42,105 nucleotides of DNA from Magnetococcales bacterium (GTDB taxonomy: Bacteria > Pseudomonadota > Magnetococcia > Magnetococcales > JADGBX01): assembly GCA_015231265.1 (NCBI GenBank), contig JADGBX010000010.1, positions 1 to 42,105 of the forward strand, written 5' to 3'. Below are positions 1-42,105 of this stretch, in pieces. The first letter of the stretch is position 1. Every line of letters starts with the position of its first letter. The notes under the pieces were generated by a model. That model did not search any database. It worked only from the letters and a program-made list of their open reading frames with translations, and was not told the origin of the DNA. Made by a program: the position numbers and the translations under genes.

Positions 1-1
1 A

Positions 2-187
2 AACCTGCTGACCATCGCCGCTCGTAAGGGCATGAACTCCTCTCAGTTCATCCGAATGGTGATGGCGATGCCGATCTACAGCGAAATTGAAACCTACTAC
101 ACCGAACGGGGGATGGGGATAAGGGAGATCTTCGACCACGTCGGCCTTGCGCTACGAGAAAGGCGCATGTTGGGGAAAGCGGCATGA
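2..187 (+). CDS. Partial unknown protein of the integrative element (C-terminal 61 residues)
   Basis: An open frame runs in from the left edge and stops with TGA at 185-187. The last ~61 residues are charged and Met-rich (for example IRMVMAMPIY and a final LRERRMLGKAA) with no motif I recognise. The stop overlaps the start of the next gene in an ATGA arrangement, so it is probably translated together with the small zinc-ribbon gene, the excisionase and the integrase that follow. By position it belongs to the element inserted at tRNA-Ala. I assign no function. The true start lies outside the window. Confidence 0.55.
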   Translation, partial: NLLTIAARKGMNSSQFIRMVMAMPIYSEIETYYTERGMGIREIFDHVGLALRERRMLGKAA

Positions 188-453
188 CACACGATCCACA
201 AGAAGGGGTACTTCTCTGTTGCGGTTGTGGTCAACCTGTCGTCGTTCGTCGCAATAGGCGTGGTCGTCTCTATTGGCGGTGCTCTTCACCTACGATCGAT
301 AGCCCACGATGCGGGGCAAATCTCACCTTTGGAAGAGGGTATACGTCTTTCATACAGATACAGCGTGTCAGAATGATATGGCGTGACTCCTGGGGTTCCA
401 AAAGATCATCGTTGACCAGAAGGAAGCTCGGGAGAAGGGGGAACGTGACATGA
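184..453 (+). CDS. Small putative zinc-ribbon protein of the integrative element (89 aa)
   Basis: This is a short basic protein. Cysteines at residues 12, 13, 15, 33 and 43 (CCGCG, WRC and RCGA contexts) frame a beta-type segment rich in Arg, as in a single zinc ribbon. The C-terminal half is Arg/Lys/Ser-rich and has no recognisable domain. Its ATG sits in an ATGA overlap with the upstream gene, and its own TGA overlaps the next ATG in the same way. That tight packing supports it as a real gene of a mobile-element operon. A nucleic-acid-binding role is plausible from the zinc ribbon and positive charge, but this is inference; small phage and plasmid proteins of this kind are often uncharacterised. 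Confidence 0.5.
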   Translation: MTHDPQEGVLLCCGCGQPVVVRRNRRGRLYWRCSSPTIDSPRCGANLTFGRGYTSFIQIQRVRMIWRDSWGSKRSSLTRRKLGRRGNVT

Positions 454-791
454 AACGATCACTGTCACCAGATGTGGCGAATCTTGCTCTGACAGTCGAA
501 GAGGCCGCTCAAGCTTTGGGGAAACTCTCCCGCAGTACCGTTGAATCACTCATGAGGACAGAGGGACTTCCCCATGTCCGGATCGGCAAACGGGTCATTC
601 TGCCGGTGGATGGGTTGAAAGAGTGGCTTCGGAAGCGGACTTTGAACGGTGGTCGTGTTGAAGAGAAAGTGAGTCCATGCCCTATCAGCGCAAAAACAGT
701 CCGATCTGGTATGCCTCGTTCACTGACGCAACAGGCCGTCGTGTTAGACGCTCTACTGGAACCACAGACCGCAAGGAAGCCGAAGCGATAG
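450..791 (+). CDS. Excisionase-like (Xis/MerR-type HTH) DNA-binding protein
   Basis: Residues ~14-62 form a winged-helix excisionase-type domain: the 'LTVEEAAQALG' opening, a recognition-helix region with STVESLMRTEGLPHVRIG, then 'VILPVDGLKEWLRKR'. Proteins of this kind bind element ends and bias the integrase towards excision, or act as small repressors. The ATG lies in an ATGA overlap with the zinc-ribbon gene. The integrase start at 677 lies inside this gene, so the last ~38 codons are read in two frames. That C-terminal tail has no recognisable fold, and excisionases are usually ~60-80 residues, so the tail may be dispensable. Its position directly before an integrase makes the recombination-directionality role likely. 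Confidence 0.7.
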   Translation: MKRSLSPDVANLALTVEEAAQALGKLSRSTVESLMRTEGLPHVRIGKRVILPVDGLKEWLRKRTLNGGRVEEKVSPCPISAKTVRSGMPRSLTQQAVVLDALLEPQTARKPKR

Positions 792-1714
792 AGGCGAAGT
801 GGAAAGCGGATGCGTTCCGGAAACGGCATTGGAACGAGGAGCCACAACGGTCCTTTGATGAACTCCTGATTCTCTATTTTACCGAACGTGCTCCACAGTT
901 GCGCAGTGCTGATACCCTTCGTCACTATGCTAAGAAACTACGTGCTGCATTTGGCGGCAACATGTTGGAGAGCATCACTCCCGGCGCGATCCGGGCCTAC
1001 TCGGCGCAACGTCTCGACGATGGTATCAAATCCTCCACCATCAATCGGGAACTCTCTTTGCTCTCTTCGGCCATCGAGTACGCCAGAAAAGAGCATGAAT
1101 GGGATATCGCCAATCCGGTGACCGGTCGCAAGCTTCCGGAACCGGAAAGCCGTATTCGCTGGATCACCCATGCCGAAGCGTCGAAACTGGTTGCCGTCTC
1201 TCCCGCCCACTTGGCCGATTTCATCAAGCTGGCTCTGAATACCGGGTGTCGACGGAATGAACTCCTGAAAATGGAGTGGAATCGCATCGATCTTGAAGGT
1301 TCCATCATGTACCTGAATGCTGTTCACACCAAAACCGGCAAACGGCGTTCAATCCCACTTAATCCAGAAGCACGAAAAGCGGTTCTAAACCGGGCACGCT
1401 ATCGGGCGGAACAATGCCCTGATTCACCATGGCTCTTCGCTCACGATGATGGAAAACGTCTCCAGAGTGTAAAACGTTCCTTCAAGACAGCATGCAGGAA
1501 AGCGGGGATCGAGGATTTCCGAGTTCATGACCTGCGCCATACCTGCGCATCATGGTTGGTGATGGATGGGGTTCCACTCACCACCATTCGGGATCTGCTG
1601 GGGCATTCGTCGGTGCGGATGACGGAGAAGTACGCGCATCTCAACCCGGAGATGGTCCGGGATGCGGTCAACGCTCTGGCACAAATCGGTCACAGAGCGG
1701 ACACGACAAAGTGA
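677..1714 (+). CDS. Tyrosine recombinase / phage-type integrase
   Basis: This is a 345-residue site-specific recombinase. Residues 1-45 look like an arm-binding domain (WYASFTDATG, STGTTDRKEAE). Residues ~60-150 are the SAM-like core-binding domain and ~165-335 the catalytic domain. All expected active-site residues are visible: Arg192 in TGCRRNELL, Lys219 in HTKTGK, His284 and Arg287 in HDLRHT, His310 in LLGHSS and nucleophile Tyr319 in TEKYAHL. The gene reads towards the 3' end of tRNA-Ala, 50 bp away, the classic arrangement for an element that integrates into a tRNA gene. It starts inside the excisionase-like gene, which suggests coupled expression. A small inverted repeat (AATCAG / CTGATT, 1714-1731) follows the stop. 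It appears intact. Confidence 0.95.
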   Translation: MPYQRKNSPIWYASFTDATGRRVRRSTGTTDRKEAEAIEAKWKADAFRKRHWNEEPQRSFDELLILYFTERAPQLRSADTLRHYAKKLRAAFGGNMLESITPGAIRAYSAQRLDDGIKSSTINRELSLLSSAIEYARKEHEWDIANPVTGRKLPEPESRIRWITHAEASKLVAVSPAHLADFIKLALNTGCRRNELLKMEWNRIDLEGSIMYLNAVHTKTGKRRSIPLNPEARKAVLNRARYRAEQCPDSPWLFAHDDGKRLQSVKRSFKTACRKAGIEDFRVHDLRHTCASWLVMDGVPLTTIRDLLGHSSVRMTEKYAHLNPEMVRDAVNALAQIGHRADTTK

Positions 1715-1763
1715 ATCAGATGTGGCTGATTGACTATAATCGGTTGAATAGATAGGGGAAATC

Positions 1764-1839
<76 letters not shown>

Positions 1840-1860
1840 GTTATCTTTTTGGCTGCGAGA

Positions 1861-1889
1861 ATTATCCACAGTGGCGCATCAGAGCACAA
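1861..1889 (-). promoter_or_regulatory. Candidate sigma70-type promoter for tRNA-Ala
   Basis: On the minus strand TTGTGC (1889-1884) is followed after 17 nt by GATAAT (1866-1861), five of six bases of the -10 consensus. Transcription would begin near 1854, about 15 nt before the tRNA 5' end at 1839. The -35 element overlaps the uppP stop region. Confidence 0.45.
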
Positions 1890-2685
1890 GTGCAAAGATG
1901 ACGCATCCAAGAAGAATTCTATAGATGACGAACGGCGTCAATGTCCGACGCCTTAACCATCCCAACAACCAATCGATGACGAGATAGGCTGAGATACCCG
2001 AAACGGCCATTCCCAGCCCCATGGCCATCCAGGCATCAGAGGAGAGATCAGTCCCGGTCAACTCGACCAGATCGAGTCCTCCGGCAAGAATACCGATAGG
2101 CAGCGTCATCAGAAAAGAGAAACGCGCCGCTGCGTGCCGGTTGAATCCCGCAAAAAGCCCGGCCGTGATCGTAATGCCAGACCGTGAGGTGCCGGGAATC
2201 AACGCCAGTGCCTGGGCAAGACCGATGAACAGCGCATCACGCCAACGGATACCTCGCAACGGTCGCGTACGATCGCCAACACGATCAGACCACCAGAGCA
2301 GCACCCCGAAGAGAATGGAGGTGGTGGCAATGACGATGGGATCTCTGACAAGGGTCGCAATCTGCTCCTTGAACATCAAGCCGACCAAACCGACCGGAAT
2401 CGTCGCCAATGCCAATGACCAGAAGAGTCGCGCCTCCGGATCGAGAAATACGGTACGACGCTTGATACTCACCCAGCCGCTCTCCAACAGTGAAACAACA
2501 TCGGAGCGGAAATAGATGACAACGGCCAGCCAACTTCCCGTATTGGTCGCAATATCGAAGTGCAACCCCTGATCCTGCCAACCGAACAGATGTGGCGCTA
2601 AAACCAGGTGGCCCGAGGAGCTGATGGGAAGAAACTCCGTGATACCCTGGATAAGCGCAAGGATGACTGCGTGAACAAGGTCCAA
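1879..2685 (-). CDS. uppP: Undecaprenyl-diphosphatase UppP (BacA family)
   Basis: An inner-membrane enzyme that dephosphorylates undecaprenyl pyrophosphate to recycle the lipid carrier of peptidoglycan and other envelope glycans. At 268 residues it has the usual family length, with about eight hydrophobic segments. Both family signatures are present: the N-terminal E17-containing GITEFLPISSSGHL, with Ser and His26, and the PGTSRSG loop at residues 164-170, whose Arg contacts the phosphate. The best start is TTG at 2685-2683, because the N-terminus MDLVHAVILALIQGITEFLP then matches the family, and no in-frame ATG lies close upstream. It lies downstream of truA on the same strand (129 bp gap) and just upstream of tRNA-Ala. 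The gap holds a perfect TTGACA -35 hexamer but no convincing -10. Confidence 0.95.
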   Translation of the reverse strand: MDLVHAVILALIQGITEFLPISSSGHLVLAPHLFGWQDQGLHFDIATNTGSWLAVVIYFRSDVVSLLESGWVSIKRRTVFLDPEARLFWSLALATIPVGLVGLMFKEQIATLVRDPIVIATTSILFGVLLWWSDRVGDRTRPLRGIRWRDALFIGLAQALALIPGTSRSGITITAGLFAGFNRHAAARFSFLMTLPIGILAGGLDLVELTGTDLSSDAWMAMGLGMAVSGISAYLVIDWLLGWLRRRTLTPFVIYRILLGCVIFALVL

Positions 2686-2814
2686 GATCGTGTTCCAAAT
2701 GGTGTCTGGATCAGAAAGAGTGTCAACTCACGGCCCCGGCACAGGGATCTCATCCGCAAGGGGACGTTCAACGCTCCAGGAGAGGAGACTCTCTCCATTC
2801 ATAGAGAGCAGCCC

Positions 2815-3552
2815 CTAATCATAAAGCACCCGCCTGAGATAGAGACCGTGGGGTGGCGCCGTTGCCCCGGCCTGCTTCCGGTCTCGTGCATGGAGAATCC
2901 CGGAGAACCGTTCAACGGAGAGACGCCCTAACCCGACAGGAACCAACGTTCCAACGATATTCCGCACCATATGGTGCAGAAAGGCATCAGCCCCAAGAAT
3001 TATGGCAATGTCATCTCCGCTCCGACGAATCTCCGCGCGCCGAACCGTTCGCACCGGATGCTTTGCCTGACACGCTGCAGCACGAAATGAGGAGAAGTCA
3101 TGCTTACCTCGACAAAGGGAGAGTGCTGCCTGCATACGCTCTAGATCAAGGCGCCTTCGTTGATGCCAGACGCGATGGCGATCCAACGCCGGAGCATTAG
3201 GACGATCGACGATCCGATAGAGATATTCTCGATATCGAGCCGAGCGACGCGCATCAAAAGTCCGGGACACCTCGGAGACAGCATGCACGGTCACGCTCCG
3301 GGGTGTCGTCGCATTCAAGGCCCGAAGATAGACAGCTGCGTCGTGATGCGCCGAGGTATCGAAGTGTGCAACCTGCTCCAGGGCATGTACTCCTGCATCG
3401 GTGCGACCGGAACCGATAACCCGCACCGACTCTTGACATAAAGGCAGCAACGCCTCTTCAAGAACGCCCTGAACCGTCTCCTGCCTGGGCTGAATCTGCC
3501 AGCCGGAAAAACCGGCACCATCATATTCAAGAGTGAGGCGAAATCTATTCAC
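2815..3552 (-). CDS. truA: tRNA pseudouridine synthase A (TruA)
   Basis: Converts uridines 38-40 of the tRNA anticodon stem-loop to pseudouridine in the cytoplasm. At 245 residues it has the standard TruA length. The N-terminus MNRFRLTLEYDGAGFSGWQ is characteristic, and the catalytic Asp52 sits in GSGRTDAGVHA. Downstream motifs HDFSSFRA and FLHHMVRNIVG match the tRNA-binding and C-terminal core of the family. It stands between the RnfH-like gene (85 bp upstream on the same strand) and uppP, so the three may form one loose transcription unit. No irregularity is visible. Confidence 0.96.
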   Translation of the reverse strand: MNRFRLTLEYDGAGFSGWQIQPRQETVQGVLEEALLPLCQESVRVIGSGRTDAGVHALEQVAHFDTSAHHDAAVYLRALNATTPRSVTVHAVSEVSRTFDARRSARYREYLYRIVDRPNAPALDRHRVWHQRRRLDLERMQAALSLCRGKHDFSSFRAAACQAKHPVRTVRRAEIRRSGDDIAIILGADAFLHHMVRNIVGTLVPVGLGRLSVERFSGILHARDRKQAGATAPPHGLYLRRVLYD

Positions 3553-3637
3553 ACTGCACCAAGGAGCATCACATCATTCGAGAAACACCCCACCCTTTTC
3601 GGAATAAGAAGGCGCCATAAATCGAGCAAAGGCAGGA

Positions 3638-4273
3638 TCACTCCTTGGCGGCAGCCTTTTTCCTTGCTGCAATCTTGGCTTTGGCAGCGGCTGCCCGCTC
3701 TTTGGCTGCAGCGATACGAGCCGCCTTGTCATCATCTCCACCAGCTGCGGGACTCTCTGCCGCCTCGTCTTTTCCTGCGACAGCCTTCTTCTTTGCTGCA
3801 ATCTTGGCTTTGGCAGCAGCTGCCCGCTCTTTGGCTGCGGCGATACGAGCCGCCTTGTCATCATCTCCACCGGCTGCGGGGCTCTCCGCACTTCCATCTT
3901 TGGCGGCTTTTGCTTTCGCAGCCTTGGCTTTGATGGCAGCAATTCTGGCTTTGGCAGCTTTCGCCTTAGCCGCTGCGGTTCCACCAGCGCCACCTGCCTT
4001 CTTGGCAGCCGGTTTTCTGGCCGCTCTCTTCTTTTTGGGCGGCTTGCCCAATGCGGGGCGGTAGATCTCGACGCGATCCCCTTCTTCCAATATCTGATCC
4101 AGTTTGGCCAGCTTGCCGAACACTCCGATCTTGTTCTTGGTCAGATCAAGACCTTCAAACTTATCCAGAATACCGGATCGCTTGATCGCCTCTTCGGCAC
4201 TTGTCCCTTCCGGCACGTCAAACTCCAGCAACTCCTGACGCTTCGGTTCTGCATAGGTGACGGCGACTCTCAT
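3638..4273 (-). CDS. rnfH: RnfH-family ubiquitin-fold protein with long Lys/Ala-rich histone-H1-like tail
   Basis: The N-terminal ~80 residues match the RnfH/PasI ubiquitin-like family: MRVAVTYAEPKRQELLEF, PEGTSAEEAIKRSGIL, DLTKNKIGVFGK and EEGDRVEIYRPAL. Family members sit near Rnf complexes or RatA-type partners, and their biochemical role is poorly settled. The start at 4273 is chosen because AAGGAG lies 7 nt upstream and the protein then begins as RnfH proteins do; a longer reading upstream to 4459 has no family resemblance. Normal RnfH proteins are ~90-110 aa. This one continues to 211 aa with a Lys/Ala-rich, low-complexity tail containing two near-identical 43-residue repeats (AARIAAAKERAAAAKAKIAA). 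Such tails resemble bacterial histone-H1-like DNA-binding tails, so nucleic-acid association is possible but inferred. Confidence 0.85.
   Translation of the reverse strand: MRVAVTYAEPKRQELLEFDVPEGTSAEEAIKRSGILDKFEGLDLTKNKIGVFGKLAKLDQILEEGDRVEIYRPALGKPPKKKRAARKPAAKKAGGAGGTAAAKAKAAKARIAAIKAKAAKAKAAKDGSAESPAAGGDDDKAARIAAAKERAAAAKAKIAAKKKAVAGKDEAAESPAAGGDDDKAARIAAAKERAAAAKAKIAARKKAAAKE
3651..3895 (-). repeat. Tandem 129-bp repeat coding for the Lys/Ala-rich tail
   Basis: Two copies (about 3651-3766 and 3780-3895) are offset by 129 bp (43 codons). They differ at few bases over ~115 bp, mostly silent or conservative. Each encodes acidic ESPAAGGDDDKAAR followed by basic IAAAKERAAAAKAKIAA. Such repeats can expand or contract by slippage or recombination, so tail length may vary between strains. 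Confidence 0.85.
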
Positions 4274-4649
4274 TGCAACCACTCCTTCATCTGCTCCGAA
4301 ATACAGGCACCTTCCGACAAAATCCTGCACCCCATGTCTGAAAGCACCCCCCACGATCCCCCGCATCCAGCGACCGATTCCTGCGGTGACTTCGCAGCGG
4401 AAACACCGGGAAAACAGGGAGACCGGGGTGTTGTACCACATTTTCCAACCATCCGACACGCCAGCCGAAGCCCCATTATGTTCAGGTCACGACGAAGAAT
4501 AGCCGCTTTATCCATTTTCTTTCAACCTGGGATGCCGTAATTTTATGGGACTCGATGCATCCGAAAAGTACAGGGAGGGGTGTTTCGGGGGGTGTTTGGA
4601 CCCTGTAATGACTCACGATTCGCCGATTGAAGAAGAGGGCCGATCAGAC
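4274..4649. other. Intergenic region between divergent rnfH-like and ParA-like genes
   Basis: About 375 bp lie between the two divergent starts. Frames are open on both strands but show no family resemblance and no good ribosome-binding sites. I see no strong palindrome and no clear promoter. The region must hold the 5' regulatory elements of both flanking genes. Confidence 0.5.
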
Positions 4650-5417
4650 ATGAAACGGAAAATGAAAACATACGCCATCTACAACATCAAAGGCGGCGTT
4701 GGAAAAACCACCATTTCCGTCAACCTGGCGTTCCTGTCCGCCTTAGATGGGAAACGGACACTGATCTGGGATCTCGATCCCCAGGGAGGCACGAGCTACT
4801 ATTTGAATGTTCGCCCCAAGATCAAGGGCGGCGTGGACAAGTTCGTCCGCACGAAATCCGATATCGAAAACCTTCTTCGCATGACCGGTTATCCCAATCT
4901 GGACATCCTGCCGTCAGACATCTCATATCGAAGGATGGACCACCTGATCCGCAAAACTGCGGACAAAAAACCGATCCGCATGTTGGAGACGCGGGTGAAA
5001 CCGCTGCGTAAGAACTATGACCATCTGATCCTCGACTGTCCGCCGGATCTCTCCATGGTAGCGGAGAACGTCTTCCGCATGGCCGATGTGTTGGTGGTCC
5101 CTCTGATTCCGACCACGCTGTCTCTCAGAGCGTACAATCGCTTGGTCCGTTTCCTGGTCAAGAACAAGATCAATAAGAGCCTGCGCGTTCTTCCCTTCTT
5201 TAATCAGGTAAACGAGAACAAACCGATCCACCGGGTGGTGACTCGCAATGTGCGTGACAAACACCCCATCTTCCTGAACACGGCGGTTCCCGAATCCAAC
5301 GTGATCGAGGCAATGGGTGTGAAGCGGGCGCCTGTTTTCAGTTATGCCCGTGAGAGCGCGGAATCCAACACGCTCAAGGATCTCTGGCAGGAGATCAAGG
5401 AGCGTTCGAAGGATTGA
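4650..5417 (+). CDS. Orphan ParA/Soj-family P-loop ATPase
   Basis: A 255-residue deviant Walker-A ATPase. The P-loop is KGGVGKTT (residues 14-21), the signature Lys being in KGGVG. The A'/switch region is DLDPQGG, and the Walker-B-like strand is HLILDCPPDLS. ParA-family proteins dimerise with ATP, bind the nucleoid or membrane, and position DNA or protein cargo. No ParB or parS partner lies beside it, so cargo cannot be named; candidates include chemosensory clusters, storage granules or plasmid-like DNA. The start at 4650 is chosen because AGAGGG lies ~10 nt upstream and the P-loop then comes near the N-terminus; ATGs at 4608 and 4662 are alternatives. A strong terminator follows at 5450-5489, so it is probably monocistronic. 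Confidence 0.85.
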   Translation: MKRKMKTYAIYNIKGGVGKTTISVNLAFLSALDGKRTLIWDLDPQGGTSYYLNVRPKIKGGVDKFVRTKSDIENLLRMTGYPNLDILPSDISYRRMDHLIRKTADKKPIRMLETRVKPLRKNYDHLILDCPPDLSMVAENVFRMADVLVVPLIPTTLSLRAYNRLVRFLVKNKINKSLRVLPFFNQVNENKPIHRVVTRNVRDKHPIFLNTAVPESNVIEAMGVKRAPVFSYARESAESNTLKDLWQEIKERSKD

Positions 5418-5449
5418 TGCAGCGTCGTCTCACCACGCATTAATCACTG

Positions 5450-5489
5450 AAACGGGCAGGTTCCACATGTGCGAACCCTGCCCGTTTTT
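5450..5489 (+). terminator. Rho-independent terminator after the ParA-like gene
   Basis: AAACGGGCAGG-TTC (5450-5463) pairs with GAACCCTGCCCGTTT (5473-5487) with one bulged base around a 9-nt loop, and is followed by a run of T. It sits 32 bp after the stop. The A-run on the left arm could let it work in both directions. Confidence 0.85.
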
Positions 5490-5522
5490 ACGTTGTGACT
5501 GCACGAATGGACGGACTCGGCC

Positions 5523-6854
5523 ATGAATCACCCCCTTTCAGAACGCGTCATCGATTTCATCAACGCCTCCCCCACCCCCTATCATGCCGTAGACCGTATG
5601 GAGCGCTCCCTGCACAGTGAGGGTTTTTCCACCCTGCGTGAAGAGGATGCTTGGGAACTACAACCCGGTGGCCGCTACTGTGTGATTCGTGATCATGGTT
5701 CTCTGGTCGCTTTCGTTTTGCCCACCGAACGTGAGAGCGCATGGCAGGTGCGCATGGTGGGTGCGCATACCGACAGCCCCTGCCTCAAACTGAAACCTAA
5801 CCCGGTCAAACAGCTCCGTGGCACACTTGTCTACGATGTAGAGATCTACGGCGGTGCTCTGCTGATCTCCTGGTTCGATCGCGATCTCTCTCTGGCTGGT
5901 CTGGCCGGTGTCGAAGACGACCAGGGTGAGGTCCATCACCTTCTCTTCGACTTCAAAAAACCGGTCACGCTCATTCCGCATCTGGCCATTCACCTCAACC
6001 GCGAGGTGAATAAAGAGTTCAAACTCCGCAAACACGAAGATCTCTCCCCGATTGCAGACAGCAACCCCAAGGCGGACCCTGCCGCGTTCACCAAGCAGTT
6101 CGAGCGTCGTATTCTGCGCCATGCTGCCCCACAACTTTCTGCTGGTCGCAGCGCAACCCGACTGCTCGATAGCGAGACGCTTCTCTATGACACCAACCCC
6201 GTAACACGGATCGGTATAGAGGGAGAACTGATCACCGGAGCACGGCTGGATAATCTACTCAGTTGTGCTGTGGGATTGGAAGCGCTGTTGGACACCGTCC
6301 GCCTTACGGAAACGAACACCACAAGCGCCGTTCTTCCGATGCTGGCACTCTTCAACCATGAGGAGGTGGGCAGCGTCTCTACCACCGGGGCCGACGGCAA
6401 TCTGGCCGAATCGATCCTCCGGAGACTGATGCCCGATCCGGAGCAATTGGCCCGTTCCATGGCCTGTTCACGAATGCTCTCTGCGGACAATGCTCACGCC
6501 TGTCATCCCCACCATCCCGGCAAGCAGGATGAGAATCACTGCCCTCCCATCAACCAGGGACTGGTGATCAAAACCAACGCCAATCAGCGCTATGCAACTA
6601 CCGCCCGAACCACCGCCCATCTGCGCTCTTTAGCTCGGAAAGCCAAGGCCAGACTGCAATCTTTCGTCGTCCGTTCCGACATGCCCTGCGGCAGCACCAT
6701 CGGCCCCATGCTCTCGGCCCGTTTAGGCATCAGAACAGTGGATGTTGGTGTTCCTACCTGGGGCATGCACTCTATCAGGGAGACGGCGGGTGTTCAGGAT
6801 CTTACTGATCTTCATGCTCTTATCAGCGCTTTTCTCACCGACTCTTCCGTTTAA
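5523..6854 (+). CDS. apeB: M18-family aspartyl aminopeptidase (ApeB/DNPEP type)
   Basis: A 443-residue cytosolic metallo-aminopeptidase that removes N-terminal acidic or neutral residues from peptides, normally as a dodecameric tetrahedral complex with two metal ions per active site. Family signatures in order: His82 in GAHTDSPCLKLKP, the bridging Asp near residue 242 in ARLDNLLS, the Glu pair near 279-280 in NHEEVGS, Asp near 322 in SADNAHA, and the terminal metal His near 415 in WGMHSIRETAG. Length is normal for M18. It starts 34 bp after the terminator of the ParA-like gene, so it has its own promoter or depends on read-through. No clear ribosome-binding site is seen, but the N-terminus MNHPLSERVIDFINASPTPYH is typical. 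Confidence 0.95.
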   Translation: MNHPLSERVIDFINASPTPYHAVDRMERSLHSEGFSTLREEDAWELQPGGRYCVIRDHGSLVAFVLPTERESAWQVRMVGAHTDSPCLKLKPNPVKQLRGTLVYDVEIYGGALLISWFDRDLSLAGLAGVEDDQGEVHHLLFDFKKPVTLIPHLAIHLNREVNKEFKLRKHEDLSPIADSNPKADPAAFTKQFERRILRHAAPQLSAGRSATRLLDSETLLYDTNPVTRIGIEGELITGARLDNLLSCAVGLEALLDTVRLTETNTTSAVLPMLALFNHEEVGSVSTTGADGNLAESILRRLMPDPEQLARSMACSRMLSADNAHACHPHHPGKQDENHCPPINQGLVIKTNANQRYATTARTTAHLRSLARKAKARLQSFVVRSDMPCGSTIGPMLSARLGIRTVDVGVPTWGMHSIRETAGVQDLTDLHALISAFLTDSSV

Positions 6855-6870
6855 CCTGCACCGTTTTATG

Positions 6871-6894
6871 ATAATCTTGATTGATTGAGATTAT
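6871..6894. repeat. AT-rich inverted repeat after apeB
   Basis: ATAATCT (6871-6877) and AGATTAT (6888-6894) are perfect inverted copies around a 10-nt spacer. The stem is too AT-rich and lacks a T-run, so it is a weak terminator at best. It could be an operator for the gene starting at 6955. Confidence 0.35.
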
Positions 6895-6954
6895 GATCTC
6901 TTTCCCACACTGATTTTGAGTAACGGAAACACCGCCTATTCGGAGGCACCATCA

Positions 6955-7698
6955 ATGATGAAACAGACATTACGACCGATCCGGCTTCTTCTGGGTGTCG
7001 TTGCACTCTTGGTCACACCCTTTGCCGTCAACGCTGAAACCGTTGTCGTTATGGAGGCCAAGGGCGTTGCACTGACACCGGGCCAGATCCTCGACGGTGC
7101 GGAACCACTGGCTCTGCGTCCGGGACAGAGCGTCACCCTGATCACCCGAGCGGGACGCATCGTGCGCCGCACTGGTCCAACGCGCACCCCCCCTGCCCCA
7201 CATATTCGCGGGGGAGAACCGGGTCTTTCAGAAGTTCTCGGAAATCTGATGGCCGACTCGAAACGCCCCATCACCACACCCCACGGAAAGAGACGGGAGG
7301 CGGAGATCCGCTTTCTCAATGAGAGCGCTGATCTCTCACTTCCAGACCCCTGGTTGATCGACGCATCCATCGGTGGTCACCGCTGTCACCGCCGTGGAGA
7401 CCCGCTGATTTTCTGGCGCGCCGATGACTCTCAAGACCTGCCGCTGCGCGTCCATGTGGGCAACGGTCTCTGGTCCGGTTCCGTTGTCTGGAAAACCGGC
7501 AAAAGCAAACTGATGCTGCCCAGCAGCACACCCCAACTCAATGGCGTCGCCTACTATTTTCACAGTCCCGGCAGAGACACTACCGTGGTTATCCACGAGA
7601 TTCCCGACTCCGTTCAGGACGGTCCCGTTGCCGCAGCCTGGATGAAGGAGAAGGGGTGTCTGGCCCAGTTCAAAACCATGGCCCGCACACTCCGTTGA
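6955..7698 (+). CDS. Unrecognised exported protein, 247 aa
   Basis: A signal peptide is clear: basic MMKQTLRPIR, a hydrophobic stretch LLLGVVALLVTPF, and cleavage after AVNA before ETVVV. The ATG at 6955 is supported by GGAGG (6942-6946) with 8 nt spacing; an ATG at 6958 is nearly equivalent. The mature N-terminus (VVMEAKGVALTPGQILDGAEPLALRPGQ then TLITRAGRIVRRTGP) resembles the short beta-rich FecR-like strands seen in several unknown periplasmic proteins. A second, Cys-containing beta-rich domain with Trp- and Asp-rich segments follows. I do not recognise the family. It lies 38 bp before another unknown membrane protein and upstream of a CHASE-domain kinase, which hints at a periplasmic sensing accessory role (inference only). 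Confidence 0.65.
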   Translation: MMKQTLRPIRLLLGVVALLVTPFAVNAETVVVMEAKGVALTPGQILDGAEPLALRPGQSVTLITRAGRIVRRTGPTRTPPAPHIRGGEPGLSEVLGNLMADSKRPITTPHGKRREAEIRFLNESADLSLPDPWLIDASIGGHRCHRRGDPLIFWRADDSQDLPLRVHVGNGLWSGSVVWKTGKSKLMLPSSTPQLNGVAYYFHSPGRDTTVVIHEIPDSVQDGPVAAAWMKEKGCLAQFKTMARTLR

Positions 7699-7736
7699 GT
7701 ACACATCGTCGTTCCACCTGAGAGGGGAGCCATCCC

Positions 7737-8528
7737 ATGAATGCCCTGACCGGATCGTCCCGCCTGCTGCTGGCGACCGTTGCACTGTTGATCGTTTATG
7801 GCAGTGACATGCAAAATGGAGAGCTTCTGATCCCCATGGCCCTTGCCCAGGCCCCGCTGGAGGATGGCAACTGCCGCCAGCAGTGGACGTCGGAGGGGGC
7901 CATGTCCACGATTCATGTGGTGGGCGGTGTCTTTGTCGTTGTGACCCTTTTGGCTGCACTGATTCTTCTCGGCGTCCTCTCCGCCGGAGCACTGGGCATC
8001 CCTCTCCTTGCCATCGGTATTATCGGTCTGGGCGGCACCTGGTACACCTTCCATAAGACACAATCCGAGGGCGCTCTCTACGGTGATAGTGCTCTTGATC
8101 TCTCCCCCTGCCCTCCCCGTTCCGGCGCTCCGGTCACAGCCACACTGACCACACAGCGCGGCTTTCAAAACGGCGATAGTCTCTCTTTTACTCTGACCGT
8201 CTACCGAACCCGCTGGGTTCGCGACAATGAACATGAAGGCAAAGGCCCCTGGAAACAGAAGGAGATCCCCCAATGGACGGGAACGGTCGACAGTCAGGCG
8301 ACCATTTCGGATCATGGGGTAGAGTTCATTGGCCAGTGGACGCCTCCCGAGGGACTGCCCGGAACCTTCGAAACCCGGCGGCCACTCTCCAATGTGACCG
8401 AACAGGACGATGGGGCTCTCTGGCGAGTGATCATTCACCACAGCAAGGATCACGATGGTGGCGAAGTGTTCAGATCATTCGATGTCCCCTTTGCCCACCC
8501 TGACACCCCCAATCCTGGAGATCCGTAG
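7737..8528 (+). CDS. Unrecognised membrane protein with three hydrophobic segments and a C-terminal beta-rich domain
   Basis: 263 residues. An N-terminal hydrophobic segment (about 8-22) could be a signal or anchor. Two adjacent strong TM helices follow (about 58-80 and 82-100, rich in Leu/Ile/Gly). The rest (115-263) is hydrophilic, with strand-like segments such as SLSFTLTVYRTRW and WRVIIHHSKDHDGGEVF, likely a beta-sandwich. The ribosome-binding site GAGGGG lies 8 nt before the ATG. Gene order (38 bp after the exported 247-aa protein, 57 bp before the CHASE kinase) suggests one operon of three. No family is recognised. A partner of the preceding protein or of the kinase is possible. Confidence 0.6.
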   Translation: MNALTGSSRLLLATVALLIVYGSDMQNGELLIPMALAQAPLEDGNCRQQWTSEGAMSTIHVVGGVFVVVTLLAALILLGVLSAGALGIPLLAIGIIGLGGTWYTFHKTQSEGALYGDSALDLSPCPPRSGAPVTATLTTQRGFQNGDSLSFTLTVYRTRWVRDNEHEGKGPWKQKEIPQWTGTVDSQATISDHGVEFIGQWTPPEGLPGTFETRRPLSNVTEQDDGALWRVIIHHSKDHDGGEVFRSFDVPFAHPDTPNPGDP

Positions 8529-8585
8529 GAACCGGCCTACGTACAGATGGAGATGAATCACAACTGAAGAGGATGGACCGGAACC

Positions 8586-10730
8586 ATGGAGAAACTCGAA
8601 CGGAGACTTTCATCTGGAACCCTCCTGGTCCTTATCCTCGGCTTTGCACTCTCCTTCATGCTCTACTGGGCAATTGAGAAACAGGACACGCAAAGAATTC
8701 TTGCTCAACTTCAACGGGATGCAGACGAACATGCCGTACGCATCCGTAGTGAACTCGAGTTAACCTACAACGCTCTTGAAGGGATTCGTGGTCTGTTTGA
8801 TGCCTCGGATAGAGTCGATCGGGATGAGTTTCGCGTTTTCGTACAACCTTTTCTCACTAAGATATCCGGTATCCACGCTCTGGAGTGGGTACCGATAATC
8901 GACCAATCTGAACGAAACGACTTTGAAACCTCCATTCGCAACGAGGGGTTCCCCACCTTTACAATGACTCAGCGCCAACCCCATGGCACCATGGTCCCGG
9001 CAACTCCTCGCTCCGTGCACTACCCGATCTGTTTCGTCGAGCCGTTCACTACAAACAGAAAAGCCTTTGGCTATGATCTCGCCTCCAGCGACACGCGCAG
9101 AGAAGCTCTGGAGAGGGCTCGCGACACGGGAATGCTCCAGAAGACTGAACCCATCTCGTTAGTTCAAGAGAGCGGAACACAATATGGATTTCTCGCCTTT
9201 CTTCCTATTTACAAAGGCTCCCCGTCAACTGTTGAAGAGCGCCGTTCCCAACTTCTAGGGTTTGCTCTGGGAGTGTTCCGTATGGGCGATATTCTCACTG
9301 CAGCTCTTCGAAAGATGAACCGAACCACACTTGGCATCGACCTTCATCTTATCGACATCTCCGCCCCAACCGACAAGCGCACTCTGCACCATCTTACTCT
9401 CCCTTCCAACCAGACACTCTCCAGTGATTTTCACTATAAGACGACTCTGCCCATCGCGTCGGACCGTTCCTGGAAATTGATCGCGACCCCTTCCGAGCAG
9501 TATCTCTCTTCCCGACGCACCTGGACATCACGCATCAGCTTGGTCAGTGGATACATTCTGACCTTACTTACCGCCCTTCTGGTTCAGAACAGCACCAACA
9601 GAACCCACGATGTCGAACGTTTGATCACCATACGAACGCGTAAATTGCGGGAGAGCGAACAGGAGAACAGAAGCATTGTTGAAACCGCCGTCACGGCCCT
9701 GATCTCCATCACGGAAACTGGCATCATCGAGCGGTTCAATCCCGCAGCCGAGAAGATGTTCGGCTACACACAAGAGGAGGTTGTCGGCCGCAATGTGAAG
9801 CTGCTCATGCCTGAGCCAACCCAGAGCAGACACGATGGCTACCTTCACTCCCATGCAGAGACGGGCCGTAAAACCATCATCGGCACCGGTCGTGAGGTTG
9901 AAGGACAGCGAAAGGATGGAACCCTGATTCCTCTCCATCTCTCCGTGGGAGAACATGAGATCAATGGCAAGAAACAGTATGTGGGCTTTCTGCTCGATCT
10001 GACTGAACAGAAAAAGGCCGATAGGATGAAGCATGAATTCGTCTCAACGGTAAGCCACGAGCTACGCACCCCTCTCACCTCCATCAAAGGATCGCTCTCT
10101 CTTATAGCTGGAGGGGTCTTCGGTACAGTGCCCGAAAAGATGCTCTCCATGCTTAATAAAGCGATCGACAACACGGAACGCCTGACACTCCTGATTAACG
10201 ATCTCTTGGACATGGAGAAGATGCAGGCTGGAAAGCTTGAGATAAGAAAACAGCCACTCGACCCACTCGCCCTTATCGAAACTGCCCTCTCGTCCAATCA
10301 AGGATTTGCAGACAGCTACGGAGTTACACTCCTGTTGATCGAACGGGAGTGGCCCTCCCGGCAACTCATTGGAGATGAACAGCGACTGTTACAGGTGCTC
10401 TCCAATCTAATCTCGAATGCCGTCAAGTTCTCAGAAAAGGGAGAGTCAGTGGAACTGGATCTGACCGAAAGAAACGGGTGGATTCGGATCAGCGTCACCG
10501 ATCATGGCCCTGGGATCCCTGAGAGTTTCCAGAAGCATGTTTTCGAACATTTTTCGCAAGCTGACGGAACCGACACCAAACAGCGCGGCGGCACCGGTCT
10601 GGGACTGGCAATCAGTAAAAGTATCGTCGAATCACTGGCTGGACGTATTGGATTTGAAACTGAGGCCGGGAAAGGAACCCGGTTCTTTATAGAGCTTCCG
10701 GAAACAGGCGTGCCGGACGACAACGGATAA
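8586..10730 (+). CDS. Membrane histidine kinase: CHASE - TM - FixL-like PAS - HisKA - HATPase
   Basis: 714 residues. TM1 (about 12-30) and TM2 (about 317-334) bracket a periplasmic CHASE domain (HALEWVPII, TNRKAFGYDLASS, FLPIYKGS), which usually binds small extracellular ligands. The cytoplasmic part has a PAS domain (about 362-472) very like FixL: RFNPAAEKMFGYTQEEVVG, LMPEP, SRHDGY with His416, IIGTGRE with Arg436, and GQRKDGT. HisKA follows with phospho-acceptor His491 in SHELRTP, then HATPase with an N-box SNLISNAVKF, DHGPGIPE and GGTGLGL. It has no receiver of its own. A receiver-only gene lies 21 bp away on the opposite strand and is the obvious candidate partner. It may be co-transcribed with the two unknown genes upstream. 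Confidence 0.92.
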   Translation: MEKLERRLSSGTLLVLILGFALSFMLYWAIEKQDTQRILAQLQRDADEHAVRIRSELELTYNALEGIRGLFDASDRVDRDEFRVFVQPFLTKISGIHALEWVPIIDQSERNDFETSIRNEGFPTFTMTQRQPHGTMVPATPRSVHYPICFVEPFTTNRKAFGYDLASSDTRREALERARDTGMLQKTEPISLVQESGTQYGFLAFLPIYKGSPSTVEERRSQLLGFALGVFRMGDILTAALRKMNRTTLGIDLHLIDISAPTDKRTLHHLTLPSNQTLSSDFHYKTTLPIASDRSWKLIATPSEQYLSSRRTWTSRISLVSGYILTLLTALLVQNSTNRTHDVERLITIRTRKLRESEQENRSIVETAVTALISITETGIIERFNPAAEKMFGYTQEEVVGRNVKLLMPEPTQSRHDGYLHSHAETGRKTIIGTGREVEGQRKDGTLIPLHLSVGEHEINGKKQYVGFLLDLTEQKKADRMKHEFVSTVSHELRTPLTSIKGSLSLIAGGVFGTVPEKMLSMLNKAIDNTERLTLLINDLLDMEKMQAGKLEIRKQPLDPLALIETALSSNQGFADSYGVTLLLIEREWPSRQLIGDEQRLLQVLSNLISNAVKFSEKGESVELDLTERNGWIRISVTDHGPGIPESFQKHVFEHFSQADGTDTKQRGGTGLGLAISKSIVESLAGRIGFETEAGKGTRFFIELPETGVPDDNG

Positions 10731-10751
10731 CATGAAGGAGAAGAGTCGATT

Positions 10752-11147
10752 TCATCCTGAATGGGAACGTTTCACCGCCCATTCGACCACCTCCGACAGA
10801 CGGGATTCATCGATCGGTTTGGCCAGAAACTGCGTATTCTGATCGTTAGCGTGCATTCCTGCAACATCACGATCTGAATAGCCGCTTAGAAAAACAACGG
10901 GAGTCGGTCGTACAGCCAAAATCGCTGCGGCTGCTTCCACGCCATCCATCTCCCCTCTCAGACCGATATCCATGAAGATGAGATCGGGACGCATCGCCTC
11001 AGCCACTACAATCGCCTGCTTCCCTTCGGCGACAACTCCGACCACTTCATGACCAAGGGTTTCAAGACTGAAGGAGAGGTCCAGGCCAATAATCGACTCA
11101 TCCTCGACGATCAATATACGCAGCTGCGTGTTTTCTATTTCAATCAT
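10752..11147 (-). CDS. Stand-alone receiver-domain response regulator
   Basis: 131 residues, one REC domain and no output domain. The acidic pocket is EDE after ILIVEDE, phospho-acceptor Asp60 is in LIFMDIGLRG, and the conserved Lys is in FLAKPID. The MDIGLRGEMDGVEAA form is typical of receivers paired with sensory kinases lacking an attached REC. It faces the CHASE-PAS kinase tail to tail with 21 bp between stops. It is therefore a likely phosphorylation partner, although the two are transcribed separately. AAGGG lies about 9 nt before the ATG at 11147. With no DNA-binding or enzymatic domain, it must act by protein contact or as a phosphate relay or sink. Confidence 0.88.
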   Translation of the reverse strand: MIEIENTQLRILIVEDESIIGLDLSFSLETLGHEVVGVVAEGKQAIVVAEAMRPDLIFMDIGLRGEMDGVEAAAAILAVRPTPVVFLSGYSDRDVAGMHANDQNTQFLAKPIDESRLSEVVEWAVKRSHSG

Positions 11148-11466
11148 GCAACATATCCCTTACACAAGCTCTCGAACGGATAAGCAGTCGCTGAGTGTTG
11201 GCTCTACGGCGAAAACGTCCTCACCAACATCCTCTTCACGACACCCATGTAATGGATTTGTCACAATTTCTTTACAAAAAAGTCACACTACTATTTTTTG
11301 TCAGAATTTTGTAAGTCACTGAAATAACAATCACAAATTGTATACATAAACTAATACTTTATGTCAAGCCACATTCACTGTGAAAATCTAACCATTGCGT
11401 TAATAAAACATTGAAACACAAAAGAAAAAGGTGCACAATAGTGTCTCGGTTGGTAGACTAAACTTC
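11148..11466. promoter_or_regulatory. AT-rich intergenic regulatory region before the XRE regulator
   Basis: About 320 bp between divergent starts, clearly richer in A and T than its surroundings, especially 11250-11430. It carries two related elements: TTGTCACAATTT... ending AGTCAC (11258-11286) and TTGTCAGAATTT... ending AGTCAC (11298-11319), spaced 40 bp start to start, plus a further TCACAAATTG at 11331-11340. These look like repeated protein-binding sites, perhaps for the adjacent XRE protein or for control of the receiver gene. No promoter with both good hexamers is evident. Confidence 0.45.
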
Positions 11467-11841
11467 ATGAACGAAGAGCTCGAATTGCAAAAAGCAAAGA
11501 ATCAGTTTGGACGCTTCCTGAAAAAGAACAGAAAGCAGCTCAAACTCAAGCAGAAAGAGCTGGCTCTCAAGCTGGGCATCTCTGTCGTCAGTCTGTCTCG
11601 CCTTGAGAACGGAAGTTTGACTCCTTCGTTCAAAACGTTGATGCGGATAGGAAAAGTGCTCGACAAGGACATCATCCAAATCGATGATCAACCCGATACT
11701 GACAATGGACTTGCCTCTCGGGCACAGATCAAATCCGAACTTGACCCTCTGTTGGACAAACTGGATGCCCAACAGCTTCAAGCGGTCAAAGTCATCGTAT
11801 CCTCCCTCGCTCGCTCCAAAGACCTGACACCTGACTCCTAA
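11467..11841 (+). CDS. XRE-family helix-turn-helix transcriptional regulator
   Basis: 124 residues. The N-terminal HTH (about 12-70) reads FGRFLKKNRKQLKLKQKELA, LGISVVSLSRLENGSLTPS and FKTLMRIGKVL, a standard lambda-Cro/XRE fold with the recognition helix around ISVVSLSRLENG. The remaining ~50 residues are charged and helical, perhaps a dimerisation segment. The start is uncertain: ATG 11467 gives a conventional N-terminus but has a weak ribosome-binding site, while a GTG at 11431 would add 12 residues. It sits alone after an AT-rich region with repeated motifs and 115 bp before the large hybrid kinase, so it may autoregulate or control the signalling cluster. Confidence 0.8.
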   Translation: MNEELELQKAKNQFGRFLKKNRKQLKLKQKELALKLGISVVSLSRLENGSLTPSFKTLMRIGKVLDKDIIQIDDQPDTDNGLASRAQIKSELDPLLDKLDAQQLQAVKVIVSSLARSKDLTPDS

Positions 11842-11956
11842 TTCCTTTCGCCAGGATTGCGCTTGCACCGCGTTCCTGCGATCTCCATTATGGGGTTGTC
11901 TTGTTCCATTCTATCAAGAGACTTAATCCTCATCTCTTCTGTCGGCAGGGCTATTC

Positions 11957-14900
11957 ATGACCGATAAGCGCCACAAACTGTTGCTTGTTGAGGATGACCG
12001 TGTTGATCAAATGGCCGTTCGCCGTCTGATCAAGAAACACGATCTTCCAATCACTCCAACAGTTGCCGGATCGGTCCAATCGGCTCTCCGCGCCTTCACT
12101 TCAGAGATCTTCGACGTCATTATTGCCGACTTCCGTCTCGGAGACGGCAATGCTCTGGAGCTGTTCGACGCCGCAGGTGACACCCCGATCATCGTTGTTA
12201 CCGGCGGTGGTGACGAGGGTGTGGCTGTCCAGGCGATGAAAGAAGGGGCTTTCGACTATCTTATCAAGGACCATGAACGCCGCTATCTGACTGTTCTTCC
12301 TGAAGTGGTCAACAAGGCAGTCCGCCATCGAGAGAATCAAACAGCGCTTGCACAGGCCCGCTCACATGCCAGCAACCTGATCAACAGCTCGCTGGACATC
12401 ATCATCAGTGTGGATCCTTCACGAAGAATCGTTGCTTTTAATCAAGCAGCACAACGGATCTTCGGCTATGGCCAGACAGAGGTGATCGGCAAGAAAGACA
12501 GTTTTCTCTATTCCGACCCGGAGGCTCCTCGACGGATTGACAGCCAGCTCCTGCGCGCAGGACGTTTCAGTGGCGAAATCACCTACCTAACACATAAAGG
12601 CAACCATTTCGTCGGTTATGTCTCCGCATCAAAACTGGTCGACACCTCAGGAGAGAACCTGGGGTTCATGAGCATCATCCGTGACATTACCGAGCAGAAA
12701 CGCGTTGAAGAACAAGCACGACTCAACCACCGTGCTCAACATATCATAAGCTCCGTCCTCTCCGTTGCTCTGGAGACCACCTCCACCCTGGAGAATCAGC
12801 TGGGTCGCATTCTCCAGCACATTCTCACCATGCCTTGGCTCGAAACCGAGAGCCGCGGCGCGCTTTTTCTCGTTAAAGGTGATGGCGAAAAGCGGGTTTT
12901 GGAGCTCAATGCAAGTGTTGGATTGTCCGACCGTGTCAAGGAGAGATGCGGACGCATTGCCACCGATTATTGTCTTTGTGGACACGCTGCTGAACGTCGA
13001 GAGATCCTGTTTCACCAAGGCCCAACACCTCCCTCACAGCAGACGCAACAGTGCCCGGACTCCATCCTCTGTGAAGAGGAGATCCCCAAAGGACACTACT
13101 GTATCCCGATACGATCAGGGGACCGTCTGCACGGCGTTCTGATGGTACAGATCTCCCTCAATCATGAGCAACAACAGGAGGAAAAAGCCTTTCTTGCCTC
13201 CATCACCGATACCTTGGCGGGTATTCTGGAACGGCACAGAATTGAGGAGGATCTCATCCGGGCAAAGCAGGAAGCGGAACGCGCCAACAGCGCAAAAAGT
13301 GAATTTCTGGCCAACATGAGCCACGAGATTCGCACTCCCATGAATGCGATTATCGGCATGTCCGAACTGGCGGTCATCGCTGATGATGATCCCTATGAAC
13401 GACGCAAGTACATCTCCATCGTCCAGGAGTCCGCCGATGCTCTTCTGACGCTTCTGAACGGCATTCTCGACTTTTCAAAGATCGAAGCCGGACGTCTGGA
13501 GCTGGATGCCACCTCGATATCCCCCCGCTCCCTTGTTGAAAAAACCACGCAGACATTAGCCGTTCAAGCACATCGGAAAGGGTTAGACCTCTTCCAACAC
13601 GTGGACCACTCGGTACCCAACACGGTGGTCTGCGACGGCGGTCGACTACGACAAATCATCGTCAATCTGATCGGGAATGCGATCAAATTCACGGAAGAGG
13701 GCAGCATCACCTTCACCCTCTCTGCCAAACAAACCGAAGAGAAGGACCCACCGCAGAAACAGACAATTCAGTTAATCGGTGAAGTTCGCGATACCGGCAT
13801 CGGTATCCCGATGGAACGGCAGCAGAAAATCTTCAACGAATTTACACAACTTGATGGCAGCACCACACGAAAGCACGGCGGCACCGGACTGGGCTTGGCC
13901 ATCTCGAGACGGTTGGTGGCTTTGATGGGAGGAGAGATCAAACTCTTCAGCACCCCTGGTCGGGGCAGCACCTTTCGATTCTCAATCCACTGCGCCCTTC
14001 CCCCGCGGGGAGATGGCACGGATCGGGCTGAACACCCCCTGGCGGGTACGCGTACGCTCATTGTCGATCCCAACGCTACCAACCGCCTTCTGCTCTCGGA
14101 GATGCTCACTGAATTTGGCGCTGAACATGCCGAAACCGTTGATATGCAGGAGACCATGAACTATCTGGCGAGCACAGCCCACGATGCGACGGAGCTTCAG
14201 TCGGTTATCATAGACAGCCGCACACCACAACTCGGTGGCCTGGAGTTGGCCAAACAGCTTCAAAGACTACCGGAGTTTTCGGCGCGCATCGTCATGCTTC
14301 TGAAGACCAATCACCGGAAGAACGACCGTATCGCCTGCATGGATCTGGGCATTCACAGCATTCTTCTCCCTGTAAGACGGGATGATCTGCTCTCAGCCCT
14401 GACAACGGAACCGGACCCGAGCAACCACTCGGATGCTCTGCGTGCCCAACGCGCCAAAGAGGATCAACCGTCGATCCCAAACAGTGGCAATGAACGCAGT
14501 CTCTCAATTCTGGCTGTGGAGGATGTTCCGAACAATCGACAACTGGTTGAAGATATCCTGACACGTGCCGGACACACCGTCTTAATGGCAGAGACCGGCA
14601 ATGAAGCATTGGAGATCGCTGCCAAGCATCCGGTGGATATCATTCTTCTGGATCTGGAGCTTCCCGACATCAATGGCTTCGACGTGGCAACAACGCTCAG
14701 GAAGGATCCTCGATTCTCCCAGCATGCAGATACTCCGATTCTCGCGGTCACTGCTCATGCACGTAAAAGTGTCCGGGAACGCTGCCTGAGCATCGGCATG
14801 AACGGCTTCATCGCCAAACCCCTGCGATCCCACACCCTGCTGGAGATAATTCGAGGCCTTTTTGATCCACCTGACGAGAAGTCACACCCCACGCAGGCGG

Positions 14901-15277
14901 ATAACCGCTCCATGTCCGATGAGATGACGGCGGAACAGCAGGCCCGTCTCTCCCACCGCCAACAGCGTGCCAGAGACCTCATAGCCGAACAGACGCAGGA
15001 TCATAAACCGGAAACGCGCTCGGCTTTCATGAAGGACGCGTCCAGATGGTTAGACGATATTAACACAGCCCTGGAAACGGAGAATGGCTACAGAGTCGAA
15101 CTTCTAGCCCAACGCCTTCGCAAAGGAGCGGGTGAACTGGGCATGACGGAGGTGAAACGTCAGGCGTTCCAGCTTCTACTGACCACCCGGAAAAATCACT
15201 TTGAAGAGGCAGGTGAGATCGTCGAGAGACTGGAAATAAGCCTCAAGAAAGACGATACTGTTAATCAACATGAGTGA
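11957..15277 (+). CDS. Hybrid histidine kinase: REC - PAS - GAF - HisKA - HATPase - REC - REC - Hpt-like tail
   Basis: 1106 residues, soluble. The N-terminal REC has Asp58 in VIIADFR. A PAS domain (about 138-250) follows. A GAF-like domain (about 265-425) contains six Cys (331, 339, 341, 366, 372, 382), including CLCG and HYCIP contexts. HisKA has His456 in [10 protein letters not shown]; HATPase has Asn574, RDTGIGIP and [11 protein letters not shown] second REC (about 697-818) keeps Asp753, but a Pro-Val-Arg stretch stands where the usual Lys-Pro would be, so it may be degenerate. The third REC (about 848-968) is canonical with Asp899 and FIAKPLR. The last ~100 residues resemble an Hpt bundle ([15 protein letters not shown]), but Gln1052 or Arg1053 occupies the place of the phospho-His. 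The N-terminal REC suggests it receives phosphate from another kinase, possibly the CheA downstream. Confidence 0.9.
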
Positions 15278-15407
15278 TCCACTGTAAAAGAGTGATCAAT
15301 CGACCCGGCACGGAACCGAGTAACAGAGAACAAACACACCGCAACCGTGACGCTCAACAATCCTGCACTATACTGTGACCAAGGTCTCTCGGGGAGATAT
15401 TAGAAGC

Positions 15408-15806
15408 ATGAAAATTTTGATTGCGGATGATGAACTCAACAACTGCACTCTACTTCAGAAGCTACTGGAACCCTACGGAATCAGTGATATTGTTGTCGAT
15501 GGCCTGGAGGCAGTCGATGCCTTTGTCATGGCGCATGCCGATGGCGAGCCCTATGAACTGATCTGCATGGACATCATGATGCCGGAGATGGATGGCAATC
15601 AGGCGGTTAAAGCGATTCGGCAAAAAGAGCAGGAACTTGGCGTCACCTCCGCAGAAGAGGTGAAGATCCTCATGGTCACCGCTCTCGACTCTCCCAAGGA
15701 TGTGATGAACTCCTTCTACAAGGCCGGCTGCAGCGACTATCTGGTTAAACCGCTGAGCAAGGACAAGGTGGATGAAAAGATGCTGGCCCTGGGCTACACC
15801 CTCTGA
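15408..15806 (+). CDS. CheY-like single-domain response regulator
   Basis: 132 residues, one REC domain: MKILIADDE pocket, Asp55 in ICMDIMMPEMDG, Thr/Ala switch in ILMVTALDS and Lys in DYLVKPLSKDKVDE. The MMPEMDGNQAVKAIR form and the insertion after it (QKEQELGVTSAEEVKI) are typical of small CheY-like proteins found with hybrid kinases. ATG 15408 is chosen because GGGGAG lies ~11 nt upstream and the protein then starts directly at the first strand; an upstream in-frame start at 15375 is possible. It lies 130 bp after the hybrid kinase and before the pseudo-CheB kinase, so it could serve either, or the chemosensory CheA. Confidence 0.9.
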   Translation: MKILIADDELNNCTLLQKLLEPYGISDIVVDGLEAVDAFVMAHADGEPYELICMDIMMPEMDGNQAVKAIRQKEQELGVTSAEEVKILMVTALDSPKDVMNSFYKAGCSDYLVKPLSKDKVDEKMLALGYTL

Positions 15807-15813
15807 TCCCACC

Positions 15814-15861
15814 ATTGAATCCTATCCGTTCTGAGCATATTGAATCATCTCCGTTCTGAGC
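15814..15861. repeat. Direct repeat upstream of the pseudo-CheB kinase
   Basis: Two 23-bp copies (15814-15836 and 15839-15861) begin ATTGAATC and end TCCGTTCTGAGC, differing only in three middle bases. They are spaced 25 bp start to start and lie 53 bp before the chosen start of the next gene. Spacing of a little over two helical turns would suit a tandem protein-binding site. Confidence 0.6.
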
Positions 15862-15913
15862 TTCAGGCGGGTTGAGATACAGACCCACCAGCCGATCTGA
15901 AGGGATTGGGCTA

Positions 15914-18427
15914 TTGACCACCAACGGCAATCGACCGCTCCGCTTATTGATCCTTGATCCGAGTGCTATCGCGCTCGCCCTCTTCGCCCGCCATGTCGAG
16001 CGGCTATCCGATCTTGAGATAGGCAGACGCTTTCGTACCCTCGAAGAGGGATTGAAAGCACTGGAAGAGGAACGATACGATGTGGTCTGCCTCAACCCCA
16101 CCTTCCCCCCTGTTGAGATGCACGCCTTCGTCAGAGCATCCGTTCAGAAACATGCGACTCCCGTTCTTGCAACCTCCCCGGCACTGGCCGAGAATGGTGG
16201 CGGGGCCATACTCCACTTGATGGAGGCCGGAGTCTCCGATCTCTTTCTGCAAAGTGACTCCTGGATCGACGAGTCATCGGGCAACTTGGGAGAACGACTC
16301 TCCGAAGCGGTCAAACGCCTCACCTTTCTCAAACCCCTCAAGGAGATTCAGGACTCTTTGAAGAGTCGCTCTGATCGAGCGCTTCTACCGCCACCTGAAC
16401 CACAAGCAATCAATCTAATCGTTATTGGCGGTGATTTGGGCTCTTTGGAACCGTTTCGTACTCTTCTGGCAGCACTACCAGAGACGTTTCCAATCCCGAT
16501 CATCGGTATGATCCGCCTCAACGAGGCACTCCGTTCGGCACTGCCGACCTGGATTCAGCAGCACACCCCATTGACGGTGCGTCAACCGGAGAATGGGCGC
16601 GTTCCCAAGGCCGGCTCCCTCTATCTTCCACAGCCGGGAACCAGAATTAACATCGACCCCAAGGGCCAGATGCAGGTCACGACGACGGAAACCGCCTCCG
16701 ACGACTCACCGCTTGACGCCACCCTGATCAGCGTTGCTGATAACCTGAAGGCAACGGGCGCAGCCATCATGCTCTCGGGATTGGAGTCCGACGGACTCAA
16801 AGGTGCACTTGCCCTCACCAGACAAGGTGGAACTCTCTGGGCATTGGAACCGGAAACGGCTCTGGCAGAGGATCTCCCGGCATCATGTATCGGACTCGAT
16901 GTTGCAGGTCGCACCGATACGGCCACGGAACTCGCGAACGCCTTAGTCGCCCTCACCGGCATGGATCAAATCACTGAAGAGACCTCCGTAACCGCCGCAG
17001 CATCCACTGATCAGGGCGATGAGGAGGGCGCTCTATTGATGGTGGTCGAAGACAGCCCCACCCAAGCCTTCCAAATGAAACGGACCCTGGTCAATGCCGG
17101 CTTCCGTGTGGTCACGGCCAAAGATGGACAGGAGGCTCTTGAAACCCTGGTCGATCAGAAACCGACTCTGGTCCTGAGCGACATCTCCATGCCACGGATG
17201 AACGGGTACGAATTGTGCCGTGCCATCCGACGCAATCCCTCTCTCAGTGACCTCCCCGTCATGCTGGTGACCGCCCTCTCCAATCCTGCCGAAATTCTCG
17301 AAGGTCTCGATGCCGGTGCCGACAACTACCTTGTCAAACCGTGGAAGGAGGATGGCCTTCTGGCTAACGTTGCCTCCCTTTTGGAAGAGGCGGAACAGCC
17401 CGGCGGCGTGGTGCGTGACACAGGCATGACCATCCGCTTCTCCGGACGGGAGTATCACGTCTCCACCGGCAAACGACAAATTCTTGAACTTCTCCTCTCA
17501 ACCTATCAGAGTGGCGTCGAACAGGGCAAAGCGCTTCTGGACAGCCAGTTGGAGCTTCAGGTTCTCAACCAACAACTTGTCGAGCAGGCAACCCGGCTGA
17601 CAGAACTGAACGACTCTCTTCGTGAAGAGATCAAAACCAGGATCGAGACCCAACACTCCCTGGAACAGACGATGGACGAATTGAAACGGGCCAACCGCGA
17701 GTTGAGCAGTTTTGCCTACATCGTCTCCCATGATCTGAAAGCCCCCTTCCGATCCATTGGTTCACTCACCAGTTGGCTTGCTCAAGACTACGCCGATCAT
17801 CTCGACAAGGAGGGGCGGGAACTGGTCACTCTTCTGGCGAATCGCGCCGAACGGATGAACGGTCTGATCGAATCTCTGATCCAGTACACCAATGTTGGCC
17901 GAGGTGATGATAAGATTGAGGAGACCGACCTCAATCGCATTCTCAACAAGGTGATTGCCGCACTGAACGCTTCTGAAGCGTACGACTTTCACATCCCCTC
18001 ACCTCTGCCCAGGGCACAAGTCAACACCACGCGGATTACCCAGGTCTTTCACCACATTCTACATAATGCTCTACGATTCTCGGATAAGATGGACGGGCGC
18101 GTCACTATCCGCCATGAAGAGACCGATGAGAACCACATCTTCTACTTCACCGATGACGGACCAGGGATTGAACCACGCCATTTTAGTAAGATTTTCCAAA
18201 TTTTTCAGACACTACAGCCCCGCGATCAGTTCGAGACGGCCGGGGTTGGACTGGCTCTGGTCCGCAAAACCGTCGAACGCTATGGTGGAGCGATAGAGGT
18301 CGCCTCTGAACCGGGACACGGCAGCACCTTCACCGTTACACTGCCCAAGAACCCGAAACAGCACATCCCCAAGGAGTCGGAAACGACACCCACACTTCCC
18401 AACACCCGCGCCAACATCTTGTCATAA
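15914..18427 (+). CDS. Pseudo-CheB (inactive receiver + inactive methylesterase) fused to REC - HisKA - HATPase kinase
   Basis: 837 residues from TTG 15914, preferred because AAGGG lies 9 nt upstream; TTG 15872 is an alternative adding 14 residues. Residues ~10-116 have a receiver fold, but Asn61 (VVCLNPTFPP) replaces the phospho-Asp. Residues ~166-348 align along their length with the CheB encoded at 26823, sharing FP.PII, the PKAGSLYLP strand and the LSGLESDG loop. Of the catalytic triad, Ser is Asp174 (IGGDLGS for VGASTGG), His is Arg201, and only Asp293 is kept. An intact REC follows (about 372-492, Asp423 in VLSDISMPRMNG, Lys in YLVKPW), then a RQIL..LLSTY linker and coiled coil (530-590). 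HisKA has His606 in VSHDLKAP; HATPase has Asn718 and DDGPGIE. The kinase half looks active. Role inferred: a kinase docking where CheB docks. Confidence 0.88.
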   Translation: MTTNGNRPLRLLILDPSAIALALFARHVERLSDLEIGRRFRTLEEGLKALEEERYDVVCLNPTFPPVEMHAFVRASVQKHATPVLATSPALAENGGGAILHLMEAGVSDLFLQSDSWIDESSGNLGERLSEAVKRLTFLKPLKEIQDSLKSRSDRALLPPPEPQAINLIVIGGDLGSLEPFRTLLAALPETFPIPIIGMIRLNEALRSALPTWIQQHTPLTVRQPENGRVPKAGSLYLPQPGTRINIDPKGQMQVTTTETASDDSPLDATLISVADNLKATGAAIMLSGLESDGLKGALALTRQGGTLWALEPETALAEDLPASCIGLDVAGRTDTATELANALVALTGMDQITEETSVTAAASTDQGDEEGALLMVVEDSPTQAFQMKRTLVNAGFRVVTAKDGQEALETLVDQKPTLVLSDISMPRMNGYELCRAIRRNPSLSDLPVMLVTALSNPAEILEGLDAGADNYLVKPWKEDGLLANVASLLEEAEQPGGVVRDTGMTIRFSGREYHVSTGKRQILELLLSTYQSGVEQGKALLDSQLELQVLNQQLVEQATRLTELNDSLREEIKTRIETQHSLEQTMDELKRANRELSSFAYIVSHDLKAPFRSIGSLTSWLAQDYADHLDKEGRELVTLLANRAERMNGLIESLIQYTNVGRGDDKIEETDLNRILNKVIAALNASEAYDFHIPSPLPRAQVNTTRITQVFHHILHNALRFSDKMDGRVTIRHEETDENHIFYFTDDGPGIEPRHFSKIFQIFQTLQPRDQFETAGVGLALVRKTVERYGGAIEVASEPGHGSTFTVTLPKNPKQHIPKESETTPTLPNTRANILS

Positions 18428-18498
18428 TCTGCGATTGTCTTTGATGAGAGATGGGTGTAGCGTGTGAATACCCCTGTCTTTCACGTTGGAGAACGACT

Positions 18499-19287
18499 AT
18501 GGCCCCTCCGGAACCCTCCCTGGACGCTCTCATCGCAGCAGCGCAGCGTGAACAGCTCTCCCTGGATGATCAAAAGAAATTGGTAGCTGAGCTGCAACGC
18601 TCCAATGAGGAACTCAAGCAGTTCGCCTATGTCGTTTCCCACGATCTCAAAGCACCCCTGAGGGCCATAGGCTCCTTGGCACAGTGGATTGTCGAAGACT
18701 ATGCCGAGGCGCTGGACGAAGATGGGCAAGAGCAGCTCTCTCTGCTGCAATCGCGTGTCAAACGGATGGAGAACCTGATCAACGGCGTTCTCCAATACTC
18801 GCGCATCGGTCGCCTTCGGGATCAATGGGAAGAGGTGGACATGGGGCAGCTTCTCCCGGAGATCATCGATCTTCTGGCACCCCCGGAGACAATTCACGTG
18901 ACGGTTGCCGGTGATCTGCCGACCATCCAGGGCGAGAAGGTACGACTGGGACAACTGTTTCAGAATCTCCTTTCCAACGCCATCAAGTTCATGGACAAAC
19001 CCGAGGGACGGGTAACAATCTCCTGTCATCAGGAAGAGAGCATGTGGCGATTCAGCGTCGAGGACAACGGTCCCGGCATTGATGCCAAACACCACGAATC
19101 GATTTTTCAGATTTTTCACACTCTTCAAGCCAGAGACACCTTCGAGAGCACCGGAATCGGTCTCACCCTGGTCAAAAAGATCGCTGAACTGCACAACGGC
19201 ACCATCCAGGTCGACTCTTCACCCGGCAAAGGATCCCGCTTCATGGTTCTGCTTCCCCGAAGCCAGACGGCAGAAAGGCAGGAGTAA
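18499..19287 (+). CDS. Small soluble histidine kinase (HisKA - HATPase)
   Basis: 262 residues with no sensor domain. A short N-terminal helix (about 8-40) leads into HisKA with His48 in VVSHDLKAPLRAIGSL. HATPase motifs are QNLLSNAIKFMD, EDNGPGID and ESTGIGLTLVKK. It is clearly paralogous to the kinase half of the preceding pseudo-CheB fusion (same HDLKAP core, IFQIF.TLQ.RD and GRVTI stretches), suggesting local duplication. ATG 18499 has GGAGAA just upstream. Its TAA overlaps the next ATG by one base, so it is translationally coupled to an Rcp1-like receiver, its probable partner. With no input domain it presumably takes its signal from a bound protein. Confidence 0.9.
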   Translation: MAPPEPSLDALIAAAQREQLSLDDQKKLVAELQRSNEELKQFAYVVSHDLKAPLRAIGSLAQWIVEDYAEALDEDGQEQLSLLQSRVKRMENLINGVLQYSRIGRLRDQWEEVDMGQLLPEIIDLLAPPETIHVTVAGDLPTIQGEKVRLGQLFQNLLSNAIKFMDKPEGRVTISCHQEESMWRFSVEDNGPGIDAKHHESIFQIFHTLQARDTFESTGIGLTLVKKIAELHNGTIQVDSSPGKGSRFMVLLPRSQTAERQE

Positions 19288-19709
19288 TGGCAATGAACAG
19301 TACTCGTCCGATTCTACTTCTTGAAGATGACCGTGTTGACGCCATGACGGTCAAACGGGCTCTCAAGGCGATCAAAGTGAACAATCCCCTTGTCACCGTA
19401 AGCAATGGTGAAGAGGCTCTTGAGTGGCTCAATCATGAGGAGAACGAGATCCCCTGCATCACTTTGCTGGATCTCAACATGCCCAGAATGAACGGCATTG
19501 AGTTTCTTGAAGCGGTCAAGAACCATAAGGAGTTTCGCTCCATACCGGTGATCGTTCTGACAACCTCCAAAGATGAACTGGACCGGATCAAGAGCTTCAA
19601 TCTCGGTGCTGCGGGATATATGGTCAAACCTGTCGATTATGTTCAATTCGTCGAAGTGATGCGGACCATCAACATGTACTGGACATTAAGCGAGCTTCCT
19701 TCGCAGTGA
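19287..19709 (+). CDS. Rcp1-like receiver-only response regulator
   Basis: 140 residues, one REC domain. The pocket is LLLEDDRVDAMTVKRAL, phospho-acceptor Asp62 is in ITLLDLNMPRMNGIEFL, the switch region is VIVLTTSKDE and the Lys is in GYMVKPVDYVQF. This DLNMPRMNG form is the one usually encoded next to phytochrome-like HDLKAP kinases. The ATG at 19287 overlaps the kinase stop (TAATG); ATG 19293 would have better spacing from GGAG. Direct coupling to the upstream kinase makes a cognate pair nearly certain. No output domain is present. It ends 13 bp before cheR, so it may also connect to the chemosensory genes. Confidence 0.92.
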   Translation: MAMNSTRPILLLEDDRVDAMTVKRALKAIKVNNPLVTVSNGEEALEWLNHEENEIPCITLLDLNMPRMNGIEFLEAVKNHKEFRSIPVIVLTTSKDELDRIKSFNLGAAGYMVKPVDYVQFVEVMRTINMYWTLSELPSQ

Positions 19710-19722
19710 GCACTCTACTCTC

Positions 19723-21366
19723 ATGACTCCTCCTGAACTTGACGCTTTCTTCACACTGGTTACAGAAAAGACCGGCCTGGTTACACAGCCGGAAGACCGC
19801 ATCACCCTTCAGGAGAAGATACGACAGCGGATGACGTCACTGCATCTCTCCTCCCTGACACATTACACCACCCTGCTCAAGTGCGATGACATTACCAGCC
19901 GCAAGGAGTGGCGGGAGCTGGTGCTTCTGTTAACCACAGGGGAGAGTTACTTTTTTCGGGACAGTGGCCAGATCACCCTTCTGCGAACACGCATTCTGCC
20001 GGAACTGATTCAATCCCGGCAACACGATCGAACCCTGAACATCTGGAGCGCAGGCTGTTCAACCGGTGAAGAGCCCTACACCCTTGCAATTATTCTGGAT
20101 CAGCTTCTCCCCTTCTGGGATGAGTGGCAGGTGACGATTCTCGGCACGGACATCAATGAAGCTTCGTTGGAGAAAGCATGTTCCGGCCACTATAGCCCCT
20201 GGTCGTTTCGCAAGGTGCCTCCGGCCATTATCAACCGCTTCTTCAACAAGGAGAAGAGTGGCGACTATACGCTGGAAACGCGCATCCGTCAGATGGTCAC
20301 CTTCAAGAAGATGAATCTGATTGAAGATGCCTTGCCCGACCCGCTGTTATCCACCATGGGACTGGACCTGATCGTCTGTCGCAACGTCTTCATCTACTTT
20401 GATCAAGAGACCGTCCAGAAGCTGGTGGGGAAGTTCTCGGGATACCTGCGGCCCAACGGCTATCTGATGACCGGCCATGCGGAGCTGTCCACGAAGGAAC
20501 CCGCGGGACTTCTGAGCCGAATCCACCCTGAATCTGTGATCTATCAGAAACCCTCTGGAATTCTCTCCAGCGCAGTGCCAAACGCTTTTCAAGAGAGCAC
20601 ACCCTCCCCAACCATTACCACGACATCTCTACCCTCCAAAATCGACCAGCCTTCACACTCCACTCGACGGAATGTGACACCACCTACCTCCCCATTCATA
20701 CCCCCCTTCCAGGAAATGACACGTAAACCCAGAGCGCTCGGCGACACACCATCCATCGCATCCATCAAGTCGCCAGCGTCTTCTGTCGACAAACTACCAA
20801 CGCTCTCACCACAGGGAGATCACTCCTCTCGTGACGACCACGGCAATTCCGACACATCATTGCCACTTGAGGAGATGAAAACAGCCTTCTCGAAACAGGA
20901 TCACCGTGCCGTCATCCAACACGGCGAAATAGTAACGACGACCGATCTCTCCCCATCCGATCAGTTCGACTACTGGTATCTATTAGCCAGAAGTCATGCC
21001 AATGTAGGGCAGAGACAGCACGCCCTCGATGCCTGCGAAGAAGCACGGGCACTCCAGGAGTTTCATGCCGGGCCGCTGTTCCTCATCGCCTGCATTCGAC
21101 TGGAATCAGACGGACACCGAGACAGTGACACCGTGAAACAGGTGGAGAAACTCCTCAATCAGGTCCTCTATCTGGATTCGGATCACATCCCAGCCTACCT
21201 GGAGCTGGCAGCTATTCATCAACAGAGAGGTGATGACAAGCGGGCACGAAAATACCGCACAACCGCCCGCGACATCCTCACATCCATGGATCCGAAAGCA
21301 CGCGTTGAAGGTTTCGAGGAGTGGAGTGTGCAGGAGTTGATGTCGCAGGTGGATACGCTGCTCTGA
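19723..21366 (+). CDS. cheR: CheR-type chemoreceptor methyltransferase with C-terminal TPR-like region
   Basis: 547 residues. An N-terminal helical domain (1-75) precedes the S-adenosylmethionine-dependent methyltransferase (about 75-280), with TGESYFFRD, SAGCSTGEEPYTLA (cofactor loop), GTDINEASLEKA and LIVCRNVFIYFD all present. It methylates glutamates on the cytoplasmic helices of chemoreceptors. A Pro/Ser/Thr-rich linker (about 285-385) leads to TPR-like helices (about 405-525: YWYLLARSHANVGQRQHALDA, AYLELAAIHQQRGDDKRARKY). CheR-TPR fusions are typical of Wsp-class and related systems (WspC). It follows the Rcp1-like gene by 13 bp and opens the chemosensory core, which continues with CheW, the receptor, CheA and CheB. 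Confidence 0.95.
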   Translation: MTPPELDAFFTLVTEKTGLVTQPEDRITLQEKIRQRMTSLHLSSLTHYTTLLKCDDITSRKEWRELVLLLTTGESYFFRDSGQITLLRTRILPELIQSRQHDRTLNIWSAGCSTGEEPYTLAIILDQLLPFWDEWQVTILGTDINEASLEKACSGHYSPWSFRKVPPAIINRFFNKEKSGDYTLETRIRQMVTFKKMNLIEDALPDPLLSTMGLDLIVCRNVFIYFDQETVQKLVGKFSGYLRPNGYLMTGHAELSTKEPAGLLSRIHPESVIYQKPSGILSSAVPNAFQESTPSPTITTTSLPSKIDQPSHSTRRNVTPPTSPFIPPFQEMTRKPRALGDTPSIASIKSPASSVDKLPTLSPQGDHSSRDDHGNSDTSLPLEEMKTAFSKQDHRAVIQHGEIVTTTDLSPSDQFDYWYLLARSHANVGQRQHALDACEEARALQEFHAGPLFLIACIRLESDGHRDSDTVKQVEKLLNQVLYLDSDHIPAYLELAAIHQQRGDDKRARKYRTTARDILTSMDPKARVEGFEEWSVQELMSQVDTLL

Positions 21367-21518
21367 CCCCTCATCCACCGCAGCCTCCATCGCGACAATA
21401 AACAACGAAAAGTGCTGATCGCACCATATTTCAATTGGGTTCACCATCGAAATTTGCTTCACTGTAGTGTGTGGGTCATGGAATAGCACCTGTCTCCAGC
21501 AGCGAATCATGGATCATC

Positions 21519-22613
21519 ATGACAGATGAGAATAGCGAAACCCCGGGCAGTGATGCCATCGATACCGGAAGCACCATGATGCAGATGGAGGGTTTCCCCT
21601 GCCTGATCTTCAGACTGCTGGATAAGCTTTACGGGATCGACACCCAGTGTGTTCGTGAGATCGTCCGCCTCCCGGAAGTGACTCCGGTGGAGTCCGCTCC
21701 CAGACACGTTGTGGGTGTGATCAATCTACGTGGTCGTGTCATTCCGATCATCGATCTCAACCTGCGTCTCGGCAGACGTCCGGAACGCTACCGACTCTCC
21801 GATGCCATCCTTGTTATTGAGGTCAGTGAGCACCTCTTCGGCGTGATTATCAGTGAAGTGAGAGAGGTACGCTTTCTCGGCGACACTGATATCGACCCCA
21901 CACCGATTCTGACCGAGCAGGAGAACGGCAACAGCATCGGCCGGGATGTAGCGCGGGTGGATGACGAAATGGTGTTGATCATTCACCAAGACCGCCTGCT
22001 GCTTTCGGGAATTCCGGACGCGCTCCACGATATCGATGAAGAGGAGTCTGCCGACTCCTTGAGTGAACGGCGACTCTTCAACCCTGAAGCGAGCGACGAA
22101 GAGCGCACCATTTTCCAGGAGCGGGCCAAACGACTGCTCTCGATTCTCGACAGTCATGAATTGAGCGGACTGGTCTCTCTGGCCATCGTCCAGCTTCAAG
22201 ATGAACTGCTGGGCGTGATGCTCGACAGGGTACGAGGGTTTACACAGGTGCGCGAGATGACGCCGATTCCCTGTACACCACAGCACATCGTCGGCAACAT
22301 CAATCAACGGGGAGATATCCTGACCCTGGTCGATATAACAGGCACCCTCGATATTCCATCCCTGTCGAATCGAAAACCTGACAAGGCAATGGTGGTCAAT
22401 CTGGAAGAGATGACCGTCGGTTTGATGATCCATAATGTTCTGGATGTGATCCATATCCTCCCGGAGCAGATCGTTAAATCACCCATCGCCTCCAGCGCCT
22501 TGAAACGTGAACACACCCAGGGAGCACTCCCCTATGGCGACAGAATGCTGAGTGTTCTCAATCTGGAGCAGATCCTTCAAGGAGAGACTCTGGAAGTTGA
22601 TGAACGCATTTGA
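21519..22613 (+). CDS. Tandem CheW coupling protein (two CheW domains in one chain)
   Basis: 364 residues from ATG 21519; a GTG at 21471 would add 16 unconserved residues. The first CheW domain (about 25-165) reads CLIFRLLDKLYGIDTQCVREIVR, HVVGVINLRGRVIPIIDLNLRLG and AILVIEVSEHLFGVIISEV. The second (about 220-355) reads SLAIVQLQDELLGVMLDRVRGF, HIVGNINQRGDILTLVDITG, AMVVNLEEMTVGLMIHNV and MLSVLNLEQIL. CheW bridges CheA to receptors in the array. Most loci encode single-domain CheW, and Wsp loci have two separate genes (wspB, wspD). The fusion fixes a 1:1 ratio and could bridge neighbouring array units (inference). A 152-bp gap separates it from cheR. Confidence 0.93.
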   Translation: MTDENSETPGSDAIDTGSTMMQMEGFPCLIFRLLDKLYGIDTQCVREIVRLPEVTPVESAPRHVVGVINLRGRVIPIIDLNLRLGRRPERYRLSDAILVIEVSEHLFGVIISEVREVRFLGDTDIDPTPILTEQENGNSIGRDVARVDDEMVLIIHQDRLLLSGIPDALHDIDEEESADSLSERRLFNPEASDEERTIFQERAKRLLSILDSHELSGLVSLAIVQLQDELLGVMLDRVRGFTQVREMTPIPCTPQHIVGNINQRGDILTLVDITGTLDIPSLSNRKPDKAMVVNLEEMTVGLMIHNVLDVIHILPEQIVKSPIASSALKREHTQGALPYGDRMLSVLNLEQILQGETLEVDERI

Positions 22614-22739
22614 TGCCATTGTGAATACTATGATTCTGCTGTTGAGGTGCGAACCATCAGAAACAGTCAGACCATCACCCAAACGACGACGCAGCTTCAG
22701 CCACTTGAGGGAGCCCCACAGATCTTCGGGGAATGACGC

Positions 22740-24182
22740 ATGAACCAGACCGCTCTTTCTTTCCGACTCAAGACCAATTTTGCTCTGGTCATCCTTCTGA
22801 TGCTTATTCTCGGCGTCATCTCCATATTCGTGATGCAGAATCTCTCCAGTCTCACCGTCAAGCTCCATAAACACCCGTACACGGTGAGCACCGCCGCCCT
22901 ACGCATTGATGGCAACATCCTGAAGATTCAGACCGCCATCGAACAGGTGGTCAAAGCCAAGAGCGTTGCCGAAGTGCAATCGTTCAAACAGCGTATTGAG
23001 ATGATTGAGCAGCAGGTCCACTCTGATTTTTCAATCATCAAGGAGCGCTTTCTCGGCGACAAACAGCGGGTTGTTTCCGCCCAGGAAGCGTTCAAAGGGT
23101 GGAAGCCCACCTGGGATGAGATCATTGCCTTGATGGCGACTGGCCAGCAGGAGAAAGCGCTGACCATCGTCAACACCGATCGCGGTGCTCAAGCCGACGG
23201 CCTTGACGCCGTGATGAATGAGTTTATCGAGTTTGCAGACGGCAAAGCCAACGCTTTCCTGAACAATGCCATCGAAGAAGAGAAGCAGTCGGTGATGATC
23301 ATCTCAATCCTGATCGGTATCGCTGTTCTGGTGGGGTGGTGGTTTGCCCGAGCGGCAACCCAGTCTCTTGGTGAGATTGTCTCGGTTATCTCCACCTCTT
23401 CCGCCCAAATCGCCGCCACCATCAACCAACAGGAACGCATCACGGCCCAACAAACCTCTTCAATCAATGAAACCAATACCACCATGGAAGAGTTGGGCGC
23501 ATCGGCCCGTCAATCGGCTGAACAGTCCGAATCAGCGGCAGACAACGCCCAGAAGGCGCTGCAACTGGCAGAAAACGGTGTCCAGTGGGTGGAGGAAATG
23601 ATGGAAAGCATGAAGGGGACTGAAGAGCGGGTCGAGGCCATCGCCCGGCAGATTCTCTCACTCAGCGAACAGACCAGTCAGATCAGCTCCATCACCAACA
23701 CTGTCACCGACTTTGCCAATGAGACCAAAATGTTGGCGATGAATGCCGCCGTGGAGGCGGTTCGGGCCGGTGAACACGGCAAGGGGTTCTCGGTTCTGTC
23801 GGTGGAGATTCGCAAACTGGCTGATGAGAGCAAACGCTCGGCAGAACGCATCAACGGTCTGGTGGAACAGATTCAAAAAGCGACCAACACCACCGTCATG
23901 GTCACTGAAGAGGGCACGAAAACCGTCAACAAAGGCATGGAGATCGCCCGCAATACCTCCGAGACATTCAATCAGGTTACGCGCTCGGTCAACTCCGCCT
24001 CCCAAAGCGCCCAACAGATCTCCATGAATGTCCGTCAGCAGGCCGTCGCCGTCAAGCAGGTGGTAGATGCCATGCAACTGCTCAATACCGGCTCCAAGGA
24101 GAATGCCTCGGGTATCTCTCAAATCAAATCCGGCATACAACTGCTCAAGGAGACCTCCCAGAAACTGCAAAGCATGATCTGA
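22740..24182 (+). CDS. Methyl-accepting chemotaxis protein without an evident HAMP domain
   Basis: 480 residues. TM1 (about 11-33) and TM2 (about 185-203) bracket a periplasmic ~150-residue all-helical domain of the four-helix-bundle kind. The cytoplasmic part (204-480) goes straight into Ser/Gln/Ala-rich coiled-coil heptads; I see no HAMP consensus between TM2 and the signalling helices. The hairpin tip near 328-362 (ETKMLAMNAAVEAVRAGE, GKGFSVLSVEIRKLADES) is well conserved and binds CheA and CheW. The protein ends QKLQSMI with no NWETF-type CheR-tethering pentapeptide. It is the only receptor in the locus, which matches the WspA position between CheW and CheA genes. Confidence 0.95.
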   Translation: MNQTALSFRLKTNFALVILLMLILGVISIFVMQNLSSLTVKLHKHPYTVSTAALRIDGNILKIQTAIEQVVKAKSVAEVQSFKQRIEMIEQQVHSDFSIIKERFLGDKQRVVSAQEAFKGWKPTWDEIIALMATGQQEKALTIVNTDRGAQADGLDAVMNEFIEFADGKANAFLNNAIEEEKQSVMIISILIGIAVLVGWWFARAATQSLGEIVSVISTSSAQIAATINQQERITAQQTSSINETNTTMEELGASARQSAEQSESAADNAQKALQLAENGVQWVEEMMESMKGTEERVEAIARQILSLSEQTSQISSITNTVTDFANETKMLAMNAAVEAVRAGEHGKGFSVLSVEIRKLADESKRSAERINGLVEQIQKATNTTVMVTEEGTKTVNKGMEIARNTSETFNQVTRSVNSASQSAQQISMNVRQQAVAVKQVVDAMQLLNTGSKENASGISQIKSGIQLLKETSQKLQSMI

Positions 24183-24240
24183 TCATGTGCTTCCCGTATT
24201 CACTTAATGTGCGCTTTTCCTATCGGACGAGGCAGCGATC

Positions 24241-26826
24241 ATGATTGAAGATCTCGAACTTCGTGAGCTGTTCAAAGCCGAGAGCGACGAGCATCTGACC
24301 AAACTCGACAATGGCCTCCTCCATCTGGAGAAACACCCTGACGACACCTCGGAATTGTCGGAGCTGTTTCGCGAAGCGCACAGCCTGAAAGGGGCAGCGC
24401 GCATGCTGGGCGTTGCCGATGTGGAGACTCTGGCTCACCATTTCGAGGATGTTCTGGGTGCCGCTTCACGGGGTGATCACACCTTTACGCCCGAGCTGAT
24501 AGACCGGTTGATCAATGGTTTGGATGAAGTTCGCAAACTGGTGGATGAAGCGGTCAGCGGTACACCTGCCAATGTCTCGGTGGTGGATGCACTGGCGCGG
24601 CTCAAGGGAGAAGCCCCGCCTCTTTCTCCACATTCAGCACCCAGCGAACAACAACCAGAAACAGCTCCAGCGGCAACACTTCAACCAGAACCTGCACCCC
24701 TACCCTCGCCTCCCTTTGAACCAGAGACTGCACACACCTCGCAACCAGCGGTTTCATCGGATGCAACGACTCCGGTACCCACTTCAATAGAAAATGCAAT
24801 CCCGACAACGCCTCACGAACCGAAACCGGAGATCTCTTCCGAGCCTGAAAAAGAGCGCGCCACCTCCTCTTCCGCAACGCCCCCAGATCAGAAGCCGCCC
24901 TCTGCGTTGGAACGTGAAACGACTGCCCCTTCTCCAAAAAACCATATCTCCGAACCAATGCAATCGGTTCAGGAACAGCCAGCTAGCCAGAAACCAGCAC
25001 CCAAAGAGGAGTCCGGTTCCGACTCCCACAAAGTTGGCACCATCCGTGTCAAACCCAGGCAGCTCGATCAACTGATGAACCATGCAGCCGAGTTGACAGT
25101 GGTTCGAACCCGGCTCAAACGGCGACTCACGGAGATTGAGAGTCTGGTGAGCTGCTGGGATGAACTGCAACGGGTTCTGGCCGAACAGTCGATCCATCAA
25201 GAAGTGAGTGAGCATGGAGCGGACGGGGAAGCGGACCTCTGGCGTTCACCGATGGATCGCCTTGGTTCCAGCATGCGTACTCTGCGGGCCTCCCTGTTTG
25301 AAGATGAAGCGAGCATGGATATCGTTGCCAGGGAACTGGAGGAGGGGATCCGCAATCTGCGGCTGTTGCCGCTCTCCACCCTGTTCAACCTCTTTCCCCG
25401 ACTGGTCAGAGATCTCTCACGGCAACTGGTCAAAAGCGGAGGCGTGGAAAAACGGGCTGAACTGATCGTGGAAGGGGGGGAAACCACTGCGGACAAACAG
25501 ATCATCGAGGAGATGAAGGATCCACTGATGCACCTGATCCGTAACAGCATGGATCATGGGCTGGAGTTTCCCGATACCCGTGAAGCGCTGGGAAAGAATC
25601 CCGTAGGCACCGTTACACTGCGAGCCTCCCGCACCTCTACCCACGTCATCATTGAAGTGGGCGACGATGGTCGGGGGCTCAATCTGGATGATATCCGCAA
25701 AACCGCAATCAAACGACGTCTCTACACTGAGAAGGAGCTTGCCACCTGGACATCGGGACAGGTCCGCAATCTCATCTTCACCCCTGGCTTCTCCACCAGC
25801 CCGCTGGTGACCGATCTCTCGGGTCGTGGTGTCGGACTGGATGCCGTCCGCACCAATGTCGAGAACCTCAAGGGAACCATCTCCGTCGATTCCACTCCTG
25901 ATGCCGGTAGTCTGTTCACGATCCGTCTGCCCATTACGCTGGCGACAACGCCTGTTTTTATTGTGCGCATCGACGACCAACAGTTCGCCATTCCCATCGA
26001 CTACATTCAGAACGTGCGTCGTGTCCTGCCTGCTGATCTCTTCACACTCGAAGGGCACTCCACGATTACCATCAACGATGAACCCATTTCAGTAGCAGAT
26101 CTTTCCGATCTGTTAGAACTGCCGCAAAACCCCTCCAAATCGGAAGAAGAGCGTTGGAAACAGGCGCGACCCTGCATCATCCTGGTGGCCGGAGGCGACC
26201 GTATCGGGATATTCGTCGATGATCTGGTGGATGAACTGGAAGTGGTTCTTAAACCCCACGGCTCCATCCTTCGGCGTGTCCGAAACGTCTCGGGATCGAC
26301 CATCCTTGGCAGTGGAGAGGTGTGTACCGTTCTTAACCCCCAGGATCTGATCCGATCGATTCAAAATCGCCACATCAGCGCCAGTTCAGTCATGACACCC
26401 GCCCATGAAGTGGGAACAAATGGCCCCACTTCTCCCATAGAGGATGACGGATCCATCCAGGAACGTCGCACAATCCTCCTGGTGGAGGACTCCATCACGA
26501 CCCGTACCCAGGAGAAAAGGATTCTGGAAGCGGCGGGATACGATGTGATCACCGCCGTTGATGGTCTGGATGCTTTGCAGAAAATGGGCTCATTGGAACT
26601 GGACGCCGTAGTTTCGGACATACAGATGCCCAATCTTGACGGCTTGTCTTTGTGTGAGAGAATACGCCAAAATAGTACCTACGAGGAGTTACCCATCATT
26701 CTGGTAACGTCACTCTCCACGGAAGACGACAAGAGACGCGGAATGGAAGCCGGAGCAAATGCTTATATTTCAAAGACATCTTTTGAACAAAAAGGTCTAT
26801 TGGATACGCTGAGGAGGCTGGTATGA
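24241..26826 (+). CDS. cheA: CheA histidine kinase with C-terminal receiver (CheA-REC, WspE/FrzE-like)
   Basis: 861 residues. The Hpt domain (1-110) carries phospho-acceptor His47 in REAHSLKGAARML. A Pro/Ser/Glu-rich linker (about 120-260) has no visible P2 domain. The dimerisation domain starts near 262 (VKPRQLDQLMNHAAEL). The catalytic ATPase has HLIRNSMDHGLE (near 430), GDDGRGLN (near 475), TDLSGRGVGLD and a G-rich tail. A CheW-like regulatory domain (about 565-715) and a REC domain (741-861, Asp793 in VVSDIQMPNLDG) follow. In CheA-REC proteins the attached receiver acts as output, sink or feedback. Its stop overlaps the cheB start (ATGA), giving translational coupling. Confidence 0.96.
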   Translation: MIEDLELRELFKAESDEHLTKLDNGLLHLEKHPDDTSELSELFREAHSLKGAARMLGVADVETLAHHFEDVLGAASRGDHTFTPELIDRLINGLDEVRKLVDEAVSGTPANVSVVDALARLKGEAPPLSPHSAPSEQQPETAPAATLQPEPAPLPSPPFEPETAHTSQPAVSSDATTPVPTSIENAIPTTPHEPKPEISSEPEKERATSSSATPPDQKPPSALERETTAPSPKNHISEPMQSVQEQPASQKPAPKEESGSDSHKVGTIRVKPRQLDQLMNHAAELTVVRTRLKRRLTEIESLVSCWDELQRVLAEQSIHQEVSEHGADGEADLWRSPMDRLGSSMRTLRASLFEDEASMDIVARELEEGIRNLRLLPLSTLFNLFPRLVRDLSRQLVKSGGVEKRAELIVEGGETTADKQIIEEMKDPLMHLIRNSMDHGLEFPDTREALGKNPVGTVTLRASRTSTHVIIEVGDDGRGLNLDDIRKTAIKRRLYTEKELATWTSGQVRNLIFTPGFSTSPLVTDLSGRGVGLDAVRTNVENLKGTISVDSTPDAGSLFTIRLPITLATTPVFIVRIDDQQFAIPIDYIQNVRRVLPADLFTLEGHSTITINDEPISVADLSDLLELPQNPSKSEEERWKQARPCIILVAGGDRIGIFVDDLVDELEVVLKPHGSILRRVRNVSGSTILGSGEVCTVLNPQDLIRSIQNRHISASSVMTPAHEVGTNGPTSPIEDDGSIQERRTILLVEDSITTRTQEKRILEAAGYDVITAVDGLDALQKMGSLELDAVVSDIQMPNLDGLSLCERIRQNSTYEELPIILVTSLSTEDDKRRGMEAGANAYISKTSFEQKGLLDTLRRLV

Positions 26827-27995
26827 TCCGCGTCCTACTCGTCGATGATTCACCAGTAGCGATTCTGGTCCTGAAAAAAATGCTGCAACGTGCCACCGAT
26901 ATTGAAGTGGTCGGCACGGCCTCCAATGGTCAAATGGCCATGGAGATGCTGCCGGTGCTCAAACCCGACGTCATGTGCACCGATCTGCACATGCCGAAAA
27001 TGGATGGACTCACGCTCACCCGACAGGTGATGAAGTCCCACCCCCTGCCGATTCTGGTCATCAGCATTTCGGTTCAAAGCCACGATGATCACAACGTCTT
27101 CGAGCTTCTCGAAGCAGGCGCCATTGATGTCTTCCCAAAACCACAAGGCGGGCTTTCCGAAGCGTCATCTGGGATTGCCGATGAGTTGATCAGCAAACTG
27201 CGTGTCTTGTCGGGTGTCGTACCGATTCGACGTCACACGACTCGTTTGAAAACACCTTCCTTTTCACAAAGTGCAACTGCTGGCACCGAACAATCACAGC
27301 CCAAAGCCTCAACATCATCACCCGTTTCCCAACAACCGGGATCCATCCCCCCTCTCACTGAGATGACCCCCTCGGCTTTCTCCGCCGGTGGGATTGACAC
27401 CTCAACGTATCGCGTCGTCGTTGTTGGAGCATCAACGGGTGGACCTCAGGCGCTGAAAACCTTGTTTGCCGATCTACCTGAGGATTTCCCTCTACCGATT
27501 ATTACCGTACAGCATATCAGCGTCGGTTTTCTCAATGAGCTGGTCAACTGGATGAATAGCGCGTGCACTCTGACCGTAAAAATAGCCGTTCTGGGTGAGC
27601 GCCCTCAGCCTGGAACGATCTATTTCCCACCAGAAGACACCCACCTTATCATTGATGAACACGGCTTGTTCGCCAGTATCGACGATGAGCAACTCAGCAT
27701 CTACCATCTGCCCCCTACCAACCACCGACCCTCCGTAGACGTTCTGTTTCACTCGGTTGCCCGGTACTACAAGCGCCACGCTGCAGCCATCATTCTTACC
27801 GGCATGGGGGCAGATGGTGTGGACGGTATGCGTGCTATCTGTAAAGAGGGTGGGTTTACTGTGGCCCAGAATGAGGAGAGTTCCGTCGTCTTCGGCATGC
27901 CGCAGAAAGCGATTGAAGCAAATGTTGCCAAAGTGGTCTGTAGCATCGAGACCATGACGGGCACACTCATTGAAAATCTGAAAAGTGGCCATTGA
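26823..27995 (+). CDS. cheB: CheB receptor methylesterase response regulator
   Basis: 390 residues. The REC domain (1-115) has DDSP, Asp54 in MCTDLHMPKMDG and Lys in DVFPKPQGG. A Ser/Thr/Pro-rich linker (about 135-195) precedes the methylesterase (about 196-388), with all three catalytic residues: Ser204 in VGASTGGPQA, His231 in TVQHIS and Asp331 in LTGMGADGVDG. It demethylates or deamidates receptor glutamates, opposing CheR, and is activated when CheA phosphorylates the REC domain. It overlaps cheA by four bases. It is the intact counterpart of the pseudo-CheB portion of the 15914 fusion and a useful internal reference for which residues are lost there. Confidence 0.97.
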   Translation: MIRVLLVDDSPVAILVLKKMLQRATDIEVVGTASNGQMAMEMLPVLKPDVMCTDLHMPKMDGLTLTRQVMKSHPLPILVISISVQSHDDHNVFELLEAGAIDVFPKPQGGLSEASSGIADELISKLRVLSGVVPIRRHTTRLKTPSFSQSATAGTEQSQPKASTSSPVSQQPGSIPPLTEMTPSAFSAGGIDTSTYRVVVVGASTGGPQALKTLFADLPEDFPLPIITVQHISVGFLNELVNWMNSACTLTVKIAVLGERPQPGTIYFPPEDTHLIIDEHGLFASIDDEQLSIYHLPPTNHRPSVDVLFHSVARYYKRHAAAIILTGMGADGVDGMRAICKEGGFTVAQNEESSVVFGMPQKAIEANVAKVVCSIETMTGTLIENLKSGH

Positions 27996-28076
27996 TACAT
28001 CTCATCATGATTTGCGCACGATGACGAAATGATCTCTGAGCGCTCATGATTCTACGCCTTCCACTGACAGTGCAGA

Positions 28077-29756
28077 ATGGTTCAAACCATGGCAAGAAAA
28101 CAGATTCTCATCGTTGAAGACAGTGCGATTCAGCGGGTGATGTTGCAACGCCTTCTGACCGAGGCGGGCTATCAGGTGGAGGCGGCTCGTGATGGTGTCG
28201 AAGGGTTGAATCAAGCCCGGTCGTCTCACCCTGATCTCGTCATCAGTGATATCAACATGCCCAACATGGATGGGTATGAGATGTGTCAGGCCATGCGCCA
28301 GGACACGGACCTTGCCGCCACACCGGTCATGATTCTCACCAGTCTCGATGATCCTCGGGAGGTGCTACGCGGTATCACGGCCGGTGCCGACAACTACGTT
28401 ACCAAACCCTACGACAGCGACAATCTGCTGGATCGTATCGCCCGTCTTCTGGAGGAGGCCTCTACTCCCCCTGAGGACGATGACGACGATCCAACCATCA
28501 TGCTTGGCAACGAACGGCATGTAATCTCTGCCGGACGCCGTCAGATACTGACTCTACTTCTCTCCACATACGAAAACGCCGTTCAACGCAATCAGGAGTT
28601 GTTGCAGACGCAACTCGAATTGAAGGTTCTCAACGAACAGCTTGAAGAGAAAGTCGCAGAGCGCACTCAACAGTTGGAAGCGGCCAATCGTGCCAAGTTG
28701 ATGTTCATCAACAATATGAGTCACGAGCTGCGTACTCCCCTCAACGCCATCATCGGCCTGACCGATCTGACAATGGGATCTGAGGATCTAACAGATGATC
28801 ACAAATCTCATCTCTCCATCGTCCACCAATCCGCAGAGTCCCTTCTCCTGCTCATTAACAGTCTCCTCGATTTTGCCAAACTGGAAACCCATGAACTGAC
28901 CACACGCAAAACGGTTTTCCATCTTCGTAAGCATCTCGAGAAAGCACTGGCTCCGGAAATGGAAAAAGCGGTTGCCAAAGGACTCTTCTTTCTCTGCCGA
29001 ATCAGTCAAGATGTTCCAGATGCGTTGATCGGCGACGCCTCTCGGCTGGCCTCCATTCTGACACAGCTCACCTCAAACGGTGTGAAGTTCACCGATTCCG
29101 GACACATTATCGTCACGATTGTCCCCATTGAGGTTCTCAATCGCTCAGTTCTCATCCGTTTTTCTGTGGATGATACCGGCTGCGGCATACCTGAAGAACG
29201 GAAAGAGACTATCTTCTCCAGTTTCATGCAGGGAGACGGCACCTCAACCCGTCATCACGGTGGAACCGGAATTGGTCTGACATTGGCTCAACGCCTCGCC
29301 AACCTTTTGGGGGGCAATCTGGGATTCGTCAGTGTCAACGGCATGGGAAGCACCTTCCATCTCGACCTGCGCATCGAAACCGATCCATCTGTCGATACCC
29401 GGAACAGCCATGAAGATGCCTTTAACGAAGAAACCCTGCTTATCGGTGGCATGATCGGTGCCGATGAAACGATGGAACAGACCCTGGAGAGTGAAGATTC
29501 TACAGCCGCCATCAGTGTTGACACTCTCCTTGCACGCCTGAATAACGCCCTCAACGCCTTGGAGAGAGGGGCCGTAGAGGTGGCTGAATCGGAAACGATA
29601 CGGCTGAAACGCTCTACGCTTCCTGAAGGCACCGTCACTGACCTGCGCACGCATCTCTTCAGACTGGTTCTCAGTTTGAGAAAACGCAACATCGAAGAGT
29701 CGAAGCAGCAGTTCATCACCCTCCTTACCTCACTCCAGCAGAACACCGACACCTGA
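28077..29756 (+). CDS. REC - HisKA - HATPase kinase with Hpt-like tail lacking His
   Basis: 559 residues (ATG 28077; ATG 28089 also possible). REC (about 8-125) has Asp58 in LVISDINMPNMDG and Lys in NYVTKPYD. The linker PTIMLGNERHVISAGRRQIL and LLLSTYENAVQRNQELL is the same module as in the pseudo-CheB kinase. A coiled coil leads to HisKA with His216 in NNMSHELRTPLN, then HATPase (DDTGCGIPEE, GGTGIGLTLA). The last ~85 residues look like an Hpt helical bundle (LLARLNNALNALERGAVEVAE) but have no His at the expected place. It holds the position where a Wsp locus has the WspR diguanylate cyclase. It is therefore the likely output: a kinase gated by CheA-dependent phosphorylation of its own receiver (inference). 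Confidence 0.9.
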   Translation: MVQTMARKQILIVEDSAIQRVMLQRLLTEAGYQVEAARDGVEGLNQARSSHPDLVISDINMPNMDGYEMCQAMRQDTDLAATPVMILTSLDDPREVLRGITAGADNYVTKPYDSDNLLDRIARLLEEASTPPEDDDDDPTIMLGNERHVISAGRRQILTLLLSTYENAVQRNQELLQTQLELKVLNEQLEEKVAERTQQLEAANRAKLMFINNMSHELRTPLNAIIGLTDLTMGSEDLTDDHKSHLSIVHQSAESLLLLINSLLDFAKLETHELTTRKTVFHLRKHLEKALAPEMEKAVAKGLFFLCRISQDVPDALIGDASRLASILTQLTSNGVKFTDSGHIIVTIVPIEVLNRSVLIRFSVDDTGCGIPEERKETIFSSFMQGDGTSTRHHGGTGIGLTLAQRLANLLGGNLGFVSVNGMGSTFHLDLRIETDPSVDTRNSHEDAFNEETLLIGGMIGADETMEQTLESEDSTAAISVDTLLARLNNALNALERGAVEVAESETIRLKRSTLPEGTVTDLRTHLFRLVLSLRKRNIEESKQQFITLLTSLQQNTDT

Positions 29757-29803
29757 AGAGACCCTCCTGCCAGCTCCCCCCTGATCACGCCTTTTTTCCC
29801 ATA

Positions 29804-29825
29804 ATCGGTGTTAAAAAACACTGAT
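29804..29825. repeat. Inverted repeat after the chemosensory cluster
   Basis: ATCGGTGTT (29804-29812) pairs with AACACTGAT (29817-29825), one G-T pair, with an AAAA loop. It lies 48 bp after the last signalling gene. It may help end that transcript, but there is no T-run on the plus strand, so it is only a weak terminator candidate. Confidence 0.35.
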
Positions 29826-29864
29826 AGATCATTGTGGTCCACACCTCGGGCATGCAAATTGCTC

Positions 29865-29892
29865 TTGCATTCTCCAACGAGGATGCTATTAA
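29865..29892 (+). promoter_or_regulatory. Weak promoter candidate for the M23/bactofilin pair
   Basis: TTGCAT (29865-29870) is followed after 16 nt by TATTAA (29887-29892), about 55 bp before the M23 gene start. Both hexamers are only partial matches. It is reported because a new unit must start somewhere after the signalling cluster. Confidence 0.25.
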
Positions 29893-29947
29893 CGTTGTTA
29901 TAGATCGATAAGAAGTGCTTCATGAGAACAACGATCAAGAGGGGCAC

Positions 29948-30991
29948 ATGAGAGATACGATCACGGTAACAGTGACGGAGATTACAGGGTCTCGTTTCTA
30001 TAGGTTACCAAGAAAAATCAAAACAATTCTGGCTGTTAGCCTGTTTGGGGCCACCTGTCTTCTCGTAGGGTCGATGGTGACGGCAGGATGGCTTCTGTCC
30101 GAAAACACCACACTCGATTTTCAAAATGGGAAACTCAAGACGGACCTTAAACACTCTGTAGAAAACAGACAACATCTTGACGAACAACTCAGCCAGAAAA
30201 CAGCGGAGTTCCAAGATGTGGGATACCGAATGCGCTTCATAGAAGAGATGATCGGATCAGGCTCCCTTGAGGACCGTCCGCTGCTTGAACGTGTGAATCA
30301 TGCCAGCATCATTATTGATCGCCGGGAGAAGGAGTTTCGAGAAATCGGCGACATGATCGATAATATTGAAGGAATCATCGGCCTCGAATCACCGGACAAG
30401 AAGAACCACACCTTCAAGGAACGTCTCCAAGCGGCCAGCCTAACCGCACTGCAAAAGCAGACCATGCTCAACGAAATTCCAAGCGGTATGCCGATCATCA
30501 GCAGTCGCATATCTAGTGGCTTCGGACATCGAAAGCATCCGGTTTTGAAAAAACGGATGATGCACGCCGGTATCGACTTCAAAGCAGATGTCGGCACGAA
30601 TGTCACCGTAACCGCTGATGGCGTCGTTGAATTTGCCGGCAAACACAAGAAAAGCGGTTTCGGCAATCTGGTTATCGTTCGCCACAATTTCGGCTTTCGC
30701 ACATTCTACGGCCATCTGAGCGGCTTTGTCGCCAAGGCGGGTGATTTCGTCCATAAAGGCGACTTGCTGGCGAAATCGGGCAATACCGGTATCAGCTCCG
30801 GGCCCCATCTGCATTATGAGATCAGGTTCATCCATCGCAGTCTGAACCCCAAGCCGTTCATCAACTGGAGCATGGACAACTACGAGGTTGTCTTCAAGGA
30901 GAAGCAGGTCAAATGGGACTCTTTGATAAAATTAGCAAATCTAAGACTAAACGCTCCAGCACAACCATCATTGCACCTGGCACGAAAATAA
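29948..30991 (+). CDS. Membrane-anchored M23 peptidase (LytM-type peptidoglycan endopeptidase)
   Basis: 347 residues. A cytoplasmic N-terminus of ~24 residues, one TM helix (about 25-48), then a periplasmic charged coiled coil (about 55-185) and a C-terminal M23 domain. Zinc ligands are visible: His in FGHRKHP, the HAGID motif near 206-210, and HLHYE near 287. These enzymes cut peptide cross-links in peptidoglycan. The ATG at 29948 has AGAGGGG a few bases upstream; a longer start at 29915 has no such site. The 3' end overlaps the bactofilin gene by 79 nt. M23/bactofilin pairs are a recurring cell-shape module (Csd1/CcmA in Helicobacter, LmdC/BacA in budding alphaproteobacteria), in which the bactofilin polymer localises the hydrolase. 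Confidence 0.94.
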   Translation: MRDTITVTVTEITGSRFYRLPRKIKTILAVSLFGATCLLVGSMVTAGWLLSENTTLDFQNGKLKTDLKHSVENRQHLDEQLSQKTAEFQDVGYRMRFIEEMIGSGSLEDRPLLERVNHASIIIDRREKEFREIGDMIDNIEGIIGLESPDKKNHTFKERLQAASLTALQKQTMLNEIPSGMPIISSRISSGFGHRKHPVLKKRMMHAGIDFKADVGTNVTVTADGVVEFAGKHKKSGFGNLVIVRHNFGFRTFYGHLSGFVAKAGDFVHKGDLLAKSGNTGISSGPHLHYEIRFIHRSLNPKPFINWSMDNYEVVFKEKQVKWDSLIKLANLRLNAPAQPSLHLARK

Positions 30992-31317
30992 ACGGCATCG
31001 TCGATGCCGAGTCGGTGTTTCACGTTGATGGTGAGCTTGAAGGAGAAATTCGTTCCACAGGGGTTGTCACTATTGGCCGCACTGGAACGATCCGAGGTCA
31101 TCTCAAAGCCAAAAAACTCATGGTCACCGGGGTTTTCTCCGGTAAAGCCGACTGTGATGAGATCGAGATTCTTGCGGGTGGAAACGTGAGCGGTGAGATC
31201 GCTTCGAAGGTGCTTGTGGTAGAACGGGGCAGCCACTTTGAGGGAGAGAGCAACTTAAAGGGGATCCAAACGGACACATCCTCTTTACAAAAAGACAATG
31301 ATAAAAAAAAGAGTTAA
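30913..31317 (+). CDS. Bactofilin cytoskeletal protein
   Basis: 134 residues. A short basic N-terminus (MGLFDKISKSKTKRSS) precedes the right-handed beta-helix core (about 17-115), with its repeating short hydrophobic/Gly pattern: TTIIAPGTKINGIVDAES, GELEGEIRS, TIGRTGTIRGHLKAKKL, GVFSGKADCDEIEIL and GNVSGEIASK. The tail is charged. Bactofilins self-assemble without nucleotide into filaments or sheets at the inner membrane and scaffold cell-wall enzymes. The gene begins inside the 3' end of the M23 peptidase gene in another frame, with AGGAGAAGCAGG before the ATG, so the two are co-translated. That overlap, and the peptidase's own membrane anchor, support a physical partnership. Confidence 0.96.
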   Translation: MGLFDKISKSKTKRSSTTIIAPGTKINGIVDAESVFHVDGELEGEIRSTGVVTIGRTGTIRGHLKAKKLMVTGVFSGKADCDEIEILAGGNVSGEIASKVLVVERGSHFEGESNLKGIQTDTSSLQKDNDKKKS

Positions 31318-31362
31318 CGACGTCACATCAGACGTTGGGGTTTGGAGAAATCCGGGCATCCC

Positions 31363-34300
31363 CTACTTACGCCCGAACCCACCCCCCCCGGGGGTTTCGA
31401 TCGTGATCGCTTCACCTGCGTCCACTCGACACTGGTGACTCGCAGGCAGAATGGTCGTACTGCCATCACAGTGATGCAGCCGGTTGATTCCAACGGAACC
31501 GTTCTCTCCACCATCCAGACCGAATGGTGGACACTCTCTACGCTGCGTGAGAAGCGTGACCATCCTTGGCTCCATAAATCGGAAGGTACGGACCACACCG
31601 TCCCCACCCCTCCAACTTCCATCACCCCCGGAACCGGTACGCAACGAAAACCGCTCCAGTCGTACAGCAGGAAAACGGCTCTCCAGTACTTCAGGATCGG
31701 TGATCCGGGTATTCGTCATGTGGACTTGAACACCGGAGGCGCCCGATTCTCCTTGGATTGCACCAGAACCACCTGCAATGGTCTCGTAGTATTGGGACCC
31801 GGAACCATCCACGGCACCAAAAAGTAGATTATTCATGGTTCCCTGAGAAGCAGCGGCAATGCCCAACGCACCCAGAAGGATATCCACAACACGTTGTGAC
31901 GTCTCCACATTTCCACCGGAAACAGCCGCCCCCTCCCCAGGAGAGAGCATGGAACCATCCGGAATCGAGATGGAGACAGCCTCCAAACAGCCATCATTCA
32001 ATGGAATATCCTGCTGGACCAAGCTCCTGAACACATAGAGCACGGCAGCACGCACCACAGCGGATGGCGCATTGAGATTGCCTGGATGTTGCGGGGATGT
32101 TCCCTGGAAATCTACCGATGCCGAGACTGAATCAAAACCAACATCACGAGCTATCTCCATGCGAACCTGAAGTACTGAACCGTCATCCATAGCATCCCGC
32201 CAGACGCCCTGCCAGCTTCCCGACTCATCACCTCTCTCATCCAGAAACTGTTTCAGAACCCTCTGCATCGCTTGAGCAGCATTGTCACGCATGTGGTCCA
32301 TGTACCGGGATACAACTGAATCCCCATAGAGATCGCAGAGCCTTTCAACACCGGAAACGCCCTTGTGACAGGCAGCGATCTGGGCGCGTAGATCGGAAAG
32401 CCGTTCAGAAAGATTACGTGCAGGCCACTGCCCACTGCCGAGAATGGCACGAACCTTCTCTTCCAGAAACTCGCCTTCACGTACAATCAGACGATTGGAA
32501 AAGACAACCCCTTCCTGAATCAGTTCCGTCGCAAAAGGGGGCATGGAGCCAGGCACGATCCCACCAATATCTGCATGATGCCCACGAGCAGCAACGAAGA
32601 ACAGTAACCGACCACGACGGAATATCGGTGCCACCACCGTCACATCCGGCAGATGCGATCCCCCTTTCATGGGATCGTTGCTCACATAGAGATCCCCAGG
32701 GTGAATCCTCTCTCCCCGTTCGGCAAGGAGCCCGGAGACCGTCTCGCCCATTGCACCGAGATGGACCGGTATGTGGGGAGCGTTGGCAACCAAGCGGCCA
32801 CGATGATCAAAGACCGCACAGGAGAAATCGAGCCGCTCCTTGATGTTGACTGAATGCGACGTTCGAGCCAGAGTCTCACCCATTTGACTGGCGATACCCA
32901 TGAAGCGGTGGTTGAAAACCCCCAGAAGAACCGGATCTACACGCTCTTCCTCGCTTACCATGTCACTCTGAGAGGAGGAGCAACTCTCCTCAATCACCAT
33001 GGACAAAGTAATCATGCCAGCCTCATCGACCCGACACTGGTATCCCGCTTCCACCACGATGGTCGCATTCTGTTCCGTAATCAGAGCTGGTCCCGATATC
33101 ACATGTCCGGAAACAAGATGTTCTCTATCATAAACGGTAACCGTCTCCGCCCCCTCATCCTGGAACCACACTTCTGACTGATCTTCCCGAACCTCCTTAT
33201 CGCTTTCCTGACCAATGCTGCGATCCTTCTCGTGCCAGTGATCATTCCCCACCCGGTCAGGGCGCCATACATCAATACGGACCGTCACCAGCTCAGGAAT
33301 GATATCCGGGGCATCAAAACCGTAATAGCGACGATGTGCCTGAAGAAAAGAGGCGTGAAGCTGTTCAACATCATCGACAAATGGAAGCGTCAACGGTGAA
33401 TCAGTACCCGGGGTTCGCAGATCAACCTCAATGCGCCGTTGGAAGGCAGGATCAGCTTGGAACCCTTGAGCATCATCACCACCGACACCCCCCTCCATAA
33501 TCATTTCACGAATCAGAGACTCGGCCCGGTCACGGGCACGCTCCCGGACAAGACGCACCCCATCCTGATCTGCCGGAATCAAAACGCTCTCTACATGATG
33601 GCGACGATGGGCCGCCGTCGCGATCCCGTATGCCGACAGCAGACCGGAGAGAGGGTGAATCCGAATGGTCCGTATTCCAAGAATGCGCGCCACCCCACAC
33701 GCGTGCTGCGCCCCAGCACCTCCAAAACAGACCATGGCGTGATCTCTGAGATCATATCCACGGGCCTCAGAGAGCGTCTTGATGGGCTGGGCCATGGTCT
33801 CATTGGCGATACGCACATATCCAAGCGCCAAGGCTTCCGGCGAGAGCTCCGTTGCCAAAGCAGCATTTACCGCATCAGCAAGAAGAGTGAGTCGCTCCCG
33901 CGCTGCCTGAAAATCCAATGGGGCGTTGCGTTCAGGGCCGAATAGATGCGGGAAACGGTTCGTATCCAACCGCCCAAGTAACAGATTGGCATCGGTAATG
34001 GTTGCCGGCCCACCCAATCCGTAACACGCTGGCCCCGGAGCCGCCCCTGCCGATTCTGGCCCAACAGTGAGACGATGACCATCAAATCCCAGAATCGAGC
34101 CACCACCTGCGGCCACGGTCTCCACCCGCAACATGGGCGCATGGTAACGCACTCCGGCAGTTTCCACCTCCAGAACACGCTCCAAGACACCATCATAGCG
34201 ACACACGTCGGTTGAGGTCCCCCCCATGTCAAACCCAACCGCCTGACGATCACCACACTGCTCCGCAACCGCTGCCACACCGAGCACACCCCCAGCAGGA

Positions 34301-35091
34301 CCGGATAGAATCGCATCCTTACCGGTAAATCCATCCGGCACCAACAGACTGCCGGAACTGCCCATAAAATGCAGTGGGATCGTTCCGGTCCACTGCCGCA
34401 CTTGGTGTGCGTAGTGCAGAAGAACGGGCGACAAATAGGCATCAACCAGCGTGGTCCTTCCTCGTCCAACCACCTGAATCAGGGACAGCGTTTCATGGGA
34501 AGTCGAAACCTGCTGAAACCCTATCTCTTGCGCCAGACCGGCAACGAGCGCTTCATTCTCTGGAGCCCGCCACGCGTGAAGAAAGACCACAGCCAGTGAA
34601 ACGGCACCCGCCTTCTTCAAGCGAGTCAACGCATCACGAACCACTGTGGGGTCGGGTCTGGTAAGAATCTCACCCAACGCTGTGGTACGTTCATCCACCT
34701 CTTCGACCCAGCGGTAGAGCGTTTCAGGTTTTCTGATCGATAGAGCGAACAGATCCGGTCGCTCCTGAGTCCCAATCTCCAGGAGATCACGAAACCCCCG
34801 GGTAATCAGCAGACCCACCGGAGCACCCTTGCGTTCCAAGAGTGCATTGGTGGCGACGGTTGTTCCCAAACGTATCCACTCAACCTGTTCCCGGGGCAAC
34901 ACTCGCCCTACAGGCCACTTCAATAACCGGCGAATCCCTTCGATTGCAGCATCTTCATAACCAGATGATTCAGAGAGCAGTTTTCGGGCATGAATCCTCC
35001 CTTGAGGATCAATCCCCACCACATCGGTGAACGTCCCTCCTCTGTCCACCGAGAATTTCCAACGCCCTGATGATCCTTGATCCTTGTCCAT
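31363..35091 (-). CDS. Fused 5-oxoprolinase / hydantoinase (HyuA-HyuB) ATP-dependent amidohydrolase
   Basis: 1242 residues, near the usual length for one-chain 5-oxoprolinases (~1250-1290). The N-terminal HyuA half (about 1-700) begins [14 protein letters not shown] and has GPAGGVLGV and [13 protein letters not shown], the ASKHA-type nucleotide-binding motifs. The HyuB half (about 715-1240) has [48 protein letters not shown] and GHHADIGG, and ends [10 protein letters not shown]. The enzyme opens 5-oxoproline to glutamate with ATP hydrolysis; related members act on hydantoins or N-methylhydantoin, so the exact substrate is not fixed by sequence alone. It is convergent with the bactofilin gene (46 bp apart) and downstream of the Ser/Thr kinase on the same strand with an inverted repeat between. 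No obvious pathway partner is nearby. Confidence 0.93.
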
Positions 35092-35122
35092 TGGGATATC
35101 CTACACCGTCCATGACAAACAG

Positions 35123-35151
35123 GAATGGCGGCCCATAATGGTCCGCCATTC
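35123..35151 (-). terminator. Inverted repeat, possible terminator of the Ser/Thr kinase gene
   Basis: GAATGGCGG (35123-35131) and CCGCCATTC (35143-35151) are perfect inverted copies around an 11-nt loop, 71 bp past the kinase stop. A clean T-run is missing (CTGTTTGTC follows on the minus strand), so it could equally be a protein-binding site before the oxoprolinase gene. Confidence 0.45.
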
Positions 35152-35221
35152 GCTCTACTCACTCAGTAGTAAGTCTCTCGATACTCTCACTTGAACATCG
35201 GCCTTCGGAACAGATCATGTT

Positions 35222-38200
35222 TTATTGTGATTTGTTCTCCAATGGTGCCGTCGGTGAGGCTGAGCCTCTTTTTGCCTTTGAGATAACCCGGGTGTATTGA
35301 CGGGCAAGTTTCTGACCTGCCTCAATCTGAGATCCCGACATATCCTGGCTGAGCAACTGGAGATTTCTCAAGGCTTTATTATCTCCTTGAGCTGCCGCCT
35401 GTGAGTACCAGGCATACGCCTTGATCAGGTTCTGAGGCACCCCTTTTCCATCCTCATACATCCAGCCCAGATTGTTTTGTGACTTGATATCACCCTGTTG
35501 GGCAGCCAAGGCATAGAGCTTCGCCGCCATTCGCAGATTCTTCTTGACGCCACGCCCCTCTTCATACATCCATCCCAGATTGCGCTGAGCATTGACGTTG
35601 TTCTGCTTTGCAGCCTGACTGTACCAGTAGTTGGCCTTTTTGTAGCTCTGGGCAATACCGCCCTGCCCTTTTTCGAACATGGAGCCCAAATTGTCCTGTG
35701 CTCCGGCGTGTCCTTTTTTTGCCGCTTGTAGAAACCACTTGTACGCCAGGGTTTTATCTCGAGCAACTCCCTCGCCCTTAAGGTACATGACACCCAAGCG
35801 ATTCTGCGCTTCGACACTCCCTTGGTTAGCAGCCTTCTGGAACCATTTGGCAGCTTGGAAATAGTCCTTGGGAACACCTTGACCGACATAGTACATCATG
35901 GCAACGATCAACTGCGCCTTCAGATAGCCCTGAGTTGCAGAGGCGGAGTACCAACGAAACGCTTGCACGGAGTCCCGGCGTATTCCCTCACCCTTATCGT
36001 AGGCAATAGCCGCTCGGAACTGCCCTTCCATATGCCCCTGCTCAGCAGCCTTAAAAAACCACAAAGCAGCAGAGTTTCTATCCTTCTCGACACCAATGCC
36101 CTTGTTGAGGAACATGCCATAGCGGTATTGAGCATCAGCGATCCCCTTTTCTGCTGCTCTGAGCATATAACGCGCTGATTTCACATTGTCACGTGCCGTC
36201 CCCTTGCCTAGGAGAAAAGCATTAGCCAGTGCGTATTGTGACTGTGCGATATCCTGCTCTGCCGCGAGAAGATGCCACTGTAGCGCTTCAGTATCACTCT
36301 GTTTCTTACCCTGACCGGTCTGGAAGGCATGGCCCATTTTGTACTGTGCCTGGGCAACACCCTTCTGAGCGGCTTTCTCGAACCACGTCAGCGCTTCCGC
36401 TTTAAGCTTGGGATCCTTGGAAGACTCCAACAACAGCCCCAGTTCCACCTGTGCTTGCGGATTGTTGGCTTCAGCAGCTCTCCGAAACCACTTGGCTGCC
36501 GTCTCCAGGTCGATTGGTGCCCCTTCACCGGTTTTATAGGCAATACCAACACGATACTGAGCATTGGGAATGTTGAGCTCTGCCGCTTTTTTGTACCATG
36601 AGATCGCCTGCGTCAAGTTCTGCTTGATCCCGGTACCGGACTCCAGCCGTTCACCGACCTGCATCATCGCCTTGGCGTCACCCTGCTGGGCTTTGAGTTT
36701 CAGCGTGTCAAATTCGCGGTTTTGACGCTCCTCTCGCGTCATGACGGTCTGCGGCTTCTGGGATTCGGAGACACTCCAGAGAGCATAGCCGGCCCCACCT
36801 ACCAACAGGAGAGTCGCTGCCATCATCGCCATACGGGCCTTTGGGTTGACCAGTTTGCTCTCATCTCTCAGAGAGAAGGCCAACTCGCCTTCCTCATTAC
36901 CGCTATCGACCTCAACGGCATGCAGCCACTCTTCGATGTTTTGTGGCCGGTCTGTTTCCACGACCGCAAGGGCAAGGTCGATTGCTTTCAACAGCGATGG
37001 AGAGTAACGCCCTTCACCAATCTCTTGCGCAGAGACCAGAGGATCGGGCTGATTGCGCATCACGGCATTGCTTCGCTGTGGCGCACCTACCGGTTTTCTG
37101 CCGCTGATACAACGGTACATCACAGCGCCGAGAGAGTAGATATCGGTCCACGGTCCCTGGCGGTTCGCCTCTTCGAAATACTGCTCCATAGGCGCATAGC
37201 TAGGTGTAAGCATGGCGGTCATGGAACCATCCGTCCCACCCTTGCGACGCGCCGATCCAAAATCCAGCAGCACAGGAGTCCCATCCTTGACCCGGATAAA
37301 GATATTATCGGGTTTGATATCACGATGGATGAAATCAGCATGGTGCAACACCTGAATACCCTGCAACATGGGCATCATGATCGCAAGAAGCTCTTTTTCA
37401 TCAAGCGTTTTCTTGCGTTTAAGAATATTGCCGAGATCCTCACCCTCTTCATACTCCATCGCCATATAGGCTGTGTTGAACTCTTCGAAGAAGGTTGCAA
37501 CACGTACCAGACTGGAGTGCTTGAACTGAGCGAGTGTCCTGGCCTCATTCAAGAACCGTTCACGACCTTGGACGAACTGCTCTTCCAGATCGGGCGCTTT
37601 GGGATGAATCGAGTGATCCGGCCGGCGCAGAGCAAGCTGCGTCGGCAAATACTCTTTGATGGCAACATGGTTATCGAGACGTGTATCATGCGCTTTATAT
37701 GTCAGACCAAAACCACCCTGCCCCAGCACTTTCTCGATCTTGTACCACATCAACATGTGGCCTTCAGGCAGAGCATCATGATGGACCTTACCGGTCACCG
37801 AGGCTGCCGGACTAGCGGTTGCAGGCACCTCACCGGTATCAGAGCCATCGGCCGCGGCGGGGTTGAGAACCGTCGCTCCATCCTCGTCATCATCCCCGCT
37901 CTCCTGACCGGCATTGGGATTGAGCACTGTCGCCCCATCCTCATCGTCGTCACCCTCCATCAGTCCGGCAGCGGGATTGAGCACTGTCGCTCCATCCTCA
38001 TCATCCTGGACCTTCTGGGCGGAAGGGTTCAGGACCGTCGCTCCATCTTCGTCGTCACTGTCGTCACTTGAGGGTATTCCAGAATCCAAAGAGGGGTTGA
38101 GCACCGTAGCGCCATCCTCTTCTTCATCGTCTTGATTGATCTCTGAGCTTGGGGAGTCGGACGTGGACGACGCGCCCTCTTCAAGAGGAGGGAGAGGAGG

Positions 38201-38908
38201 GAGAGAAGGTAGCTGCTTCTCATCTTGCGAGGGACCCGAGGTGAACTCCGACCCGAAGCTCATGCCCAGAAGCTCATCGGCATCATCCAGATCCAACTCA
38301 CCTCGACCACCTGCTCCCGGCACATCCTTAACAGGTTCCTGGCCGAACAGTTCTTCCGTACCATCATCTGCACTCTTCAGAGCCTCCTGTTCCGGAGAAG
38401 GACTCTCTGAGGAGGAATCCTCGATTTCCAACGCCAAGGCAGTCTCTTCCTTGGGATCTGAGGGAGTCTCGATCTCCAACGCCAAGGCAGTCTCTTCCTT
38501 GGGAGCAGAAGAACCGGCTGCATCCATGTTGACACTGCTCTCTTCAACAGGATCAGCAGAGGGCTCGAAGTTCAGCTCCAGGACAGTCTCTTCTTCTTCC
38601 AAACCGGATACAGCTGGAATGGCAGACTCTTTTGATACCTGTTTATCATCAGCATCCTTGAGAGAGGTAAAAGAGTCTGATGGTTCGAACGTCAAAACCT
38701 CCAACTCCTCTGCCTGATCATCGGTATCTTTTCGAGACGTATCGATCTCTTCGAAAGAGTCGATAGGCTCAAAGGAGATTGTCTCGATTTCCTTCTCATC
38801 CTTCTCTTTTTTGGCAGAATCATCCGCCTCATCAGTTGAAGGGATGAATTCCAGCTCGGTCTCGGCTTCGGAATCAGTAAAAGGATTATCGTCGTTCCGT
38901 TTCGTCAC
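35222..38908 (-). CDS. Membrane Ser/Thr protein kinase with acidic repeat region and C-terminal Sel1 repeats
   Basis: 1228 residues from GTG 38908 (GGGG 7 nt upstream). Residues 1-380 are acidic and low-complexity, with FEP.DSF-type repeats and five DGATVLNP repeats (Thr268, 291, 308, 327, 345). The eukaryotic-type kinase domain (about 388-668) is complete: GQGGFG (P-loop), Lys418 in VAIKEY, HRDIKPDN (Asp530, Asn535) and LLDFGSAR (Asp549). A TM helix (693-712) precedes about twelve Sel1 repeats and one partial repeat (735-1190, pattern A..YK.G.G....A..W..KAA), probably periplasmic and protein-binding. The kinase would sense envelope state through the Sel1 domain and phosphorylate cytoplasmic targets, perhaps its own repeats (inference). 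No phosphatase or FHA-domain gene is adjacent. Confidence 0.93.
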   Translation of the reverse strand: MTKRNDDNPFTDSEAETELEFIPSTDEADDSAKKEKDEKEIETISFEPIDSFEEIDTSRKDTDDQAEELEVLTFEPSDSFTSLKDADDKQVSKESAIPAVSGLEEEETVLELNFEPSADPVEESSVNMDAAGSSAPKEETALALEIETPSDPKEETALALEIEDSSSESPSPEQEALKSADDGTEELFGQEPVKDVPGAGGRGELDLDDADELLGMSFGSEFTSGPSQDEKQLPSLPPLPPLEEGASSTSDSPSSEINQDDEEEDGATVLNPSLDSGIPSSDDSDDEDGATVLNPSAQKVQDDEDGATVLNPAAGLMEGDDDEDGATVLNPNAGQESGDDDEDGATVLNPAAADGSDTGEVPATASPAASVTGKVHHDALPEGHMLMWYKIEKVLGQGGFGLTYKAHDTRLDNHVAIKEYLPTQLALRRPDHSIHPKAPDLEEQFVQGRERFLNEARTLAQFKHSSLVRVATFFEEFNTAYMAMEYEEGEDLGNILKRKKTLDEKELLAIMMPMLQGIQVLHHADFIHRDIKPDNIFIRVKDGTPVLLDFGSARRKGGTDGSMTAMLTPSYAPMEQYFEEANRQGPWTDIYSLGAVMYRCISGRKPVGAPQRSNAVMRNQPDPLVSAQEIGEGRYSPSLLKAIDLALAVVETDRPQNIEEWLHAVEVDSGNEEGELAFSLRDESKLVNPKARMAMMAATLLLVGGAGYALWSVSESQKPQTVMTREERQNREFDTLKLKAQQGDAKAMMQVGERLESGTGIKQNLTQAISWYKKAAELNIPNAQYRVGIAYKTGEGAPIDLETAAKWFRRAAEANNPQAQVELGLLLESSKDPKLKAEALTWFEKAAQKGVAQAQYKMGHAFQTGQGKKQSDTEALQWHLLAAEQDIAQSQYALANAFLLGKGTARDNVKSARYMLRAAEKGIADAQYRYGMFLNKGIGVEKDRNSAALWFFKAAEQGHMEGQFRAAIAYDKGEGIRRDSVQAFRWYSASATQGYLKAQLIVAMMYYVGQGVPKDYFQAAKWFQKAANQGSVEAQNRLGVMYLKGEGVARDKTLAYKWFLQAAKKGHAGAQDNLGSMFEKGQGGIAQSYKKANYWYSQAAKQNNVNAQRNLGWMYEEGRGVKKNLRMAAKLYALAAQQGDIKSQNNLGWMYEDGKGVPQNLIKAYAWYSQAAAQGDNKALRNLQLLSQDMSGSQIEAGQKLARQYTRVISKAKRGSASPTAPLENKSQ
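37853..38128 (-). repeat. Five degenerate DNA repeats encoding DGATVLNP units
   Basis: Within the kinase gene, five units encode (D/E)DEDGATVLNP with variable 9-15-residue spacers. The core DNA (GGGTTGAGCACCGTCGCTCC-like on the plus strand) recurs with third-base changes. This argues for old duplication kept by selection on the peptide rather than recent slippage. Confidence 0.8.
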
Positions 38909-39254
38909 GTCATCGCCCCAAATCTAGACAGAATATGGACTGGTTTTGGCCTGCTGTACTGACTACCCTCTAGAACGGTGATTGACATCACATCTACCGA
39001 ATGGTGTTCATAATCAGGGTGCAGAAGGCACAAAAACATCCCCATGATCAAAAATGATTATCATGCCATGCTTTCCAGGGAAGAGCTACTGAGAAACACC
39101 TCATCGGGAAGATAGCAAACCTTGAATTTCTCCACTGTATAGAAACAGTTGGAATCGTTTTCTTCTGCTACGGGAAAATCTTCATGAGTTGGTTTGGATT
39201 TCATTGATCATCCACACGCACCTACCATCAGAGGAAACGCTTCAAGGAGTCGTT
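38909..39254. other. Intergenic region upstream of the Ser/Thr kinase
   Basis: About 345 bp without a convincing gene on either strand. It contains an isolated TTGACA with no good -10, and a palindromic ATGATTATCAT element described separately. It probably holds the kinase promoter, which I cannot place precisely. Confidence 0.5.
39049..39063 (-). promoter_or_regulatory. Possible Fur-type box
   Basis: On the minus strand TGATAATCATTTTTG matches the 7-1-7 Fur consensus TGATAAT-N-ATTATCA perfectly in the left half and at about four of seven positions in the right half. The core ATGAT-T-ATCAT is a perfect palindrome. It lies about 140 bp upstream of the kinase start. Confidence 0.3.
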
Positions 39255-39511
39255 ATGACCTCGCGGCAGATCAAGAACGGCAATGACTATGGAGCAGTTG
39301 GTGATGCAAAATCTCGTCACTTTCAACAAAGAAATCCAGCAACTTGGACAGTGTCCGAGAAAGCAACGAAACACGAGAATAACGCTCTGGGACAACAACT
39401 CCGTCATCTACCTCCATCAAGAGCAGCGACAGCACGCAGTCTGGAACGACCGGCGCACTCTACTCCGTCAGGCACGAAGAAGAGTACACTCTGGCTGAAG
39501 ACACGCCCTAA
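39255..39511 (+). pseudogene. Possible decayed small gene with coding-like stretches in three frames
   Basis: A good ribosome-binding site (AAGGAG, 39244-39249) precedes ATG 39255, but protein-like stretches switch frame. MTSRQIKNGND lies in frame 1; MEQLVMQNLVTFNKEIQQLG, helix-like, lies in frame 2 from 39289; VSEKATKHENNALGQQ is in frame 1 again; and SIKSSDSTQSGTTGALYSV to an acidic end at TAA 39511 lies in frame 3. Joined, they would make a ~80-residue helical, phasin-like protein. The unshifted frame-1 reading (to 39638) has an odd, Ser/Thr/Arg-rich composition and runs into the opposite-strand gene. Frameshifts by mutation or assembly error are both possible. Confidence 0.3.
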
Positions 39512-39564
39512 GAGTGATGTAACCATCTCCACTGCGTCAGCATCAAGTGTGAGGGCAGCCAGCG

Positions 39565-39837
39565 CTACCTTCCCATACCGCGTTGACGTCGCTTGCTTCC
39601 TGAATACATACAGAACGTCAGTGAATCCGAAGCTTTGACGATTTCACGATAGAAGTTGCAGTAGAGATAGACAGCCTGTGTCCGCACAATGGCAATATCA
39701 CCCTTTTGACAAAGTGCCGTCTGAATATCCTTCTCCGTACACCAGCTCTTCGATGCCTCAGCGTGCGCTGTCGTGCTCAGTCCCATCATAACGAGTCCGA
39801 CCGCACCCACTGCAAGCATCCGAATTGACGTGATCAT
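39565..39837 (-). CDS. Small secreted Cys-containing protein, unknown function
   Basis: 90 residues. The signal peptide MITSIRMLAVGAVGLVMMGLSTTAHA is unmistakable, with cleavage before EASKSW. The mature part (~65 aa) has four Cys (in WCTEK, ALCQKG, YLYCNF and TFCMYS), enough for two disulfides, and a basic C-terminus RRQRG. ATG 39837 is preferred because AGGAAGG lies 8 nt upstream; a GTG at 39846 is possible. I do not recognise a family. It follows the metallo-beta-lactamase-fold gene by 98 bp on the same strand, but nothing ties them functionally. Confidence 0.65.
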   Translation of the reverse strand: MITSIRMLAVGAVGLVMMGLSTTAHAEASKSWCTEKDIQTALCQKGDIAIVRTQAVYLYCNFYREIVKASDSLTFCMYSGSKRRQRGMGR

Positions 39838-39935
39838 TGGCTCCACCTTCCTAAACAGATTTCAAATAGAGAGACAATCAACAACTGCTGACTGCAAACA
39901 CCACCCTGAATACGTAAGAGACGAAGGGAACGGTT

Positions 39936-40712
39936 TCATACATGATACCAGGCCAAATCCTCAGCAAGCACCACACGACCACTGTAGTGGCGCCGGCACT
40001 CCTCCAGGCGCTGGGCATCATCTCCAGGGATTGGATAGAGGTGCGATAACACCACGCTTTCCACCCCTGCCTTCTGCGCCAGTTTGCCACACTCCCCAGC
40101 AGAGAGGTGTCCGGAAATCTTCCCCGCATCCAGCGATGAGCAGTCGATCACCATCCAGTGCGCCCCCTCAGCCAATTGGACAATAGCCGGATCCAGATCG
40201 CAATCTCCGGAGAAAACGACTGCCTTGCCGCCTATTTCAAATCGATAGGCCAAACTGACGAATCTGCTGCTGTGTACCGTTTCGGCACATCGCACCTGCA
40301 CTCTCCCCAGAGAAACCGTCTCATCGGGCACCAGTTCGCAGATCGTCAGTTCAAATGTGGAGGGATCGCCGACTGTTTGGCGAACAACGCGATCATAGAA
40401 GGCTGAGAACCCCGGTGGTCCATAGATGATCAGTGGTGCTGTTCGACTAATATCCGGAAAACGAAAAGCGTGCATCATAGGAATCAGTTCACCCATGTGA
40501 TCCCCATGGACATGAGTCATCCAGACCGCGGTCAGATTCTCGAAGCCGTAACTGATGCGCAGCAACTGACGCAGCGTCCCCGGTCCACAATCGATCAACA
40601 TCTCTCCAGCCTCACACTGTAGAAAATAGGCTGGCGCGCTGCGTTCAAGCATGGGCACACCGGTACCACTGCCCAGGATACATATTTTCATGGTTGTTGA
40701 TTCGTGCGTCAT
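39936..40712 (-). CDS. Metallo-beta-lactamase-fold hydrolase (RNase Z-like subgroup)
   Basis: 258 residues. The fold begins at MKICILGSGTGVPMLERSAPAYFL. The metal motif is HVHGDH (residues 67-72) in WMTHVHGDHMGE, followed by an Asp in FSGDCDLDP and a late His in VVLSHLYPIPGD. The layout follows RNase Z and related phosphodiesterase or arylsulfatase-type hydrolases, but it is shorter than typical tRNase Z (~300 aa) and lacks a clear exosite arm, so another substrate is likely. ATG 40712 directly abuts the fructokinase TGA and has GGAGG 8-9 nt upstream, giving tight translational coupling; ATG 40691 is the alternative. No export signal is seen, so it should be cytoplasmic. Confidence 0.88.
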   Translation of the reverse strand: MTHESTTMKICILGSGTGVPMLERSAPAYFLQCEAGEMLIDCGPGTLRQLLRISYGFENLTAVWMTHVHGDHMGELIPMMHAFRFPDISRTAPLIIYGPPGFSAFYDRVVRQTVGDPSTFELTICELVPDETVSLGRVQVRCAETVHSSRFVSLAYRFEIGGKAVVFSGDCDLDPAIVQLAEGAHWMVIDCSSLDAGKISGHLSAGECGKLAQKAGVESVVLSHLYPIPGDDAQRLEECRRHYSGRVVLAEDLAWYHV

Positions 40713-41630
40713 TCACCCACCCTCCGGCCACAACCAGGCAGCGCCCCGAACACCACTTGAATCCCCATGTACAGCTTTGACCAGACGCGTCTCCACGTTC
40801 TGGGAAAAGATGTATCGGTCCCATCGTCCGGGAACTGCCTCATATAACGAAGCGATATTGGACATTCCACCACCAAGAACAACCACTTCAGGGTCAAGAA
40901 CATTAATTACCGATGCCAGAGCCCGAGCAAAACGATCCTCATAGCGATTCATAGCATCCACTGCTTTCGAGACACCCCTCTCTGCATCACGAACAATCTC
41001 TTCCGGAGAAGAGTTCAAACCGGTTTCCATCTGATAATCTCGAACCATACCGGGTCCTGACAGGTAGGTCTCGATACAGCCGGAACGACCACAATAGCAT
41101 GCTGCTGGCCGCAACTCCGCACCATCAGGCCACGGCAGGGGATTATGCCCCCACTCGCCTGCAATCGCGTTAGGCCCCTGAAGCAGACGTCCATGTACCA
41201 CGACACCACCACCGGTCCCGGTACCGACGATAACACCAAACACCGATGCCGCACCTGCTGCTGCTCCATCCACCGCTTCTGATAGGGAAAAGCAGTCGGC
41301 ATCGTTGGCCAGTCGCACCGGACGATCGAGCGTCCGTTCCAGATCTTCTCGCAGGGGTTGATCGATCAAACAGAGGGAGTTGGAGTTCTGGATACGTCCC
41401 GTTGCGGGCGAGACCGAACCTGGCGTTCCGATGCCCACGGGCTGCTGTTCAGCCGAGATTCCCGCCTGAGACTCCACATCTCTGACCAGTTCGGCAATTG
41501 CGGCAACGGTCTCTTCATAGAGCCCCTGGGGTGTGGGCACCCGCCTGCGTACCACGCTCGTTCCATCTGGATCGAGAACGACCGCTTCGATCTTCGTCCC
41601 ACCCAGATCCACTCCAATGCGATGCGCCAT
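40713..41630 (-). CDS. mak: ROK-family fructokinase (Mak type)
   Basis: 305 residues. The ATP-binding loop is RIGVDLGGTKIEAVVLD, and the sugar-binding region includes GTPGSVSP, NSNSLCL, LANDADCFSLSEA and GTGTGGGVV. The family signature with the zinc site is GEWGHNPLPW and CYCGRSGCIETYLSG. Near the end, VVVLGGGMSN and HGDSSGVRGAAWLWP match the E. coli manno(fructo)kinase Mak closely. It phosphorylates fructose (and probably mannose or other hexoses) with ATP in the cytoplasm. ATG 41630 gives the canonical N-terminus. It lies 19 bp after the VTT membrane protein and abuts the hydrolase gene, forming a minus-strand operon. Confidence 0.93.
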   Translation of the reverse strand: MAHRIGVDLGGTKIEAVVLDPDGTSVVRRRVPTPQGLYEETVAAIAELVRDVESQAGISAEQQPVGIGTPGSVSPATGRIQNSNSLCLIDQPLREDLERTLDRPVRLANDADCFSLSEAVDGAAAGAASVFGVIVGTGTGGGVVVHGRLLQGPNAIAGEWGHNPLPWPDGAELRPAACYCGRSGCIETYLSGPGMVRDYQMETGLNSSPEEIVRDAERGVSKAVDAMNRYEDRFARALASVINVLDPEVVVLGGGMSNIASLYEAVPGRWDRYIFSQNVETRLVKAVHGDSSGVRGAAWLWPEGG

Positions 41631-41649
41631 GAATCTCAATCCAGTTCAC

Positions 41650-42105
41650 TCAGCGTGAATCGGTTCGATTCACAGGTTTGGAGGAGGGAGATTCCTCAGA
41701 ATCAACAGGTTCCTGACCGGCCCGCATTCGTTTGATCATGGAGGGAAGAAACGCTACAGCCGCCAATAAACCCAAGGCCAGCAACCCTTTTTTCAGCACA
41801 CCTTCACCACCCGCTACCGCTTCACGCCCGGCAAATCCCACATAGGTGTAGGCAAACCCTCCAGGAATCATACAAAGATACGAGGCGATGATGTAGTGCG
41901 TGAGAGGGATTTTGGTCAATCCCAATGCGTAGTTCAAGAGATTGAACGGAAAGAGCGGCACCAACCGGACGAATGCGACGAATCGCCATCCCTCCGCATC
42001 CACACCGTCCATCAACTGCCGCAGACGACCACCGGTCCGCTGCTCTACCCAATCGGACGCAAGATATCTTGCGACAAGAAAGGAGATGGTTGCTCCCAAA
42101 GTCGC
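41650..42105 (-). CDS. VTT/TVP38-TMEM64 family membrane protein (5' end beyond window)
   Basis: The C-terminal ~151 residues are present and the frame runs off the right edge. The VTT core is recognisable: LGATISFLVARYLASDWVEQ, FVAFVRLVPLFPFNLLNYALGLTKIPL and YIIASYLCMIPGGFAYTYVG, including the Pro-Phe-Asn motif after the RLVP loop. One more TM helix near residue 103-118 and a charged tail follow. Members of the family (TVP38, DedA-like) are membrane proteins linked to lipid scrambling or transport; the substrate here is unknown. It is the first visible gene of the minus-strand cluster leading to mak. No start codon lies in the window; the TTG near 42099 is internal to the conserved region. 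Confidence 0.9.
   Translation of the reverse strand, partial: ATLGATISFLVARYLASDWVEQRTGGRLRQLMDGVDAEGWRFVAFVRLVPLFPFNLLNYALGLTKIPLTHYIIASYLCMIPGGFAYTYVGFAGREAVAGGEGVLKKGLLALGLLAAVAFLPSMIKRMRAGQEPVDSEESPSSKPVNRTDSR

Follow-up and report, generated by a model that had tools for sequence, protein, structure and literature searches.

The locus described here raises the question of what becomes of a CheB-like protein once its methylesterase residues are gone and a histidine kinase has been attached to it. The window, which is the whole stretch of 42,105 nucleotides analyzed (GCA_015231265.1, contig JADGBX010000010.1, positions 1 to 42,105), comes from a member of the Magnetococcales, a group with many magnet-sensing species. 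An 837-residue pseudo-CheB-REC-histidine kinase is encoded at 15914..18427 (+), the strand of all window features below unless stated otherwise, and is supported by an intact ORF, Pfam domains and full-length orthologues of 39-41% identity. The frame opens with TTG at 15914, with AAGGG 9 bases upstream of the start. Pfam assigned CheB_methylest (PF01339, over the Pfam cut-off) to residues 169-343 with E 7e-27, followed by Response_reg (376-486), HisKA (597-660) and HATPase_c (705-813).

The original prediction held that the first ~350 residues keep the complete CheB layout, and both alignment and modeling bore this out. Residues 9-331 aligned with the full-length CheB structures 1a2o and 6ymz in phmmer searches against the PDB. 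The same two structures were the top PDB matches to the predicted structure of the N-terminal 360 residues (TM 0.79-0.86; Foldseek match to 1a2o with E 1.8e-20 and TM 0.79/0.82). For the AlphaFold model of residues 1-360 (pLDDT 89, pTM 0.88) the alignment took in true CheBs, and for a model of the entire chain it was limited to members of the family; full-length CheB was the best PDB match for both. The structure check on residues 1-350 thus returned a CheB fold and not the absence of one. Salmonella CheB (1a2o, PF01339) shares with these residues its receiver-linker-esterase layout and fold. Unlike CheB, the fused protein lacks the nucleophile and the phospho-Asp, is joined to a REC-HK and scores below the NCBIfam CheB subfamily cut-offs (136 and 134 bits against 293 and 342).

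The first receiver (residues 9-130, 15938..16303), recognized by alignment to 1a2o and by its predicted fold, is too degenerate to reach the Pfam threshold. The methylesterase-like domain (residues 167-347, 16412..16954) was delimited by Pfam, by the residue table and by a Foldseek match to 3sft (TM 0.87). Alignment to Salmonella CheB placed Asn61 (16094-16096) at phospho-Asp D56, Asp174 (16433-16435) at the nucleophile S164, Arg201 (16514-16516) at H190 and the retained Asp293 (16790-16792) at D286, so that every substitution named beforehand, and the one triad residue said to remain, was correct. The window copy has lost Thr165 and Met283 (Salmonella numbering) too, both of which adjoin the active site. 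Judged from the residues involved, the Asp-Arg pair that replaces Ser-His could form a salt bridge.

The expectation that an intact receiver and kinase follow the CheB-like half held as well, with all motif residues present. The second receiver, REC2 (residues 374-490, 17033..17383, Pfam E 2.8e-29), has Asp423 (17180-17182), Thr453 and Lys475, and its key columns are invariant in the family. HisKA (17702..17893) carries the phospho-acceptor His606 (17729-17731) in an HDLK motif that is likewise invariant, and HATPase_c (residues 705-813, 18026..18352, E 2e-22) has its N and G boxes (N718, DDGPG from 747, GVGLAL from 777). The kinase is of HisKA type, and Pfam found no PAS domain in the fused protein.

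We then asked how this protein is distributed. The family was present in 14 of 48 Magnetococcales genomes, 13 of which carry the fused kinase, some copies being in pieces at contig ends. The 14th carrier (G018) has a pseudo-CheB-REC protein without kinase (L048:8948-10696), which ends shortly past REC2; the neighboring genes HK2 and REC140, described below, are absent from that genome. The catalytic Ser was lost in 12 of the 13 readable N-termini: ten have Gly there, G006 has Thr and the window copy Asp. Only G009 has kept it, along with His and Asp. Twelve of the 13 retain His, which is changed to Arg in the window copy alone; all 13 retain the equivalent of Asp286, and only three the phospho-Asp of the first receiver. 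Comparison across the family thus indicates that Ser loss is not a local mutation. The possibility raised at the outset, that homologues might retain Ser and His and leave the window copy as a local change, is realized in G009, but the family-wide loss argues against it. Outside the order, a survey with strict thresholds, which diverged fusions may have escaped, yielded no such fusion in about 351 other genomes sampled of the same phylum (matches were CheB alone or stop-separated CheB and REC) or in 24 Nitrospinota genomes, and in the Desulfomonile phylum (247 genomes) the only fusions among the matches examined were CheB-REC-GGDEF proteins.

The fused gene sits in a chemosensory cluster of largely conserved order: PAS-HK-REC, REC143, pseudo-CheB-REC-HK, HK2, REC140, CheR-TPR, CheW2, MCP, CheA-REC, CheB, REC-HK. 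In the window, the single-domain response regulator REC143 (15375..15806; Pfam, syntenic) lies upstream. Downstream are the second histidine kinase HK2 (18451..19287; Pfam), of the same kinase family and 45% identical to the kinase half, and REC140 (19287..19709), a single-domain CheY-like regulator. Pfam identified the remainder as a CheR-TPR methyltransferase (19723..21366), a double CheW (21471..22613, two stretches), a chemoreceptor with 4HB and MCPsignal domains (22740..24182), CheA with a C-terminal REC (24241..26826), an intact CheB with full triad (26823..27995, E 5e-59) and a separate REC-histidine kinase (28077..29756). A canonical cluster-type CheB was found in all carriers except G009 and G041, whose assemblies miss that part of the cluster; the G009 contig stops within CheA, and the remainder of its cluster did not turn up elsewhere in the assembly. 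Elsewhere in the order, G002 has two intact tandem CheB genes behind CheA and two chemoreceptor genes ahead of it (L055:7656-9825), and G020 has an open frame of more than 3100 codons that ends in CheA domains and a REC, an unusually long CheA (L051:10512-20000). The window also encodes, at 35222-38908 (-), a eukaryote-like Ser/Thr protein kinase domain with at least 11 Sel1 repeats.

The genomes with REC140 are the 13 that have the fused kinase and no others; the remaining 35 Magnetococcales genomes lack it, and HK2-grade matches follow the same pattern. The three genes are adjacent, so that this co-occurrence may stem from one or a few events and not from 13 independent ones. The fused kinase and HK2 nearly agree at DHp positions +8, +11, +12, +15 and +16, where the cluster REC-HK differs, and in other phyla, too, HK2-like kinases are encoded next to REC140-like regulators (L086, L108, L113). 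The shared distribution of the fused kinase, HK2 and REC140 suggests REC140 as the output of the fused kinase and a putative phospho-acceptor common to both kinases.

The two halves of the protein had different phylogenetic affinities. In the CheB tree, the pseudo-CheBs formed one clade (SH-aLRT 99) within a group that holds the cluster-type CheBs (100) and stands apart from the other CheBs of Magnetococcales; the position of the clade relative to cluster CheBs and to a few CheBs of other phyla was poorly fixed, and the window copy, on a very long branch (3.34), was of unsure placement. The triad-keeping G009 member branched first in the clade, on a short branch. By this phylogeny, the pseudo-CheB half derives from a CheB of the kind found in its own cluster. 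The kinase half grouped with HK2-like kinases of many phyla and not with the REC-HK beside the true CheB, in a tree that is a limited test given that outside kinases were chosen by similarity to the query; on its topology, the kinase half came from a source other than the cluster's REC-HK. Duplication of the whole adjacent CheB and REC-HK pair was rejected as an origin, the kinase half belonging to a different kinase family than 28077-29756. In some genomes (G004 and several of family f13) the CheR-CheW-MCP-CheA-CheB core is found without the fused protein, so the fused gene seems to have been added to it.

With the structure and the family well supported, we infer a function for the protein. 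We lean towards a scenario in which a CheB duplicate of the cluster type lost its esterase chemistry, was fused to a REC-HK and now forms a phospho-relay branch point with a docking or regulatory half. The cluster CheA would phosphorylate Asp423 of REC2, and phosphorylated REC2 would tune the attached kinase, much as CheA3 acts on CheS3 in Rhodospirillum centenum. The fused kinase and HK2 would in turn phosphorylate the CheY-like REC140 as output, which would connect the receptor array to another output than usual. The pseudo-CheB half would dock or regulate without catalysis, and its old CheB binding surfaces may place the kinase beside CheA, the receptors or CheB itself. In R. centenum, CheA3 phosphorylates a receiver of the hybrid kinase CheS3, which phosphorylates CheY3 (PMC3868531), and by analogy this system is a tested precedent for the proposed wiring from CheA through a hybrid kinase to CheY. 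CheS3, like the fused protein, has two N-terminal receivers, one of them without Asp, and both proteins have CheA-REC and a single-domain CheY as partners in their che cluster (PMC3868531). In contrast, CheS3 is a REC-REC-PAS-HWE kinase, with no CheB part described in the portion of that report consulted (PMC3868531).

The idea of a repurposed CheB scaffold that brings a kinase to the array, CheR or CheA fared unevenly. The non-catalytic CheB fold, the loss of Ser, the maintained domain and the intact kinase support it, but its recruitment part does not gain from the cluster: the C-terminal docking pentapeptide is absent from the cluster's chemoreceptors, as read from their C-termini, and Pfam recognized no P2 domain in the cluster CheA. 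Pentapeptide-independent CheBs are reported (PMC7698151).

Other roles for the CheB-like half can be considered. It may act as an input domain, the dead CheB fold reading array state (methylation sites or CheA occupancy) and signaling to the kinase, which we regard as unlikely; if true, an adaptation enzyme would have been turned into a sensor of adaptation. It is also doubtful, if conceivable, that the pseudo-CheB half regulates the true CheB and not the kinase, by binding it or by competing for receptor or CheA sites, with kinase state setting methylation. Such a role would fit the intact CheB encoded in the same cluster, the retention of the fold and of most of the Asp/His framework, and the maintenance of the domain seen in dN/dS. 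However, the usual description of CheB is of an enzyme that works as a monomer, and the first receiver, the part of CheB that meets CheA, is without its phospho-Asp in 10 of 13 members.

For the esterase-like domain, dN/dS was 0.06-0.31 in closely related pairs (genus g17, G016/G039), compared with 0.11-0.26 for the true CheBs that these genomes have in the cluster, values that are rough owing to well-diverged synonymous sites in some pairs. In the best-sampled genus, the dead esterase-like domain is under purifying selection, like true CheB. It is rather improbable that the 350 N-terminal residues are now only a decaying spacer, left from a CheB gene that was joined to a kinase. The stepwise loss of catalytic residues, with the window copy most diverged, would agree with such decay, but dN/dS is far below 1 in lineages already without Ser, the fold is predicted to be intact, and no complete member has a frameshift or stop. 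In the window lineage itself, both N-terminal domains share 28-32% identity with relatives, and REC2 and kinase 51-57%; the N-terminal half has evolved fast, and local decay of the window copy's N-terminal domains may have occurred. Residual chemistry in some members (weak esterase, deamidase or other) is very improbable, given that ten of 13 members have Gly, and the window copy Asp, in place of the nucleophile and that Met283 is lost in 13 of 13 and Thr165 in 12 of 13, even with Ser, His and Asp in G009, Thr in G006, His in 12 of 13 and Asp in all.

The relay reading that we prefer draws on known parts. Chemosensory clusters with alternative cellular functions typically have CheR-TPR and REC-HK regulators, about 40% of their regulators being response regulators fused to HisKA/HATPase (PMC3447774). 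The window cluster shares CheR-TPR and REC-HK with them, and no CheB-REC-HK fusion is among theirs in the part of that survey consulted (PMC3447774). The CheB-REC-GGDEF fusions of the Desulfomonile phylum (678-687 aa; L187:889-2922 (-), L188:1501-3534 (+), L189:889-2949 (-)) likewise have CheB and an output module connected by a second receiver and lie behind CheA in a CheW-MCP-CheA cluster. They differ from the fused protein in their intact receivers and Ser/His/Asp, their diguanylate cyclase output and their Wsp-like logic. Each holds CheB plus a diguanylate cyclase regulator in a single polypeptide, like WspF joined to WspR, and no second CheB was seen near them in the stretches read. From these sequences, fusion of CheB to an output regulator has arisen more than once. 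The same genome as the window encodes a CheB-CheR-PAS-PAS protein of about 1047 residues (L054:9248-12391, contig C424), which also sets a CheB domain in a large multidomain signaling protein; it differs in having no receiver, a fused CheR and no HisKA/HATPase in the stretch scanned. The open-licence literature searched held no description of a dead or pseudoenzyme CheB fused to a kinase, or of a conserved pseudo-CheB. The link from chemosensory to two-component signaling had been put forward as an architecture not known to be described; the link itself is known from CheS3 (PMC3868531), and the exact domain architecture was not found in the literature consulted. The parts are known; as a combination, pseudo-CheB-REC-HK seems not to have been reported before.

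The family and the CheB-REC-GGDEF fusions, taken together, suggest that chemosensory arrays are recurrently rewired by joining CheB to an output module. For the Magnetococcales, it gives a concrete prediction for a kinase-regulator set formed by the fused kinase, HK2 and REC140. The family also offers a series, from the intact triad of G009 through losses of Ser only to the loss of Ser and His in the window copy, plus the kinase-less form of G018, and with these stages one could test directly how an enzyme of adaptation becomes a scaffold or sensor.
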